Below are positions 1 to 64,000 of a DNA stretch of 64,000 nt, piece after piece; position 1 is the stretch's first letter, and every line of letters starts with the position of its first letter. Origin of the DNA: Haloactinospora alba (lineage in GTDB: Bacteria; Actinomycetota; Actinomycetes; Streptosporangiales; Streptosporangiaceae). The DNA lies in contig NZ_VFQC01000001.1 of NCBI RefSeq assembly GCF_006717075.1, forward strand, positions 3,147,501 through 3,211,500, read 5' to 3'. The position numbers and the translations under genes were made by a program. The notes under the pieces were generated by a model, which saw nothing but the letters and a program-made list of their open reading frames with translations, made no database searches and was not told the origin of the DNA.

Positions 1-863
1 CCGATGGTCAGGGTGCCCTCGTCCGGGTCGGCGCCGACGACGGCGCGCACCAGGAAGTCGCCGTGTTCGTGGCGCTCGGCGTACTCGTCCATGGCGATGC
101 CGATGTGCAGCCCCAGCGAGGCCAGCTCCTGCTCCTCCTCGGGGAGCGCGTTGATGACGCCCTCCACCTTCTCGTAGGCGGGAGCGCCGGCCAGTTCCAC
201 GATGGTGTTGCCCTCGGCCTTGGTGACCGCCATGGCGGGGCCGATCGGGCGGCAGCCCTGGCTGACCATGGTGCCGACGACGTTGTCGCCGCCCAGGATG
301 AGGCCGACCGCTCCGGAGTCGGCCACCTCACCCTCGAGGAACAGCCGCACCGAGTCCTGTCCGCGCATCCCGTCGGCGAGGCCGCCCACGAGCGGCAGCC
401 CTCCCAGGGCGGTGGTGGACTGCTCCACGAACGACTGCGCCGGGAACTCGTAGGGGTTGGCCAGCAGCAGCGCCGCGCGGTCGGAGGGGGTGGGTTCGTG
501 CATCCCCACGACGGCGAGGTGGTCCTCCTCCGGGACCACGTCGAGTCGGAACGGGGTGAGGGTCACGCCGGGGAGCCGCGCGGCCCACACGCTCACCGCC
601 CCCTGTTCCTCGACCCCGCGCCCCTCGCCGATGACGCCGGTGGCGCTGCACCCCACCGCCACGGCGCCCCCGCCGTGGGCCATGACGCGTTCCCCCGCGA
701 GCACCACCTCGTCCGGGTCCTCGCCGCAGACGAAGAAACACAGGAGGTCCACGGGCCCGTCGAGCGGCGCCACCGCGCGCAGTACCGCCCGCTCAGCCGC
801 GCTCACCAGGTCGGCACCCGTAGCCAGAGCTTCGCCGAACGTGGCCACTCGTCGCCACCTCAC
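1..863 (-). CDS. FIST domain protein (partial, runs off the window)
   Basis: The reading frame translates to a FIST N/FIST C protein, a predicted small-ligand sensor module of signal-transduction proteins. About 287 residues are visible. The FIST-C part is recognisable by the stretch around VSQGCRPIGP, followed by a typical AEGNTIVELAGAPA segment near 170-250 on the plus-strand coordinates. The C-terminus lies beyond base 1. I place the start at a GTG (863); a second in-frame GTG at 848 is possible and neither has a strong ribosome site. It is divergent from the ATPase gene at 1009. No kinase or cyclase domain is visible in the part present, so it may be a stand-alone sensor. Confidence 0.8.
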   Translation of the reverse strand, partial: MRWRRVATFGEALATGADLVSAAERAVLRAVAPLDGPVDLLCFFVCGEDPDEVVLAGERVMAHGGGAVAVGCSATGVIGEGRGVEEQGAVSVWAARLPGVTLTPFRLDVVPEEDHLAVVGMHEPTPSDRAALLLANPYEFPAQSFVEQSTTALGGLPLVGGLADGMRGQDSVRLFLEGEVADSGAVGLILGGDNVVGTMVSQGCRPIGPAMAVTKAEGNTIVELAGAPAYEKVEGVINALPEEEQELASLGLHIGIAMDEYAERHEHGDFLVRAVVGADPDEGTLTI

Positions 864-1008
864 ATCTCGGGCCGAAACAGTCTTTCGGGGACCATACTCC
901 CAGTCGTGGCGGGTGAAACTCGGCGACAACCCGGGGAATTCCCGCATCTCGGGGAAGCCACGGGCGAAACCGGTGGTGTGTTCTCCCGCTGGCCCTACAC
1001 TTGTACGC

Positions 1009-2448
1009 GTGTCTGCTGTCACGTCCCCCCATGCTTCGCACGACTGGCCCACGACCCTCGGTGCTCTGCGGGCGAGCGGGCACCGGCACCGCTCCGTGGG
1101 ATCCGAGGTGCGCCAGAATCTGCACGCCCGGCTGCGTTCGGGGGAGGAGCGCTTCCCCGGCGTCGTGGGTTTCGACACGACGGTGCTGCCGCAGCTGGAG
1201 CGGGCGCTGCTGGCCGGTCACGACGTGCTCCTGGTCGGACGGCACGGCCAGGGCAGGAGCCGTCTGCTGCGCGCCGTGGCGGCGCTGCTCGACGAGTGGA
1301 CCCCCGCGGTGGCGGGGTGCGCCGTCAACGATCACCCCTACGCGCCGGTGTGCCCCGCCTGCCGGGAGGCCGCGGCCGAGGCGGGCGAGGACCTGCCGGT
1401 GGTATGGCGGCACCGCACGGAGCGGTACAACGAGAAGCTGTGCACCCCCGACACGAGTGTCGGCGACCTCATCGGCGACATCGACCCGGTGAGGCTGGCT
1501 GACGGGTACCCCCTCAGCGACCCGCGCGCCGTGCACTACGGGCTGGTTCCGCGCACCAACCGCGGGGTGGTCGGTGTGAACGAGCTTCCGGAGCTGGCGG
1601 CCCAACTGCAGGTGGCGCTGTTGGACGTGCTGGAGGAACGCGAGGCCCACGTCCGCGGCCACACGCTGCGGCTGCCGCTGGACGTGCTGGTGCTCGCCAC
1701 CGCCAACCCGGAGAACCCCACGCGCCGCGGCCGGATCGTGGCGCCGCTCAGGGACCGGTTCGGCGCCCATGTGCGGACCCACTACCCGGAGGATCCCGAC
1801 GCGGAGGCGGCCCTGATCCGCCAGGAGGCGCGGGTGGACGACGGCCCGGACGTTCCCGACCACCTGATGGAGATCGCCGCCCGGTTCGTCCGGCTCGTGC
1901 GGGAGTCGCCGTCCGTGGACGAACGTTGCGGTGTCTCGACCCGGCTCGGCACCGACGCCGTGGAGACCGCGGCGGCCTCGGCCGCGCGGCGCGGCGCCCT
2001 CACCGGTGAGGAGCACCCGGTGGCGCGGGTGTGCGACCTGGAACCGGCCGTGGACACGCTCCGGGACCGGGTCGAGTTCGAGGCCGGCGAGGAGGAGCGG
2101 GGGCGGGAGATCCTGACGCACCTGCTGCGCCGCGCCACCCTCGACACGTTCCGGAACCTCCTGGGCGACGCGGAGTTGGGCGAGCTCACCGGAGTGTTCA
2201 CCGGCGGGGCCACGGTGGCGTCGGGGCCGCTGGTCAGTAGCGCCACGCTGCTGGACCGCCTGGGCCCGGTTCCCGAGCTGGCCGAGCTGACCAGTCGGGT
2301 GCGGACTCCCGCCGCGGACGGGGACGGGAGCGCCGAACACGACCGGGGGCACACGGCAGCCGCTGTGGAGTTCGCTCTGGAGGGGCTGTACCTGAACCGT
2401 CAGCTCTCCAGGGACACCGCGCACGACGGAGTCGTCTACCGACTGTGA
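1009..2448 (+). CDS. MoxR/ChlI-like AAA+ ATPase
   Basis: A 479-residue protein resembling the magnesium-chelatase ChlI/MoxR ATPases that pair with VWA proteins. The P-loop is near residues 77-84 and reads GRHGQGRS, so the usual Walker A lysine is an arginine. A cysteine pair (CPAC) follows near residue 115, and the NELPELAAQLQ/LDVLEERE region matches the ChlI Walker B area. The start is GTG at 1009, giving the N-terminus VSAVTSPH; longer in-frame extensions overlap the FIST promoter region and look non-coding. The stop overlaps the next gene's earliest possible start, indicating an operon with the VWA protein. Substrate unknown; true Mg chelation is unlikely because no chlorophyll or cobalamin genes are nearby. 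Confidence 0.85.
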   Translation: MSAVTSPHASHDWPTTLGALRASGHRHRSVGSEVRQNLHARLRSGEERFPGVVGFDTTVLPQLERALLAGHDVLLVGRHGQGRSRLLRAVAALLDEWTPAVAGCAVNDHPYAPVCPACREAAAEAGEDLPVVWRHRTERYNEKLCTPDTSVGDLIGDIDPVRLADGYPLSDPRAVHYGLVPRTNRGVVGVNELPELAAQLQVALLDVLEEREAHVRGHTLRLPLDVLVLATANPENPTRRGRIVAPLRDRFGAHVRTHYPEDPDAEAALIRQEARVDDGPDVPDHLMEIAARFVRLVRESPSVDERCGVSTRLGTDAVETAAASAARRGALTGEEHPVARVCDLEPAVDTLRDRVEFEAGEEERGREILTHLLRRATLDTFRNLLGDAELGELTGVFTGGATVASGPLVSSATLLDRLGPVPELAELTSRVRTPAADGDGSAEHDRGHTAAAVEFALEGLYLNRQLSRDTAHDGVVYRL

Positions 2449-2465
2449 GAGCCGCAGGAGTGGCA

Positions 2466-4349
2466 ATGGACCGTTACCGGTACGGCCGGCCCCCCGGCTC
2501 CGGTCTCGACCGGCTGGCGGCGCTGGCCCTAGAGGAGCTGGGGCGCGGGGTGCGACGCGGCGCCACCCCGCGGGAGGCGCTGCACGGACTGCTCCGCCGC
2601 GGCCTTCAGGACACCCCCGGCATCGACGGTGTGCTGGAGGAGGCGCGCCTGCGGCGGGAGCGGTTGCTCTCGGCGGGCCACCCGGACGGGACGCTGACCC
2701 GCGCGCGTTCCCTGCTGGAGCGGGCGCTGCGCCAGGAGCGCGCCGTGCTGTCGTCCGACGGCGGGGGTGCCGCGCGGTTGCGGGAGGTGGGCCTCGGGTC
2801 GGTTCCCGCCGACGTCCCGGCGGCACTGCGCGCGCTGGCGGACTACCGGTGGCGGTCGGCGGCCGCGCGGGCGACGTTCGACCGGTTGTGGGACCTGGTG
2901 TACCGGGAGATCGCCGAGGCGTGGGTCCCCGGAGCGAAGGAGGGCCTGCGCGAGGCGCCCCCCGCCACGGAGCACCGTTTCCGGGCGATGCTGGCGGCGC
3001 TCACCCGGATGCTGGAGGCCGACGCCCGGGGGGCGTCGGTGGACGACGCGGCCTTCCTGGCCGAGTACGGCGACCTCCTCCCGCGGGGGCCGCGCGACCT
3101 CGACGAGCTGGTGGACCTCCTGGCCCGCCGTGCGGCCGCTCTGCGGCGCGTGCTGGAGTCCGTACCCCCGCAACGGAACGCGGAGCTGCGCGGCCTCGTC
3201 GCCGTGGGTGCCGAGGAGGCGGGGATAGCGGGAGAGCTGGAGCGGCTGTCGGAAGCGTTGCGGGCGCGCCGCCCGGACCTGGCGTTCTCCGGTGGCCGGG
3301 AGACCACCGGGCCGAGTCCGCTGGGGCTGGGGGCGGCCACCACCGTGGCCCGGGAACTCGCCGACCTGGCGGAGGTGGAGGCGGCGCTGCGGTCCCAGGA
3401 CGCGGACGCGGCGCTGGAGCGGGTCGACCTGGCCGCGGTGTCGCGCTGCCTGGGGGACACCGCCGCCGAGGACCTCACACGGCTGGGCGGTCTGGAGCGG
3501 CGGCTACGCGAGGGTGGCTACCTGGAGGGGACGCGCCGCCGTCCGCGACTGACTCCGAGGGCGGTGCGCCGGCTGGGTGAGGCCGCCCTGCGGGAGGCGA
3601 CGGCCGCGCTGGAAGCCGACCCCCGCAACAGCGCCATCCGCGGGTGTGCGGGTGAACCGTCCGGCCATTCCACGGGCGCGGCGCTGGCGGCGCGTAACGC
3701 GGTCGGACGCGAGCGTGACCCGCGGGGGCGGCTGCGGTTGGACCCGCACGACCTCGCGCCCGCCACGGGGGGTGGACACGGCGGCGCCGCGGCGGTGTGC
3801 CTGCTGCTCGACATGTCCTACTCGATGGTGCGGGGTGAGGTGTGGGACAGCGCCAAGGCGGCGGCGATGGCCCTGAACACCCTGGTCAGCACGCGTTTCC
3901 CGCAGGACGCGCTCCGTGTCATCGGCTTCAACGACCGCGCGCGGGAGATCCCCGGCCACGAGCTGCTGGGGCTGGCGTGGGAACCGGTGCAGGGCACCAA
4001 CCTGCAGCACGCCCTGGCCTTGGCGGGGCGCCACCTGGACCGCTGTCCCGGTTTCGACCCGGTCGTTCTGGTGGTGACGGACGGGGAACCGACGGCCCAC
4101 CTGGAACCGGACGGTTCGGTGTCGTTCGCGTGGCCGCCGTCGCCCCGGACCACGGAGGCGACCCTGGCCGAGGTGGACCGGATGGCGCGCCGGGAGGCGT
4201 CGCTGACGACGTTCCTGCTGTCCGGCGACGCCCGGTTGGAGGACTTCGCGCGGCGGGCCCGCGACCGCGGCGGGGGCCGGGTGGTGCCCACCGACGGCGG
4301 TGAGCTCGGGGGCCGCGTGGTGCGCGAGCTGCTGCGTCGGCGGCGGTGA
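2466..4349 (+). CDS. VWA domain protein, partner of the upstream ATPase
   Basis: A 627-residue protein with a C-terminal von Willebrand A domain. The MIDAS motif DMSYS sits near residue 450, and VVTDGEPTAH further on supplies the later MIDAS/beta-strand segment. The long N-terminal part is helical and rich in Arg/Glu/Leu. I prefer ATG 2466 because CAGGAG lies five bases upstream; a GTG at 2445 overlapping the preceding stop is the alternative. ATPase plus VWA pairs act together as chaperone-like or chelatase-like machines in known families; the target here cannot be read from the sequence. Confidence 0.87.
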   Translation: MDRYRYGRPPGSGLDRLAALALEELGRGVRRGATPREALHGLLRRGLQDTPGIDGVLEEARLRRERLLSAGHPDGTLTRARSLLERALRQERAVLSSDGGGAARLREVGLGSVPADVPAALRALADYRWRSAAARATFDRLWDLVYREIAEAWVPGAKEGLREAPPATEHRFRAMLAALTRMLEADARGASVDDAAFLAEYGDLLPRGPRDLDELVDLLARRAAALRRVLESVPPQRNAELRGLVAVGAEEAGIAGELERLSEALRARRPDLAFSGGRETTGPSPLGLGAATTVARELADLAEVEAALRSQDADAALERVDLAAVSRCLGDTAAEDLTRLGGLERRLREGGYLEGTRRRPRLTPRAVRRLGEAALREATAALEADPRNSAIRGCAGEPSGHSTGAALAARNAVGRERDPRGRLRLDPHDLAPATGGGHGGAAAVCLLLDMSYSMVRGEVWDSAKAAAMALNTLVSTRFPQDALRVIGFNDRAREIPGHELLGLAWEPVQGTNLQHALALAGRHLDRCPGFDPVVLVVTDGEPTAHLEPDGSVSFAWPPSPRTTEATLAEVDRMARREASLTTFLLSGDARLEDFARRARDRGGGRVVPTDGGELGGRVVRELLRRRR

Positions 4350-4383
4350 CTCCGCCACCGGTGCCGCTGGCGGGCGCTGCGGG

Positions 4384-5181
4384 TCAGTGCTCGAAGATGC
4401 TGACGTCGGTGGCGTCCCGGACGAGTTCCGGGGAGATGTCCCCCTCGGCGTAGAGCAGTTGGTGGCGGTCGGCCGGCATCAGGGTCTTGGTGAACCGGAC
4501 CGGTGTGGTGCCGGAGTAGGACATGCGCTCGTGCACCAGCAGCGGGATGCCCGGCCCCAGACCGAACAGGGTGGAGTCCCGCAGGGAGGGCATGCGGGCC
4601 CCGACGACGTCCCAGGAGGAGGTGTAGGGGTATCCCAGGTCGGCGAGGACGGCGCTCGTCCCCTGCGGCAGGTCGTCGGGACGCATCAGTTCGGTGTGCG
4701 TCGCGATGTGGTCGGGATAGTAGGACAGCTGCCGCTCCCACAACCGGCCCTCCACGAAACGGTCGCAGCGGCGGGTGACGACGAACCCCGCGGCGTCGGA
4801 GGGGTCCAGGTTCAGCAGGCTCGCCAGGTAGCCGGTGGCGGGTTCCACGAGCACCTGGAGCTGCTGTTCCGGTTCCAGTCCCTGCTCGTGTTTCAGCCGG
4901 TCCGCGTACTGGGTGTAGCGCTCGTCGTCGGAGATGCCGGGCAGGGTGCTGGCCAGGTGGGTGGTGGGTTTGTACGAGCGGACCCTGCTCCCGCTGCCCT
5001 GTTTGGTGTCGATCCTGCCGCGGCCCGCCAGCTCCTGCAGGGCCCTGCGGATGGTGTTCCGTGACGTGCCGTACCGACCCATGAGCTGGTCCTCGGTGGG
5101 CAGCGCCGCCCCGGGGGTGTACCGGCCGGTGTCGATCTCTTCCATGAGTTCCTGAGCGATCTCCAGGTGCCGGGGCTCCAT
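4384..5181 (-). CDS. GntR family regulator with UTRA domain
   Basis: A 265-residue regulator: an N-terminal GntR winged helix (residues about 5-70, with RYTPGAALPTEDQLM and SRNTIRRALQEL) followed by a UTRA ligand-binding domain (about 90-260). A TAGGAG sequence lies six bases before ATG 5181, so I use that start rather than the upstream in-frame ATG. It is convergent with the VWA gene. UTRA domains usually bind small carbon compounds. No catabolic gene is adjacent, so the effector and regulon are unknown. Confidence 0.88.
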   Translation of the reverse strand: MEPRHLEIAQELMEEIDTGRYTPGAALPTEDQLMGRYGTSRNTIRRALQELAGRGRIDTKQGSGSRVRSYKPTTHLASTLPGISDDERYTQYADRLKHEQGLEPEQQLQVLVEPATGYLASLLNLDPSDAAGFVVTRRCDRFVEGRLWERQLSYYPDHIATHTELMRPDDLPQGTSAVLADLGYPYTSSWDVVGARMPSLRDSTLFGLGPGIPLLVHERMSYSGTTPVRFTKTLMPADRHQLLYAEGDISPELVRDATDVSIFEH

Positions 5182-5428
5182 ACTCGCTCCTACCGGTCGT
5201 GGGATTGGTTCCAATGATTCTACCCATGAGACTTGACTCACGCTGGACAAGACAGCATGGTGGGACTTGTAGGAATGAATCGCATAAAGCCGAACAGTGG
5301 AAAGAGTCGCTCAGGGCACGTGACGACAGCACCGCTCGGCGGAGTGGGTTCATTACTCTCCCGGGGCTCGGGCCCCGCTACCGTGCGGGCTCCACGGCAG
5401 CGCCGCACGAAAAGAGAGGAGGGGAACA

Positions 5429-5704
5429 ATGCCCCTGATACTCGGTACTCTCGTGCTGCTTCTCGTGGCTTTCTTCAGCCTCGTCCTCGGTGTTCTGATC
5501 GCCGCCAGCATCGGCATCAAGCGCGATGACCGCGGCGACTACCACGCCCTGCGGGACGGCACGAGCGAGCGCCGCTTCTCGGGCGCCGGCCGCAGCCTCT
5601 CCGGGCTACGGTTTCCCGACCAGGAGGAGCAGGAAGGCCGGGAGGAGTCCGACGGGGACAGTGACGACGGGGTGCCGCCCAGCCACCACACCGCCACGGT
5701 GTGA
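5429..5704 (+). CDS. small single-pass membrane protein
   Basis: A 91-residue protein of unknown function. The first 30 residues form one strong hydrophobic helix (LILGTLVLLLVAFFSLVLGV and on), followed by a charged cytoplasmic tail rich in Asp/Glu/Arg. The ribosome site AGAGGAGGGG precedes ATG 5429. It stands alone between the divergent GntR gene and the convergent cystathionine gamma-synthase gene. Confidence 0.72.
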   Translation: MPLILGTLVLLLVAFFSLVLGVLIAASIGIKRDDRGDYHALRDGTSERRFSGAGRSLSGLRFPDQEEQEGREESDGDSDDGVPPSHHTATV

Positions 5705-5810
5705 CCCCCGCCCGACGCTCCCCCCACGTGCGGCGACAGCAACCGCACGCGCCCGGCTCGTGCCGGACGCGCGGTTGTACCGCCGCGCGGGAACCGGGCC
5801 GGACGCCCGG

Positions 5811-6956
5811 TCACCCGGCGAGTGCCTGCCGCAGGTCGGCGAGCAGGTCCTCGGCCGCCTCGATACCGACCGACAGCCGCACCAGGTCAGCGGGCACCTC
5901 CAGCGCCGACCCGGCCGTCGAGGAGTGCGTCATCCTCCCCGGGTGCTCGATCAACGACTCCACCCCTCCCAGGGACTCGCCCAGCGTGAACACCCGCGCC
6001 CGCTCGCACAGCCGCAGCGCGGCGTCCTCGCCGCCGGACAGCCGGACCGACACCATGCCGCCGAAACCCGACATCTGGTTCGCGGCCACCTTGTGCCCCG
6101 GATGGTCCGCCAGGCCGGGGTAGAGCACCTCCCGCACCGCCGGGTGCTCGGACAGCTCCCGGACGACGCGCTCGGCGTTGGCGCAGTGCCGGTCCATCCG
6201 CACCCCGAGCGTCTTCACCCCCCGCAGCGTCAGCCAGGAGTCGAACGGCCCCGCGATGGCGCCCATGGTCTTCTGGTGGAACGCCAGCCGCTCCCCCAGC
6301 TCGGCGTCGGCGGCCACCAGCGCACCACCGACGACGTCGGAGTGGCCCCCCAGGTACTTGGTGGTGGAGTGCGCCACCACGTCCGCCCCGAGGGCGAGCG
6401 GCTGCTGCAGGTAGGGCGAGGCGAAGGTGTTGTCCACCACCAGCAGCGCTCCCGCCTCGTGGGCGATGCCGGCGAGCGCCGCGATGTCGGTGACGTTCAG
6501 CAACGGGTTCGTCGGCGTCTCCGTCCAGACCGCCACGGTCTCGGGACGGATGGCGGCGCGCACCGCCTCCGGGTCGGTCTGGGGCACCGCATCCCAGCTC
6601 ACCCCCCACCGCTGCAGCACGGTGGAGAACAGCCGGAACGTCCCCCCGTAGGCGTCGTCGGGGATGATCACGTGGTCGCCCGGCCCCGCGATGGTGCGCA
6701 GCAGCGTGTCCTCGGCCGCCATCCCGGAGGCGAACGCGAGACCGCGCGCGCCGGACTCCAGTGCCGCCAGGCACTCCTCCAGCGCGCTACGCGTGGGATT
6801 GGCCGCACGTGAGTACTCGTAGCCCCCGCGCAGCCCGCCGACACTGTCCTGGGCGTAGGTGCTGGTCTGGTGGATCGGGACCACGACCGAACCGGTACCG
6901 GCGTCGGCTTCCTGTCCCGCGTGGATCGCGCGTGTGTCAAACCCGTCGAACGTCAT
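5811..6956 (-). CDS. metB: cystathionine gamma-synthase/lyase
   Basis: A 381-residue Cys/Met-metabolism PLP-dependent enzyme. The N-terminus (TRAIHAGQ, IHQTSTYAQ), the substrate-site YEYSRAANPTR and the PLP-lysine motif HSTTKYLGGHSDVVGG are all intact. Such enzymes condense O-acyl-homoserine with cysteine, or run as gamma-lyases on cystathionine; sequence alone does not separate the two. With cystathionine beta-synthase nearby at 7795-9162, a reverse transsulfuration role (methionine to cysteine) is likely. The start at 6956 matches the family N-terminus; its ribosome site is weak. Confidence 0.92.
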   Translation of the reverse strand: MTFDGFDTRAIHAGQEADAGTGSVVVPIHQTSTYAQDSVGGLRGGYEYSRAANPTRSALEECLAALESGARGLAFASGMAAEDTLLRTIAGPGDHVIIPDDAYGGTFRLFSTVLQRWGVSWDAVPQTDPEAVRAAIRPETVAVWTETPTNPLLNVTDIAALAGIAHEAGALLVVDNTFASPYLQQPLALGADVVAHSTTKYLGGHSDVVGGALVAADAELGERLAFHQKTMGAIAGPFDSWLTLRGVKTLGVRMDRHCANAERVVRELSEHPAVREVLYPGLADHPGHKVAANQMSGFGGMVSVRLSGGEDAALRLCERARVFTLGESLGGVESLIEHPGRMTHSSTAGSALEVPADLVRLSVGIEAAEDLLADLRQALAG

Positions 6957-7059
6957 GCGGCCCAGGTTAGGCGCACTGGCACCGGGTGCGCTGCCGGTTC
7001 GCCACAACCGGGCGCTCTGACCTCACGCCCCGGAGGAGGCGGCGCGCGGTTCCGGCGGG

Positions 7060-7710
7060 CTACGGCGCCTCCTCCTCCGTCTCGTGGGTGCGCAGCGGTG
7101 GAACCCAGCCGGCGTCGGCGTCGTAACGGCGCACGATCCGCCCGGGCACACCGGCGATGACGCTGTGGTCGGGGTAGTCCCCCGCCCGCACGACCGAGCT
7201 CGCCGCCACCACGCAGTTGCGGCCGAGCCGCGCGCCGGGCAGCACGACGGCGTTCGCGCCGATCCAGGTTCCGGAACCCACCCGCACCGGGTCGTCGGCG
7301 GGCCACTGGTGGCCCACCGGCACGTCGGGGTCGGTGTACACGTGGTTCTGGTCGCTGATGTAGACGTAGGGACCGGTGAAGACGTTGTCGCCCAGTTCGA
7401 TGGAGCAGTGCGCCACCACGTGCGACCCGCGGCCGATGGTGCACCCGTCCCCGATCCGGATCAGCGGGTCCGGCCCCAGGTCGAGTCCGGGCACCATGCC
7501 GGCGGTGAGTGTGATGTCCGCGCCGAGCAGCGTGTGTGAGCCGAGCACGATCCACGGCTCACCGAAGATCGTGGCGTGCGGGAACGCGATCGACGTTCCC
7601 GGGCCGTAGCCCGCGAACCGGCGGGCGGCCCGGGAACCGGAACGGGTCTCGGCGCTGCGTCGGGCCCACGTCCACACAGCGCGCACCAACCAGGACAACA
7701 GCCGCGACAC
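7060..7710 (-). CDS. hexapeptide-repeat acyltransferase
   Basis: A 216-residue left-handed beta-helix acyltransferase of the maltose/galactoside O-acetyltransferase type. Repeats of the [LIV]-G-x4 class run through residues 60-190 (for example IRIGDGCTIGRGSHVV, GSGTWIGANAVVLPGARLG), with the catalytic-type His in the SDQNHVY segment. A GTG at 7710 is used. It lies between the two transsulfuration genes on the same strand, with gaps of 84 and 103 bases, so it may be co-transcribed. The acceptor substrate is unknown; serine O-acetylation is possible but not shown by the sequence. Confidence 0.8.
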   Translation of the reverse strand: MSRLLSWLVRAVWTWARRSAETRSGSRAARRFAGYGPGTSIAFPHATIFGEPWIVLGSHTLLGADITLTAGMVPGLDLGPDPLIRIGDGCTIGRGSHVVAHCSIELGDNVFTGPYVYISDQNHVYTDPDVPVGHQWPADDPVRVGSGTWIGANAVVLPGARLGRNCVVAASSVVRAGDYPDHSVIAGVPGRIVRRYDADAGWVPPLRTHETEEEAP

Positions 7711-7794
7711 GCAGAAACCCCTACATTTACCGACCAGTAGCTGACCAGTGAAACGGTAATAGCAACCGCGCGCCGCGTGGAACGCCGGGTGGGC

Positions 7795-9162
7795 TCACCC
7801 GGACAGGTGGGCCAGCAGGTCCTGGCGGGTCAGCACCCCGGCGGGTTTGCCGTCCATCAGCACCACCACGGCGCCGCCCTTCTCCAGCAGGCCGATGCAG
7901 CGGCTCACCGGCTCGCCGGAGCCCACGGCGGGAAGCGGCGGGCTCATGTGCGTCTCCACGGTGTCGCCGAGCTGGGCGCGGGAGTTGAACAGGGCGTCCA
8001 ACATGTCGCGTTCGGCGATGGCCCCCACCACCTCCGCCGCCATGACCGGAGGCTCCGCCTTGATGACGGGAAGCTGGGATACCTGGTACTCGCGCATGAT
8101 CGCCACCGCGGTCCCCACCGTCTCGTAAGGGTGGATGTGGACGAACTCGGGCAGCTCCGATCCCTTGCCGGCGAGCACGTCCCCGGCGGTGGCCTCCTCG
8201 GTCTCGGCGGAGAGGAAACCGTAGTCGGCCATCCACTCGTCGTTGAAGATCTTGGTGAGGTACCCGCGCCCCCCGTCGGGCAGCAGCACCACGATGACGT
8301 CGTCGGGTCCGGCCGTGGCCGCCACCCGCAGCGCCGCGACGGTCGCGAGCCCGCAGGAGCCGCCGACCAGCAGCGTCTCCTCCTTCGCGAGCCTGCGGGT
8401 CATCACGAAGGACTCCTTGTCGGTGACCGCGAGGACCTCGTCGCAGACCTGCGGGTCGTACGTCTCGGGCCAGATGTCCTCACCGACGCCCTCCACCATG
8501 TAGGGACGCCCGCTGCCACCGGAGTAGACCGACCCCTCGGGATCGGCCCCGATCACCCGCACCCTGCCGCCGGAGATCTCCTTGAGGTAGCGGCCGGCGC
8601 CGGTGATGGTGCCGCCGGTGCCGATACCGCACACGAAGTGCGTGACGCGCCCCTCGGTCTGCTCCCAGATCTCGGGGCCGGTGGTGTGGTAGTGCGAGGC
8701 GGGGTTGTTCTGGTTGGCGTACTGGTCGGGTTTCCACGCGCCCGGTGTGGTGGCCGCCAGCCGGTCGGACACCGAGTAGTAGGAGTCCGGATGGTCCGGC
8801 GCGACCGTGGAGGGGCACACCACCACCTCAGCGCCGTAGGCGCGCAGCACCGACAGCTTGTCCGAGCCGACCTTGTCCGGGCAGACGAAGACGCACCGGT
8901 AGCCCTTCTCCGCCGCGACGATCGCCAGTCCCACGCCGGTGTTCCCCGACGTCGGCTCGACGATCGTCCCGCCGGGGCGCAACTGGCCGCTGTTCTCCGC
9001 GTCCTCCACCATGCGCAGGGCGATCCTGTCCTTGACCGAGCCTCCCGGGTTGAAGTACTCGGCCTTGGCCAGCACGGTCGGCGCGAGTCCGGCTGTCAGC
9101 GCGTTCATCCGCACCAGCGGGGTGTTCCCGACGAGCTCGATCAACGAATCGTGCGTCCGCAT
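7795..9162 (-). CDS. cbs: cystathionine beta-synthase
   Basis: A 455-residue fold-type II PLP enzyme that makes cystathionine from homocysteine and serine. The PLP lysine is in GGSVKDRIA near residue 43, followed by the TSGNTG substrate loop and the GIGTGGTI phosphate-binding loop. Two C-terminal CBS domains (about residues 330-455) are present; these distinguish it from a simple cysteine synthase. The ATG at 9162 gives the family N-terminus HDSLIELVGNTPL; an AAAGGGG lies upstream. It is likely to work with the gamma-synthase/lyase at 5811-6956. Confidence 0.94.
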   Translation of the reverse strand: MRTHDSLIELVGNTPLVRMNALTAGLAPTVLAKAEYFNPGGSVKDRIALRMVEDAENSGQLRPGGTIVEPTSGNTGVGLAIVAAEKGYRCVFVCPDKVGSDKLSVLRAYGAEVVVCPSTVAPDHPDSYYSVSDRLAATTPGAWKPDQYANQNNPASHYHTTGPEIWEQTEGRVTHFVCGIGTGGTITGAGRYLKEISGGRVRVIGADPEGSVYSGGSGRPYMVEGVGEDIWPETYDPQVCDEVLAVTDKESFVMTRRLAKEETLLVGGSCGLATVAALRVAATAGPDDVIVVLLPDGGRGYLTKIFNDEWMADYGFLSAETEEATAGDVLAGKGSELPEFVHIHPYETVGTAVAIMREYQVSQLPVIKAEPPVMAAEVVGAIAERDMLDALFNSRAQLGDTVETHMSPPLPAVGSGEPVSRCIGLLEKGGAVVVLMDGKPAGVLTRQDLLAHLSG

Positions 9163-9424
9163 CAGCGGAGCCCCTTTCACATCTGCCCGGCGCACGGGGC
9201 TGGTTCCCACCCCCGTGGCCGCGGTCGCGGCTCTCAAGCGCACGGGCTGGTACGGCCCGTTTCCCCGAGCTTAACCCGATTGTGGCGAACACCACAGTCA
9301 CGAAGGGAAAGAAGTGGAACACGGGTAGTGGGGGGCGGGACACATTATGGAATCGCCGCTCCGCCCGAAACCGTTGGAACCAGTACCACCACCGGCCAGG
9401 AACCTGTCGGGGAGGAGGCCACAG

Positions 9425-10441
9425 ATGCTGCTGCGCGCCGTACGCGCCCGTCGAATCGCCACCGCCACGATGTTCTCCTCGGGCGGCCTGACCCTGCTGG
9501 GAGCCAGCACCGTCGGCCTCCTCTACCTGCAGGCCAAGCTGGCACGCAGGGTCGTGGGCGTCACCCACTGGTCGGCCCCGCCGGTGGACGGCGACTACGG
9601 GAACGGGGACGGTCCCCCCGTCTCCTTCGTGATGATGGGGGACTCGACCGCCGCCGGCTTCGCCGTCGCCGACGGCCAGCAGACGCCGGGAAGCCTGCTC
9701 GCCTCCAGCATCGCGGCGGCGGCCGACCGGCCGGTGCGGATGCGCAACGTCTCCGTCGTGGGCGCCACCTCCCGGGACCTGCCCGCCCAGCTCGCCACCG
9801 TCCGGGAGCAGCCCGCGGACCTCGCCGTGATCCTCATCGGCGCCAACGACGTCATCAACCGGATGCGGCCCGCCGACTCGGTACGCCACCTGAAGGAGGT
9901 CGTGGGCGAGCTCACCAGCGCCGGCACGGCCGTGGTGGTGGGCACCTGCCCCGACCTGGGCACCGTGCGGCCGATCGGGTGGCCGCTGCGCCACGTCGCG
10001 CGGCGCTCCTCGCGTCAGCTGGCCGCCGCCCAGACCATCGCCGTGGTGGAGGCCGGAGGGCGCACCGTGTCCCTGAGTGACCTCCTCACCGACGTGTTCT
10101 GGGACAACCCGCAACAGATGTTCGGGCCGGACCGGTTCCACCCCTCCGAACACGGTTACGCCCACCTCGCCGCCGCACTGCTGCCCTCGGCCTGCCTCGC
10201 GCTCGGCTTCCTCCCGCAGGACCTGCCGCCGCAGGGAACCGACGGCGTGCTACCGGTGGACCGCGCCGCCGTCGCTGCTGCCGAGAACGCCGGAACCGAG
10301 GTCAACGGGGCCAGCCTGGCCGGCCGGGAGCGCGGCCCGCGCGGGCGGTGGGCCACGCTCGTCCGCCGCGACTCCGGCGACACCGAGTCCGCGACGGACG
10401 GGAACGGCGAACCGGCGCAACCGCACCCGGAGGCGCACTGA
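9425..10441 (+). CDS. SGNH/GDSL hydrolase
   Basis: A 338-residue esterase-like protein. An N-terminal hydrophobic helix (about residues 17-38) should anchor or export it. The SGNH blocks are visible: block I MGDSTAAG with the catalytic Ser, block III GANDV, and block V DRFHPSEHGY with Asp and His. GAGGAGG lies about eight bases before ATG 9425, which favours it over an in-frame ATG at 9347. The C-terminal 60 residues are low-complexity and charged. The natural substrate (lipid, polysaccharide ester) is not evident. Confidence 0.88.
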   Translation: MLLRAVRARRIATATMFSSGGLTLLGASTVGLLYLQAKLARRVVGVTHWSAPPVDGDYGNGDGPPVSFVMMGDSTAAGFAVADGQQTPGSLLASSIAAAADRPVRMRNVSVVGATSRDLPAQLATVREQPADLAVILIGANDVINRMRPADSVRHLKEVVGELTSAGTAVVVGTCPDLGTVRPIGWPLRHVARRSSRQLAAAQTIAVVEAGGRTVSLSDLLTDVFWDNPQQMFGPDRFHPSEHGYAHLAAALLPSACLALGFLPQDLPPQGTDGVLPVDRAAVAAAENAGTEVNGASLAGRERGPRGRWATLVRRDSGDTESATDGNGEPAQPHPEAH

Positions 10442-10519
10442 CACCCCCGCACGGGTTAACGTGCGAGTAACCAACGGCCGGGCCCACCGGCCCCCTTCGG
10501 CAGAGAGGAAACCGCGAGC

Positions 10520-11743
10520 ATGCCCGAAGCCGTCATCGTCGCGACCGCACGCTCGCCCATCGGTCGCGCGTTCAAAGGGTCGCTGAAGGACATCCGTCCC
10601 GACGACCTGACCGCGCAACTCGTGTCCGCCGCCCTGGCGAAAGTCCCCCAGGTCGACCAGAACAGCATCGACGACCTCATGGTCGGCTGCGGTCTCCCCG
10701 GCGGGGAGCAGGGCTACAACCTCGCCCGGGTGGTCGCGGTGCAGCTCGGGTTGGACAACCTTCCCGGCACCACCCTCACCCGCTACTGCTCCTCCTCGCT
10801 GCAGACCACCCGCATGGCCTACCACGCCATCAAGGCCGGCGAGGGCGACGTGTTCGTCTCGGCCGGTGTGGAGATGGTGAGCAGCTACGTCAAGGGCAAC
10901 AGCGACACCCTTCCCGACACCCAGAACCCGGTGTTCGCCGAGGCCGAGGAGCGCACCGCCAAACGGGCGGAAGGCGGGGCCCCCGTCTGGCACGACCCGC
11001 GCGAGGACGGGAAACTCCCCGACGTCTACCTCGCCATGGGCCAGACAGCGGAGAACGTGGCGCAGATGCGCGGCGTCTCCCGCCAACGCCAGGACGAGTT
11101 CGGGGTGCGTTCCCAGAACCGCGCGGAACAGGCCATCGACAACGGGTTCTGGTCCCGCGAGATCACCCCGGTCACCCTCCCGGACGGCACCGTGGTCGAC
11201 GCCGACGACGGCCCCCGCCGCGGGACCACCTACGAGAAGATCTCCCAGCTCGACCCGGTGTTCCGCCCCGACGGAACGGTGACGGCCGGCAACGCCTGCC
11301 CGCTGAACGACGGCGCGGCGGCGCTGGTCATCATGAGCGACACCAAGGCCGCCCAGCTCGGCCTCACCCCGCTGGCCCGGGTCGTCTCCACCGGGGTGGG
11401 GGCGCTCTCCCCGGAGATCATGGGGCTGGGACCGGTGGAGGCCTCCCGGCAGGCGCTCTCCCGCGCCAACATGACGATCTCCGACATCGACCTGGTGGAG
11501 ATCAACGAGGCGTTCGCGGCCCAGGTGCTGCCCTCGGCCGACGACCTCGGCATCGACGTCGAGAACCAGCTCAACGTCAACGGCGGCGCGATCGCCGTCG
11601 GCCACCCCTTCGGGATGACCGGCGCGCGCATCACCACCACCCTGCTCAACAGCCTCCAGTTCCACGACAGCACCTACGGGCTGGAGACCATGTGCGTGGG
11701 CGGCGGCCAGGGCATGGCCGCCGTGTTCGAACGGTTGAGCTGA
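10520..11743 (+). CDS. acetyl-CoA C-acyltransferase (thiolase)
   Basis: A 407-residue thiolase of the FadA/AtoB superfamily. All catalytic elements are visible: nucleophilic Cys in TRYCSSSLQTT (about residue 92), NEAFAAQ, the His of GHPFGMTGAR and the second Cys in CVGGGQGMA. This would cleave or condense beta-ketoacyl-CoA. No fadB-type hydratase/dehydrogenase is adjacent, so it is a single-gene unit, possibly co-expressed with the SGNH hydrolase 78 bases upstream. Confidence 0.93.
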   Translation: MPEAVIVATARSPIGRAFKGSLKDIRPDDLTAQLVSAALAKVPQVDQNSIDDLMVGCGLPGGEQGYNLARVVAVQLGLDNLPGTTLTRYCSSSLQTTRMAYHAIKAGEGDVFVSAGVEMVSSYVKGNSDTLPDTQNPVFAEAEERTAKRAEGGAPVWHDPREDGKLPDVYLAMGQTAENVAQMRGVSRQRQDEFGVRSQNRAEQAIDNGFWSREITPVTLPDGTVVDADDGPRRGTTYEKISQLDPVFRPDGTVTAGNACPLNDGAAALVIMSDTKAAQLGLTPLARVVSTGVGALSPEIMGLGPVEASRQALSRANMTISDIDLVEINEAFAAQVLPSADDLGIDVENQLNVNGGAIAVGHPFGMTGARITTTLLNSLQFHDSTYGLETMCVGGGQGMAAVFERLS

Positions 11744-11753
11744 GCCCGAACAC

Positions 11754-11802
11754 CCGGCCGCGACCCGCGCCGTCCCACCCGCTCGGGGCGTGTCGCGGCC
11801 GG
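11754..11802 (+). terminator. stem-loop after the thiolase gene
   Basis: An 11-base arm CCGGCCGCGAC and its complement GTCGCGGCCGG flank a 27-base loop, starting 11 bases after the thiolase stop. There is no T-tract, so it may be a high-GC stem-loop terminator rather than a classical one. Confidence 0.55.
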
Positions 11803-11955
11803 TCGCGGTGGTGTGCCGGTGGCACTGTCCGCCCAGCGCCGCCAACGGCACCGGAAAAACGGGACAGAACGTAAAAGCTCTGCTCAGGGCCTTGTCCCAG
11901 TGGGGCGCGTGGTGCAGTGTCGCAGGTAAGCGCTACCTACGTTCGGAGGTACCAA

Positions 11956-12204
11956 TTGACGGTAGCCCATTCTCCGGAAATCCACGCGCAGCTCCTCGAC
12001 CGCATCCCGACCGTTACCGGCCACGACCTCCAGGAATGGTTCGACACGCTTAACAAGGGGCCCGCGCTGAAGCGGTGCTCGGAACGCGCCAACTGGCTCG
12101 CCGACGAGCACGGCCTCAGCCACGGCTACGCCCGCGCCATCGTGCAGGAGTACGACCGGCGCTGGCGCAACCGCTCGAACAACGTCCCGTCACCGCGCTC
12201 CTGA
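11956..12204 (+). CDS. DUF4287-type small protein
   Basis: An 82-residue protein matching the DUF4287 pattern: an IPTVTGHDLQEWFD segment, then CSERANWLADEHGLSHGYARAIV. The family is small, cytosolic and of unknown function. A TTG at 11956 is chosen because GGAGGT lies five bases upstream; a GTG at 11917 in the same frame would extend it by 13 residues without a better ribosome site. Confidence 0.78.
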   Translation: MTVAHSPEIHAQLLDRIPTVTGHDLQEWFDTLNKGPALKRCSERANWLADEHGLSHGYARAIVQEYDRRWRNRSNNVPSPRS

Positions 12205-12468
12205 CCACCCGCCGCGCGTGACGCGGCCCGGCGCCGGACGCCGGGACCTCCGCGCGGTGCCGGACCGGTAGGAGGGGCAGCCACGGCACCGGTACGGCAC
12301 CGCGCGGCTCCGCCCGAGCCCCGTCACACACCGCGGCACGCCTTCCAGGCAACAGACGTGTCCGCTGGTCACAACCCAGAACACCGGTCACAGCCGCTAC
12401 CGCCCGGCAGCATCCGCGGATCCGGAACGGACTCGCGGCCCTGGGACGCCCGTGTTCCGGAGTGACCG

Positions 12469-12877
12469 TCACACCCGATCCCTGGAACGGCCGCGGACCA
12501 TAGCCATGCCCCCTGCCACGGCGGCGACGACCAACCCGGCGCACATGACGATGTTGCCGGTGACGGTCCCGGGCTCACCTGAAGCGAGGTTCGCGGTGAG
12601 TTCCTGGCTGAGCAGGCCTCCGGACACGATCCAGGCGGATATGAGAATTCCGGAGACCGGGGTCCACCACCGGATCCAGAAGGCGACGAGCGTCCCGCGG
12701 ACGAGGATGAGAGCGATGCCGGGCGGGAACCCCGGGAGCCCGTTCGGGGGCAGCGATCCACTGGACGACCAGCCCCAGCACGCCGATCCCGAGGCCACAG
12801 AGGCACAGCCGCCTGTTCCTCACATCGCGGTTCGGCTCCGGTGCGGTGGTACTCACCGACGTTCCTTTCGTGCCCAT
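12469..12877 (-). pseudogene. small multi-pass membrane protein with a one-base frameshift
   Basis: Two frames join into one plausible product. From ATG 12877 the frame gives a soluble start and a helix (LCLCGLGIGVLGLVVQWIA). It then goes out of frame at a run of five Gs on the plus strand (12746-12750). Removing one base there restores APNGLPGFPPGIALILVRG and two or three further hydrophobic helices to a stop at 12469, about 135 residues in all. This is either real decay or a homopolymer base-call error. I do not recognise a family. Confidence 0.55.
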
Positions 12878-12950
12878 GGTGGATGCGCTGGAATTCCGGC
12901 CACGACGCCGTATCGGCCCACACCGCGGCGAACTCGACGACCCTGTCCGG

Positions 12951-13030
12951 TGTGACGGTCCGGTCCGCGAACTCGGGACCCGCGAATCCCCCGACAAGGG
13001 AAACGAGGGACAGGGCCACGGCGAGCAATG
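12951..13030. repeat. direct repeat, left copy, segment a
   Basis: This segment (core GGTCCGCGAACTCGGGACC) aligns with 19771-19845 (GGTCCGCGGACTCGGGACT) in the same orientation, with substitutions and small indels. Both copies carry the coding-like residue pattern LLAVAL..GGFA.PE.ADR on the minus strand, so they may be remnants of a duplicated gene. Confidence 0.65.
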
Positions 13031-13330
13031 GAGTGAACCGCCAGCGCACGGTCATCAGCAGGACCGCGCCCCGAGGTGGATCAGTGGCCCGGCCCGTCGT
13101 AGCCGACCACGAGACTGTGGGACCGGATGACCTCGGGGCCGGCGTCGCCGACGGCCGCCAGCACGAGACCGAGGAGGGCCGCCCGTACGTACGCGCGTCG
13201 TGTTGAGGTTCCATCGGTTCGCGTTGTCACCCCTGCACTGTCCCGTCCGGCAGGGGCGCCGCACATCCGCTCCGCGTCGTAAGAAGCCCGGGAACCGGGT
13301 ACGCACTCGCACGTATCCGGCCTACGTCAC

Positions 13331-13452
13331 GCAGACGACCGCCCCGCTCCCGTGGCACGGCGGGGATCACGGTCTGGCGGCTCGCGCCGCCCCGCACCCC
13401 CACCGACCGCAGCACAACGCCCCGCCCGGGGATCGGCCGGGGGCGTTCGCCG
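13331..13452. repeat. direct repeat, left copy, segment b
   Basis: Aligns with 19843-19943 in the same orientation: both hold GATCACGGTCTGGCGG, CACCGACCGCAGC and a terminal GC-rich hairpin. In the right copy segments a and b are nearly fused, whereas here about 300 bases separate them. Each copy ends about 20-25 bases beyond the stop of a minus-strand gene. Confidence 0.65.
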
Positions 13453-13475
13453 TGCGTTCCACCACCGCGGTGGTG

Positions 13476-14492
13476 TCACCGGTGGGAAAGACGGACGTGT
13501 GCCCGCCAACCGGTGGCGGTGGGACGCAGCGCGGCGGTGAGCTCCTCGGCGGTGGGACGTCCGCAGCGGTCCCACTCGGCGACGAGGGCGCGCAGCCGCC
13601 GCAGTGCGGGGGAACCGGACGCGTCGGCGCGGAAGCCGCCCCCCTCGGGGCCGCAGGTGTGCACCGCGATCCGGGAGCCGCGCGCAACGCCGTATCCGAT
13701 CTCGGTGCCGCGACCGGTGGAGACGAGCCCCTGCGGGCGCCGGGCGAGCAGCCACAGCCGCAGGTGGTCGCTCTGGGGCCACGCGATGTCGCTGGGAACG
13801 GTGTGCTCCGCCGCGCGCAGCGACCGCAACAGGTGTTCGGCGGCGCTGGGGCGGCCGCGCAGCCAGGTGGCCGAGACGTAGTCCCCTTCCTCTTGAGCGT
13901 TGCTGGACCCGGACTCCACTGGAACGTGCCACGGCGTGTGCATCCGCCCGTAGGCGCCCCGGTGCAGGTGGACCGTGCGGGGGCGCGCACCGGATCCGAC
14001 GGTTGCGCGCAGCATTCCGGTGGCGTACGCCACCGGCGCCAGCGGCAGCGGCAGCAGCACGCGGGCGCCCTCGACCGCCTGGCACAGCCACTCCCCGGGT
14101 AGCTCCTCGGGGGTCGCCCAGGCCACGATCCGGTCGAAGGGACCGTACTCGGCGGCGCCGTGGCGGCCGTCGCGGGCGAGGCTGGTGACGTTGGTGTAAC
14201 CGGCCGCGACGTGCAGACGCGCGGCGCGTTCCACCAGGGTCTCCTCCAGGTCGATGCTGACCACGTGACCGCGCGGCCCGACCGTCTCGGCCAGCAGCGC
14301 TGTGGACAGTCCGGAACCGGTGCCCACCTCCAACACCCGTTGCCCCGGGTGGGGATCGAGAAGACGGAGGTGGCGGGCGATAGTGGCGGTGTCGGTGCGC
14401 TGGCGCACCGCCCGTCCGTCCGCACCCCGATAGTGGGATTCGGGCACGGCGCGCAGGGCGCGTTCCACCCGCTCGTCGGTCACCTCGACCAT
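13476..14492 (-). CDS. PIMT-like methyltransferase of a lasso peptide cluster
   Basis: A 338-residue homologue of protein-L-isoaspartate O-methyltransferase. The SAM-binding core is clear (RVLEVGTGSGLSTALLAE near residues 65-82; VVSIDLEETLVERA after it). About 120 extra C-terminal residues follow the usual PIMT fold, which standalone repair enzymes lack. AAAGGA precedes ATG 14492. It is the last gene of a five-gene lasso operon. Lasso-associated PIMT homologues with such extensions are known to methylate an aspartate in the peptide, leading to aspartimide or isoaspartate. I infer the same role here, with Asp6 of the predicted core as target. Confidence 0.85.
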   Translation of the reverse strand: MVEVTDERVERALRAVPESHYRGADGRAVRQRTDTATIARHLRLLDPHPGQRVLEVGTGSGLSTALLAETVGPRGHVVSIDLEETLVERAARLHVAAGYTNVTSLARDGRHGAAEYGPFDRIVAWATPEELPGEWLCQAVEGARVLLPLPLAPVAYATGMLRATVGSGARPRTVHLHRGAYGRMHTPWHVPVESGSSNAQEEGDYVSATWLRGRPSAAEHLLRSLRAAEHTVPSDIAWPQSDHLRLWLLARRPQGLVSTGRGTEIGYGVARGSRIAVHTCGPEGGGFRADASGSPALRRLRALVAEWDRCGRPTAEELTAALRPTATGWRAHVRLSHR

Positions 14493-14527
14493 GCTCGGTC
14501 CTTTCCGCTGTCGGATATCGTCGCTGT

Positions 14528-14941
14528 TCAGATTCGGACGGTGGGGTGGAACGTCTGGCCGGACCACTCCTCGCCGACCGGCTGGAGTCGTGTCTCGATC
14601 CAGGCATGCGCGGCGAAGGGCCGGACCCGGCAACCGATACACCAGTCCACCGAACGGCGATGCAGGGTCGCTGCGAGCAGGACTGCCAACGAGATCTCCA
14701 GGCAGGCGGTCCGGCCGGGATACCAGTGGCTCACCGCTCGGCAGGCGGCCACGATCTCGTCGGCTCGCGTGTGGCTGGTGGAACGGCGGGCGCCTCGTTT
14801 CGCCAGTCGAGCCGCCGCGAGAGTGAACCGCAGTGGGGTGAAGCGCAACAGTAGAAGAGCCGCCAATAAACCGCCGCAGGCTGTGACCCGGTCACGGATA
14901 CGGGGAGCGGGTCCGGGGGCGGATACCATACGCACGCTCAC
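14528..14941 (-). CDS. lasso peptide leader protease (B2, transglutaminase-like)
   Basis: A 137-residue transglutaminase-fold cysteine protease of the lasso B2 / microcin J25-McjB C-terminal type. It removes the leader from the precursor. The catalytic Cys is in GRTACLEISLAV and the His in HAWIETRL; an N-terminal hydrophobic stretch (GGLLAALLLLRF) is present as is common in this family. The GTG at 14941 overlaps the B1 stop as GTGA, so the two proteins are translationally coupled. Confidence 0.9.
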   Translation of the reverse strand: MSVRMVSAPGPAPRIRDRVTACGGLLAALLLLRFTPLRFTLAAARLAKRGARRSTSHTRADEIVAACRAVSHWYPGRTACLEISLAVLLAATLHRRSVDWCIGCRVRPFAAHAWIETRLQPVGEEWSGQTFHPTVRI

Positions 14942-15231
14942 CACGGCCTCCACCTCCGTTCCTGCGGGGAGGAAACGAGGCCGTGCTGACGGAGCTGTTC
15001 GGTGAGAGCTTCCATGTCCTCGCGTACCCGACGGGGGTCTACCCCGTAGCGCCGGGCGATCCGCCTGGATGCCTCGCTCGGGAGGGCCCCTTGGGAGAGC
15101 AGGTACCAGAAACACCCTCCTGTCGGAGTGAGCGCGAACCACCGGCCGCGCCCCCGTGTGTCGAGCAGCATGGTCCCCTGAGAAGTGAACGTCGTGTACA
15201 CGTTCCGGTGGGGGCGGAGAGAGTCGTCCAT
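14938..15231 (-). CDS. lasso RRE protein (B1, PqqD-like)
   Basis: A 97-residue PqqD-like RiPP recognition element that binds the precursor leader and presents it to the B2 protease. The pattern LLDTRGRGRWFALTPTGGCFWYLL followed by helices (ASRRIARRYGVDPRRVREDMEALTEQL) is typical. ATG 15231 starts just after the cyclase stop (15234), with GGAGGGAGCGAC upstream. The leader motif it should bind, YEAPAV, is present in the precursor at 17090-17206. Confidence 0.9.
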   Translation of the reverse strand: MDDSLRPHRNVYTTFTSQGTMLLDTRGRGRWFALTPTGGCFWYLLSQGALPSEASRRIARRYGVDPRRVREDMEALTEQLRQHGLVSSPQERRWRPW

Positions 15232-15233
15232 GG

Positions 15234-17030
15234 TCAGAAGTCGCTCCCTCCGTGTGCGGCTACCGGCCTTTCGTTGTGGGCGAGCCATAGCTCGGCGGCG
15301 AGAAAGGACTCGAACAGCGCCAGCCGACCGGGGGCGCCTGCAATCAGACGTTCCAGGTCATCTCGGACAGCGTTTCGGTCGATAACACCCCGGTCGGCAA
15401 GGCGTGACTCATGCACTATCTGGCGCAGGGTGGCGGCGTTGGCGTGAATGCTCGTGTAAGCGGCAGTGTCGTGACTCCCCTTGGTAGGGCGTTCCAGTAC
15501 GTAACGAGGAACCAAGCCCTCCAATGCGGATCCGAGCAGCGGTTTCTGCCGATGCGTTGAGTACCGCTGTGCGACAGGTAGGGACATGCAGGCGCGGATC
15601 ACCTCGTTGTCCAGGAACGGAGAGTCGAGATACACCCCCACAGCTGAGAACTGGGCCCGGCGTTCGGCGTGGTGCGTCCCGTACTCGTGGAGCTCGGCCC
15701 AGGCCCGGTCGCGGCTGCTGGGCTGGGAAGCTGAATCGCGGGCCGCGGCTTGTGCGGCTGCGTGGGCGCGCTGCGCCAGTTCCTTCTGGGCGTCCTTGGT
15801 GAGCCATGCCGCGAAGCTGGGGGGCGGAAACCAGGTGAGACGGTCTTTGGGCCTGGGGCGGCGCCACGTACCGTCCGGATTCTCCACGGAGCTGGCAAAG
15901 CTGCGGAGCGCTTGTGATGGGGAGGTGCGCGCGAGTGCGAAGGAGCGTGACAGCACCGACGCTGTCGCTTGGTGACGCGTGTCGGCGTAGTCGCGAGCGT
16001 GCTGGAGGAGCGAACGCCACTGTGGGGGAGCCGTGAGGTCGGCCAAGGCGAAGGGAACGGAAGCGAGTAGTGTGTCTCCTCCCGAACCGGAAAGGTGAAG
16101 GGTGCTCCCGTGCGCACGGATCATCTGGTGGTAGGAGGTGTGCGTTCCCCAGCGTGGCGCGTCGCTGAAGAGTTGGTCTGTAGGCGGAACCCGGTCGAGT
16201 TGTGTGAAGAGCGCGTGCCTCTCGTCGTGCACGACGCGGTGGTGCAGGTTCGGGAACTCTTCCGCGCAGGCGATGGCATAGCGTTGGTCCTCGTCCTCAG
16301 CGCCGGTTGTTCGGGTCAGTGCTAACAGTGGCGCGCGTGTCGCCTGGGCCGTGAGCAACGCGATGCTCGATGAGTCCAGTCCGCCGCTGAGGTCGGTACT
16401 GATCGGTCCGGTGGTGTTGCGGACACGTGCGAGAACGGCTCGGAGAAGTGCGTGACGTAGGCGTGGAGCTGCCACGCCGGAGTCCGTGTGCGGGGGTGGA
16501 GGCTCGTAGGGCCGCACCACTGAGCCTGTGGGAGTGACGTGTAGTAGATGGCCTCCCGGAACGCGGTACACCTCACGGAACGTCGTGCGTTCCGCGACGA
16601 TCTCCGGAACCGTGGGGCAGGTCAGTAGCGCCGAGAGCGCAGTGTCGTCCAGTGCCCTCTGGTGGGATGCTGCGAGCAAGCGGGCGGACGAGGACCACGC
16701 GCAGCCGTGCGGGTGGCTCGTGTAGTACACCGGCCGGGAGCCGCAGAGGTCGGTAAGGACCGTGGTGGTTCCCTGGTGCCAGGCGATCACCCAGTACGAT
16801 CCGGGCCAGTGGGTGAGCCTCTGCCACTGTCGCGCGCGCACGGCTGTTATGCCCTCGTGCACCTCGGCGTCCGACGCGTGGCAGGATCCGACTACAGCGA
16901 TGGCGGTGTCCTCCGCTACAGCCGTACGGATGCGGGTTCCCTGCTGAGCGGAGACGCGGGGCGCGGTCGGCCAGTCCCACAGAGCGGTGCCGTGTCCAGC
17001 GGCCGAGTACCGGTCCGCGATCCAGAGCAT
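15234..17030 (-). CDS. lasso peptide cyclase (asparagine synthetase-like, C)
   Basis: A 598-residue ATP-dependent lasso cyclase that adenylates an Asp or Glu side chain and forms the macrolactam with the core N-terminus. The N-terminal Ntn-like glutaminase fold lacks the catalytic Cys (the protein begins MLWIADRYSA), as usual for lasso cyclases. The PP-loop STDLSGGLDSSSIALL lies near residue 235 and a second conserved segment LSGSGGDTLL follows. GGGAGG sits five bases before ATG 17030. Base composition looks less GC-rich than the housekeeping genes around it, consistent with transfer. Confidence 0.93.
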   Translation of the reverse strand: MLWIADRYSAAGHGTALWDWPTAPRVSAQQGTRIRTAVAEDTAIAVVGSCHASDAEVHEGITAVRARQWQRLTHWPGSYWVIAWHQGTTTVLTDLCGSRPVYYTSHPHGCAWSSSARLLAASHQRALDDTALSALLTCPTVPEIVAERTTFREVYRVPGGHLLHVTPTGSVVRPYEPPPPHTDSGVAAPRLRHALLRAVLARVRNTTGPISTDLSGGLDSSSIALLTAQATRAPLLALTRTTGAEDEDQRYAIACAEEFPNLHHRVVHDERHALFTQLDRVPPTDQLFSDAPRWGTHTSYHQMIRAHGSTLHLSGSGGDTLLASVPFALADLTAPPQWRSLLQHARDYADTRHQATASVLSRSFALARTSPSQALRSFASSVENPDGTWRRPRPKDRLTWFPPPSFAAWLTKDAQKELAQRAHAAAQAAARDSASQPSSRDRAWAELHEYGTHHAERRAQFSAVGVYLDSPFLDNEVIRACMSLPVAQRYSTHRQKPLLGSALEGLVPRYVLERPTKGSHDTAAYTSIHANAATLRQIVHESRLADRGVIDRNAVRDDLERLIAGAPGRLALFESFLAAELWLAHNERPVAAHGGSDF

Positions 17031-17089
17031 GCTGGCCTCCCGACTCTTCCGACCGTGGGGCGAGGAGCCCACCCCACGGTGAACGGCCG

Positions 17090-17206
17090 CTACTCGAAGT
17101 AGCGCTCCTGGTCCATGCTGTCCTCGGCGTATCGGCCCAGCGTGGCTTCGTCAGCCGTGTCCAACTCGACCACAGCGGGGGCTTCGTAGTACTCGTGCGG
17201 CTCCAA
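17090..17206 (-). CDS. lasso precursor peptide (A)
   Basis: A 38-residue precursor: leader with the RRE-binding motif YEAPAV and a penultimate Thr (..EATL), then a predicted 15-residue core GRYAEDSMDQERYFE. Gly1 to Asp9 would give a nine-residue macrolactam ring, leaving a six-residue tail with bulky Arg12/Tyr13/Phe14 as plugs. Asp6-Ser7 lies inside the ring, a likely site for the cluster's PIMT homologue. I choose the TTG at 17206 because AAGGAG lies nine bases upstream; longer frames would run through the promoter palindrome at 17248-17270. The cyclase starts 59 bases downstream. Confidence 0.85.
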   Translation of the reverse strand: MEPHEYYEAPAVVELDTADEATLGRYAEDSMDQERYFE

Positions 17207-17247
17207 CGGGATGTTCTCCTTCCGATCCGGGCTGTCGACGGCAGTTT

Positions 17248-17270
17248 CTATTCCATTGGTAATGGAATAA
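17248..17270. promoter_or_regulatory. palindromic operator 1, lasso side
   Basis: Near-perfect inverted repeat: CTATTCCATT, spacer GGT, AATGGAATAA. Read on the minus strand it lies just downstream of a good -35 (TTGTCA, 17279-17284) and covers the expected -10 position, about 42-64 bases before the precursor start. Its partner is at 17327-17349, 79 bases away centre to centre. Confidence 0.75.
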
Positions 17271-17313
17271 CGCGCGATTGACAACCCCTCTTTGTTCGCT
17301 CCGGATTCCCCTC

Positions 17314-17342
17314 GTGACACTCGGAGTTATTCCATTCATAAT
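17314..17342 (+). promoter_or_regulatory. sigma70-like promoter of the small protein/DUF6879/XRE operon
   Basis: GTGACA (17314-17319), a 17-base spacer and CATAAT (17337-17342). The -10 is inside palindrome 2, so a bound repressor would block polymerase. Confidence 0.65.
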
Positions 17343-17349
17343 GGGATAA
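17327..17349. promoter_or_regulatory. palindromic operator 2, XRE-operon side
   Basis: Inverted repeat TTATTCCATT, spacer CAT, AATGGGATAA, the same sequence family as 17248-17270. It overlaps the -10 of the rightward promoter and ends 22 bases before the ATG of the small protein gene. Confidence 0.75.
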
Positions 17350-17371
17350 GCTTCGACCCCCAGGAGGACCA

Positions 17372-17575
17372 ATGGAGCTGGCGCGTATAGCTGGCGATTG
17401 TCCTGATCGCCGCACATGCCCCACTCTGTACGAGACCGACCGGGATACGGTCCTCGTGCAGGGATACGAACTACCGCCCGAGGAGCACACCCGCCTGGCG
17501 GTGCCGGAAGGTGAGTCCGTGGTCGAGATCCCCAAGTCCCTGTTGCAGGAGGCCGCCCGTGCTGACCGCGTCTGA
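17372..17575 (+). CDS. small protein of the DUF6879/XRE operon
   Basis: A 67-residue acidic protein, family not recognised. It begins MELARIAGDCPDRRTCPTLYET, with two cysteines six residues apart, and ends in a helix (ESVVEIPKSLLQEAARADRV). CAGGAGG precedes ATG 17372. The stop overlaps the DUF6879 start. Small genes of this kind often head DUF6879-XRE operons in actinomycetes. Confidence 0.72.
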   Translation: MELARIAGDCPDRRTCPTLYETDRDTVLVQGYELPPEEHTRLAVPEGESVVEIPKSLLQEAARADRV

Positions 17576-18107
17576 ACTCGGCGACTACATCGAGTCCCGC
17601 CTCACCCGCTCGGCGTTCCGCTTGGAGGTTCTGGACCGCTACGAGGTCGCCGCGGACGGCGGGGACTTCGCCCGTTATCTCGCGGGGGAGCCAGACCCCG
17701 ACTACGAACGCAAACAGCCTTGGCTGGATCAACTCACTGCTGAGTACGAGGCCGGGATCCTGAACCACCGGGTACACGTACTGCGCACGCCCCTGAGCGA
17801 CTACCTGCGCTACGAGTGCGAATGGGGCTACCTCCTCAACGCGCGGGCTGGGGAGGAGATCCACATCATCGATCTGGCTGAGCAGCCGGAGCCGGAAGGG
17901 CTGGTCGATCACGACTTCTGGCTCGTTGACGACCGTTACGGTCTCCGCATGTACTACTCCCCGGAAGGGCGGTTCCACGGAGCGGAGCCCGTTGACGATA
18001 TCGTCTCCTACCAGTACGCGCGGGATGCCGCGCTCGCGGCAGCGCAGCCGTTCGAACGGTGGTGGAACCGGCATCCGGAGGAATGGAGAGCCAACCAGCC
18101 TGTATGA
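17559..18107 (+). CDS. DUF6879 family protein
   Basis: A 182-residue protein with the DUF6879 signature: an N-terminal FRLEVLDRYEV segment, RYLAGEPDP, a central HRVHVLRTPLSDYLRYECEWGY, and DFWLVDDRYGLRMYYSPEGRF. Its biochemical role is unknown, but it regularly sits beside DUF5753-containing XRE regulators. The GTG at 17559 overlaps the end of the preceding gene by 17 bases and follows GCAGGAGG. Confidence 0.83.
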   Translation: MLTASELGDYIESRLTRSAFRLEVLDRYEVAADGGDFARYLAGEPDPDYERKQPWLDQLTAEYEAGILNHRVHVLRTPLSDYLRYECEWGYLLNARAGEEIHIIDLAEQPEPEGLVDHDFWLVDDRYGLRMYYSPEGRFHGAEPVDDIVSYQYARDAALAAAQPFERWWNRHPEEWRANQPV

Positions 18108-18994
18108 CACCGCCAACGTCGCATGAGGCCGGGCACGGACCGACGGACCGCGCCCGGCTCGCACGTGCGCTCCGGGAGGCCCGCCGCGCCGCTGGCATCG
18201 GCGGTATCGAGGCCGGCCGCCGCGCCGGGATCTCGCAGTCCAAGGTCTCCAAGGTGGAACGCGGCCTGCTGGTGCCGACGGTGTCGGATGTGCAGGCCCT
18301 GAGCGAGGTCTACGGACTCGCCGCAGCGGATCGGGACCACCTGTGCGCGCTGGCGGCCGGGCTGCGCGAGGAGTCGTCGGCGCGGGTCATCCTCTCCCGG
18401 GGAGTCGCGAACTTCCAGCGCCGCATCGGAGAGATGGAGAGCTCGGGTTCGCTCGTACGCTCGTTCCAACCGGTCCTCGTACCGGGAACGCTGCAGACCG
18501 CCGACTACTCCCGCTGTGTGTTCCGCGCGGCCGCTCCCGGTGTTCAGCTTCCCGAGGAGGAGGTCGAAGCGGCCGTCACCGAACGCCTCACCCGCCGCGC
18601 ACGGCTCGGCGAGGACGGTACGCGGCACCGGATCGTGGTCACGGAGGGGGCGCTGCGCTGGCAGGCGTGTTCCGCCCGGACCATGGCCGAGCAGACGGAG
18701 ACACTCCTCAGCGCTCTCTCCTGGCCCGGGGTCATGCTCGGCCTGATCCCGTGGAGTACGCCCGTACGCGTGTTTCCCGGGCACGGCTTCCACATCTACG
18801 ACGAGGACGCCGTGATCGTCGGCACCGAGACCGCCACCGCCACTCTCACCAGCGCGGCCGACCTCGCCACGTACCGGGACCTGTTCACCGCCTTGGAGGG
18901 GACCGCCCGCTTCGGCGCGGACGCGCGCCCCCACTTGGAGCGTATCGCCGCGGAGTACCGCGCGCTGGACGCGGAACCGGATGGGCAGCGTTGA
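18104..18994 (+). CDS. XRE family regulator with DUF5753 domain
   Basis: A 296-residue regulator: HTH near residues 20-75 (GIEAGRRAGISQSKVSKVERGLLVPTVSDV) and a C-terminal DUF5753 domain (FQPVLVPGTLQTADYSR ... VMLGLIPWSTPV) of WhiJ-like regulators. ATG 18104 overlaps the DUF6879 stop as ATGA. I infer that it binds the palindromes at 17248 and 17327 and thereby links its own operon to the lasso genes; the sequence does not prove it. A decayed DUF397 gene lies 31 bases beyond its stop, facing it. Confidence 0.88.
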   Translation: MTPPTSHEAGHGPTDRARLARALREARRAAGIGGIEAGRRAGISQSKVSKVERGLLVPTVSDVQALSEVYGLAAADRDHLCALAAGLREESSARVILSRGVANFQRRIGEMESSGSLVRSFQPVLVPGTLQTADYSRCVFRAAAPGVQLPEEEVEAAVTERLTRRARLGEDGTRHRIVVTEGALRWQACSARTMAEQTETLLSALSWPGVMLGLIPWSTPVRVFPGHGFHIYDEDAVIVGTETATATLTSAADLATYRDLFTALEGTARFGADARPHLERIAAEYRALDAEPDGQR

Positions 18995-19024
18995 CCGGCG
19001 GGGCGCCGCGGGCGGGGCAGCACT

Positions 19025-19139
19025 TCAGAGGCGGTAGCGAGTGGCGGCGTGCAGGAACGCGGTCCACTCCGCGGTCGAAGGTGAGGAAACCGCGCTCGCC
19101 CTGGGTGGAGTCGCCCACGGCTGACGCATCCCGACTCAC
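19025..19139 (-). pseudogene. DUF397 gene remnant, truncated and frameshifted
   Basis: The upstream frame gives ASAVGDSTQGERGFLTFD, and a one-base shift then gives AEWTAFLHAATRYRL and a stop. Joined, this is the C-terminal half of a DUF397 protein (compare AVRDSKHPEVGYLAFPATEWNVFL at 39444). The N-terminal half is missing, as is any start with a ribosome site. DUF397 proteins normally accompany DUF5753 XRE regulators, one of which ends 31 bases away. Confidence 0.7.
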
Positions 19140-19244
19140 GGCAGTTCCCTTCCCACGTCACGATAGCGGCGACAGGCCGCACAGCACGTGAACCAGCTCC
19201 CTCGCGGTCCGGGGTCCCATCATCGGGGCACGGCGCCGGCCCGG

Positions 19245-19643
19245 TCAGGAGGCCTCGGTGCCCTGCTCCTGTGTGAGGGAGTTCCGCAGGGCGGCCCAGT
19301 CGTCGGGGTGGGCCATGCCGCGGTAGACGGGCAGGACGATGCGGCTTTTGCCGGTGGTCATGACCAGGCGCGTTCCGCTCGCGTCGATCCGGGCGCGGGG
19401 AGGTAGGGCGGTGATCGCCTTGGGGCCGCGCATGATCGGGACAACGAGCCGGTCGTTGGTGAGGGTGAAGTAGGGCATGCTCCGGTAGGCCAGACCGAAG
19501 CCGAAGACGACCAGGGACGGGATGATGGCCGACAGGCCGGTCCCCACGTCGTACCGGACCGAGAGCCAGATGCCGAAGAGCACCAGTGCCAGTCCGATAC
19601 CGAGGAAAAGGGAACTGAGCCACCGGGCGAAGCGGACCTTCAT
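19245..19643 (-). CDS. membrane protein, two helices plus small C-terminal domain
   Basis: A 132-residue protein. Two hydrophobic helices (LSSLFLGIGLALVLFGIWL and AIIPSLVVFGFGLAYR) occupy residues 9-55. A soluble domain follows with strands (FTLTNDRLVVPIM, ASGTRLVMTTGKSRIVLPV) that resembles a PH-like fold. CAGGAG precedes ATG 19643 by seven bases. Function unknown; it stands alone at the right edge of the lasso island. Confidence 0.72.
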   Translation of the reverse strand: MKVRFARWLSSLFLGIGLALVLFGIWLSVRYDVGTGLSAIIPSLVVFGFGLAYRSMPYFTLTNDRLVVPIMRGPKAITALPPRARIDASGTRLVMTTGKSRIVLPVYRGMAHPDDWAALRNSLTQEQGTEAS

Positions 19644-19770
19644 GTCGTAGCTCCTGGGGGAGGAGAGAGAGCAGGAAGGCCATGTTAGCGACCTCCCCAT
19701 GGGAGGTCTATGCGGTGCTGCACCCGTCGTTGGCCCGATCGCGGCGCATGAGCCAGCTCCACGGGCTCGA

Positions 19771-19943
19771 GGCCGGTCCGCGGACTCGGGACTCGCGAAT
19801 CCTCCGACGGGGGAACCGAGGTACAGGGCCACCGCGAGCACATGACCGCCCGGTCCCGTGGACGGCGAGGATCACGGTCTGGCGGATCGCGACGCCACCG
19901 ACCGCAGCGCAACGCCCCCGCCCGGGAATCGGACGGGGGCGTG
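19771..19943. repeat. direct repeat, right copy
   Basis: Diverged copy of the two segments at 12951-13030 and 13331-13452, same orientation, but with the roughly 300 bases between them missing. The copies bracket about 6.3 kb containing the lasso cluster and its divergent operon. The right end holds a hairpin (GCCCCCGCCCGG ... GACGGGGGC) just after the stop of the Bax-inhibitor gene, where it could act as terminator. Confidence 0.65.
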
Positions 19944-19964
19944 AGCACGCTGTCTGAGGGGGAC

Positions 19965-20846
19965 TTATTCGCCGCCGAAGATGGCGTAGAGCATCCACAG
20001 CAGGCGCAGGATCTCGATGTAGAGCCACACCAGGGTGACGGTGAGACCGAAGGCGAAGTGCCAGGCCATCTGGTTCGGGACGCCCATGGCCAGTCCGTCC
20101 TCGATGCCCTTGAAGTCCATCGCCAGCACGGCGCAGGCCAGGATGATCATCCCGAGGGTGAAGACCACTCCCAGCGGGCCCGCCGAGCGCAGCCCCAGGC
20201 CGCCGTCGATGAAGAAGCTGGCCACCAGGTTCACCAGGACCAGCACCAGGGCGGCGACCAGCGCCGCCGACACGACCTTCACGAAGGTGTTCGTCACCCG
20301 GATGACGCCCGTGCGGTACAGCCCCAGTGTCGCGCCGAACGCGATCAGGGTCCCCAGTACCGCCTGGGTGACCAGTGCGCCGGTGGCCGCTCCCGCCGCC
20401 AGCTCGAAGAAGCGGCTGATCCCGCCGACGAACAGCCCCTCCAGCGCGGCGTAGGTGAGGATCAGCGCCGGGTTCGTGGACTGTTTGAACGCGATGACCA
20501 GGCCCAGGACCAGGCCGCCGAGGGCGCCGCCGATCGTCAGCAGCATCCCGAGGCCGGGGTTCTGGGGGTCGAACAGGAAGAAGTTCGCCACGGCGGTCAG
20601 CACCACCATCCCGAGCGTCATCCCGGTGCGCATGACCACGTCGTCAATGGTCATCCGCCCGCCGCCGGGAGCCGTGCCGCCGGGGTGCTGGCCCGGCTGG
20701 GGGGATCCCGCGTAGGGCTGCTGGTAGCCCTGACCGTATCCGGGTTGCGCGTAGCCCGGCTGGCCGTAGGGCATCTGGTGGGCCTGCCCGTATCCGGCCT
20801 GACCGGGCTGCATCACCCGCTTGAGCGCGGGGTTGGAACTCCTCAT
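19965..20846 (-). CDS. Bax inhibitor-1/YccA family membrane protein
   Basis: A 293-residue protein with a 60-residue Gly/Gln/Tyr/Pro-rich N-terminus (repeats such as QPGYAQPGYGQ) followed by seven hydrophobic helices of the BI-1/YccA family (residues about 75-290, ending with WLYIEILRLLWMLYAIFGGE). Actinobacterial members usually start MRSSNP, which fits ATG 20846; an ATG two codons earlier (20852) is equally possible. The family is linked to ion leak and stress in other organisms; its bacterial role is unclear. Confidence 0.87.
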   Translation of the reverse strand: MRSSNPALKRVMQPGQAGYGQAHQMPYGQPGYAQPGYGQGYQQPYAGSPQPGQHPGGTAPGGGRMTIDDVVMRTGMTLGMVVLTAVANFFLFDPQNPGLGMLLTIGGALGGLVLGLVIAFKQSTNPALILTYAALEGLFVGGISRFFELAAGAATGALVTQAVLGTLIAFGATLGLYRTGVIRVTNTFVKVVSAALVAALVLVLVNLVASFFIDGGLGLRSAGPLGVVFTLGMIILACAVLAMDFKGIEDGLAMGVPNQMAWHFAFGLTVTLVWLYIEILRLLWMLYAIFGGE

Positions 20847-20979
20847 CCGCATGATGTCTCACAAGCCTTTCCAGGGCGTGACGCGTGCTGCCTTAAACCT
20901 AACGCACTGTCCCCCGCCCCGGGTTCCCGACAGCAGCACCCCGGTTACGGGCCGGGCGCGCCGTCCGCCACGCCCGGCC

Positions 20980-21906
20980 TCAGCCCCTGCTCACCAGGGA
21001 GCGCAGGAAGAACGTGAGGTTGGCGGGCCGTTCGGCGAGTCGGCGCATGAAGTAGCCGTACCACTGGTCGCCGTAGGGGACGTACACCCGCATGCGGTTG
21101 CCGTTGGCGGCCAGCCGGGTCTGCTCCGCGTCCCGGATTCCGTACAGCATCTGGTACTCGTAGCTGTCCGCCGTGCGGCCGGTGGTCTCGGCGAGTTTCC
21201 CGGCGATCGCCACCATGCGCGGGTCGTGGGTGGCGATCATGGGATAGCCGTCCCCCTCCATCAGGGTGCGCATGCACCGCACGTACGCCCGGTCGATGTC
21301 GGCCTTGCTCCGGTAGGCGACCGAGGCCGGCTCGTCGTAGGCGCCCTTGCACAGCCGCACCCGCGATCCCGCCTGGCGCAGGTCGCGGCAGTCGGCCTCG
21401 GTGCGGTGCAGGTAGGCCTGCAGCACCGCTCCCACCCCGTCGAAGTCGGCGCGGAGCTCGCGCAGGATGGACAGGGTCGAGTCGACGGTGGTGTGGTCCT
21501 CCATGTCGAGGGTGACGGTGGTGCCGGCCTCCTCGGCGGCCTGGCAGACGCGCCGGGCGTTCTCCAGCGCGATCTTCTCCCCGTCCCCGGGCAGGAACTG
21601 CCCCACGGCGGAGAGCTTCATCGACACTTCGGCGCGGTCGGCGAGCCCGGCGTCGGAGAGTTCCTTCAGCAGCCGGGTGTAGGCGGTCACGGTGGTCTCC
21701 GCCTGGGCGGCGTCGGTGACGTCCTCCCCCAGGTGGTCCAGGGTGACGAGGCGGTCGCGGGTGATGTCCGCGACAGCGGGGAGCGCCGACTCCAGGGTCG
21801 AGCCGGCGACGAAACGCGAGACGAGCCCCCGGGTCACGGGGGTGCGTTCGACCAGGGTGCGGCAGGTGGTGGAGCGCGCCGCCGCCAGGAGGAATGTGCG
21901 AAGCAT
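20980..21906 (-). CDS. proline dehydrogenase
   Basis: A 308-residue monofunctional FAD-dependent proline dehydrogenase, oxidising proline to pyrroline-5-carboxylate. The TIM-barrel motifs are intact: VTLDMEDHTT, AYLHRTEADC, RLCKGAYDEP, MIATHDPR, YEYQMLYGIR and RVYVPYGDQWYGYFMRRLAERP. GAGGTCGC precedes ATG 21906. The P5C dehydrogenase gene lies 76 bases upstream on the same strand, forming a two-gene proline catabolic operon. Confidence 0.94.
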   Translation of the reverse strand: MLRTFLLAAARSTTCRTLVERTPVTRGLVSRFVAGSTLESALPAVADITRDRLVTLDHLGEDVTDAAQAETTVTAYTRLLKELSDAGLADRAEVSMKLSAVGQFLPGDGEKIALENARRVCQAAEEAGTTVTLDMEDHTTVDSTLSILRELRADFDGVGAVLQAYLHRTEADCRDLRQAGSRVRLCKGAYDEPASVAYRSKADIDRAYVRCMRTLMEGDGYPMIATHDPRMVAIAGKLAETTGRTADSYEYQMLYGIRDAEQTRLAANGNRMRVYVPYGDQWYGYFMRRLAERPANLTFFLRSLVSRG

Positions 21907-21982
21907 GTGCGACCTCGTGTGTGTGACCGGTGGTACGGGTCCCGGGCGAACGGGTGCCCGGGCCCCGGGTGGTACCCGCTCG

Positions 21983-23608
<1,626 letters not shown>

Positions 23609-23734
23609 GGCACCTCCCTGGCGTGAAAGCGGATGATCAGGGCTAACGTTAGGAGCGAACACGCCGGGTGTCGTTATGGAAGCGCCCACTCTTGGACACG
23701 GTGGCTTGGCCGGTAGAACAAACGCGGAGGGATC

Positions 23735-25480
23735 ATGGACGAAACGCCCGGTCCGGACGGTGGGACGGCCGCGGAGGACGAGGGGCCCGGCATCCCGCTG
23801 CGTCAGCTCCTGCTCGCCGTCGGCGACCCGCTGGTCCGGGTTCTGGCCGCCCCGGCGGGGTTGGACGTGCGGGTGGACAACATCGTGATCGTGGATCCGG
23901 ACGACCAGGCGGAGGCGGGCCCGCTGGACCTGGCGCTGCTCATCGGGGCGCGGGGGGACGCGGCGCGGCACCTGGTGCGGTCGGCGGCCCGCCGCGGCGC
24001 CTCGGCGGTCGCGGTCAAGACCCGGGCGAGTACGGCGCCGGGTGACCACGGGAACGGTCTCACGCCGGGCCAGCAGCCGTTCCCGGAGGAGGCGGTGGAA
24101 CGGTTGCGGACCGTCGCCCGGGAGAGCGGGGTCGCGCTGCTGTCAGTACGTCCGGACGTGCGGTGGGAGCAGCTGCAGTCCCTGTGCCGGGGCGTGCTGG
24201 ACGACGCCCGGCTTCCGTCGGCCACCGACCTGGACGCGGCCGGGGACCTGTTCTCACTGGCGCAGACGATCGCGACGCTCACCGGCGGTCTGGTCAGTAT
24301 CGAGGACGCGGCCAGCCGGGTGCTGGCCTACTCCGGCGGGGAGGAGGCCGACGAGCTGCGTCAGCTGTCCGTGCTGGGCCGCCAGGGGCCGGAACAGTAC
24401 CTGGCGCTGCTGCGGGACTGGGGCGTGTTCTCCCGGCTGCGGTCGGGCGAGGAGGTGGTGCACATCGACGAGCGCCCCGAACTGGGCATCCGCCGGCGCC
24501 TCGCGGTCGGCATCCACGCGGGTTCGCAGCCGTTGGGGACCATCTGGGTGCAGGAGACCCAACAGCCGCTGGCGGCCGGCGCGGAGGAGGCGCTGCTCGG
24601 GGCGGCGCGGATGACGGCCCTGCACATGCTGCGGCACCGCAGCGAGATGACGTTCGGGCTACGGCTGCGGGAGGACCTGCTGAGCGGCCTGTTGGAGGGG
24701 CGGATCGAGGCGGCGGCGCTCGCCGACACCGTCGAGGTGTCCCCGCAGTGTTCCGCGCTGGTGGTGGCGTTCGCGCTTCCCTCGCCCGCACGGGAGGGGA
24801 ACGGGTCCCCGGAGGGGGCCGGGCGGGACCGCTCCGGTCAAGAGCTGAACCGCCGCAGGCTGGTGGACCTGATCTCGGTGCACACCGCCGCCTACCGGCG
24901 GTCGGCGCTGACGACCGCGCTGGGGGGCCGGGTGTACGCGCTGCTGCCGGAGGTGTCCGGAGGGGCCGACGGCGCCGACTCCTCGGTGCGGGCGCTGACC
25001 CACAAGACGGTCCGGGCCGCGCAGCACGCGCTGGGGGTTCCGGTCCAGGCGGCGGTGGGTTCCCTGGTGGAGGCGCTGGACGACGTGTGGCGGTCGCGGC
25101 ACGAGGCGGACCGGATCCTCGACGCGGTGGGACGCGACATGCGGGTGGATGTGAATCCCGCCACGATCGCGGACGTGCGTTCGCGCGTGCTGGTGAGCGA
25201 GACGCTCGCGCACCTGCGCAACGTGCCGGAGCTGCGTGACCCGCGGGTCACGGCGCTGGTGGAGTACGACACGGCGACCGGGTCGCAGCTGGTGCGTTCC
25301 CTGGTGGCCTACTTCACGGCGTTCGGGGACGTGCGGCAGGCGGCGCGGCAGCTGCACATCCACCCGAACACGCTGCGGTACCGGGTGCGCCGGGCGGAGT
25401 CCGTGAGCGGGCTGGACCTGTCGGAGTCCAACGAGCGGCTGTTCGCCCACCTCCAGCTGCTGCTGGAGTTCGAGCGCTGA
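23735..25480 (+). CDS. PucR family transcriptional regulator
   Basis: A 581-residue regulator with a GGDEF-like/PucR sensor region in the middle and the PucR C-terminal HTH (residues about 515-575; SLVAYFTAFGDVRQAARQLHIHPNTLRYRVRRAE). It is divergent from the proline dehydrogenase/P5C dehydrogenase operon with 126 bases between starts. In actinobacteria a PucR-type protein in this position commonly activates proline use, so I infer it senses proline for this operon. Confidence 0.88.
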   Translation: MDETPGPDGGTAAEDEGPGIPLRQLLLAVGDPLVRVLAAPAGLDVRVDNIVIVDPDDQAEAGPLDLALLIGARGDAARHLVRSAARRGASAVAVKTRASTAPGDHGNGLTPGQQPFPEEAVERLRTVARESGVALLSVRPDVRWEQLQSLCRGVLDDARLPSATDLDAAGDLFSLAQTIATLTGGLVSIEDAASRVLAYSGGEEADELRQLSVLGRQGPEQYLALLRDWGVFSRLRSGEEVVHIDERPELGIRRRLAVGIHAGSQPLGTIWVQETQQPLAAGAEEALLGAARMTALHMLRHRSEMTFGLRLREDLLSGLLEGRIEAAALADTVEVSPQCSALVVAFALPSPAREGNGSPEGAGRDRSGQELNRRRLVDLISVHTAAYRRSALTTALGGRVYALLPEVSGGADGADSSVRALTHKTVRAAQHALGVPVQAAVGSLVEALDDVWRSRHEADRILDAVGRDMRVDVNPATIADVRSRVLVSETLAHLRNVPELRDPRVTALVEYDTATGSQLVRSLVAYFTAFGDVRQAARQLHIHPNTLRYRVRRAESVSGLDLSESNERLFAHLQLLLEFER

Positions 25481-25548
25481 ACACCGCGGTGCGGACATCG
25501 CCCGTCGGCGCCGCTCGGGGTGGACCACGGGAGTCGTCCCTGGTCGCC

Positions 25549-25625
25549 TGGTACCCCCGGTCGGGTTCGAACCGACACTTGTGACCCTTTTAGGGGGCCT
25601 GCCTCTACCGTTGGGCTACGGGGGC
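25549..25625 (-). tRNA. tRNA-like gene, apparent anticodon UAA, short variable arm
   Basis: A 77-base cloverleaf with encoded CCA. Acceptor GCCCCCG pairs with CGGGGGU (G1-U72 wobble); the D-arm is GCC/GGC; the anticodon stem GGCCC/GGGUC closes loop CCUAAAA; the T-arm GUCGG-UUCGAAC-CCGAC is perfect. By position the anticodon is UAA (Leu, UUA codons). But base 33 is C instead of U and the variable arm is only about six bases, unlike class II leucine tRNAs. The acceptor resembles actinobacterial tRNA-Arg(UCU). The identity is therefore uncertain. Confidence 0.75.
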
Positions 25626-25682
25626 CCCACCATCATACCCGTCTTGGTGCATTCGGCAGGATTCGCATCGGTTCCGGGCACG

Positions 25683-25736
25683 AAAAAACGGCACGGCCGG
25701 GCCCGACGCGAACGGGTCGGGGCTCCGGCCGTGCCG
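25683..25736 (-). terminator. rho-independent terminator of ndh
   Basis: On the minus strand a long GC stem (CGGCACGGCCGG paired with CCGGCCGTGCCG, with inner pairing GCCCCGACCCG/CGTCGGGC) is followed directly by TTTTTT, 15 bases after the ndh stop. Confidence 0.85.
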
Positions 25737-25750
25737 TCGTCCGGCCAGGC

Positions 25751-27130
25751 TCAGCTCGCGCGGCGCAGCAGCTGCCCGTTGGCGACCTGGGGATTGGCGG
25801 CCTCCTCGAACGCCTGGTGCGGCTCGCCCATCTCCGGCAGCGCGGTGAAGTCGCGCCGCAGGAGCAGACCGAGCGTCCAGTCGGCCAGGACCCGCAGCTT
25901 GCGGTTGAACGTGGGGACCGCGAACAGGTGGTAGGCCCGGTGGGCGTACCAGGCGGGGCGGCCGGTCAGCTTGATCTTGCCGAAGAGCTGGGCCGCGCCC
26001 TTGTGCAGCCCGAGCCCGGCCACCGCGCCGAGGTTGGTGTGCCGGTAGGGCTTCATCTCCTTGCCGCGCAGGGCCGCGATGACGTTGTCGGCCAGCACCG
26101 GGGCCTGGCGTACGGCGTTCTGCGCGTTGGGCGGGTAGAAGCCGCCGTTGCCGTCCGGCACCTGGGCGCTGTCGCCGCCCGCGAACGCGTTCTCCACCCC
26201 GTTGATGGTGAGGTACTCGCTGGTGTCGGCGTGGCCCTTGGCGCCGAGCGGGAGGTCGCTGGCCTGCAGCACGGGGCTGGGCTTGACCCCGGCGGTCCAC
26301 ACGAGGGTGCCCGCGTCGAACTCGGTCCCGTCGCTGAGCTTGATGTGCCCGTCGACGGCCGACTCCAGGAACGTGGACAGCCGCACGTCGATGCCGCGCT
26401 GTTTGAACTGGTTCATCGACTTCGTGCCGACCTCGGGACCGACCTCGGGGAAGATCTTGTCCGCCGCCTCGATCAGGTAGAACCTCAGGTCGTCGATACC
26501 GATCGAGGAGTAGATCCGTGTGGCGTCGCGCGCCAGGTCCTCCAGCTCGCCGATGGCCTCTGCCCCGGCGAAGCCGCCGCCGACGAACACGAAGTTGAGG
26601 GCCTTGCGGCGCACCTCGAGGTCGTCGGTGGAGTCGGCGATGTTGAGCTGCTCCAGCACGTGGTTGCGCAGGTAGGCGGCCTCTTCCACGGTCTTGATGC
26701 CGATGCCGGACTCGGCCAGTCCCGGGATCGGCAGCGTCCGGGAGATCGCCCCCGCGGCCATCACGATGTGGTCGTAGCTGATCTGGTAGGGGTCGCCCTC
26801 GTTGGGTTCGAAGTCGACCGTGCGCCCGGCGTGGTCGATACGGATGACCCGGCCGTTGAGCACGCGTGTGCGTTTCAGGACCTTGCGCAGTGGGACGACA
26901 GCGTGTCGTGGCGAGATACTGCCCGCCGCCAGTTCGGGGAGGAACGGCTGATAGGTCATGTAGGAGTTCGGGTCGACCACCGTGATCCGGGCCTCTCCCG
27001 GTCCGAGCTTGCGTTCCAGCCGCTTCGCGGTGTGCATCCCGAGATAGCCGCCCCCGACGACCAGTACGTGCGGTATCTCGGACTCGTCACCGCCACCGTG
27101 CACCAGCCGGTAGTTCCTGCTCTGGGTCAT
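25751..27130 (-). CDS. ndh: type II NADH:quinone dehydrogenase
   Basis: A 459-residue FAD enzyme feeding NADH electrons to quinone without proton pumping. The FAD-binding GGGYLGMHTAKRLE near residue 26, the NADH-binding VFVGGGFAGAEAIGELEDLA near 185 and the FAD motif AFAGGDSAQVPD near 320 are all present. The C-terminal part (WYAHRAYHLFAVPTFNRKLRVLADW) is the amphipathic membrane-docking region of NDH-2. Two Rex-like boxes lie 150 and 254 bases upstream, so transcription probably responds to NADH/NAD ratio. A strong terminator follows. Confidence 0.93.
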   Translation of the reverse strand: MTQSRNYRLVHGGGDESEIPHVLVVGGGYLGMHTAKRLERKLGPGEARITVVDPNSYMTYQPFLPELAAGSISPRHAVVPLRKVLKRTRVLNGRVIRIDHAGRTVDFEPNEGDPYQISYDHIVMAAGAISRTLPIPGLAESGIGIKTVEEAAYLRNHVLEQLNIADSTDDLEVRRKALNFVFVGGGFAGAEAIGELEDLARDATRIYSSIGIDDLRFYLIEAADKIFPEVGPEVGTKSMNQFKQRGIDVRLSTFLESAVDGHIKLSDGTEFDAGTLVWTAGVKPSPVLQASDLPLGAKGHADTSEYLTINGVENAFAGGDSAQVPDGNGGFYPPNAQNAVRQAPVLADNVIAALRGKEMKPYRHTNLGAVAGLGLHKGAAQLFGKIKLTGRPAWYAHRAYHLFAVPTFNRKLRVLADWTLGLLLRRDFTALPEMGEPHQAFEEAANPQVANGQLLRRAS

Positions 27131-27279
27131 CGCGCATCCGCCTTAGATCCCCGCTTCGCACTCCCCACCGGGAGTACGAAAATCGGTAAGTCTTCTTTGA
27201 CTGTCATCTTCCTGTCGGCTTTCTAGGGAAAGAAAGCTATTTCTTCTTGTCTAGCCGGGACTGCTTCCGCCATCCATGC

Positions 27280-27297
27280 TTGTGCATTCTTTCACAA
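27280..27297. promoter_or_regulatory. Rex-like operator 1 upstream of ndh
   Basis: TTGTGCATTCTTTCACAA, an inverted repeat matching the Rex (redox-sensing repressor) box TTGTGAA-N4-TTCACAA at all but one position. It lies 150 bases before the ndh start codon. Confidence 0.7.
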
Positions 27298-27324
27298 GCC
27301 TCCCCTGTCAAGGAAGGAACGAAC

Positions 27325-27417
27325 ATGAAAGGTTTAGACCATCGTAGAACGCGGGTATACCTCTTCTGTCCAGCTCAGCGCGGTTGTGAATGGTTTCACG
27401 CGCGTTCTCAGGAGTGA
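27325..27417 (+). CDS. possible 30-residue ORF with strong ribosome site
   Basis: ATG 27325 follows AAGGAAGGAAC and opens a 30-residue frame (start MKGLDHRRTRVYLFCPAQRG), with two cysteines, to TGA at 27415. It contains a TTA codon, rare in high-GC actinobacteria. It lies in the 329-base ndh upstream region and contains Rex box 2. It may be a leader peptide or chance; nothing supports a function. Confidence 0.3.
   Translation: MKGLDHRRTRVYLFCPAQRGCEWFHARSQE
27384..27401. promoter_or_regulatory. Rex-like operator 2 upstream of ndh
   Basis: TTGTGAATGGTTTCACGC matches the same box with a perfect TGTGAA-N4-TTCAC core and two mismatches at one end. Centres of the two boxes are 104 bases apart. 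Confidence 0.6.
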
Positions 27418-27459
27418 TCCGTCTCACTCTCGGACGGGGAACCCGGCGCGGCCGCCCGG

Positions 27460-28500
27460 CTACGGACCGGAGACGTCGCTCTCCTCGTCCTCGGGATCGG
27501 GCAGGCACAGGCTCCAGGCGAGCCCGTCCAGGATGTCGTGTTCACTGGTGAGGAAACCACCGGCGCCGGTCCGGACCATCACCCGCTCCAGGACCAGCGC
27601 GCCCGCGGCGATCACGTCCACCCGTCCCGGGTGCATCACCCCGATCGCGGCGCGCTGCTCGTGCGGCATCGCCAGCAGCTCCCGGGAGATCTCCCCCATC
27701 CGGCGCGCGGACACCCACGTGTGGTGGATCCGCTCGGCGTCGTAGCTCGGCAGGTCCAGCGCGATACCGGCCACCGTCGTGGCGGTCCCAGCGACGCACA
27801 CCACCGTCGCCGCGTCGTCCAGCGGCACCGTGCGCGCCGCTTCCTCCAGCGCCGCGTCGATGTCGGCCCGGGCCGCGGCGACCTGGTCCTCCGCGGGCGG
27901 GTCGGTGGTGAAGTGCCGCTCCGTCAGCCGGACGCACCCCACGTCCACCGACCGCGCCGCGCGCACCGCCCCCGCCTCGTCGGCCTCGGCGTAGCCCAGC
28001 ACGAACTCGGTGGAGCCCCCGCCGGTGTCCACCACGAGGAACGGGCGCTGCACGGGCGCGCCGCCGGCGGTCTCGGCCCCCTGCGGGGCGCCGGCGGCCT
28101 CGATCTCGGCCGTGGCGCCGACGAACGACAGTTCCGCCTCCTCGTCCCCGCTGATGATCTCGGGCTCGATCCCGAGGATCTCGCGCACCCCGTCGATGAA
28201 CTCCTGGCGGTTGGACGCGTCGCGCGTGGCGCTCGTCGCCGCCATCCGCACCGCGTCCGGGCCGAGCTCCACGCCGTTGTCCCGCATCAGCTCGGCGTAC
28301 TCGCGCAGCACGGTGAAGGTGCGTTCCAAGGCCTCCGGGGCGAACGCCCCGGTGCGGTCCACACCCTGGCCGAGCCGCACCACCTCCATACGCCGCTCGA
28401 TGTCGAGCAGCTGCACCTCGCCGTCCTCCAACGCGAGCACGTTGGAGATGAGCAGGCGGATCGAGTTCGTGCCGCAGTCCACGGCCGCTACGCTGCTCAC
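27460..28500 (-). CDS. Ppx/GppA family exopolyphosphatase
   Basis: A 346-residue member of the Ppx/GppA phosphatases, which hydrolyse polyphosphate or pppGpp. The ASKHA-fold motifs AAVDCGTNSIRLLI (residues 5-18), the catalytic-Glu region SGDEEAELSF, the phosphate loop VVDTGGGSTEFVLG and AGTATTVAGIAL are intact. It starts with GTG overlapping the DUF501 stop (GTGA), so the two are translationally coupled. The short single-domain length fits actinobacterial Ppx1-type enzymes. Confidence 0.93.
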   Translation of the reverse strand: MSSVAAVDCGTNSIRLLISNVLALEDGEVQLLDIERRMEVVRLGQGVDRTGAFAPEALERTFTVLREYAELMRDNGVELGPDAVRMAATSATRDASNRQEFIDGVREILGIEPEIISGDEEAELSFVGATAEIEAAGAPQGAETAGGAPVQRPFLVVDTGGGSTEFVLGYAEADEAGAVRAARSVDVGCVRLTERHFTTDPPAEDQVAAARADIDAALEEAARTVPLDDAATVVCVAGTATTVAGIALDLPSYDAERIHHTWVSARRMGEISRELLAMPHEQRAAIGVMHPGRVDVIAAGALVLERVMVRTGAGGFLTSEHDILDGLAWSLCLPDPEDEESDVSGP

Positions 28501-29096
28501 TCTTCGTTCCCTTCACTGTCGTCGTCGGCGCCCGCGCACGCGGCGGCGCCGTGTTCCGTTGCCACGCACGGCCCGTCGCGCCACCAGTCGGGCAGCGCCT
28601 CCAGCGCCTCCCGGCCCAGCGGGTTCGTTCCGGGCTCGGCCAGCTCGTGGCCGACCAGCGCGTGCAAGCACTTCACGCGGGTGGGCATGCCGCCCGCGCT
28701 CTGCATCCCCTCGGGCAGCGGGTCGCCGCCGTCGGCGCGGGCCTGTTCGGTGCGCGCCGCCAGGTAGGCCTCGTGCGCCCGCTCGTAGGACGCCCGCAGC
28801 TCCGGTTCCGTGTCCAGCCGTTCGGTCATCGTGCGCATCACGCCCTCGGACTCCAAGGTGCCGACGGCGGAAGCGACACGCGGACAGGTCACGTAGTACA
28901 GCGTCGGGAAGGGGGTCCCGTCTTCCAGGCGCGGTGCGGTGCGCACCACGTCCGGAAGGCCGCACGGGCAGCGGTGCGCCACGGCGCGCAGGCCGCGCGG
29001 CGGGCGCCCGAGCTGTTCCTCGACGGCGGCGGCGTCCTCGGGGGCGGGCCCTTCCCGGTCCGAACGCGCCTCACCGTGGTCATCAGGGGTAGTCAT
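28497..29096 (-). CDS. DUF501 family protein
   Basis: A 199-residue protein with DUF501 features: VEEQLGRPPRGLRAVAHRCPCGLPDVV and TLYYVTCPRVASAVGTLESEG. The GMPTRVKCLHALVGHELA stretch holds conserved Cys/His that could bind metal. Its biochemical function is unknown. It sits in the conserved enolase, FtsB-like, DUF501, Ppx order seen across actinobacteria. Confidence 0.9.
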   Translation of the reverse strand: MTTPDDHGEARSDREGPAPEDAAAVEEQLGRPPRGLRAVAHRCPCGLPDVVRTAPRLEDGTPFPTLYYVTCPRVASAVGTLESEGVMRTMTERLDTEPELRASYERAHEAYLAARTEQARADGGDPLPEGMQSAGGMPTRVKCLHALVGHELAEPGTNPLGREALEALPDWWRDGPCVATEHGAAACAGADDDSEGNEE

Positions 29097-29157
29097 AACC
29101 TGTCCAGGTTATCCCCGCCCCGGAGGGGGACGCGGCACGGCCGCGGTGCGGCGCCCC

Positions 29158-29688
29158 TCACCGCTCGGGTGGCTGCGCCTCGGGGATCTCCTCCGCGTCA
29201 GGGCCGGGCTCGTCGGCCTCCCGCACCGACTCCCACAGCCGGCTGAACCACGGTTGGGACTTCTCCTCGGCATCCTCGCCGTCCTCGTCGCCCTCCGTGC
29301 CGGACACGATGACGTAGGAGTGCTCCCCCGGGTACTGGTAGTGCAACCGGGAGCGGGCCTCGCGTTCGATGTAGTCGGGGTCCTGCAGCCGCTCGCGGCG
29401 CTCCCTCAGCTCCTCCACCTTCTCGCGGGTCTCCTCGCGTTCCGCCCGCAGCTGGGCGATCTCGGAACGCTGGGCGATGTACTCCCGCAACGGATAGGCG
29501 AGGCTCAGCGCTATCGCGCACACCACCAGCGCCAGTATCGCGGCGCGGCTGGTCAGCGCGGGGCGGGACGGAAGCAGCCGTCCCGCCCCGGCCCGGCCCC
29601 CGCGGCCCTGACCGCGCGCGGGGCGCGGCCCCGCCCCACCCGGGCGGGAACCGCGCGAACGCTTGGGCTGTGGGGAATCCTCAGGCAC
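29158..29688 (-). CDS. FtsB/DivIC-like septum formation protein
   Basis: A 176-residue single-pass protein: a basic Gly/Pro-rich cytoplasmic N-terminus (about 45 residues), one helix (AAILALVVCAIALSLAYPL), a coiled coil (SEIAQLRAEREETREKVEELRERRERLQD) and the DPDYIEREARSRLHYQYPGE motif typical of FtsB/DivIC. It is expected to form the FtsQ-FtsB-FtsL divisome subcomplex. It lies 11 bases after the enolase stop, probably in one operon. Confidence 0.9.
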   Translation of the reverse strand: MPEDSPQPKRSRGSRPGGAGPRPARGQGRGGRAGAGRLLPSRPALTSRAAILALVVCAIALSLAYPLREYIAQRSEIAQLRAEREETREKVEELRERRERLQDPDYIEREARSRLHYQYPGEHSYVIVSGTEGDEDGEDAEEKSQPWFSRLWESVREADEPGPDAEEIPEAQPPER

Positions 29689-29699
29689 GGCCCGTCAGC

Positions 29700-31016
<1,317 letters not shown>

Positions 31017-31205
31017 TCACGCGCCGCTGACGGCGCGCGCGGAACCGGCCGAACATCGCCGGCCCGGGGCGGCCTCCCCGCTGAGGCGGACGCGGGAACA
31101 CCGCTGCTGCGCATCCGAGCCTAGCGACCCGGTCAGCACTACGTCTCGCCCCGGCACCACCGGCCCGGCCACCGGCGCGTTCGCCGTTCCGAACGGGAAC
31201 CGGGG

Positions 31206-31234
31206 TTGGCGAAACGCACCCAATCCTCTACTAT
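31206..31234 (+). promoter_or_regulatory. sigma70-like promoter of the TauE gene
   Basis: TTGGCG, a 17-base spacer and TACTAT, 45 bases before ATG 31279. It is the only good -35/-10 pair I see in this divergent enolase/TauE gap. Confidence 0.5.
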
Positions 31235-31278
31235 TCCCACCAAAGAAGTAGAAAATAAGCGACCACGAAGGCCCGGCC

Positions 31279-32187
31279 ATGCAGACCCTTGTCCTCCTTG
31301 GCTTCGTCGGTCTCCTCGCCCAACTGATCAACGGGAGCCTGGGCATGGGGTACGGCGTCGCCTCCACCACGTTCCTGGTGACGCTGGGAACGGGTCCTGC
31401 CCTGGCCTCGGCGACCGTGAACCTCTCGCAGGTCGGGTCGCAGCTCGCGTCGGGCTTCGCCCACTGGCGGTTCGGCAACGTCGACTGGCGGATCGTGCGC
31501 CACCTGACCCTGCCGGGCGCCGCCGGGGCGTTCGCGGGGGCGGTACTGCTCAGCCGGATCTCCACCGCGGCCGCGGCCCCGCTGATGTCGAGCATCCTGC
31601 TCGCGCTGGGCACCTACATCCTGGTGCGGTTCACCCTGGGCGGAGTTCCCCGCCCCACCCTGAACCGGCCGCTGCGCGCCGCGTTCCTCGCGCCGCTGGG
31701 GCTCGTGGCCGGGTTCATGAACTCCGCCGGCGGGGGCGGCTGGGGCCCGGTCGGCACCACCGCGCTACTGGCCAGCGGGAAGGCCGAGCCCCGCAAGGTC
31801 ATCGGGTCGATCAGCACCAGCGAGTTCGCCATCGTCCTGGCCGGCAGCGCCGGCTTCGCCGTCGGCCTGGGGCTGGGCGGCATCAACCTCGGCTGGGTCG
31901 TCATGATGCTGCTGGGCGGTGTGCTGGCCGCGCCCATGGCCGCCTGGCTCGCCCGGACCGTGCCCTCGCGCCTACTGGGCCCGGCGGTCGGCGGGATGAT
32001 CGTCGTCACCAACGTGCGCGTGCTGCTCGACAACGCGTGGGCGCAGAACCACGCCGCGGTGGGCTACACCGTCTACGGCGCCGTCGCCCTGGCCTGGGCC
32101 GCGGCCGTGGCGTGGTCCTGGCGCGCCCACCGCGCGCAGCGTGCGGCGGCCGCCCCCGAGCGGGAGGCCGCACCGCAGCACGGTTAG
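31279..32187 (+). CDS. TauE/SafE family sulfite/anion exporter
   Basis: A 302-residue integral membrane protein with about eight helices in two related halves, each opening with the family pattern (LLAQLINGSLGMGYGVASTTFL; VAGFMNSAGGGGWGPVGTTALL). Members export sulfite or sulfoacetate-related anions, or import sulfur compounds. No sulfonate genes are adjacent, so the substrate is open. The ribosome site is weak (CGAAGG). Confidence 0.88.
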   Translation: MQTLVLLGFVGLLAQLINGSLGMGYGVASTTFLVTLGTGPALASATVNLSQVGSQLASGFAHWRFGNVDWRIVRHLTLPGAAGAFAGAVLLSRISTAAAAPLMSSILLALGTYILVRFTLGGVPRPTLNRPLRAAFLAPLGLVAGFMNSAGGGGWGPVGTTALLASGKAEPRKVIGSISTSEFAIVLAGSAGFAVGLGLGGINLGWVVMMLLGGVLAAPMAAWLARTVPSRLLGPAVGGMIVVTNVRVLLDNAWAQNHAAVGYTVYGAVALAWAAAVAWSWRAHRAQRAAAAPEREAAPQHG

Positions 32188-32222
32188 ACCCCTGGACGGC
32201 GGCCCGGCGCCGCCGCGCGAGC

Positions 32223-33605
32223 TCACTCGGGCGAGGCCTGCATCAGGGAGCGCGCCGCCTCGGTGACACTGCCGGACAGGGACGGGTACACCGAGAACGT
32301 GTGCGCGATGTCGTCCACGGTCAGCCGCTGCTGCACCGCCAGCGACACTCCCAGGATGAGCTCGCTCGCGTTGGGGCCGATGATCACACCGCCCAGCACG
32401 ATCCCGGTGTGGCGCCGGCAGATCAGCTTGACGAAGCCGTCCTTGCTGCGGTTCATCTTCGCGCGCGGGTTGGTGTCCAGCGGCAGTGTGACGATGCGCC
32501 CGTCCACCTTGCCGGAGCGCACGTCCTCCTCGGTCACCCCCACCGCGGACAGCTCCGGGTGGGTGAACACGGTCGAGGCCACGGTGGACAGTTTCAGCGG
32601 CGACACCGCCTCGCCCAGCGCGTGCCACATCGCGATGCGGCCCTGCATGGCCGCCACCGACGCCAGCATGTTCACCCCGGTGCAGTCGCCGGCGGCGTAC
32701 ACGCCCGGGGTCGAGGTCCGCGACACCCGGTCGACCTGCACGAAACCGCCCTGGTCCAGGTGCACGCCGGTCTCCTCCAGGCCGATGCCCTGGGTGTTGG
32801 GGATCATCCCCACCGTCATCAGGCAGTGGCTGCCCTCGATCTGGCTGCCGTCGGACAGCTCCACCAGCACCCCGTCACCCGTGTTGGTGACCGCCTGGGC
32901 GCGGGTGTTGGCGAGCACGGTCATGCCGCGGCGCGCGAACACGTCCTGCAGCACCTCGGCCGCGTCGGCGTCCTGGGTGGGCATCACCCGGTCCCGGGAG
33001 GACACGAGGGTCACCTGGGAACCCAGTGCCTGGTAGGCGTTGGCGAACTCGGCGCCGGTGACGCCCGAACCCACCACGATCAGTTTCTCCGGCAGGCTCT
33101 CCAGGTCGTACAGGTGGCGCCAGCTCAGGATGCGTTCCCCGTCCGGCTGGGCCGAGGGGAGCTCGCGCGGGTGGGCGCCGGTGGAGACCAGCACGATGTC
33201 GGCGTGGATGCGACGCTCGCCCACCGCGACGATCCGCGGGTCGACCATCCGGGCCTCCCCCGCGATGACCTCCACACCCTCGGCGACGAGGCGGGCGTAG
33301 GTGTCCTGGGACTGGGCCCGGGCCAGCCGCTTCACCCGCGGGTTCACCGCCGCCATGTCGGGCTCGACGCTGCACTTGTGGTCGGGTTCGCCGCCGAGGT
33401 TGACGCCGAGCCTGGACGAGTCCGTGACGTAGGTCGTGTGCACGGAGGTGGCGATGAGCGTCTTGGACGGGACACAGTCCGTCAGGACACAGGCACCTCC
33501 GATACCGTCGCGGTCCACCACCGTCACGTCGGCGCCGAGCTGGGCGGCAACCAGGGCGGACTCGTACCCTCCGGGGCCGCCACCGATGATCACGACTTTC
33601 GTCAC
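32223..33605 (-). CDS. lpdA: NAD(P)H-quinone/disulfide oxidoreductase (LpdA-like)
   Basis: A 460-residue flavoprotein of the pyridine nucleotide-disulfide family, closest in style to actinobacterial LpdA quinone reductases. FAD motif VVIIGGGPGGYESALVAAQLG at the N-terminus; two cysteines in GGACVLTDCVPSKTL, the CxxxxC spacing of a redox-active pair; NAD(P) motif LIVVGSGVTGAEFANAYQALG near 175; FAD GVYAAGDCTG near 310; and a C-terminal dimerisation domain. The usual His-Glu dyad of true lipoamide dehydrogenases is not seen at the C-terminus (SVYPSLSGSVTEAAR), arguing against a pyruvate-dehydrogenase E3 role. Confidence 0.9.
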   Translation of the reverse strand: MTKVVIIGGGPGGYESALVAAQLGADVTVVDRDGIGGACVLTDCVPSKTLIATSVHTTYVTDSSRLGVNLGGEPDHKCSVEPDMAAVNPRVKRLARAQSQDTYARLVAEGVEVIAGEARMVDPRIVAVGERRIHADIVLVSTGAHPRELPSAQPDGERILSWRHLYDLESLPEKLIVVGSGVTGAEFANAYQALGSQVTLVSSRDRVMPTQDADAAEVLQDVFARRGMTVLANTRAQAVTNTGDGVLVELSDGSQIEGSHCLMTVGMIPNTQGIGLEETGVHLDQGGFVQVDRVSRTSTPGVYAAGDCTGVNMLASVAAMQGRIAMWHALGEAVSPLKLSTVASTVFTHPELSAVGVTEEDVRSGKVDGRIVTLPLDTNPRAKMNRSKDGFVKLICRRHTGIVLGGVIIGPNASELILGVSLAVQQRLTVDDIAHTFSVYPSLSGSVTEAARSLMQASPE

Positions 33606-33864
33606 GTCCGTCTCACTCCTTCACCGCGGCCACGGCGTCCGGGATCGCCTCGCCGTTCCGCGTCAGCCCGGGGAATCGCTCACCTCTCACCCCCATTGTC
33701 CTTCATTACGGGAAACATCGTTCTCAGCGGCACCGCCGTACCCAGCATCGCCGCACGGGCCGCAGCCGCCGCGCGGCGTTTCCCGATATGGGCCACACCT
33801 CGCTTCAACACGCTGAGTAACAAATCATGAATAATCAGTGATCGGACAGGTACGCTCCGCAGGT

Positions 33865-34692
33865 GTGAGCGACCCCACGCACTACCACTCGGGAACGCGT
33901 ACCGCGGAGGCCAAGGCGCTCGCGGTGACCGCGGCGGACGAACTACGGACCAGGTGCGACACCGACGGCTACGACGCCGTGGTGGTCCTCGGATCGGGAT
34001 GGACCCACGCCAGTGGCTCTCTCGGAACGCCGGACACCGAGTTCGATGTGACCGAGCTCTCCGGGTTCTCCGCCCCTTCGGCCGTGGGCCACTCCACCAA
34101 GGTGCGCAGCCTGCGTCTGGGGACGACCCGTGTCCTCGTCTTCCTCGGACGCACCCACCTGTACGAGACCGGCGCCCCCATGCGGGTCGCCCACGCCGTA
34201 CGCACCGGTGTGGCCGCCGGTGCCGAACTCGTCGTCCTCACCGGGTCGGCGGGGGCGTTGCGCAACGACTTCGCGGAGGGCCAGCCGGTCATGGTGCGCG
34301 ACCACATCAACCTGACCGGAACGTCGCCGCTGTCCGGGGCGGACTTCGTGGACCTGAGCGAGGCGTACTCCCCGCAGCTGCGCCGGGAGCTCCAGCACCT
34401 CGACGGTTCGCTGACCGAGGGCGTGTACGCGACCACCACCGGGCCGCACCTGCAGACTCCCGCCGAACTGCGGATGCTGCGCATGGCCGGAGCCGACCTG
34501 GTGGGGCACTCGTTCGCGCTGGAGACGATCGCGGCGGTGGAGATGGGGGCCCAAGTGCTGGGGCTGGCGATGGTCAGCAACGACGCCATCGGGGCGGTTC
34601 TGGACTCGTTCGACCCGGCCCGGGCGCTGCGGGTTCCCGAACAGCGGGCTCCCGCCATGGGTGAGCTGCTGTCCCGTTTCCTGCAGGGGTGA
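33865..34692 (+). CDS. purine nucleoside phosphorylase
   Basis: A 275-residue trimeric-type PNP (purine nucleoside + phosphate to base + ribose-1-phosphate). VVVLGSGWTHASG is the phosphate loop, with GHSTKVRSLRLG, FLGRTHLYE (substrate His/Glu), LTGSAGALRNDF, GVYATTTGPHLQTPAELRMLR, and the base-binding SND in LAMVSNDAIGAV. I choose GTG 33865 because family members begin close to this point; an ATG at 33838 is possible. It is divergent from lpdA. Confidence 0.92.
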   Translation: MSDPTHYHSGTRTAEAKALAVTAADELRTRCDTDGYDAVVVLGSGWTHASGSLGTPDTEFDVTELSGFSAPSAVGHSTKVRSLRLGTTRVLVFLGRTHLYETGAPMRVAHAVRTGVAAGAELVVLTGSAGALRNDFAEGQPVMVRDHINLTGTSPLSGADFVDLSEAYSPQLRRELQHLDGSLTEGVYATTTGPHLQTPAELRMLRMAGADLVGHSFALETIAAVEMGAQVLGLAMVSNDAIGAVLDSFDPARALRVPEQRAPAMGELLSRFLQG

Positions 34693-34756
34693 CACCGGCC
34701 CTGCCTGGGGCGCGGGACCCGCCCGGCGGCGCGCCGCACGGGCACCGCAGTGGCGT

Positions 34757-35134
34757 TCAGCCGGCCTGCTGCCGCACCGGCGCTCCCTCTTCCCCCAGCA
34801 CGCGCACACCGCCCACGCGGTGCCCCTCAGCGACCGCGAGGGCGAGGACACCGGGGAACCGCCGCTCGCACTCCGCGCGACGGAGGTCGTTGCGCCTGCG
34901 GGTGCCCTCGTCCCACTGGTGGAGCACTCCCGCCTCGCGCAGAACGCGGAAGTGGCGTGAGGCCGCGGACTTGCCCACGGGCAGGTCGAACCGGCCGCAG
35001 GCGGTGCCCGGGTGGTCGGCGAGCGCGGCGACGATCCCCAACCTGACCGGGTCACTGAGGGCCGCCATCACAGTGGTGAACTCCATCTCCTCGGCACTGG
35101 GGTGCACGAGCGGAGTCGCGTTTCGGCTGGCCAT
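34757..35134 (-). CDS. ArsR-type HTH regulator
   Basis: A 125-residue winged-helix protein: MAALSDPVRLGIVAALADHP, the recognition helix in LPVGKSAASRHFRVLREAGVLHQW and the beta-wing in GTRRRNDLRRAECERRFPGV. No cysteine metal site is evident, so it is probably a non-metal ArsR-like regulator. It has no obvious target next door. Confidence 0.85.
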   Translation of the reverse strand: MASRNATPLVHPSAEEMEFTTVMAALSDPVRLGIVAALADHPGTACGRFDLPVGKSAASRHFRVLREAGVLHQWDEGTRRRNDLRRAECERRFPGVLALAVAEGHRVGGVRVLGEEGAPVRQQAG

Positions 35135-35559
35135 AGTCCCGATTATGCCGCATCACACGCTCGCGTAGCCGCGAGCGCCAAGCGTGCGGAGCGGAGGAAC
35201 GCATGTCCGGGACCGGATCCCCAGAGCCATGGGTGTGTGCCCTGGAAGAGGCGCGTCATGAATCCTGAGGACGTGTTGCGATCCCTCCAGGGGTGATGAG
35301 TGGACGGCGGATCCTGGCCCACGGGGCGGGCGGCTGGATCGGGGTGCGATCCCTCCAGGGGTGATGAGTGGACGCGGTCCCAATACGACATTGTTCCCCC
35401 GTCCATCGTTGCGATCCCTCTAGGGCCTGTTTGGTAATTGGTGCGATCAGGGGAAAACGCACCGATCCGGTCACACCAGGCGTGTCACCCCGCACATAAG
35501 CGAAGCCTTCGGTAGACGAGTCAACGACCAAGAAGACCACACCCACCGAAGGCTTCACT

Positions 35560-35985
35560 GTGACCCTACCCGGCCCCGCACGCGGTGACCTCACCGACGC
35601 CCAATGGGCGCTGCTCGAACCACTCCTGCCCACCCCCGCCGCCGGCCGCCCACCCTCACGCTCCAAACGCCAACTGATCAACGGCATCCGCTGGCGGGTA
35701 CGGGTCGGCGCTCCCTGGCGCGACGTGCCCGAACGCTACGGCCCCTGGCAAAGCGTCTATGACCTCTTCCGCCGCTGGACCCGCAACGGCACCTGGGCCC
35801 GGATCCTGACCGCCCTGCGCTCGCGGGCCGACGCGGCGGGGCTGATCACCTGGGACATCAACGTGGACTCCACCGCGGTGCGCGCCCACCAGCACGCCGC
35901 CGGGGCCGCGGAAAGGGGGAAGGCCGGGATCACGAAACGGTCGAGCCCGACGATCACGGGCTGGGCCGCTCACGCGGAGGGTTGA
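35560..35985 (+). CDS. IS5-family transposase, N-terminal ORF
   Basis: A 141-residue product with the DUF4096-type N-terminus ([14 protein letters not shown] ... [22 protein letters not shown]) and the first catalytic Asp in [15 protein letters not shown]. It stops just where the conserved [10 protein letters not shown] segment should continue, and the second ORF overlaps it by four bases. Confidence 0.88.
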
Positions 35986-36437
35986 GCACGAAGATCCATC
36001 TGGCCTGCGAACAGGGACAAAAGCCGATGTCGGTGGTGGTCACCGCCGGGCAGCGGGGAGACGCACCGCAATTCGCACCGGTGGTGGAGGGCATCCGGGT
36101 GGCCGGACACCAGCGGAGCGGTCCCGCGCGCACCCGACCGGTGCGGGTGCGCGCGGATAAGGCCTACAGCTCGACGGAGATCCGTGCCTACCTGCGCAGA
36201 CGCAAGATCAAGGCGACGATTCCCGAACCCGCGGACCGGGTGCGCAACCGCAAACGCACCGGGCATCGCGGGGGCCGCCCGCCGGGGTTCGACAAGGTCG
36301 ATTATCGGGCCCGTCACGCGGTGGAGTGCGGGATCAACCGGCTCAAACGGCACCGGGCGGTGGCCACGCGCTATGACAAGCTCGCGCTTCGCTACGAGGC
36401 CACCATCCAGATCGCGGCCATCAACGAATGGCTCTAA
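35982..36437 (+). CDS. IS5-family transposase, C-terminal ORF
   Basis: A 151-residue frame with the second Asp in VRADKAYSS and the catalytic Glu in [21 protein letters not shown]. The preceding bases GCGGAGGGTTGAGC give AEG-stop in the first frame and GLSTKIHLA after slipping back one base. The intact transposase may be made by frameshifting, or one G was lost and the element is dead. Confidence 0.85.
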
Positions 36438-36868
36438 CTTCCCAAACAGGCCCTAGGGGTGATGAGTGGACACTGACAGCCGTTGCGTCGTATGTGCAGC
36501 GGAGAGCGTTGCGATCCCTCCAGGGGTGATGAGTGGACCTGCTTCCTTGTCGGAGCCCTGATCGGACTTGGGGTCATGTTGCGATCCCTCCAGGGGTGAT
36601 GAGTGGACACGTGGCCGTCACCCGCGCCCAGCAGACCCTGTTGCGATCCCTCCAGGGGTGATGAGTGGACTCGCCTCGGAAGCGATCGCCCGTCCGAACC
36701 GAAAGTTGCGATCCCTCCAGGGGTGATGAGTGGACCGGCTCGCCGGCAGCGCCCCCCTGCCGGAGTTCTTGTGTTGCGATCCCTCCAGGGGTGATGAGTG
36801 GACCTCGAGCCACGTGGGCTCTCGTTGACCCGGACCCGTTGCGATCCCTCCAGGGGTGATGAGTGGAC

Positions 36869-37129
36869 CCGAGGGTAAAGTCGCAGGTCACGCCGCAGTT
36901 GTAGGCGGCTGTGCGACCCGGTTTTGCAGCGACCCGGAAGTACTGCAGCCTCGCAGGTCACAGCGCTACAACACCCCCAGGCTTAGTGAGCTCTCGCCTC
37001 ATGGTCCTTCCGGGAGAGGATAGCCCACCACGCCTGAGTGTTCCGGCGGGACGCGGTCCCTCACGTCACCGACGTCGCGGCGGGTTCCGCATCCGGGGGA
37101 AGTGGCCGGATACGGAACCCGTGCGGGGG
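36869..37129 (-). other. putative CRISPR leader region
   Basis: No gene is visible between the last repeat and the small operon at 37130. If the array is read leftwards this holds its leader and promoter. A short repeat, TCGCAGGTCAC, occurs twice (near 36882 and 36952). No clear -35/-10 pair stands out. Confidence 0.4.
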
Positions 37130-37333
37130 TTACTGGTCGTGGTGGTGCGGGATCGCGGTGTCGGTGTCGTCGGTGTCCGTGTTCTCGTCGCCGAGCCAGG
37201 CAACCACGCGCGCGTGCAGTTCCTGGAGGATGTCGCGGATCTGGCCGGGCCACAGGGCGTTGCCGTCCATGGCCTGGGCGAGCTGATCCAGTAGGTCGCG
37301 CAGTTCGCAGCGTTCCTGCGGGGTGAGGTTCAT
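37130..37333 (-). CDS. small acidic protein
   Basis: A 67-residue protein of unknown function: a helical first half (LTPQERCELRDLLDQLAQAM) and an Asp/Thr-rich, His-ending tail. It overlaps the preceding gene by four bases, as third gene of a coupled operon. Confidence 0.65.
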   Translation of the reverse strand: MNLTPQERCELRDLLDQLAQAMDGNALWPGQIRDILQELHARVVAWLGDENTDTDDTDTAIPHHHDQ

Positions 37334-37548
37334 GCCTGGCCACCCCCGTCGTCCTGGTGGTGGGTGGTGGCCCTCAGGGCCTGGACATCCTGGGGCAGGA
37401 AGCGGCGGTGCCCGCCCGGGGTGACCAGGACCGGGGCCAGGTGTCCCTGACGCACCCAGGCGTTCACCGTCGAGGTGGTCACGCCGAACACCTCGGCCAC
37501 GTCGCCGGGCCGCAATAGAGTCGTGGACCAGTTCTGGGGGATCGTCAT
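37330..37548 (-). CDS. BldC/MerR-like excisionase-type DNA-binding protein
   Basis: A 72-residue single-domain winged helix: LLRPGDVAEVFGVTTSTVNAWVRQGHLAPVLVTPGGHRRF is the classic MerR/BldC/excisionase reading head. ATG 37548 overlaps the stop of the upstream gene (ATGA). Neighbours do not reveal its target; related proteins act in sporulation control or in mobile-element excision. Confidence 0.87.
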   Translation of the reverse strand: MTIPQNWSTTLLRPGDVAEVFGVTTSTVNAWVRQGHLAPVLVTPGGHRRFLPQDVQALRATTHHQDDGGGQA

Positions 37549-38039
37549 CGGGCCACTCCCACGGTGTTGGCCTGCTCGTGTTGGGACAGCCACTGGCGCA
37601 CCAGCGGGGACAGTTCCTTGCGGACGTCGTCCAACCCGTCGCCGTACGTCGGCGAGGCGGAAGGCTCCGGTGCGGGGACGGCGGCGCCGCAGGCCGGGCA
37701 GTACCGCTCCTCCTCCCGCTGTTGGCGGTGGCGTTCGTACTCGGTCACGTAGGGCCGCACCGGATTGTGCTCCTCGGGATCGAGCGCCTCGGGCTCAACA
37801 AGCGGCGACTGGGGCGCCAGTGCGGGAGTCGCCTCCCGGTGGAACGGGATGGTGTGGCTGCGGGTCCCACCGCGTGGTGGAGGCACCGCGAATCGACGGG
37901 CCGTGCACCGTCGGGCAGGCGGTGGCGGTGCGGCGGATGCGGTCGTGCGCTCAGAACGCCTCTGGGGACGGGCAGGTGCTACAAAAACTACACAGAGTAT
38001 CAAAACGAGGGCTATTAGTGACCAGGCGTCTCGGAGCAT
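37545..38039 (-). CDS. membrane-anchored protein with CxxC zinc-ribbon-like motif
   Basis: A 164-residue protein: one N-terminal helix (SLIALVLILCVVFVAPA), a Pro/Arg-rich linker, and ERYCPACGAAVP near residue 115, half of a zinc ribbon. GAGGTGA precedes ATG 38039. It is the first gene of the operon with the BldC-like protein and is divergent from the XRE regulator at 38222. Function unknown. Confidence 0.7.
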   Translation of the reverse strand: MLRDAWSLIALVLILCVVFVAPARPQRRSERTTASAAPPPPARRCTARRFAVPPPRGGTRSHTIPFHREATPALAPQSPLVEPEALDPEEHNPVRPYVTEYERHRQQREEERYCPACGAAVPAPEPSASPTYGDGLDDVRKELSPLVRQWLSQHEQANTVGVAR

Positions 38040-38221
38040 AAGTCACCTCGGGGTCAGGCCGACCGAGGCGGTCGGCGTCGGGTATCAGTAGTGACAGGAT
38101 GCACCGTAACGTTTACATTTTCAACGGCTACATTGGAACTGCTGCTGTAGTAAATGTGCAAATGCGCAGGTCACGTAACAATCGATACAATCGAAAGGTT
38201 CACATGCCGGAGGATGATCCG

Positions 38222-39049
38222 ATGCCCACCAGCCCCACAGTCAGGAGACGGCAGCTGTCCACCGAGTTGCGACGGTTGCGCCTGGAATCCGGGCACACCT
38301 TGGAAAGTGCTGCCGAGGCGCTCGAAACTTCTCGCGGCAAGATCAGCCACATCGAGACGGGGCGCCGCAAGAAGCCCTCCATGATCGACATCAATGCTCT
38401 GTTGGATCTCTATGGCGTGACCGATCCCCGCCAACGTGAGGCTGTCCTGAACCTGACACGGCAGTCACGTGAAACTGGCTGGTGGACGCGCTACGACGAT
38501 GTGTTCACCGGTGCCTATGTCGGCCTGGAAGCCGAAGCGAGCCGTATCGATACATACGAACCCATGGTTGTTCCCGGCTTGCTCCAAACCCGGGAATACG
38601 CTGCGGAGATGGCCGAAGCCACGCTCAATCATCGTGATGCGCAGCGCTACGTAGAGGCCCGCATGCGCCGCCAAGAGATCCTGGAACGCGAAGACGCGCC
38701 CGACGTGTGGGCGATCATGGAAGAAGCGAGTCTGCGTCGCTTGGAACCATGGCCGGACCTACTGTTCGGACAGCTCGACCGACTGATTCAGGCGGCAACT
38801 GTTCCAGGAGCGGTTACGCTGCAACTCGTCCCCATGCAGGCAGGGCTTCATCCTGGGGTCGCAGGCGCGTTCGCGATCATGCAATTCGCAGACGCTCCCA
38901 CGGTTGTTTACGCCGAGACGCTTACTGATGGGCTGTACGTGGAGCGCTCAGAGGAGATCGACGCCTACCGTCGGGCGTTCGATCATCTGCAGGGATTCGC
39001 TCTGAGCACTCGTGAAACCGTGTCGCTGCTGCGCGACCTGAAACCTTGA
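38222..39049 (+). CDS. XRE family regulator with DUF5753 domain
   Basis: A 275-residue WhiJ-like regulator: HTH near residues 10-65 (LRLESGHTLESAAEALETSRGKISHIETGRR) and DUF5753 domain (YEPMVVPGLLQTREYA ... VTLQLVPMQAGLHPG). GGAGG lies eight bases before ATG 38222; an in-frame ATG at 38204 is less well placed. Three DUF397 genes follow on the same strand. The upstream region is AT-rich with GATACAAT as a candidate -10. Codon use is visibly less GC-rich than the housekeeping genes. Confidence 0.9.
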   Translation: MPTSPTVRRRQLSTELRRLRLESGHTLESAAEALETSRGKISHIETGRRKKPSMIDINALLDLYGVTDPRQREAVLNLTRQSRETGWWTRYDDVFTGAYVGLEAEASRIDTYEPMVVPGLLQTREYAAEMAEATLNHRDAQRYVEARMRRQEILEREDAPDVWAIMEEASLRRLEPWPDLLFGQLDRLIQAATVPGAVTLQLVPMQAGLHPGVAGAFAIMQFADAPTVVYAETLTDGLYVERSEEIDAYRRAFDHLQGFALSTRETVSLLRDLKP

Positions 39050-39064
39050 AGAAAGAGATCCCCG

Positions 39065-39253
39065 ATGCACTCGATACCCAACAACCTGTGGCACGTTTCC
39101 ACCTACTCCACCAGCAACAACTGTGTTGAGGTGGCTTCCCAGCCGGAGATCTCCGCTGTTCGGGATACCAAGAACCGCGAGCACGGGAATCTCCTCTTCT
39201 CCTCGCGTGAGTGGCGGGCGTTCGTCGAGGCCGTCAGGAACGAGGAGGTATAA
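39065..39253 (+). CDS. DUF397 protein 1
   Basis: A 62-residue DUF397 protein: WHVSTYSTSNNCVEVASQPEISAVRDTKNREHGNLLFSSREWRAFVEAV. The family partners DUF5753 XRE regulators in actinobacteria and may modulate them. It starts 15 bases after the regulator's stop, with AAAGAGAT upstream. It is the closest of the three paralogues to the regulator. Confidence 0.88.
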   Translation: MHSIPNNLWHVSTYSTSNNCVEVASQPEISAVRDTKNREHGNLLFSSREWRAFVEAVRNEEV

Positions 39254-39270
39254 AACCTCCCGGCATGCGA

Positions 39271-39301
39271 GGAGCCCCCGACGGCCACTGTCGGGGGCTC
39301 C
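39271..39301 (+). terminator. stem-loop after DUF397 gene 1
   Basis: Perfect 12-base arms GGAGCCCCCGAC and GTCGGGGGCTCC with a seven-base loop, 17 bases after the stop. No T-tract. It separates the regulator/DUF397-1 unit from the next two DUF397 genes. Confidence 0.75.
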
Positions 39302-39443
39302 AGCACTCTGATACCCGAGGCTGAGACTACCTTCCCAGCGGGAAGAAAACAGGCGGGAACACAGCGGTTTCCACCTGTAGCCTGTGGACGACTCGCAGGC
39401 GTTCCTTGAGAGCCCCAAGAAGTCCCACCCGTAAGGAACCGCG

Positions 39444-39638
39444 ATGCCGAAGCCGTCCCGCCTGAACTTCCGCAAGTCCAGCTACAGCGGTCCCAAGACC
39501 GAGAACTGTGTAGAAATGGCTGACACCGGTTCGGGAGCAGCCGTCCGCGACTCCAAGCATCCTGAGGTCGGATATCTTGCCTTCCCAGCTACCGAATGGA
39601 ATGTGTTCCTTGCTGAAGTAAGGCGAGGTGCTCTGTAG
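39444..39638 (+). CDS. DUF397 protein 2
   Basis: A 64-residue DUF397 protein (LNFRKSSYSGPKTENCVEMADTGSGAAVRDSKHPEVGYLAFPATEWNVFLAEV). TAAGGA lies upstream of ATG 39444. The stem-loop at 39271 suggests it has its own promoter. It differs enough from its neighbours that the three are not recent duplicates. Confidence 0.88.
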   Translation: MPKPSRLNFRKSSYSGPKTENCVEMADTGSGAAVRDSKHPEVGYLAFPATEWNVFLAEVRRGAL

Positions 39639-39752
39639 TCCAGAGACAGTTGAGGCGCGGCCCAGCTGCAGACGCTTTCGCCGAGCTCTCCGGCATGGCA
39701 CTGCCCCCGAGGCAGTCGATCCAACGGATCAAGGAAGCAAGGGACTACCACT

Positions 39753-39938
39753 ATGCTTAACAAGACCTTCCAGAAGAGTTCTTACTCAACCGGTGGGGCT
39801 TCCAACTGTGTCGAGTGCCGTGGTGACGAGCACACGGTCCAGATGCGCGACACCCAGAACCGCCAGGATGGGCACCTGTCGTTCTCCGCCTCCGAGTGGA
39901 GGGCGTTCCTCGACGAGGTCCGCGCCGAGAACCTGTAA
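39753..39938 (+). CDS. DUF397 protein 3
   Basis: A 61-residue DUF397 protein (FQKSSYSTGGASNCVECRGDEHTVQMRDTQNRQDGHLSFSASEWRAFLDEV). CAAGGAAGCAAGG precedes ATG 39753. Third of the tandem set downstream of the XRE regulator. Confidence 0.88.
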   Translation: MLNKTFQKSSYSTGGASNCVECRGDEHTVQMRDTQNRQDGHLSFSASEWRAFLDEVRAENL

Positions 39939-40024
39939 CCCCTGGCTCCGCACGCCCGGGCACGGAACCGGCCCGGGACTCCACCCTGCCCCGGGTGGAG
40001 CCGCAGAACGGCCGAGCAAAAATT

Positions 40025-40067
40025 CGTTCCGGCCGGTCCCTATCCGCGCCCAGGACCAGCCGGAACG
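40025..40067. terminator. inverted repeat, possible terminator
   Basis: CGTTCCGGC and GGTCC pair with GGACC and GCCGGAACG across a 13-base loop, with one unpaired base on each side. On the minus strand it is followed by AATTTTTG, so it could terminate leftward transcription; no leftward gene is visible to its right. Confidence 0.5.
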
Positions 40068-40435
40068 ATCTCGTGCGAGCATGGGCGCCGGTACGGCACC
40101 GCGGCTGGCGCCGCGTGGCGAGCGACATCCCGAGGCCGAGGATGGACAACGCCAGCCGCGATCCCGCCGGCACCCGCCGGTTCACTCCCGGACCCCGCGT
40201 TTTCCGGGCGCGAACCGGCGCGCTCCCTTCAGTGCGCCGCCGCGAGTACCGGAAACGGATCCGCGCTCCCGTCTCTGGCACCCGCACGCACGGGTGGCGA
40301 ACCGTGCACGCGGCGCTCCCGCGTCTCCCTCCGCCACCCCGCGTCACGGTGTGGCGCTGCGCACCGCAGTCCATATTCGGTTGGACCGTCCGGAAAAGGA
40401 GGTACGCCGTCGGCGCTGTCCACCACACCCTTTCC

Positions 40436-40454
40436 TTAGGCATGCCTAACCTAA
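40436..40454. promoter_or_regulatory. IdeR/DtxR-like iron box
   Basis: TTAGGCATGCCTAACCTAA matches the iron-repressor consensus TTAGGTTAGGCTAACCTAA at 15 of 19 positions and contains a perfect 14-base palindrome. No recognisable iron gene lies on either side. Confidence 0.5.
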
Positions 40455-40465
40455 ACATGTCGTGA

Positions 40466-40819
40466 TCGCGGGGTCAACCCCCGCGACAGTCGGAGTGTGG
40501 TGTTCGGTGGGGTCGGGAACGCGAACGCCCCGGTCCAGTCGTTCGGCGATGGCGGGCCAGAACCTGGACGGGCAGCACCCCTGGACCGCCCCGTCACAGC
40601 CGCGACAGGATGGTCGGGCAGGAAACGGGAGTCGGCCTCCCGCAACGGCACCGCTGCCGCTGCCACCGGCTGCTCCTCCGCCAGAGAACCCACGTACGCA
40701 CTGGCTGCCGCGGTATCGGCATTCATACCAATGGTCCCTACGGCTGGTACGACGCCGACCGCGCCACGCGGATTACCGAGAACGCGTGCAACAACCACGC
40801 CAACTGGAGTTCCCAGTAA
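40466..40819 (+). pseudogene. possible degenerate gene before the lipoprotein gene
   Basis: A frame open from 40466 ends at TAA 40817-40819, 11 bases before the lipoprotein GTG. Its last 35 residues look protein-like (IHTNGPYGWYDADRATRI, then TENACNNHANWSSQ) with a cysteine. The earlier part is Arg-rich and unconvincing, whereas other frames over it give a Pro-rich or hydrophobic stretch. I read it as a small secreted protein gene broken by frameshift, at low confidence. Confidence 0.3.
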
Positions 40820-40829
40820 GGAGGCTGCG

Positions 40830-41261
40830 GTGAGGCGCTGGCCGCTGCTACTCGCGTTGGCCTGTCTGGTGGGAACCATCGGCGGGTGCGCCGACCAGCG
40901 GTCCACACCTCCGGGCGGCGACGAACCGGCCTCCCGGGACGGGAGCTCACCGCCCCCCTCGTCCTCCTCGGGAGGGGAACAACGCGACGGTGTCGTGGGT
41001 CATGTCACCGCGGGCGACGGCACACCGCTCGAGGGCTGCAGCGTCACCGCTGACCCAACCTCCTTCCCGGCACCAGCGGTACCGGAGAAAGCGGTCATCA
41101 CCGACGCCGACGGTCGCTACTACTGGTCCCTGCCTCCCGCGACGTACACGATCACCGCCTACTGCCCCCGTGACGAGGGCACCGGTCAACGCACCGGCGA
41201 GGTCACCGACCTCGCCGTCACGGAAGGCGAGGAGCACACCGCCGACATCACCGTCCGGTGA
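40830..41261 (+). CDS. lipoprotein with carboxypeptidase-regulatory-like (Ig-type) domain
   Basis: A 143-residue lipoprotein. The signal peptide (RRWPLLLALACLVGTIGGC) ends with the lipobox Cys near residue 20, then a Ser/Pro linker and a beta-sandwich of the carboxypeptidase regulatory-like type (VVGHVTAGDGTPLEGCSVTA ... GRYYWSLPPATYTITAYCP). Two extra cysteines may form a disulfide. TAAGGAGG precedes GTG 40830. It should face the cell exterior; its partner is unknown. Confidence 0.82.
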   Translation: MRRWPLLLALACLVGTIGGCADQRSTPPGGDEPASRDGSSPPPSSSSGGEQRDGVVGHVTAGDGTPLEGCSVTADPTSFPAPAVPEKAVITDADGRYYWSLPPATYTITAYCPRDEGTGQRTGEVTDLAVTEGEEHTADITVR

Positions 41262-41352
41262 GACGCCCTCTCCCCTGCTCCCCTGTTGTCGCACCGGCGT
41301 GCCGAAAGCGGGCTCCCGTTTCCGGCCCCCCGCCAGAGGAGCCGCACGCCGC

Positions 41353-41931
41353 TCATCCCAGCAGCAGCGCCGCCAGTAGCAGAACCACCGGGATGCCGAG
41401 CGCCGCCAGCGCGTCCGGCGACCAGGACGTCACCGGCTCCTCGGTGTCAGAACCGCCCCCGGCGCCGGGGCGCGCCCGGCAGCGTTCCGCCTCGTCCCGG
41501 AGCTGTTTCGCCGCCAGCTCCGCCGGACGCATCCTGCTCGGGTCCTCGTCCGGCGCGTCCGCGTAGCCGTTGGCCCGCCGGAGGTTCTGCCGCACCCGCG
41601 CCCGCTTCGTCTCCCGCAGCGGCCACGAGCGGAAGACCCGCTCGCCCGCGTGCACCCGCAGCACGTCCGTGACGTCGGCCCACGTGAAAGCCGGCCAGGG
41701 GACGAACGTCTCCCGCAGCGGGTTCACCAGCCGCACGCCGCTCAGCGCCGGGACCACCCGCGGGCGCAGCCAGAGCACGTAGGCGCCGCCCACGGTCAGC
41801 AGCACCACGGCGCCGGCCACCAGCGACTGGCGGCCGGCGCCGTTCAGCGCGAGGTCCACCAGCAGCAGGGCGGCCAGCACCACCCATGCCCAGCCGAGGA
41901 AACGCGATAGCGGAGCTGTTATCGGCCTCAT
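41353..41931 (-). CDS. bacterial PH-domain membrane protein
   Basis: A 192-residue protein: two N-terminal helices (WAWVVLAALLLVDLAL; LVAGAVVLLTVGGAYVLWL), a PH-like domain (VPALSGVRLVNPLRETFVPWPAFTWADVTDVLRVHAGERVF), and a C-terminal helix (LAALGIPVVLLLAALLLG). Actinobacterial proteins of this layout are conserved but uncharacterised. Confidence 0.8.
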   Translation of the reverse strand: MRPITAPLSRFLGWAWVVLAALLLVDLALNGAGRQSLVAGAVVLLTVGGAYVLWLRPRVVPALSGVRLVNPLRETFVPWPAFTWADVTDVLRVHAGERVFRSWPLRETKRARVRQNLRRANGYADAPDEDPSRMRPAELAAKQLRDEAERCRARPGAGGGSDTEEPVTSWSPDALAALGIPVVLLLAALLLG

Positions 41932-42028
41932 CGTGTGCCGGATGCCCGCCCCGGCCTGCCGGAACGCGGCACCCTCCTCCTTCCCGCTGGTGTCTCGGCG
42001 GGCGCTGGCGGCGCCCCGAGCGGCAAAA

Positions 42029-43126
42029 CTACTCCGTCGCCCACTTGAGCTGGGCGAAGCCCGGCTTGATGTGCCCGTTGATCAACGCGAGCCGTTCGTC
42101 GAACGGCAGGAACGACGACTTCATCGCGTTCACCGTGAACCATTGCAGATCGTCCCAACCGTAGCCGAAGGCCTCGCACAGCTTCGCGAACTCCTCGGAC
42201 ATGGTCGTTCCGCTCTGCAGCCGGTTGTCGGTGTTGACCGTGATCCGGAAACGCTGCCGGCGCAGCATCCCGATCGGGTGCTTCTCGATCGAGTCCGCGG
42301 CCCCCGTCTGCACGTTGGAACTCGGGCACAGCTCCAGCGGGATGCGCTTGTCCCGCACGTAGTTCGCCAGCCTCCCCATCCTGAGGCCGCCCGACGGCGA
42401 GGACTCGATGTCGTCCACGATCCGCACGCCGTGCCCCAGGCGGTCGGTGCCGCACCACTGCAGCGCCTCCCAGATCGACGGGAGGCCGAACGCCTCCCCC
42501 GCGTGGATCGTGAAGTGGAAGTTCTCCCGCCTGAGGTACTCGAAGGCGTCCAGGTGGCGCGTGGGCGGGTATCCGGCCTCGGCTCCGGCGATGTCGAAGC
42601 CGACCACTCCCGCGTCCCGGTACCGCACGGCGAGCTCGGCGATCTCCTGGGAGCGGGCCGCGTGCCGCATCGCCGTCAGCAGGGTGCCGATGCGGATCTG
42701 GTTGCCCGCGCGGGCGGCCCGCTCACGTCCCTGCTCGAAACCCTCCAGCACCGCCTCGACCACCTGGTCCAGGGTGAGTCCCCCCTCCAGGTGCTGCTCC
42801 GGCGCGTAACGCACCTCGGCGTAGACGACCCCGTCAGCGGCCAGGTCCTCGGCGCACTCCGCCGCCACCCGTACGAGCGCCTCCCGGCTCTGCATCACCC
42901 CGACGGTGTGCGTGAACGTCTCCAGGTACCGTTCCAGACTCCCGGAATCGGCGGACTCCCGGAACCAGGTCTCCAGCTGTGCCACGTCCGTCGTGGGCAG
43001 ACCGGTGTAACCTTGGGCTTCGGCCAGCTCCACCACGGTCCGCGGGCGCAGCCCTCCGTCGAGGTGGTCGTGCAGCAGCGCCTTGGGCGCCTGCCGGATC
43101 TGTTCCAGGGTCAGGTTTTGGCTCAT
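42029..43126 (-). CDS. add: adenosine deaminase
   Basis: A 365-residue zinc enzyme deaminating adenosine or deoxyadenosine to inosine. Zinc His pair in [14 protein letters not shown] (residues about 18-31), GAEAGYP, the third zinc His in [10 protein letters not shown] (catalytic Glu follows), RLGHGVRI, and the zinc Asp in [13 protein letters not shown] 43126 gives the family N-terminus; the longer frame adds seven residues only. With the PNP at 33865 it supports purine salvage. Confidence 0.94.
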
Positions 43127-43180
43127 GCCCACCAGGATGCCACCCACCGAGGCCGCGGCGCGTGCCCCGGTTGCCCCCGG

Positions 43181-44422
43181 TCACGCCAGCGCGGCGTCCC
43201 CGACGGCCGCGCCGCCGCGCGCGCGTGCGTACTCCCACAGCGCCGTGAGCGCTGTCGCCGCCATGAGCCGCACACCGGTGTCGATGGACTGCTCGTCCAC
43301 GTCGAAGGTGCCGCGGTGCAGGTCCAGCATCGGGGAGCTGGAGGTGGGAGAGTGCGTCCCCAACCGGGCCATCGCCCCCGGCACGTGTTCCAGGTACCAG
43401 GCGAAGTCCTCCCCGCCGAGACTCTGCGGGGTGGTCGCCTCCGCCTCCGCGCCCAGCACCTGCGAGCAGGCCGCGCGCAGCATCCCCACACTGCTGGACT
43501 CGTTCACGGTCGGGGGGACGCCGCGCCGGTAGTCCACGTCGGCCTGGGCCCCGTAGCCGGACACCACTCCCTGGACCAGCTCCTCGACCAGTTCCGGAGC
43601 CTCGTGCCAGGCGTCGTCGTCCAGGCAGCGCACCGTGCCCTCGGCCACGCCGTCGTCCGGGATCGCGTTGGGTGTGGACCCGGAACTGATCCGACCCCAC
43701 ACCAGGCTCAGCCCGGCACGGGGGTCGACGCGGCGGGACAGCGCGGCGGGCAGCTCGGTGACCACCTTGCCCAGCGCGTAGACGATGTCGGAGGTCAGGT
43801 GCGGCCGCGCCGTGTGCCCGCCGGCACCGGACAGCCGCACCATGACCCGGTCACAGGCGGCGGTGAGGGCGCCGACCCGCAACCCCACCTGTCCCGCCAG
43901 CAGCCGGGGGTCGCAGTGCAGCGCGAAGATGCGGTCCACACCCTCGAGCCCGCCGGCATCGATCACCTCCTGGGAACCCCCGGGCAGCTCCTCGGCCGGC
44001 TGGAAGAGCAGCCGCACCCTGCCCGGGAGCGCTCCGGCCCGGTCCTGCTGCGCCAGGAACAGGCCGGCGGCCAGCAGCACCGTGGTGTGCACGTCGTGCC
44101 CGCAGGCGTGTGCGGCACCCGGCACCGTGGAGCGGTACGGGACCTCCTTCTCGTCGGTCAGCGGCAACGCGTCGATGTCGCCACGCAACGCCACGCTGGG
44201 ACCCTCGCCCGACCCGATGTCGCAGATGAGTCCCGTGCCCTGGGGAAGCGTTCTCGGCTCCAGGCCGGCGTCCCGCAACCACTGCGCCACCCGCTGGGTG
44301 GTCCGGTGCTCCGCGAACGCCAACTCCGGGTGCATGTGCAGGTCACGCCGGAAATCGACGAGTTCCCGCCTGTGCCGCGCCAGAAAAGCTGTCAACTGTT
44401 CCCGCAGGTCACGCCCCTGCAT
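43181..44422 (-). CDS. M20 family amidohydrolase
   Basis: A 413-residue metallo-amidohydrolase of the hippurate hydrolase/IAA-amino acid hydrolase group. LRRDLHMHPEL-type N-terminus, metal ligands in ACGHDVHTTVLL, the EELPGG Glu pair, and HCDPRL, plus GGEDFAWYLEHVPG near the C-terminus. It probably cleaves an N-acyl amino acid. It lies 15 bases after the YbdK-type gene and 54 before add, all on one strand. Confidence 0.9.
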   Translation of the reverse strand: MQGRDLREQLTAFLARHRRELVDFRRDLHMHPELAFAEHRTTQRVAQWLRDAGLEPRTLPQGTGLICDIGSGEGPSVALRGDIDALPLTDEKEVPYRSTVPGAAHACGHDVHTTVLLAAGLFLAQQDRAGALPGRVRLLFQPAEELPGGSQEVIDAGGLEGVDRIFALHCDPRLLAGQVGLRVGALTAACDRVMVRLSGAGGHTARPHLTSDIVYALGKVVTELPAALSRRVDPRAGLSLVWGRISSGSTPNAIPDDGVAEGTVRCLDDDAWHEAPELVEELVQGVVSGYGAQADVDYRRGVPPTVNESSSVGMLRAACSQVLGAEAEATTPQSLGGEDFAWYLEHVPGAMARLGTHSPTSSSPMLDLHRGTFDVDEQSIDTGVRLMAATALTALWEYARARGGAAVGDAALA

Positions 44423-44437
44423 GCGAGGGTCCCCTCT

Positions 44438-45628
44438 TCATCGACGAATGTTGGTGACCGGCGTCGCCGCCGGTGCTGTCGTGGCCCGCAGTGGGGCCGA
44501 TATCCCGGTGTCGAACTCGGTGGCGAGCGAGGCGACGACATCGTTGAGTGTCCCGCCCTGGTTCAGGACCGCCCGTTGCCGCTCGTAGGAGGCGCCGTTG
44601 TCCAGCACCTCGAACACGGTCTCCAGCTCCTCGGCGCAACCGAGCCGCGTGGCGACCGGTTCCAGCTCGCGGACGAGTTCGTACAGGTCATCGCGGAGCG
44701 GTGCGGTACTGCCGCGTTCGTTCGTGATGACCCGAGCATCCAGCCCGTACCGGGTGGCCCGCCACTTGTTGTCCTGCACGACCCACGCCGAGGGACTGGG
44801 CAGGCTGTAACCACGGTCGAGCTGCTGGTCGAACAGACGCACCAGACTCTGCGACAGAGCCGCGGCCATTCCGACCTCGCGTAGGGTCGGAATTCCGTCG
44901 AACATCCGGATCTCGATGGTTCCGAAATCCGGATGAGGCCGGACATCCCACCAGACTTCCTTGATGCTGGCGATCGTTCCCGCCCTCAGCAGGGTATCCA
45001 TGTATTCCTCGAACGCGTTCCAGTTCGCCAGGTTCGGGGGCGGTCCGGCGGTCGGGAGCGCGCCGAACACGATCGACCGGCTGGACGCCAGGCCGGTGTC
45101 GTGCCCGTTCCAGAAAGGACTGGAAGCGGTCAGCGCGAGGAAATGCGGGAGGTAGTTCGCCAACGCGTTCACGATCGGGATCGTCTTCTCCGCGGAACGC
45201 ACCCCGACATGCACGTGCACCCCGAAGGTGAGAATGCGACGCGCCAGCCACTGCATCTGATCGACGAGTTCACCGTAGCGCTGGATGGGGGAGAGCGTCT
45301 GGTCGCGCCAGTCGCCCAACGGGTGGGTGCCGGCGCACACGAGGCCCGCCTGGCGCGGTTCCAGGACACTGTTGAGGCGATGGACAGTGCCCGCCAGGTC
45401 GGCTTTGACCTCCTCGACGGTTTCGCAGATCCCGGTGACGAGCTCCACCTGGCACTGCATGAGTTCGTGCCGCAGCGGGGGGTGGGTGGGAGCTACCGAC
45501 AATTCCGGCAGTTCCCCCAGGATTTGTTGGGCTTCCTGACGGAGATGGCGAGTGTGCGCGTCGACAAGCTGCAGCTCCCATTCCACCCCGAGCGTGGTGC
45601 GGTCAGAAGCGTTGAATTCAATGGCCAC
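44438..45628 (-). CDS. YbdK-type carboxylate-amine ligase
   Basis: A 396-residue member of the glutamate-cysteine ligase 2 family (YbdK). TLGVEWELQLVD near residue 12, VHVHVGVRSAEK, WNAFEEYMDTLLRAG, and WWDVRPHPDFGTIEIRMFDG are hallmarks. These enzymes join glutamate or a related acid to an amine weakly like glutathione synthesis; the true product here is unknown. GTG 45628 follows CGGAGG by six bases. Adjacent to the M20 amidohydrolase, which may act on a related amide. Confidence 0.9.
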   Translation of the reverse strand: MAIEFNASDRTTLGVEWELQLVDAHTRHLRQEAQQILGELPELSVAPTHPPLRHELMQCQVELVTGICETVEEVKADLAGTVHRLNSVLEPRQAGLVCAGTHPLGDWRDQTLSPIQRYGELVDQMQWLARRILTFGVHVHVGVRSAEKTIPIVNALANYLPHFLALTASSPFWNGHDTGLASSRSIVFGALPTAGPPPNLANWNAFEEYMDTLLRAGTIASIKEVWWDVRPHPDFGTIEIRMFDGIPTLREVGMAAALSQSLVRLFDQQLDRGYSLPSPSAWVVQDNKWRATRYGLDARVITNERGSTAPLRDDLYELVRELEPVATRLGCAEELETVFEVLDNGASYERQRAVLNQGGTLNDVVASLATEFDTGISAPLRATTAPAATPVTNIRR

Positions 45629-46042
45629 GGTCAACCTCCGCGCTGTGTTCCGGCCGGTCCGCTCACCGGCACCAGACGCACACACCCCGGGACAACCCGG
45701 GTTTCGGTGCGCCCCATGGCCGGCTCCATTCCCCTAAGAGACACGCGCGGATGTGACCCGGCTCGTCGACGGGTAAACCCGCAATTTGCCGCAAAATTCC
45801 CCACGAAGGCGAAAGTCCCGGTGACACCGCCGGTTCTCCGTGACTCCGTCCCAGAATGCGAGCACCACCGCGCGGGTCCGGCGCCGCCCTCCCACCGGGA
45901 CCTCGGAACCACGGGGCCGCCCACGGATTCCCCGGAACCCGGCGGACACGACCAGCCCGTCCGCGACCACCGCCCAGGTTACACAACCAAAGCACGACGC
46001 ACCGAAGAGTAATCGACATGTAATGCGCAGGGGTGCCGGTGC
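45629..46042. other. intergenic region between the YbdK and YihY genes
   Basis: About 410 bases without a convincing gene. An AT-richer patch near 45996-46024 (ATTACATGTCGATTACTC on the minus strand) may hold the promoter of the YbdK gene. I see nothing else. Confidence 0.4.
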
Positions 46043-47227
46043 TTACGTACGGGCGCTGTCCCGCCGCGCCCGGCGACGGCGATTCGCCACGATCCACACG
46101 GCGGCCGCCACGACGGCGGCCGGCGCCGCCAGCCGGCGCGCCACCCGCGCCAGCGCACGGCGCCGCGCGCGCCCTCGGGAACGCGCCACCCGCTCCGCCG
46201 TGGGACGGGAGGGCAGGACCGCGCTGTACCGCACGCTGTCCTGCGGATGCACCTCCGGACGCGCGGGGTCGGTCGCGGTGGCCCCGGCCGGCATCGCCAC
46301 CGGGGTCGTCCCCTGGTACGGCGGTAGCACCGGCAACCACGTGGCGGTCCACGCCGCGCCGAAGAGCACCACCCGGCTGACCAGGTTGATCCACACCAGC
46401 AACCCCACGAGCACGGCGAACGACGCGTACACCGGGTTGCTGAGTGTTCCTCCCACGAGCACGGCCCCCAGGGACTTGAGCACCTCGAAACCGACCGCGG
46501 TCAGCAGCGCGCCGCGCCACAGCACCCGCCACGAGCTGCGGGTCCCCGACAGCTGCGCGAACAGCACCAGGAAGATCACCAGGCTCATGGCGATCGCGAC
46601 GACGAACCCCAGCACCCGCAACCCGAAACCCGCCAGCGCGGAGTCCGCCAACCCCACCCACGCGAGCAGCCAGTCCGTGGCCGCCTGCGCGACGCTGGTG
46701 AGCGCCACCGACGCCAGCAGCGCCAGCCCCAGCACCACCATGACGGCGATGTCGAGGAGTTTGGCCACGACGATGTTCGGCCCCTCCGACACGTTCTTCA
46801 GCCACACCCGGTGCAGCGCGACGCGCAGCGCGGAGACCGACCCCAGACCGGCGTAGAGCAGCCCCAGCAGGCCGCCCGCACCGGCTCCGGCGCGCGCCTC
46901 GGCGATCCGGTCCACCGGTAGCTCGTTCGCCAGCCCCGGAAGCACGTCCCGGATGGCCTGGTCCAGGTACTCCCGCGCCTCGTCCTGGAACACGGCCGCG
47001 TAGCCCGCGATGGCGAAGGCGAGCGCGAGCAGCGGGAAGAACGACAGGAAAACGAAGTACGTGACGGAACCCGCGAGCTGGTTGCCGCCGCTGTCCGCGT
47101 AACGTTCGTAGGCCCGCACCGCGTGGTCCAGAACCGGCCAACGCTGCCGCGCGGACCACGCCCGGTCCGCCGCCGCGTTGGCGTACTCGCGCGCCCGCGC
47201 CTTCACCCTTCCCAACACCGAAGCCAT
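46043..47227 (-). CDS. YihY/BrkB family membrane protein
   Basis: A 394-residue integral membrane protein with about six helices and the YihY signature (AGSVTYFVFLSFFPLLALAFAI near residue 55). A basic 60-residue C-terminal tail (RSRGRARRRALARVARRL) ends in another helix. Function unknown; an old ribonuclease BN annotation for this family is wrong. Confidence 0.9.
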   Translation of the reverse strand: MASVLGRVKARAREYANAAADRAWSARQRWPVLDHAVRAYERYADSGGNQLAGSVTYFVFLSFFPLLALAFAIAGYAAVFQDEAREYLDQAIRDVLPGLANELPVDRIAEARAGAGAGGLLGLLYAGLGSVSALRVALHRVWLKNVSEGPNIVVAKLLDIAVMVVLGLALLASVALTSVAQAATDWLLAWVGLADSALAGFGLRVLGFVVAIAMSLVIFLVLFAQLSGTRSSWRVLWRGALLTAVGFEVLKSLGAVLVGGTLSNPVYASFAVLVGLLVWINLVSRVVLFGAAWTATWLPVLPPYQGTTPVAMPAGATATDPARPEVHPQDSVRYSAVLPSRPTAERVARSRGRARRRALARVARRLAAPAAVVAAAVWIVANRRRRARRDSART

Positions 47228-47503
47228 GGCCCCTCACCTCGTCGCCGCTCCCGCGGCCGCCAACGCTCCCGGCCAGCAGACCGGCGGCCAAGCCCAGCGG
47301 TACTCACCATCGCTACACTGCACGCGTGCGTTCCCACCAGCCTCCCACGCCGCCCGCGGGCGCCGCGGGTGGAAACGCCACCGTGCCGTGCGGCCACCGC
47401 TTCCCGTCGGCAGGGCCAGTGAACCGGCCCCGCCGGCCGCCGAGCGCCGGCCGAGGCACCCACGACCACGACGCAACGACCCTTCGCACCGGCAAGGCAC
47501 CAC

Positions 47504-48733
47504 ATGAGCACACTGCACAGACTGCTGCGACCGTTGCGGGGCGACCGCGCCGCGACGGACGAGGAACCGCCGGTCTCCGACGGCGCCTCCCCCGACGAGC
47601 TGTCGGCGGCGTTCACCTCCCGCTACGGCCACACCCCCGCGGGTGTGTGGTGGGCCCCCGGACAGGCCGCCCTGCTGGGGGAACACACCGGTGACAGCGG
47701 CATGACCCTGACCACGGCGCTCCCCTGGGGCGTCTCGCTCGCCCTCGCGCCGACCGACGACGGGACGCTCCGGGTCGCCAGCCGCGGCGCCAGCGGACAG
47801 GCCGTCCGCCTGGCCCCGGGCAGGCAACCGCTGGGCGCCCCCGCGTGGGCCGGCCGGGTGGCAGGGGTCGTCCGGGCCGCCCGCGAGTCGGGGCAGCTTC
47901 CCGACGGGGCGGGCGCGCGCGTCCTGGTGGACTCCGACCTTCCCGCGGGCGGGGGGTTCGCCGCCGCGGCGGCGTTGGAGTGCGCGGTCCTGGTCGCACT
48001 GGCCCAGGCGCACGGGAACGACGCCCTGGCGAAGGACCCGGCGGCCCTGGCCCGTGTCTCCCACACGCCCGGGGGCGGGTCCCACGGCGCGTCCACCGGC
48101 CCCGCCCGTGCCGCGGCGTTGCGGTACTCGCGGGGCAACGCGCTTCTCACCGACCGCCGCAGCGGCCGCACCAGCACCGTCCCGCTGGATCCGCACCGCT
48201 CCGGAGTGGAGCTCCTCGTGATCACACCCCGGCAGCGGCACGGCCTCCGTGCCGGAACGGCGGGCAGGCGCCGCGCCGAGTGCGCGCGCGCCGCGCGGCT
48301 GCTGGGGGTCGACGCGCTACCGGACGTCGCCGACCTCACCCGGGCTCTGGATACACTGAACGACCCGGTGCTGCGCCGCCGGGTGCAGCACGTGGTGACC
48401 GAGGCCCACCGGGTCAACGCCGCGAGCGGACTGCTGCGCGTGGGGGCGGTGGGCGAGCTCGGCGCGCTGCTCACGTCCTCGCACCTGTCCCTGCGGGACC
48501 AGTTCGCGGTGTCCTCCCCCACGACGGACGCCGCTGTGGAGGCCTCCTCCGCGGCAGCGCGCGGCGCCCGGATGGTCGGCGGGCGCGGGGAGAGCGCGCT
48601 CGTTCTCGCCGACGCCCACCGGGCGGCGGAGGTGCGGCGCGCGGTCAGCGCGGCGTTCGACTCCCGCGGGTGGCCCGAACCCGAGGTCCGCCCGGCCTGT
48701 CCGGCCGCCGGGGCGCACCGCGTCGACGGCTGA
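47504..48733 (+). CDS. galactokinase-like GHMP protein without the catalytic motif
   Basis: A 409-residue protein aligning with galactokinases. It keeps an altered motif 1 (LLGEHTGDSGMTLTTALPWG), an altered ATP loop (LPAGGGFAAAAALECAV; usually PxGxGLSSSAA), and motif RVQHVVTEAHRV. But the catalytic-Asp motif GIMDQ is missing: the position reads GGGSHGASTGPARAA. The glycine-rich end is also changed (VGGRGESALVLAD). It may be an inactive or repurposed kinase. Galactose genes are not nearby. Confidence 0.8.
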   Translation: MSTLHRLLRPLRGDRAATDEEPPVSDGASPDELSAAFTSRYGHTPAGVWWAPGQAALLGEHTGDSGMTLTTALPWGVSLALAPTDDGTLRVASRGASGQAVRLAPGRQPLGAPAWAGRVAGVVRAARESGQLPDGAGARVLVDSDLPAGGGFAAAAALECAVLVALAQAHGNDALAKDPAALARVSHTPGGGSHGASTGPARAAALRYSRGNALLTDRRSGRTSTVPLDPHRSGVELLVITPRQRHGLRAGTAGRRRAECARAARLLGVDALPDVADLTRALDTLNDPVLRRRVQHVVTEAHRVNAASGLLRVGAVGELGALLTSSHLSLRDQFAVSSPTTDAAVEASSAAARGARMVGGRGESALVLADAHRAAEVRRAVSAAFDSRGWPEPEVRPACPAAGAHRVDG

Positions 48734-48819
48734 GCGGGGCGGGGAACCGGCCGGTGGTGGCGGCCGGTCCCAGGGACGGCACACGTGAACGGCGCGACGC
48801 GAAGGATGGCGGACAGAGT

Positions 48820-50034
48820 ATGGCGGACAGACCGCGCAGACCCAGCTCCCGGTCCGGGAGCGGGTCGAATGATTCCAACCGTACGGGCGTGTTCCGCAGA
48901 CCCTCCGGTGGCGGGGCCGACGAGATCGAGAAGCTGTACCGGCCGCGCCGTTCGCAGCAGAACTCCGGCGGTGACGCGGGTGGGTCCGCACGGCGCCGCC
49001 CGGCCTCGGGGGGTTCCGGCCGGGGAAGCTCCGGCCGGGGAGGCGGCATCGACGGTTCCGGGCAGGCGCGGCGGGAACGGGAGCAGCGGCGCCGACGGCG
49101 CCGGACACTGCTGGTCCTGCTGCTGGTGGTGCTCGTCATGGTGCCCACCGCGTTCTACCTGTGGGCCGACTCCCGGCTGGAACGGGTGGAGGCGCTGCCG
49201 GAGTACGAGGGCCAGCCCGAGGAACAGCCCGGCACGACCTACATGATCGTCGGCTCGGACAGCCGGGAGGGGCTCAGCGACGAGGACAAGCAGGATCTGG
49301 GCACCGGCGACGCCGAGGGCAAACGCACCGACACGATCATGGTGCTGTACGTCCCCGAGGAGGGCACCCCCTCCATCGTCAGCGTCCCGCGCGACTCCTA
49401 CGTCACCGTTCCCGGATTGGGGAAGAACAAGATCAACGCCGCCTTCGCCACAGCGGCCGGCGGGGGCCCCGCGACCCTGGTGCAGACGTTCGAGCAGGCC
49501 AGCGGGGTACGGATCGACCACTACGTGGAGATCGGCTTCTCCGGTTTCGTGGACATCGTGGACGCCGTCGGAGGCGTCGAGATGTGCCCCGAGGAGGCGA
49601 TGGAGGACCCCAAGGCCAACCTCGACATCGAGGCGGGCTGCCAGGACATGGACGGCAGCACCGCCCTGGGCTACGTGCGCACGCGGGCCTCGCCGCGGGC
49701 CGACCTCGACCGGATCGAACGCCAGCGCGAGTTCTTCAGCGCACTGGTGGACAAGACCACATCGCCGGGGACGCTGCTCAACCCGGTGCGGTCCGTGCCG
49801 CTGGTGACCGACGGCACCGAGACGTTCGAGGTGGGAGAGGACGACCACCTCAGCGACCTCGGGTGGATGGCGCTGGCGATGCGCGACGACCCCGAGACGA
49901 CGTCCGTCCCCATCGGCACCACCACGCGCACCGAGGTGGGCTCCTCCGTGCTGTGGGACGAGCAGCGCTCGGAGGAGATGTTCGGCGCGATGCGCTCCGG
50001 GGAGGAGATCCCCGAGTCGGCCATGCAGGAGTGA
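48820..50034 (+). CDS. LytR-CpsA-Psr family cell-wall ligase
   Basis: A 404-residue LCP protein that would attach polymer (teichoic acid or arabinogalactan-type) to peptidoglycan. A 95-residue Gly/Ser/Arg-rich cytoplasmic N-terminus, one helix (LLVLLLVVLVMVPTAFYLW), then the LCP domain: MIVGSDSREG, KRTDTIMVLYV, SVPRDSYVTVPG, NKINAAFATAGG-like stretch, DHYVEIGFSGFVDIVDAVGGVEM and LGYVRTRASPRADLDRIERQREF with the phosphate-binding Arg residues. ATG 48820 is the only start in frame with these. A terminator hairpin follows. Confidence 0.94.
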   Translation: MADRPRRPSSRSGSGSNDSNRTGVFRRPSGGGADEIEKLYRPRRSQQNSGGDAGGSARRRPASGGSGRGSSGRGGGIDGSGQARREREQRRRRRRTLLVLLLVVLVMVPTAFYLWADSRLERVEALPEYEGQPEEQPGTTYMIVGSDSREGLSDEDKQDLGTGDAEGKRTDTIMVLYVPEEGTPSIVSVPRDSYVTVPGLGKNKINAAFATAAGGGPATLVQTFEQASGVRIDHYVEIGFSGFVDIVDAVGGVEMCPEEAMEDPKANLDIEAGCQDMDGSTALGYVRTRASPRADLDRIERQREFFSALVDKTTSPGTLLNPVRSVPLVTDGTETFEVGEDDHLSDLGWMALAMRDDPETTSVPIGTTTRTEVGSSVLWDEQRSEEMFGAMRSGEEIPESAMQE

Positions 50035-50090
50035 GGCGGTTCCGGGCCGGCGGCGGCGCCGGCTCCGGTCCGGAACGGGCCCGGACATGG

Positions 50091-50122
50091 GAAGGGCCCG
50101 CCGTGTAGCACGACGGGCCCTT
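50091..50122 (+). terminator. terminator after the LCP gene
   Basis: GAAGGGCCCG pairs with CGGGCCCTTC across a 12-base loop, followed by CTTGA; 56 bases beyond the stop. Confidence 0.75.
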
Positions 50123-50454
50123 CCTTGACGTTCCGCACCGCGCGCGCCTACCCCCCAGCGGGCGCGTGGCCGGCACGTCGACCTGGATGATCATGTGCCC
50201 CGGTGTTCCCGGAGCGGAGCGCTTCCGCGCGGCGATCCGCCGAAGCACTGCCTCCAGAGTACGGCAAGATACGCAAATTACGCGAATCGTACTAATGTGG
50301 CATCTCTGACATTACCGCAGGCCAGAGCACTGCCACCGGTTCCCAGTATTGCACTGCGGCCCCCGCACGCGCGGGAGAACGCCGAAATCCGCCCCACACA
50401 CGTCCGTCCCGCCGCGAGGGGCGGGACGGTGGTGCAGGAAAGCGCCGGTTCCGG
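50123..50454. other. intergenic region between the LCP gene and icd
   Basis: No gene. An AT-rich patch (near 50265-50320, with TACTAAT) could hold a promoter, but nothing follows it to the right. A hairpin CGTCCCGCC/GGCGGGACG at 50405-50428 lies 27 bases beyond the icd stop and may terminate that leftward gene. Confidence 0.5.
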
Positions 50455-51672
50455 TCAGGAGAGGCGCTTGGCCAGGTTCTCGTCCAGCGCGGCCAGGAAC
50501 TCCTCCGTGGTGAGCCAGTCCTGCTCCCCGCCGATGAGCAGGGCCAGGTCCTTGGTCATCTGACCGCCCTCGACCGTGGAGACGACCACCTTCTCCAGGG
50601 TGTTGGCGAACTCCACCACCGCCGGGGTGTTGTCCTGCTTGCCGCGGTGCTCCAGACCCCGCGTCCAGGCGAAGATGGAGGCGATGGGGTTGGTGGAGGT
50701 GGCCTTGCCCTGCTGGTGCTGGCGGTAGTGCCGCGTGACCGTGCCGTGGGCCGCCTCGGCCTCCACGGTCCGGCCGTCCGCGGTGCGCAGCACCGAGGTC
50801 ATCAGCCCCAGCGAGCCGAAGCCCTGGGCGACTGTGTCGGACTGGACGTCACCGTCGTAGTTCTTGCACGCCCACACGTAGCCGCCCTCCCACTTGAGCG
50901 CGGCGGCGACCATGTCGTCGATCAGCCGGTGCTCGTAGGTGAGGCCGGCCGCCTCGAAGGCGTCCTTGAACTCGTTCTCGTAGATCTCGGCGAACACGTC
51001 CTTGAACATGCCGTCGTAGGACTTGAGGATCGTGTTCTTGGTGGACAGGTACACCGGGTAGCCGCGGTCGAGCCCGTAGTTGAAGCTGGCGCGGGCGAAG
51101 TCCTCGATGGACCGGCGGTAGTTGTACATGCCCAGGGCGACGCCGCCGTCCTCGGGGAACTGGGCGACCTCCATCTCGATGGGTTCCCCGCCGTCGTCCG
51201 GCGTGTAGGTGATCGTCACCGTGCCGGGGCCGGGAACCTTGAAGTCGCTCGCCCGGTACTGGTCGGCGTGGGCGTGCCTGCCGATGATGATGGGCTGGGT
51301 CCAGCTCGGAACCAGCCGGGGCACGTTCTCGCAGATGATGGGCTCGCGGAAGACCACGCCGCCGAGGATGTTACGGATGGTCCCGTTGGGGGACCGCCAC
51401 ATCTTCTTCAGCCCGAACTCCTCGACCCGGGCCTCGTCCGGGGTGATGGTGGCGCACTTGACACCGGTCCCGTACTGCTTGATGGCATTGGCGGCGTCCA
51501 CCGTCACCTGGTCGTCGGTGCGGTCGCGCTCCTCGATGCCGAGGTCGTAGTACTTGAGGTCGATGTCCAGGTAGGGCAGGATCAGCCGGTCCTTGATGAA
51601 GGACCAGATGATCCGGGTCATCTCGTCGCCGTCCAGCTCTACTACAGGGTTGGCAACCTTGATTTTGGCCAT
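50455..51672 (-). CDS. icd: NADP-dependent isocitrate dehydrogenase
   Basis: A 405-residue homodimeric-type isocitrate dehydrogenase (isocitrate + NADP to 2-oxoglutarate). [50 protein letters not shown] with the substrate Ser and Arg, [29 protein letters not shown] with metal Asp residues, and [17 protein letters not shown] (NADP site) are intact. It supplies the TCA cycle together with sucCD at 59-61 kb. Confidence 0.96.
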
Positions 51673-51903
51673 GGTCGTGTGGCTGTCCCTTCGTTTCGGC
51701 TCACGTTCATGTGGCTGGAGGCCAAGCCGCGCAGCACGTCCGCCGCTCCACCGACCGTGGCCGTGTACGCGCCCGCCTCATGAGCTCGCCGCACAGCAGT
51801 GAACCGCCAGGTCCCTGGTTCTCTCCCGTTCGCGGTCAACCCCCCGGCGGTTCCGTGAAACGAACATATGCGGTATCTCGATATCAAGCTTATTAGACGC
51901 GCG

Positions 51904-52245
51904 TCACGCGAGTTGCGGTGCTACCCACGCCAGCACGATCAGAAGCACCGCCAGGGTCACCGTCGTCAGCACGTCGACCCACCAGCGCCGTACCGCCAGC
52001 AGCCCCACCCGCTCGGCCGGCAGGAGCACGCGCAGCAGCGCGGCCAGCAGCAGCGCACCGGCGACCACCGCCGGACCGCGTTTGAAGTGCGCCGCCGCCA
52101 CGATGACCAGGCCGGCTCCCATGGCCGCCATCACCAGCAGGTAGGGAATCTGGACGAACCACGCCGGCACCGCGGGCTCGGCGGACGGTTCCCCCTCCCC
52201 GTCCGGACCCTGCTGTGATGCTGTCTCCGCCGCGTTCCGATCCAC
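51904..52245 (-). CDS. DUF3017 membrane protein
   Basis: A 113-residue protein with three helices (FVQIPYLLVMAAMGAGLVIVA, VVAGALLLAALLRVLL, VLTTVTLAVLLIVLAWV). DUF3017 genes usually trail folD in actinobacteria; here an FHA gene separates them. GTG 52245 is favoured because AAGGTGAGG lies six bases upstream; GTG 52257 is the alternative. A MITE-like element begins 21 bases upstream, so its promoter must lie within or beyond that insertion. Confidence 0.78.
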   Translation of the reverse strand: MDRNAAETASQQGPDGEGEPSAEPAVPAWFVQIPYLLVMAAMGAGLVIVAAAHFKRGPAVVAGALLLAALLRVLLPAERVGLLAVRRWWVDVLTTVTLAVLLIVLAWVAPQLA

Positions 52246-52266
52246 CGTGATCCTCACCTTGACGTA

Positions 52267-52429
52267 GGTCCTGCTTTTCGGACGCTTGTCCTGCTGCGCG
52301 CCGCCCCAGGACACCGCCCCGCGGCGTTCTCGTCGGTCGGCGGAGGGTCCGCTCCGCCTCCCTGACCGGCCGTGCCGGGGCGGCACCGGAGACGCCGCTC
52401 GCGACGAACAGCGCCCAAAAAACAGGACC
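52267..52429. mobile_element. MITE-like element, copy A
   Basis: A 163-base non-coding element with imperfect 19-base terminal inverted repeats (GGTCCTGCTTTTCGGACGC; other end GGTCCTGTTTTTTGGGCGC inverted), flanked by TA at 52265-52266 and 52430-52431. Its interior aligns over nearly its whole length with 61480-61641 in inverse orientation. It sits directly before the DUF3017 gene. The 220 bases to its right, up to the FHA gene, hold no gene. Confidence 0.8.
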
Positions 52430-52648
52430 TAGTGACGTCCACCCGCCGCGCCACACCGGACACGCCGCGCGGCCGCTGCGACCGCGCCCGATTATGCCAA
52501 CCGCACCGGCCCCGCCGCCGGCGGCGAGCACCTCCGGCGGCGCCGCCCGCGCCGCACCTCCCACGAATGCCCGCAAAGGAGCGTAGAACGAACAGCAGCC
52601 GGGTAACACACCATGAGATGAGTGCCACGGTGAGCGAGGACCCCTCCC

Positions 52649-53365
52649 ATGAACCCCACTCAACCAACGGCTAGCGACCGCACCGCCCCCGTACCGACAC
52701 CCCCGCCCCGAACCCGCCGTGCCCCACCGCAACGGATGCGTTCCACCCTGGAGGCACCCCCCGTGGACGGGCCCTACATCCGGCTCGAGGAGAGCGGGGA
52801 GGTGCAGCAGCTCAACACCGACGTCACCACTGTAGGGCGCGGGGAGGGCACCGACATCCGCCTCAGCGACCCGAGCGTGTCGCAGCTGCACGCCGAACTG
52901 GTGCGTCGCGGTCCCTACGTGTACGTCGCCGACAGCGGCCTCTCCCGCAACGGGACCCGGGTCAACGGCCGCCCCGTCGCGCGGCGGGTGCTCGAGGACG
53001 GCGACGTCGTCAGCTTCGGTACCGCCCGCGGCAAGATCGGGGGGCTCGGCTACGAGGACCTCTCCCCCGAGGCGGAGCTCCGGCGCAGCTCCGCACCGGA
53101 GCTGACCCGCAGGGAGCTGGACGTGCTCACGGCCCTGTGCAGCCCCGTGCTGTCCGAGGAGGCCTTCGTGTCGCCCGCGACCGCGCGTCAGATCGCCGAG
53201 GACCTCGTGGTCACCGAGGCGGCAGTCAAACAGCACCTGCTCCGCCTCTACCAGAAGTTCCGGATACCGGAAGGAGCGAACCGCCGCACCCGGCTGGCCA
53301 ACGAGGTCGTGGCGCTGGGACTGATACGCCCCCTGCCGTCCCTGAACACCAACCGCCGGCGGTGA
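52649..53365 (+). CDS. FHA domain protein with C-terminal helix-turn-helix
   Basis: A 238-residue protein. A Pro-rich N-terminus (about 40 residues) leads to an FHA domain (TTVGRGEGTDIRLSDPSVSQLHAEL ... LSRNGTRVNGRPV), which binds phosphothreonine. The C-terminus (ELTRRELDVLTALC ... TARQIAEDLVVTEAAVKQHLLRLYQKF) resembles a LuxR-type DNA-binding helix set. It may link Ser/Thr kinase signals to transcription. The ribosome site before ATG 52649 is weak. Confidence 0.86.
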   Translation: MNPTQPTASDRTAPVPTPPPRTRRAPPQRMRSTLEAPPVDGPYIRLEESGEVQQLNTDVTTVGRGEGTDIRLSDPSVSQLHAELVRRGPYVYVADSGLSRNGTRVNGRPVARRVLEDGDVVSFGTARGKIGGLGYEDLSPEAELRRSSAPELTRRELDVLTALCSPVLSEEAFVSPATARQIAEDLVVTEAAVKQHLLRLYQKFRIPEGANRRTRLANEVVALGLIRPLPSLNTNRRR

Positions 53366-53382
53366 GACCCGGCCGGGCGCGA

Positions 53383-53427
53383 CGCTCCGGGGCCGGGCCT
53401 CACCACGGGAGAGAGGACCGGCCCCGG
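53383..53427. terminator. stem-loop between convergent FHA and folD genes
   Basis: Perfect 12-base arms CTCCGGGGCCGG and CCGGCCCCGGAG with a 21-base loop, 17 bases after the FHA stop; it could serve both convergent genes. Confidence 0.65.
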
Positions 53428-53477
53428 AGACCGGGTGTCCCGGCGGAACCGGAACGCGGCTCCGCCGGTCCGGCGGC

Positions 53478-54329
53478 TCAACCTGCCTGGCGCTCCGCGG
53501 CCTCCACCAGGTTGACGAGCAGCATCGCCCGCGTCATCGGACCCACGCCACCGGGGTTGGGCGACACGTAACCGGCCACCTCACGCACGTCCGGGGCCAC
53601 GTCCCCGGCGACCCCCTGGTCCGTCCGGGTCACCCCGACGTCCAGCACAGCCGAGCCCGGTTTGACCATGTCCTGGGTGATGAGGCCGGGAACGCCCGCC
53701 CCGGCGACCACGATGTCAGCGCGGCGCGTGTGCGCGGCGAGGTCGCGCGTTCCGGTGTGGCACGAGGTCACCGTGGCGTTCTCACTGCGGCGGGTCATCA
53801 GCAGCCCCAGCGGGCGGCCGACCGTGACCCCCCTGCCGACCACGACGACCTCCGCGCCCCGCAACGGGATCTCGTAGCGGTTCAACAGCTCCACGATGCC
53901 GCGCGGCGTGCACGGCAGCGGCGCCTCCTGCGTCAGCACCAGCTTGCCCAGGTTGGAGGGCTGCAACCCGTCGGCGTCCTTGTTCGGGTCGATCATGCCC
54001 AGCACCCGGTTCTCGTCCACCCCGCGCGGCAGCGGGAGCTGGACGATGTAGCCGGTGCAGGCGGGGTCGGCGTTGAACTCCGCCACCGCCGCCTCGATCT
54101 CCTCCTGGGTGGCGCTGGCCGGGAGCTCCCGGCGGAGGCTCTCGATCCCCACCTCGGCACAGTCCCGGTGCTTACCGGAGACGTAGGCGTGGCTGCCCGG
54201 GTCGTCGCCCACCAGAAGCGTTCCCAGGCCGGGGGTGACGCCCTTCGCCCGCAACGCCGCGACCCGGTCCACGAGCTCCGCGCGGATCGCGCCCGCGGTG
54301 GCCTTCCCATCAAGAATCTGCGCGCCCAT
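53478..54329 (-). CDS. folD: methylenetetrahydrofolate dehydrogenase/cyclohydrolase
   Basis: A 283-residue bifunctional FolD interconverting methylene- and formyl-tetrahydrofolate. [16 protein letters not shown] with the catalytic Lys, [13 protein letters not shown], and the NADP site [18 protein letters not shown] are intact, as is the [13 protein letters not shown] end motif. GGAGGGG precedes ATG 54329. It supplies formyl-THF to the PurH/PurN enzymes immediately upstream, 31 bases away on the same strand. Confidence 0.96.
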
Positions 54330-54360
54330 CGCGCCCCTCCGTACGGCTCGGTTTTCCTGC

Positions 54361-55929
54361 TCAGTGGTAGAAATGCCGGGTTCCGGTGGTGTACATCGGG
54401 ATACCGGCCCGTTGCGCCGCGGCGGCGACCTCCTCGTCCCGCAGCGACCCGCCCGGCTGGACCACCGCGCGCACCCCCGCCTCGGTGAGCACGTCGAGAC
54501 CGTCCGGGAACGGGAAGAAGGCGTCACTGGCCGCGACGGCGCCGGCGGCCCGCTCCCCGGCGCGGGTGACCGCCAACCGCGCGGCGTCGACCCGGTTGAC
54601 CTGGCCCATGCCCACCCCGACGGTGGCGCGGTCGTGCGCCAGCAGGATCGCGTTGGACTTGACCGCCCGCGCCGCCCGCCACGCGAACGCCAGGTCGGCC
54701 AGTGTCGCCTCGTCGGCGGCGGGACCCGCACGCAGCTCCCACGCCTCCGGGTCGTCACCGGCGGCGTCCAGCGCGTCGGCGGACTGCAGCAGCACACCGC
54801 CGCTGATCCGGTGCACCTCGGTCATCCCGGCGCGCTGAGGCTCCGTGACCCGCAACAGCCGGATGTTCTTCTTGCGGGTCAGCACCTCGACCGCGTCCGG
54901 TTCGAACTCCGGCGCCGCCAGCACCTCGGTGAAGACCTCCGCGACCTGTTCGGCCATCGCCGCGCTCACCGGCCGGTTGGTGGCGATGACACCGCCGAAC
55001 GCCGACACGGGGTCGCAGGCGTGGGCCTTGCGGTGCGCCTCGGCGATGTCGGCGCCGGTCGCGATGCCGCACGGGTTGGCGTGCTTGATGACAGCCACAC
55101 ACGGTTCGGTGAAGTCGTTGGCGGCACGCAGCGCCGCGTCCCCGTCGACGTAGTTGTTGTAGGACATCTCCTTGCCGTGGAACAGCTGGGCGCCGGCCAG
55201 GCCGGTCCCAGCGGCGCCGGCGTCCCGGTAGAGCGCCGCCCGCTGGTGGGGGTTCTCCCCGTAGCGCAGCGGCGCCACCCGCTCGTAGGTCGCGGCGTGG
55301 AACCCCGGCCAGCCGGTGGACTCCGCCACGTCGTCCGGGGCGTAGCTGCCGGCGAACCAGCGGGCCACGGCGGCGTCGTACCCGGCGGTGTGCGCGAAGG
55401 CGTCGGCGGCGAGGCGCTGGCGCTGCGTTCCGGTGAACCCTCCGGCGGTCACCGCCTCCAGCACCTCGTCGTAGCGCCCCGGGTCGACGACGACGGCGAG
55501 GCTGTTGTGGTTCTTGGCGGCGGCCCGGACCATGGCGGGGCCGCCGATGTCGATCTTCTCGATGCACTCCTGCGGGTCCGCCCCCGTGGCCACCGTGTCC
55601 TCGAAGGGGTAGAGGTTCACCACCACCAGGTCGAAGGGGGCGATGCCGAGGTCGTCGAGAGTGGCGGTGTGATCCGCGCTGTCCCGATCGGCCAGCAGCC
55701 CCGCGTGGATGTTGGGGTGGAGGGTCTTCACCCGCCCCTGCAGACACTCGGGGAAGCCGGTGACCTCCTCAACCGGGGTGACCGGAACATCGATCTCCGT
55801 CATCCTGGCCGCGGTGGAGCCAGTGGAGACGATCTCCACTCCCGCCTCCGCGAGCCCGTAGGCCAGTTCCTCCAGGCCGGTCTTGTCGTAGACGCTGATC
55901 AACGCGCGCCGAACGGGCCGCTGACTCAC
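54361..55929 (-). CDS. purH: AICAR formyltransferase/IMP cyclohydrolase
   Basis: A 522-residue bifunctional enzyme for the last two steps of IMP synthesis. IMP cyclohydrolase part at residues 1-195 ([60 protein letters not shown]) and AICAR transformylase after it ([40 protein letters not shown] end). GAGGAG precedes GTG 55929; the first codons overlap the purN stop. Part of a purN-purH-folD operon. Confidence 0.96.
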
Positions 55930-56579
55930 CGGTTCTCCTCTGTTATGTCGCCGGATACGCGGGCGGAACCGGCATCGTCCGGCCCCAACCGCACCTGTCG
56001 TTGTTCCACGGCCCAACCGTGGGTGGCGAGCCGGCCCACCACGTCGACCAGCATGTCCCGCTCCACGGTCTTGATGCGGCCGTGCAGACTCGTGACGTCG
56101 TCGTCGGGGCGCACCCGGACCGCCGCCTGCTCGATGACGGGCCCCGTGTCCACGCCCTCGTCCACGAAGTGCACGGTCGCCCCGGTGACACGCACCCCGT
56201 AGGCGAGGGCGTCGCGGACGGCGTGGGCCCCCGGGAACGCCGGAAGCAGCGCCGGGTGGCTGTTGACGACGGTGTGGCGGGCCAGGAACTCGGGGCCGAG
56301 GATCCGCATGAAACCCGCCGCCACCACGAGGTCGGGCGTGAACTCCCCCACCCGCCGGGCGAGTTCGGCGTCCCACTGCTGCCGGTCCGGGTACTCCCCG
56401 AACGGGACGGTGAACGTGGGAACGCCCGCGCGGCGGGCGTGGTCGAGCCCTTGGGCGCTCTCCCGGTCCGCGCCGACGGCGGCGACGCGCACACCGTAGG
56501 CCGGATCGGCCGCAGCATCGAGCAGGGCAGCCATGGTGCTTCCCACACCGGAAACGAGGACGACTACTCGCGCCGACAG
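55926..56579 (-). CDS. purN: phosphoribosylglycinamide formyltransferase, CTG start
   Basis: A 217-residue GAR transformylase. [18 protein letters not shown] and [19 protein letters not shown] are hallmarks, with catalytic Asn/His/Asp in [10 protein letters not shown] and DTGP. The essential first strand and phosphate loop ([18 protein letters not shown]) require the reading frame to begin upstream of the first ATG or GTG codon in frame (GTG 56546). The only sensible start is CTG 56579, with GGAGG seven bases upstream. The stop overlaps the purH start. Confidence 0.92.
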
Positions 56580-56869
56580 TGTGCTTCCTCCTTCACGGGA
56601 AAGAGCCAGAGATGCGAAACGCTCCCGTGTCCCGGGGGCGCGTTGGGAACGCGCGGCATCCGGGAACGCGCGGACACGGGTGAACGGGCCGAAGAAGCCC
56701 GGAAGCGGCCGGCGGCCGAGCGCATCCGCCCCGTCCGCGTGGTCACTCTATCTTGCGCGGTAACGTCTGTCCCAAGAGGATCCGGAACGCAGGCTCGGTT
56801 TCCGCAGCGCTGCGCCCCGGGCCCGGCCAACGCTTCCGACACGTCCGGCACAGCCACGAAGGAGCCCCG

Positions 56870-57289
56870 GTGAGCAACGAGCAGCCCGAGTCCAACCCCA
56901 ACGGGCGACCATCCGCTACGGAGCGGGGCGGCCTGTGGGGCGTCTTCTTTTCCGCCGCCGGGTTGCTGCTTCCGCCGTTCGGAATCGTGCTGTCCCTGTT
57001 CGGCATCTTCCAGGGCCGGCGGGCGCGCCGCTCCGGACGGGAACGCAACGTTCCGGCCCCGGGCGCCGTGTTCAGCATGGTTCTCGGCTGGATCGGCGTC
57101 ACGTTCTCGGCTTTCGCGATCGCCGGGTGGGCCGTGTTCTACGACGAGTACACCGCCTACCAGGCGTGCACGCAGCGGGCGCACACGGTCAGTTCCCAGG
57201 AGCAGTGCGACGAGAGCTTCCGCCAGGCCGTTGCCGAACGCGCCGGCCTTCCCGAGGAACAGGTCCCCGCTCTGGACGGCGTCGTCTGA
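56870..57289 (+). CDS. DUF4190-like small membrane protein
   Basis: A 139-residue protein with two helices (GVFFSAAGLLLPPFGIVLSLFGIF; APGAVFSMVLGWIGVTFSAFAIAGWAVFY) separated by a short basic loop (RRARRSGRERN), as in DUF4190-like proteins, and a cytoplasmic or external tail with two cysteines. AAGGAG lies before GTG 56870. Function unknown. Confidence 0.75.
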   Translation: MSNEQPESNPNGRPSATERGGLWGVFFSAAGLLLPPFGIVLSLFGIFQGRRARRSGRERNVPAPGAVFSMVLGWIGVTFSAFAIAGWAVFYDEYTAYQACTQRAHTVSSQEQCDESFRQAVAERAGLPEEQVPALDGVV

Positions 57290-57298
57290 CGAGCGCTC

Positions 57299-58894
57299 TC
57301 ACCGCTGGGTGCCGTCCTCGGCGCCGGCCTCGTAGGTGATCCCGAACAGGTCGTCCTCCGCGCCGTCGCGGTCGTCGCCCGCGTCCCGGTCCCGTCGGAA
57401 CCTCAGCCGCGGCACCCGCAACCTCCCCAGCCACGCGCGGCGCCGTGTCCCCTCCCCGGCCCGGGGCGCCCCGGTCTCCTCCTTCGGTTGGTCCGCGTCG
57501 GCGGGCGCCTCCCCGGCCGGTTCGGGCTCCGCCGTGGCAGGCACCGGCCGCGCGTCCTGAGCATCGGCGGTCGTGTCCGCCGCCTCCGCCGCGCCGGCCG
57601 GCGTACGGCGCGTCCTCGGCCGGACGGGGCGGAACCGCCACCAGGTGGCCACCCACACCGCCACGGCCGCGGCCGCACCCACCTCGGCCGCCGCGGCGAG
57701 TCCCACCTGCCACGCCGACGGGCCGATCGCGGCCAACCGCTGGCCCCCCAGCGATCCTCCGGCCACACCCGCCAGCACCGCGCACATCATCCCTGTCGTG
57801 GCACCAGTGGCCAGGCCCCACAACGGTGAGGTCCCCGCCACCACCTCCGGGGCGCTGCGCTGGGCGAGCGTCCCGCCGACGGCACCGGCGACGAACGGTC
57901 CCGCCACGGCCGCCAACGACACCACCGGAGCGGGGCCGTTGTCGGGCAGGGCCGCCAGCATCGGGAACATGGGCAGCTCACCCACCGACACGCCACTCGG
58001 CGCCACAGCCGTGTCGGTGCCCATCGTGAACCCCGGACCGGTCGCGTACGACAGGCCGAACACCACCGCGTTCGGCAGGTAGAGAAGCTGGGCCAGTACC
58101 AGCAGCGTCCCCCCGACGGCGCCCGGCGCCAGTTCCCCGGTGATGTCCGCGGCCTCGGGAGCGCCCGCGGCGAGGCCGGCCCCGAAGAGGAGCAGGCCCA
58201 CCGCCAGCAGCGTCGCGGTGGATCCGAGCGTGCCGACGAGAAGCGGGCGGTACCGGTCCGGAATCTGCGCCAGCAGCCTCCGGCGCGGGATGCGGTTGTC
58301 CTTCATCAGCTGCCGCAGCGCGCCCAGCCCTCCGGCCACGAACGCCAGCGCGAAACCGGCGACGAGTGCCTGCAGCAGGCTGGGGCGCATGCTCTCGGTC
58401 CGCACCGCGAGCGCCAGTGTCCCGCAGATCGCCGCGTAGGGCCCGGAGATCGCCACCGCCGCGCGGAACATGTGACGCAGCCGGGGGAGGTCGCAGGTGC
58501 GCGCCAGCCACCGGCCCGCGCGAAACAGCAGCAGCCCCGGCAGCACCAGCAGCCCGAGCGGCAGCAGGGAGACGCTTCCGCCGGGTATGCCGACCCCCAC
58601 GAGGTGGCCGACCAGCCACGCCTGCACCGCGGTGCGCAACACGTCGAGGATGTCCTCACCGATCGTGCCGTGCGGGGCGGCGACCCAGCCGAGCACGGTG
58701 AAGGTGGTCAGTACCGCCAGGCCGACACCGGCCGCCGAGGCGGCCGCGAACCCTCCGGCGGTGTACAGGGGGCGGGAGTCGCCGCCGGCCGCCGGGGTCG
58801 CTGCCCGGTCGGCGCGGCCGGTGGTTCTGTCACCGTGGCCCGCCTTCGAACCGCGGGTCGTGGACTGTCGTGGGGGCGCGCTCACCCGACCCAT
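57299..58894 (-). CDS. DUF6350 multi-pass membrane protein
   Basis: A 531-residue protein with about ten hydrophobic helices between residues 45 and 400 and a charged C-terminal tail rich in Asp/Glu/Arg (150 residues). The order sucC-sucD-DUF6350-purN-purH is a conserved actinobacterial neighbourhood. Function unknown. ATG 58894 is used; GTG 58885 is possible. Confidence 0.84.
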   Translation of the reverse strand: MGRVSAPPRQSTTRGSKAGHGDRTTGRADRAATPAAGGDSRPLYTAGGFAAASAAGVGLAVLTTFTVLGWVAAPHGTIGEDILDVLRTAVQAWLVGHLVGVGIPGGSVSLLPLGLLVLPGLLLFRAGRWLARTCDLPRLRHMFRAAVAISGPYAAICGTLALAVRTESMRPSLLQALVAGFALAFVAGGLGALRQLMKDNRIPRRRLLAQIPDRYRPLLVGTLGSTATLLAVGLLLFGAGLAAGAPEAADITGELAPGAVGGTLLVLAQLLYLPNAVVFGLSYATGPGFTMGTDTAVAPSGVSVGELPMFPMLAALPDNGPAPVVSLAAVAGPFVAGAVGGTLAQRSAPEVVAGTSPLWGLATGATTGMMCAVLAGVAGGSLGGQRLAAIGPSAWQVGLAAAAEVGAAAAVAVWVATWWRFRPVRPRTRRTPAGAAEAADTTADAQDARPVPATAEPEPAGEAPADADQPKEETGAPRAGEGTRRRAWLGRLRVPRLRFRRDRDAGDDRDGAEDDLFGITYEAGAEDGTQR

Positions 58895-58974
58895 GCTGCC
58901 ATCCCCGCCACACCACCGCCCCGCGCACTCCCGGGCGTGTCGCGGCCGCGGCGTTGGGGGATCGGACACACGAC

Positions 58975-59009
58975 GGCCCCGTCCGCCGGGGACACGGCTG
59001 GACGGGGCC
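58975..59009 (-). terminator. stem-loop after sucD
   Basis: GGCCCCGTCC pairs with GGACGGGGCC over a 15-base loop, 27 bases beyond the sucD stop. Confidence 0.7.
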
Positions 59010-59035
59010 GGTAGCGTCAGCCAGGCGTTACGCGG

Positions 59036-59914
59036 TCAGAACAGGCCACGAGCGAGCTTGGCCGTCTCGCTGGGGGTCTTGCCGACCTTGACGCCGACCG
59101 CCTCCAGCGCCTCCTTCTTCGCGGAGGCGGTGCCGGCGGAACCGGAGACGATGGCGCCGGCGTGGCCCATGGTCTTGCCCTCCGGCGCCGTGAACCCGGC
59201 GACGTAACCAACGACGGGCTTGGACACGTTGTCCTTGATGAACTCGGCGGCGCGCTCCTCGGCGTCCCCGCCGATCTCCCCGATCATCACGATGGCGTCG
59301 GTGTCCGGGTCGGCCTCGAACGCCTCCAGCGCGTCGATGTGCGTGGTCCCGATGATCGGGTCGCCGCCGATCCCCACGCAGGTGGAGAACCCGATGTCCC
59401 GCAGCTCGTACATCATCTGGTACGTCAGCGTCCCGGACTTCGACACCAGACCGATCCGCCCCGGCTCGGTGATGTCGGAGGGGATGATGCCGGCGTTGGA
59501 CCCGCCCGGCGTGATGACGCCGGGGCAGTTCGGGCCGACGACACGGGTCCGGTTGCCCTGCGACTGCGCGTAGGCCCAGAACGCCGCCGTGTCGTGCACC
59601 GGGATGCCCTCGGTGATCACCACGGCCAGCCCGATACCGGCGTCGACGGCCTCGATCACGGCGTCCTTGCTGAACTTCGGCGGGACGAAGATCACGGTGA
59701 CGTCCGCGCCGGTCTGCTCCATACCGTCGGCCACGGAAGCGAAGACCGGAACCTGGGTGCCGTCGAAGTCCACGCTCTGCCCGGCCTTGCGGGGGTTGAC
59801 CCCGCCCACGATCTGGGTGCCGGAGGCCAGCATGCGGCGGGTGTGCTTGGTGCCCTCAGAGCCGGTCATGCCCTGCACCAGCACCTTGCTGTCCTTGGTC
59901 AGAAAAATAGCCAT
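59036..59914 (-). CDS. sucD: succinyl-CoA synthetase alpha subunit
   Basis: A 292-residue alpha subunit. CoA-binding fold at residues 1-125 ([31 protein letters not shown]) and the active-site His near residue 245 in [12 protein letters not shown]. It forms succinate and ATP/GTP from succinyl-CoA with SucC. ATG 59914 lies 22 bases after the sucC stop. Confidence 0.97.
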
Positions 59915-59936
59915 TGTCGCTGCTCGCTCTTCGCTT

Positions 59937-61118
59937 CTACTTCGCGGCCAGCTCGGCAGCCTGGGCGGCGGCGCCGTCCATGGTGTCCAGTTGGCGCACG
60001 GCCGGATGGTTGCGGTCGTTGAGGATCTTGCGCCCGAGCTCGGCGTTGTTCCCGTCCAGGCGCACCACCAGCGGCTTGCTGACGTCGTCGCCGCGGCTCT
60101 CCAGCAGCTCCAGCGCCTGCACGATGCCGTTGGCCACCGCGTCGCAGGCGGTGATGCCGCCGAAGACGTTCACGAAGACGCTGCGCACGTCGGAGTCACC
60201 GAGGATGATCTCCAGACCGTTGGCCATCACCTCGGCGGAGGCGCCACCACCGATGTCCAGGAAGTTGGCCGGTTTCGCCCCGCCGCGGCTCTCTCCGGCG
60301 TAGGCCACCACGTCCAGGGTGGACATGACCAGGCCGGCGCCGTTGCCGATGATGCCGACCTCACCGTCCAGCTTGACGTAGTTGAGGCCCTTCTCCTTGG
60401 CGGCCACCTCGAGGGGGTCGCCCTCGGCCGCGACCTTGCGGCTCTCCAGGTCCTGGCGGAAGGCGGCGTTCTCGTCCAGCGTGACCTTGGCGTCCAGCGC
60501 CACCACGCGGCCGTCCCCCGTCAGGATCAGCGGGTTGACCTCGACCAGGGTGGCGTCAGCGCCGACGAACACGTCCCACAGCTTGGTGATGAGCTCGACG
60601 GCGCCGGCGGCGGCCTGTTCGGGGAGCTTGCCGCGCCGCACGATGTCCGCGGCCACCTCGGCCGGGGCGCCCTTCAGGGCGTCGATCTCCACCTTGGCGA
60701 CGGCGTCCGGGTTGGAAGCCGCGACCTCCTCGATCTCCACCCCGCCCTCTGCGGAGCAGATGGACAGGAACGTCCGGTTGGCGCGGTCGAGCAGGAAGGA
60801 GAAGTAGTACTCCTCCTCGATCGCGCTGGCTTCCTCCACCAGCACGCGGTGCACGGTGTGTCCCTTGATGTCCATGCCCAGGATCTCCTCGGCCTTCGCC
60901 TGAGCGTCCTGGGCGTCGTCGGCCACTTTGACGCCGCCGGCCTTACCCCGGCCGCCGGCCTTGACCTGCGCCTTGACGACAACGCGGGAAGTGCCCGCCG
61001 CCGCGAATTCCTCGGCGATAGCACGCGCCTCTTGCGGCGTGCTCGCCACCTTTCCCTGGGGTACGGGGACCCCATACTCCGCGAAGAGTTCCTTCGCCTG
61101 GTATTCGAACAGGTCCAC
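59937..61118 (-). CDS. sucC: succinyl-CoA synthetase beta subunit
   Basis: A 393-residue ADP-forming-type beta subunit. ATP-grasp N-terminal part ([40 protein letters not shown]), [20 protein letters not shown] for Mg, and the CoA-ligase portion with [21 protein letters not shown]. First gene of the sucCD operon. Confidence 0.97.
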
Positions 61119-61479
61119 GAGGGTCCGTCCTTGTAACTCGCTGGCTGCAGTAAATTGCGGAGGTCGTGTCAGTCAACCGGCGGAACCTTCGTGAGGTCGG
61201 CCGCGTTGGAAGATACGAGGAACGCTGTTTAAGCCATCCGCACCAGGGGAAGCTTAGCTCTCCTCGCCGTTCACCTCTGACACTGGCCCCGCACCACTCG
61301 GCGTGTTGTGGCCGGGAACACGGCGCCGCACCGCCGCCCACGGGCAGCAGCTCTGGGAAAACGTGTGACGACTCACACCGCGCTTCACACTCGTAACCGG
61401 CATGTTCCCACCGAGCCGACCCGCGTAACGCGCGGCCGCGCCCCGGCGCGCCGACCACCAGCGGCCGCCCGGACTCCCG
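61119..61479. other. intergenic region upstream of sucC
   Basis: About 360 bases between the sucC start and MITE copy B. No gene is supported. It contains an AT-rich patch near 61210-61260 (GGAAGCTTAGCTC) that may hold the sucC promoter. Confidence 0.4.
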
Positions 61480-61641
61480 GGGCCTGTGCGGCGGACGCTG
61501 TTCGTCGCGAGCGGCGCCTCCGGTGCCGCCCGGCACGGCCGGCCAGGGAGGCGGAGCGGACCCTCCGGCGGCCGGCGGGAACGCCGCCGGGCGGTGTGCC
61601 GGGGGCGACACGCACCAGGACAAGCGTTCGGAAACAGGGCC
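61480..61641. mobile_element. MITE-like element, copy B
   Basis: A 162-base element aligning with the reverse complement of 52267-52429 across almost its full length (shared runs such as GCTGTTCGTCGCGAGCGGCG and GAGGCGGAGCGGACCCTCCG). Right end CAGGGCC is followed by TA. The left end (GGGCCTGTG) is more decayed and lacks a TA flank. Its last base forms, with the TA, the stop codon of the B12-binding protein gene. Confidence 0.78.
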
Positions 61642-62057
61642 TAACCGACAGCGGAGGCCGGCCGGATGTTCTCCCGCACCCACGTGGCGATCTCCGAGGT
61701 GGCCGACCCGGGGGTGAACACCTTCGCCACTCCCAGACGCTCCAGCTCGGGAATGTCCTCGTCGGGGATGATCCCCCCGCCGAACACCCGGATGTCCTCG
61801 GCGCCGTTCTCCCAGAGGAGCTCCATCACGCGGGAGAAGATCGTCATGTGCGCCCCGGAGAGCACCGACAGGCCGATCGCGTCCGCGTCCTCCTGCAGCG
61901 CGGCGTCCACGATCATCTCCGGTGTCTGGCGCAGCCCCGCGTACACCACCTCCACACCGGCGTCGCGCAGTGTGCGAGCGACGATCTTCACACCGCGGTC
62001 GTGTCCGTCCAGACCCGGTTTGGCGATGACAACCCGTACCGCTGACGACGTGCCCAT
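61641..62057 (-). CDS. cobalamin B12-binding domain protein (mutase small-subunit-like)
   Basis: A 138-residue single-domain protein with the cobalamin motif DGHDRG (residues 18-23), [14 protein letters not shown] (SxL motif) and [11 protein letters not shown] (GG motif), as in the B12 domain of methylmalonyl-CoA mutase. A large catalytic subunit is not in the window. AAAGGGACC precedes ATG 62057. The stop codon TAG is completed by the first base of MITE copy B, so the extreme C-terminus was probably altered by the insertion. Confidence 0.9.
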
Positions 62058-62189
62058 GTTCGGTCCCTTTCCCGACGTGGTGCCGCTTCACCCTCGTTCG
62101 TCCGGCGACGCACGGCTTCCCGCCCTACGTGAGCAGCGTAACGTACGTCACTACGCGATGAACGGTTCGGGTGCGGGTAGACCCGGGGC

Positions 62190-62477
62190 ATGGCCAGTGA
62201 TCTGGATCGACTGACAACGGAGGAGCTCCGGGATCGCGCTGTCGCGCTCGCGCGCCACCGGTGGGACGTGCGGTTCTTCTGGAGGCTGCTCACCTACCTG
62301 CCCGCCGCCGAGGCCGGGGCCGGCAGGCTCGAGGCCAGCGACGCCACCGTGGCCCAGGCCTCCGGCCTGTTCCACGAGGCCCTCGCCTCGGAGGACGACC
62401 CGCAGGTGCAGGAGGCGCTGCGGCCGCTCTACATCGACTACCTGTCCAACTACGAGGAGGGGGAGGCGGCGGGGTGA
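62190..62477 (+). CDS. small conserved actinobacterial protein
   Basis: A 95-residue, all-helical acidic protein (LTTEELRDRAVALARHRWDVRFFWRLLTYLPAAEA ...). Unknown function. ATG 62190 is 17 bases upstream of no strong ribosome site; the frame is nevertheless compact and terminates cleanly. Confidence 0.65.
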   Translation: MASDLDRLTTEELRDRAVALARHRWDVRFFWRLLTYLPAAEAGAGRLEASDATVAQASGLFHEALASEDDPQVQEALRPLYIDYLSNYEEGEAAG

Positions 62478-62563
62478 ACCGGGCGCTCCGGGGCACCCGC
62501 CCCGCCACCCCCATGTCCGAAATCCGCTAGCCTCCGCGGGTGAGAGCGGGCGAGAATGGCAGT

Positions 62564-64000
62564 GTGCCCGCAGACGACCACCGCTACCACGCGGTACGCA
62601 GCAGTGATCCCCGCTTCGACGGGGTGTTCTACGTGGGTGTGCGCAGCACCGGCATCTACTGCCGTCCCAGTTGTCCGGCGATCACTCCGAAACGGCGCAA
62701 CACGGCGTTCTTCCCGTCCGCCGCGGCGGCGCAGAACGCGGGGTTCCGCGCCTGCAAACGCTGCCGTCCGGACGCCGCTCCGGGATCGCCGGAATGGAAC
62801 ATCCGCGCCGACACTGTGGGCCGGGCGATGCGCATGATCGCCGACGGGACGGTGGACCGGGACGGAGTCACCGGCCTGGCCTCCTCCCTGGGCTACAGTC
62901 AGCGCCAGCTGCAGCGGCTGCTCACCGCCGAGCTCGGTGCCGGCCCGCTCGCGCTCGCGCGGGCCCAGCGCGCGCAGACGGCACGTGTGCTGGTGGAGAC
63001 CACACCGCTGAGCATGTCCGACATCGCCTTCGCCTCGGGCTTCTCCAGCATCCGGCAGTTCAACGACACGATGCGGGCGGTCTTCGCCCTCTCCCCCACT
63101 GGCCTGCGGGCGCGTTCCTCCCGCTGGAGGACGGCCGGCCACCCGAACGGTGTCACCCTCCGGCTGGCCTACCGGGAACCGTTCGACGCGCGCCAGGTGT
63201 TCGGTTTCCTCGCCGCCCGCGCGGTTCCCGGCGTGGAGGAGGTGGACGGGAACGGGACGTACCGGCGTGTCCTGCGGCTGCCGCACGGGACCGGAACCGT
63301 GGAGGTTCTCCCCCAGGCGGAGGGCGGGTTCCTGCAGTGCCGGGTGCGGTTGGAGGACCTGCGCGACCTCGGGGCCGCTGTCCAGCGGTGCCGCCGGATG
63401 CTGGACGCGGACACCGACCCGCGCGCCGTGTCCGAGGTGCTGCGGGAGGACCCGCTCCTCGCTCCCGTCGTGGCGCGGAGCCCCGGACTGCGTTCGCCCG
63501 GGCACCCGTGCGGGTCCGAGCTCGCGGTGTGGACGGTGCTCGCGCAGCGCTCCTCCCTGCCGGAGGCACGGACCGCCGCCGCGTGGGTCGCACGGCGCCA
63601 CGGCACACCGTTGACCGCTCCCGGCGGACTCACCCACGCCTTCCCCACGGCCGACACGCTGGCCGGAGCCTCCGCCGCGGACCTTCCCCTGCCGGAGCGG
63701 GCCCGGACGCTGCTGGACCTCTGTGCGGCTCTCGCGGACGGCAGTGTGGATCTCGGGCCGGGGGCCGACCGGGAGGAGAACATCTCCCGGCTGGCCGCGC
63801 TGCCCGGTGTCGGTCCGACCACGGCCGGATACGTCCGGATGCGCGCACTCGGAGACCCGGACGTGTTCCTCCCCGGAGACTCGGGCGTACGGCGTGGGCT
63901 GTCCCGGTTGGGAGTGCGACGCCCCCTGGGGAGCGCCGCACGCGCCTGGCGGCCGTGGCGCTCGTACGCCACACACCACCTCTGGGCCGCACAGGACCCA
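62564..64000 (+). CDS. Ada/AlkA fusion: methylation sensor and 3-methyladenine glycosylase II (partial)
   Basis: At least 479 residues, running off the window. An Ada-type zinc domain (cysteines in YCRPSCP and ACKRC, residues about 28-70), an AraC-type double HTH (GLASSLGYSQRQLQRLLTAELGAGPL ... IAFASGFSSIRQFNDTMRAVF), an AlkA N-terminal domain, and a HhH-GPD glycosylase (LAALPGVGPTTAGYVRMRALGDPDVFLPGD, catalytic Asp at the end). It would both sense alkylation and excise damaged bases. Start GTG 62564 fits the family; GTG 62540 is possible. Confidence 0.93.
   Translation, partial: MPADDHRYHAVRSSDPRFDGVFYVGVRSTGIYCRPSCPAITPKRRNTAFFPSAAAAQNAGFRACKRCRPDAAPGSPEWNIRADTVGRAMRMIADGTVDRDGVTGLASSLGYSQRQLQRLLTAELGAGPLALARAQRAQTARVLVETTPLSMSDIAFASGFSSIRQFNDTMRAVFALSPTGLRARSSRWRTAGHPNGVTLRLAYREPFDARQVFGFLAARAVPGVEEVDGNGTYRRVLRLPHGTGTVEVLPQAEGGFLQCRVRLEDLRDLGAAVQRCRRMLDADTDPRAVSEVLREDPLLAPVVARSPGLRSPGHPCGSELAVWTVLAQRSSLPEARTAAAWVARRHGTPLTAPGGLTHAFPTADTLAGASAADLPLPERARTLLDLCAALADGSVDLGPGADREENISRLAALPGVGPTTAGYVRMRALGDPDVFLPGDSGVRRGLSRLGVRRPLGSAARAWRPWRSYATHHLWAAQDP

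Follow-up and report, generated by a model that had tools for sequence, protein, structure and literature searches.

Sequence analysis of a predicted aspartimide lasso peptide cluster of Haloactinospora alba, its RYFE-type relatives and its candidate control region

Two aspartimide-bearing lasso peptides serve as the closest described systems: cellulonodin-2 of Thermobifida cellulosilytica and lihuanodin of Lihuaxuella thermophila, whose lasso clusters include the RiPP-type PIMTs TceM and LihM, respectively. In both peptides positions 6 to 9 of the core read D-T-A-D; Asp6 is converted to the aspartimide, and Asp9 forms the isopeptide bond that closes the ring (PMC13001092, PMC9266682). The sequence WXXXGXP has been described as a motif of RiPP-associated PIMTs (PMC13001092). 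Group 1 lassimiditides mined by the Link and Kim groups (48, 58 and 67 clusters) have the ring motif D(T/S)AD, and 7 of 58 mined lassimiditides are already known to have Ser at position 7 (PMC13001092). These mined sets probably include some of the relatives described below. PIMTs of the same broad family also occur with imiditides (type I pamtides) and graspimiditides, which differ in having linear or omega-ester scaffolds. A 2026 review lists the biological function of aspartimide RiPPs as an open question (PMC13001092).

The window analyzed here is the whole 64,000-nucleotide stretch of H. alba DNA. Its minus strand, between 17206 and 13476, contains the open reading frames of five genes, A, C, B1, B2 and M (Table 1); the order, strand and ends given in the preliminary description were reproduced from the reading frames. 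C scored above the curated NCBIfam cut-off for NF033561 (albusnodin/ikarugamycin macrolactam cyclase; E = 3.5e-98), the family to which the cyclases of albusnodin-type clusters also belong, and matched Asn_synthase (E = 1.4e-38). B1 matched PqqD (E = 7.3e-11) and, below the model cut-off, lasso_PqqD_Strm (E = 9.1e-15). B2 matched NF033537 lasso_biosyn_B2 above the cut-off (E = 1.4e-22) and Transglut_core3 (PF13471; E = 1.4e-19), for which it was the sole match in the whole genome. The cyclase, RRE and peptidase that together mark a lasso biosynthetic gene cluster are therefore all present. The tight coupling proposed earlier for C, B1 and B2 was also evident, with C directly abutting B1 and B1 overlapping B2 by GTGA; 35 nt lie between B2 and M. 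The A-C-B1-B2-M order was found again in many genomes, with homologues of A (E about 1e-8 to 1e-10) preceding the closest C homologues, and because of this recurrence the arrangement is more than chance. The cluster had been described as lacking an exporter gene, and this held for the type searched, as there was no PF00664-type (ABC_membrane) exporter within 500 kb. A plasmid search gave no match.

Table 1. Features of the cluster and of the divergent control region, in window coordinates
Feature	Position	Strand	Basis or remark
A, lasso precursor	17090-17206	-	Reading frame; alignment with 21 precursors
C, asparagine-synthetase-like macrolactam (isopeptide) cyclase	15234-17030	-	NF033561; Asn_synthase
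B1, PqqD-type leader-binding protein (RRE)	about 14938-15231	-	PqqD, lasso_PqqD_Strm; start at ATG 15231 picked by eye inside ORF 14938-15288
B2, transglutaminase-like leader peptidase	14528-14941	-	NF033537 lasso_biosyn_B2; Transglut_core3
M, RiPP-type PIMT (aspartyl O-methyltransferase) with C-terminal extension	13476-14492	-	PCMT, WXXXGXP, trees
Operator-like palindrome 1, TATTCCATTGGTAATGGAATAA	17249-17270		A side
Operator-like palindrome 2, TATTCCATTCATAATGGGATAA	17328-17349		79 bp from palindrome 1
Promoter-like site, GTGACA-17-CATAAT	17314-17342	+	-10 hexamer overlapped by palindrome 2
S67, 67-aa small protein	17372-17575	+	Homologues at other lassimiditide clusters and operator loci
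DUF6879 protein	17559-18107	+	PF21806 (E = 2.2e-41); putative start within ORF 17511-18107
XRE, helix-turn-helix + DUF5753 regulator	18104-18994	+	PF19054 (E = 2.3e-34), HTH_31 (E = 3.7e-13); putative start within ORF 18059-18994

The precursor A is a 38-residue ORF that begins with a TTG codon behind GGAAGGAG. Its leader is MEPHEYYEAPAVVELDTADEATL and its core is GRYAEDSMDQERYFE (codons 17093-17137), with G1, D6, S7, M8 and D9 in register. The match to lasso_leader_L3 was weak (E = 0.08, below the cut-off). Lasso precursors are expected to carry Y..P in the leader, Thr at -2, Gly1 and an Asp or Glu at positions 7-9, and A has the Y and P, T(-2), G1 and D9. Group 1 lassimiditides are recognized by Asp at core position 6, followed by Thr or Ser, and a ring Asp at position 9, a pattern that the core presents as D6-S7-x-D9. 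The Ala8 of the group 1 consensus is replaced by Met8; we treat Ala8 as consensus and not as defining. Inside one cyclase clade, in which every member has an M gene, position 8 varies among M, Q, K and A and is therefore no fixed site in the subfamily. The conserved loop Asp of group 2 lassimiditides was absent, residues 10-12 after the ring being Q-E-R. Across 22 aligned precursors the leader Y and P, core G1, D6 and D9, and a tail Tyr were invariant, and residue 7 was Ser or Thr in all 22. The alignment register thus confirms the Asp-Ser dyad noted previously within the predicted ring, with D6-S7 inside a nine-residue ring probably closed at D9, as in cellulonodin-2 and lihuanodin. Since D6 is modified and D9 closes the ring in those two peptides, the dyad falls on the known aspartimide site, and Asp6 is the residue predicted to be modified here. 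Compared by published motif, cellulonodin-2 and lihuanodin have D-T-A-D, whereas the window core has D-S-M-D and a charged RYFE tail.

M had been described as a PIMT core with a C-terminal extension, and our analysis agrees. The PCMT (PF01135) match covers residues 36-149 only (E = 1.9e-24), and the extension carries the WXXXGXP motif expected of a group 1 PIMT as W307-DRC-G311-R-P313; W307 and G311 were invariant across 22 Ms, and P313 was nearly so. The AlphaFold model of M (mean pLDDT 88) contains a second domain, and its best PDB match was 1dl5, a two-domain PIMT of Thermotoga; only the core fold is secure, because the rmsd to 1dl5 was about 10 over the full length. The PIMT core and the PF01135 match would also fit a general isoaspartyl repair enzyme that neighbors a plain lasso cluster by chance. 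However, M scored only 76.5 bits against the repair model TIGR00080 pimt, for which the cut-off is 159, and it differs in its WXXXGXP-bearing extension, its place among lasso Ms (100/100 support in the tree) and its pairing with D6 in the precursor. In an open search of 347 genomes of the order, which gave matches in 36 genomes at an E value of ≤1e-32, the top matches (E = 1e-93 to 1e-95) lay in Nocardiopsis lasso clusters, and not outside lasso clusters as the preliminary description would have expected of a repair enzyme. We find a repair function of M hardly credible.

All 12 other PIMT homologues placed from the same genome fell outside the lasso-M clade. Eight of these were scanned: five were FxLD-system enzymes above the cut-off, and for the remaining three a graspetide-type model was best, below its cut-off; the four unscanned homologues group with these three by tree only. 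The PIMTs of imiditides and graspimiditides likewise fall in other clades than M. Homologues of M were also found in loci resembling decayed lasso clusters (L124 and L152-L155), beside a conserved protein of about 100 aa in genus g39 (L160, L161, L164 and L165), and at two loci in which lasso genes are absent (L156 and L158). Those that were placed in the tree nest within the lasso-M clade, which suggests that lasso Ms have been re-used elsewhere. An M alone is no proof of a lasso substrate, because lasso-type Ms occur without an intact lasso cluster.

The core of A ends in Glu and contains further acids at E5 and E11, and M might instead esterify the C-terminal Glu or another of these acids, in the manner of StspM. 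This enzyme acts at the C terminus of a lassomycin-like peptide, works on the precursor before maturation and is modeled on a different methyltransferase (PMC9266682). Moreover, the C-terminal residue varies among the aligned precursors (E, D, N, Y or W), whereas D6 does not. Esterification at such a site is very improbable.

A search with C over 343 genomes of the family found a homologue in 30, the genome of the window included. All 20 loci with an adjacent M and a readable precursor had D6-[ST]7-x-D9, whereas four of the five readable M-less precursors were albusnodin-like with Gly6 (L018, L023, L027 and L030) and the fifth was of another type (L037), the rows of this comparison not being independent. 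Albusnodin itself is acetylated. At one further locus (L059), M was located 4 kb away. The family search and a scan of genome contigs identified ten clusters, from at least four genera, that share the core pattern G[KR][YF]AED[ST]xDxxRYF[ED]. These RYFE-type clusters are those of the window, Nocardiopsis halophila, N. chromatogenes, N. endophytica, a Nocardiopsaceae MAG, Nonomuraea lactucae, Promicromonospora thailandica, Streptomyces boncukensis, S. megasporus and Streptomyces sp. ISL-100. In the tree, the ten cyclases group as a single clade (support 100/99), next to a group that includes Streptomyces albus (albusnodin type); for the Ms of these clusters, the test of a single clade gave an AU p value of 0.057, and we make no claim of M exchange among the clusters. 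The core had been described as unfamiliar, but it does not stand alone: nine other clusters contain close homologues of it, and no identical known cluster was found within the material searched. By its sequence, the window cluster is a further lassimiditide cluster of known kind, in a distinct RYFE subfamily. The RYFE type appears as a compact and clearly delimited subfamily, whose aspartimide lasso peptides alternate between Ser and Thr at position 7 and so keep the hydroxyl.

Loss of C, B1 or B2 in several relatives raised the question of whether the window cluster is silent or decaying and yields no product. All five genes are open in the window, adjacent genes abut or overlap one another, and several genera conserve the core; we give such decay a small chance. 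A second concern is the fate of the aspartimide. The lasso could be made and M could yield isoaspartate at Asp6 as the end product, with the aspartimide as a passing intermediate, if Ser7 lacked the steering of hydrolysis exerted by Thr7. The window core does carry Ser7; in lihuanodin T7L, hydrolysis moves to isoaspartate and the peptide unthreads (PMC13001092, PMC13352647); and isoaspartate is the usual outcome in other RiPP classes (PMC13001092). However, N. halophila has Ser7 and N. chromatogenes has Thr7, although the two are close sisters and both have K8. This interchange suggests that the shared beta-hydroxyl is what counts, and the restriction of position 7 to Ser or Thr in every aligned precursor likewise argues against isoaspartate as the end product, which we regard as unlikely. 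Because of the Ser/Thr swap, natural pairs in the RYFE subfamily would make it possible to test why hydrolysis unusually leads back to Asp, and part of the interest of the finding lies here.

We assign a probability of about 0.87 to the reading that A-C-B1-B2-M directs the biosynthesis of an aspartimidylated lasso peptide (lassimiditide), the product being predicted. Gene content, residue register, family placement and conservation were established directly, and the D6-[ST]7-D9 register, the WXXXGXP motif, the position of M in the lasso-M clade and its best matches in lasso clusters support the aspartimide lasso proposed in the preliminary description. Every chemical step is drawn by analogy with the characterized relatives TceM and LihM. 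The leader of A would be held by B1 and cleaved by B2 after Leu-1, with Thr at -2, and C would link the Gly1 amine to the Asp9 side chain so that a nine-residue ring encloses the tail, with Y13 and F14 as the likely plugs. M would then use SAM to methylate Asp6 of the threaded peptide, after which the Ser7 amide would spontaneously displace methanol to give the aspartimide at D6-S7. The computed monoisotopic masses expected are 1876.769 Da for the lasso, 1890.784 Da for the ester and 1858.758 Da for the aspartimide, with [M+2H]2+ ions at 939.392, 946.399 and 930.386, respectively.

Unlike cellulonodin-2 and lihuanodin, the window has a divergent S67-DUF6879-XRE operon with palindromes of its own. 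The two palindromes stand between A and this operon and, when up to one mismatch was allowed, were the only sites of this pattern in the genome; one additional site appeared at two mismatches. A promoter scan placed no sigma-70-like promoter for A above its threshold. The DUF6879 and XRE genes overlap by ATGA. S67 has homologues (E = 1e-11 to 1e-14) adjoining other lassimiditide clusters, many of which are flanked by related S67-DUF6879-XRE genes; the window-type palindrome was not found at the clusters flanked in this way. Most likely the operon regulates A via the two candidate operators, the regulator and operator being paired by co-occurrence only. The Streptomyces XRE-type protein WhiJ9 binds to direct repeats adjacent to its own gene, activating a neighbor (PMC10294661), and activation of A is therefore as possible as repression.

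Among homologues of the XRE regulator, all seven at 51-59% identity had one or two copies of the palindrome at the equivalent position, and none of the five at about 40% identity did. The palindrome has a consensus of about TATTCCATTnnTAATGGAATA and often occurs as two copies 54-79 bp apart. Homologues of S67 were present at all seven of these other operator loci, that of L158 being assigned by position. Opposite the palindrome, five loci (L158 and L184-L187) encode a small Gly-, Pro-, Lys- and Asp-rich peptide and a PIMT and are labeled imiditide-like by composition and gene order as in PMC13001092, not by a family model; these loci share with the window the XRE-type control operon and the palindrome. 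L183 is a broken locus in which C is truncated and the lassimiditide precursor reads ...VVLGSGSQDTADMNTSRYW, and L182 has a fragment of an ATP-grasp peptide (graspetide) maturase. XRE-DUF5753 genes near graspetides have been reported (PMC8939145, PMC13097080), while the palindrome and its sharing between RiPP classes were not found in the literature searched. We tentatively suggest, at somewhat less than even odds, that S67-DUF6879-XRE and the palindrome may together be a single exchangeable control cassette reserved for aspartimide RiPPs of any scaffold, whether lasso, imiditide-like or graspetide. This proposal is separate from the interest of the Ser/Thr pairs and less certain. If it is true, chemically unrelated peptides would respond to one kind of signal and might have a producer role in common, a point that touches on the purpose of the aspartimide. 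The regulator and palindrome that these loci share also provide a way into the question of when several classes of aspartimide RiPPs are expressed.

A PIMT also lies near L180, which is among the five distant XRE homologues, and PIMT neighbors may for this reason be more common across this regulator family. The extra PIMT of L158 was considered as an FxLD-type enzyme and rejected, as its nearest NCBIfam model was the graspetide type, below the cut-off; the small peptide ahead of it resembles an imiditide precursor.

The genome G176 carries a hybrid cluster, extracted as loci L059 and L126, in which the genes run in the series lasso A, C, B1, YcaO, nitroreductase, second YcaO, B2, TfuA and PIMT. 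The PIMT has the motif WRAAGRP, and beyond it we read by eye ORFs resembling an ABC transporter, another YcaO and TfuA. The core of the lasso precursor is probably SGNCCDTADKGAYYW, in a Ser1 register with D6 and D9. It looks possible that the product is a lasso peptide combining azole or thioamide chemistry with aspartimide chemistry. A TfuA cluster having an albusnodin-like precursor has been described in Nonomuraea solani (PMC8120280).

Features at loci other than the window's cluster
Feature	Coordinates	Type or source
Hybrid cluster (L059)	G176:C34:222476-236116	
Hybrid cluster (L126)	G176:C34:216000-224500	
Second PIMT adjoining lasso M	L084:9427-10782	FxLD-system type (NCBIfam, over cut-off)
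Second PIMT adjoining lasso M	L040:10083-11303	FxLD-enzyme grouping, by tree
Second PIMT adjoining lasso M	L045:2784-4055	FxLD-enzyme grouping, by tree
PIMT of lasso-M clade	L088:10521-11534	Streptomyces sp. DH12
ThiF-like E1 protein	L156:2909-4015	TOMM leader-binding match, weak
Broken lassimiditide locus	L183, near 6373-6470	C truncated

Lasso-type M was also observed at loci where no lasso genes were found. In the genus g39 (L160, L161, L164 and L165), it lies directly 3' of a conserved protein of approximately 100 residues (MAENFEELPAPSSVRLIDFEEARVVPG...), which is possibly another PIMT substrate. At L156, it adjoins the ThiF-like E1 protein, together with S67-DUF6879-XRE.

Three loci (L084, L040 and L045) carry a second PIMT in addition to the lasso M. 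In Streptomyces sp. DH12 (L088), a PIMT of the lasso-M clade follows B2 of an albusnodin-type lasso cluster by approximately 2 kb. The window's own genome (4.9 Mb) encodes 12 PIMT homologues other than M (L060 to L071), 5 of the FxLD type and 7 grouping with the graspetide type, with XRE genes close to several of them.

The broken lassimiditide locus, with the precursor ...GSGSQDTADMNTSRYW, stands behind the same palindrome as in the window. The cores at L016 and L017 (wider loci L045 and L046), GDVPEDSEDNDRYFTDVGVGVDDA and GNVPEDSEDNDRYFTDVGVGVDDDA, have the RYF block followed by a long C-terminal tail, which is perhaps trimmed later.
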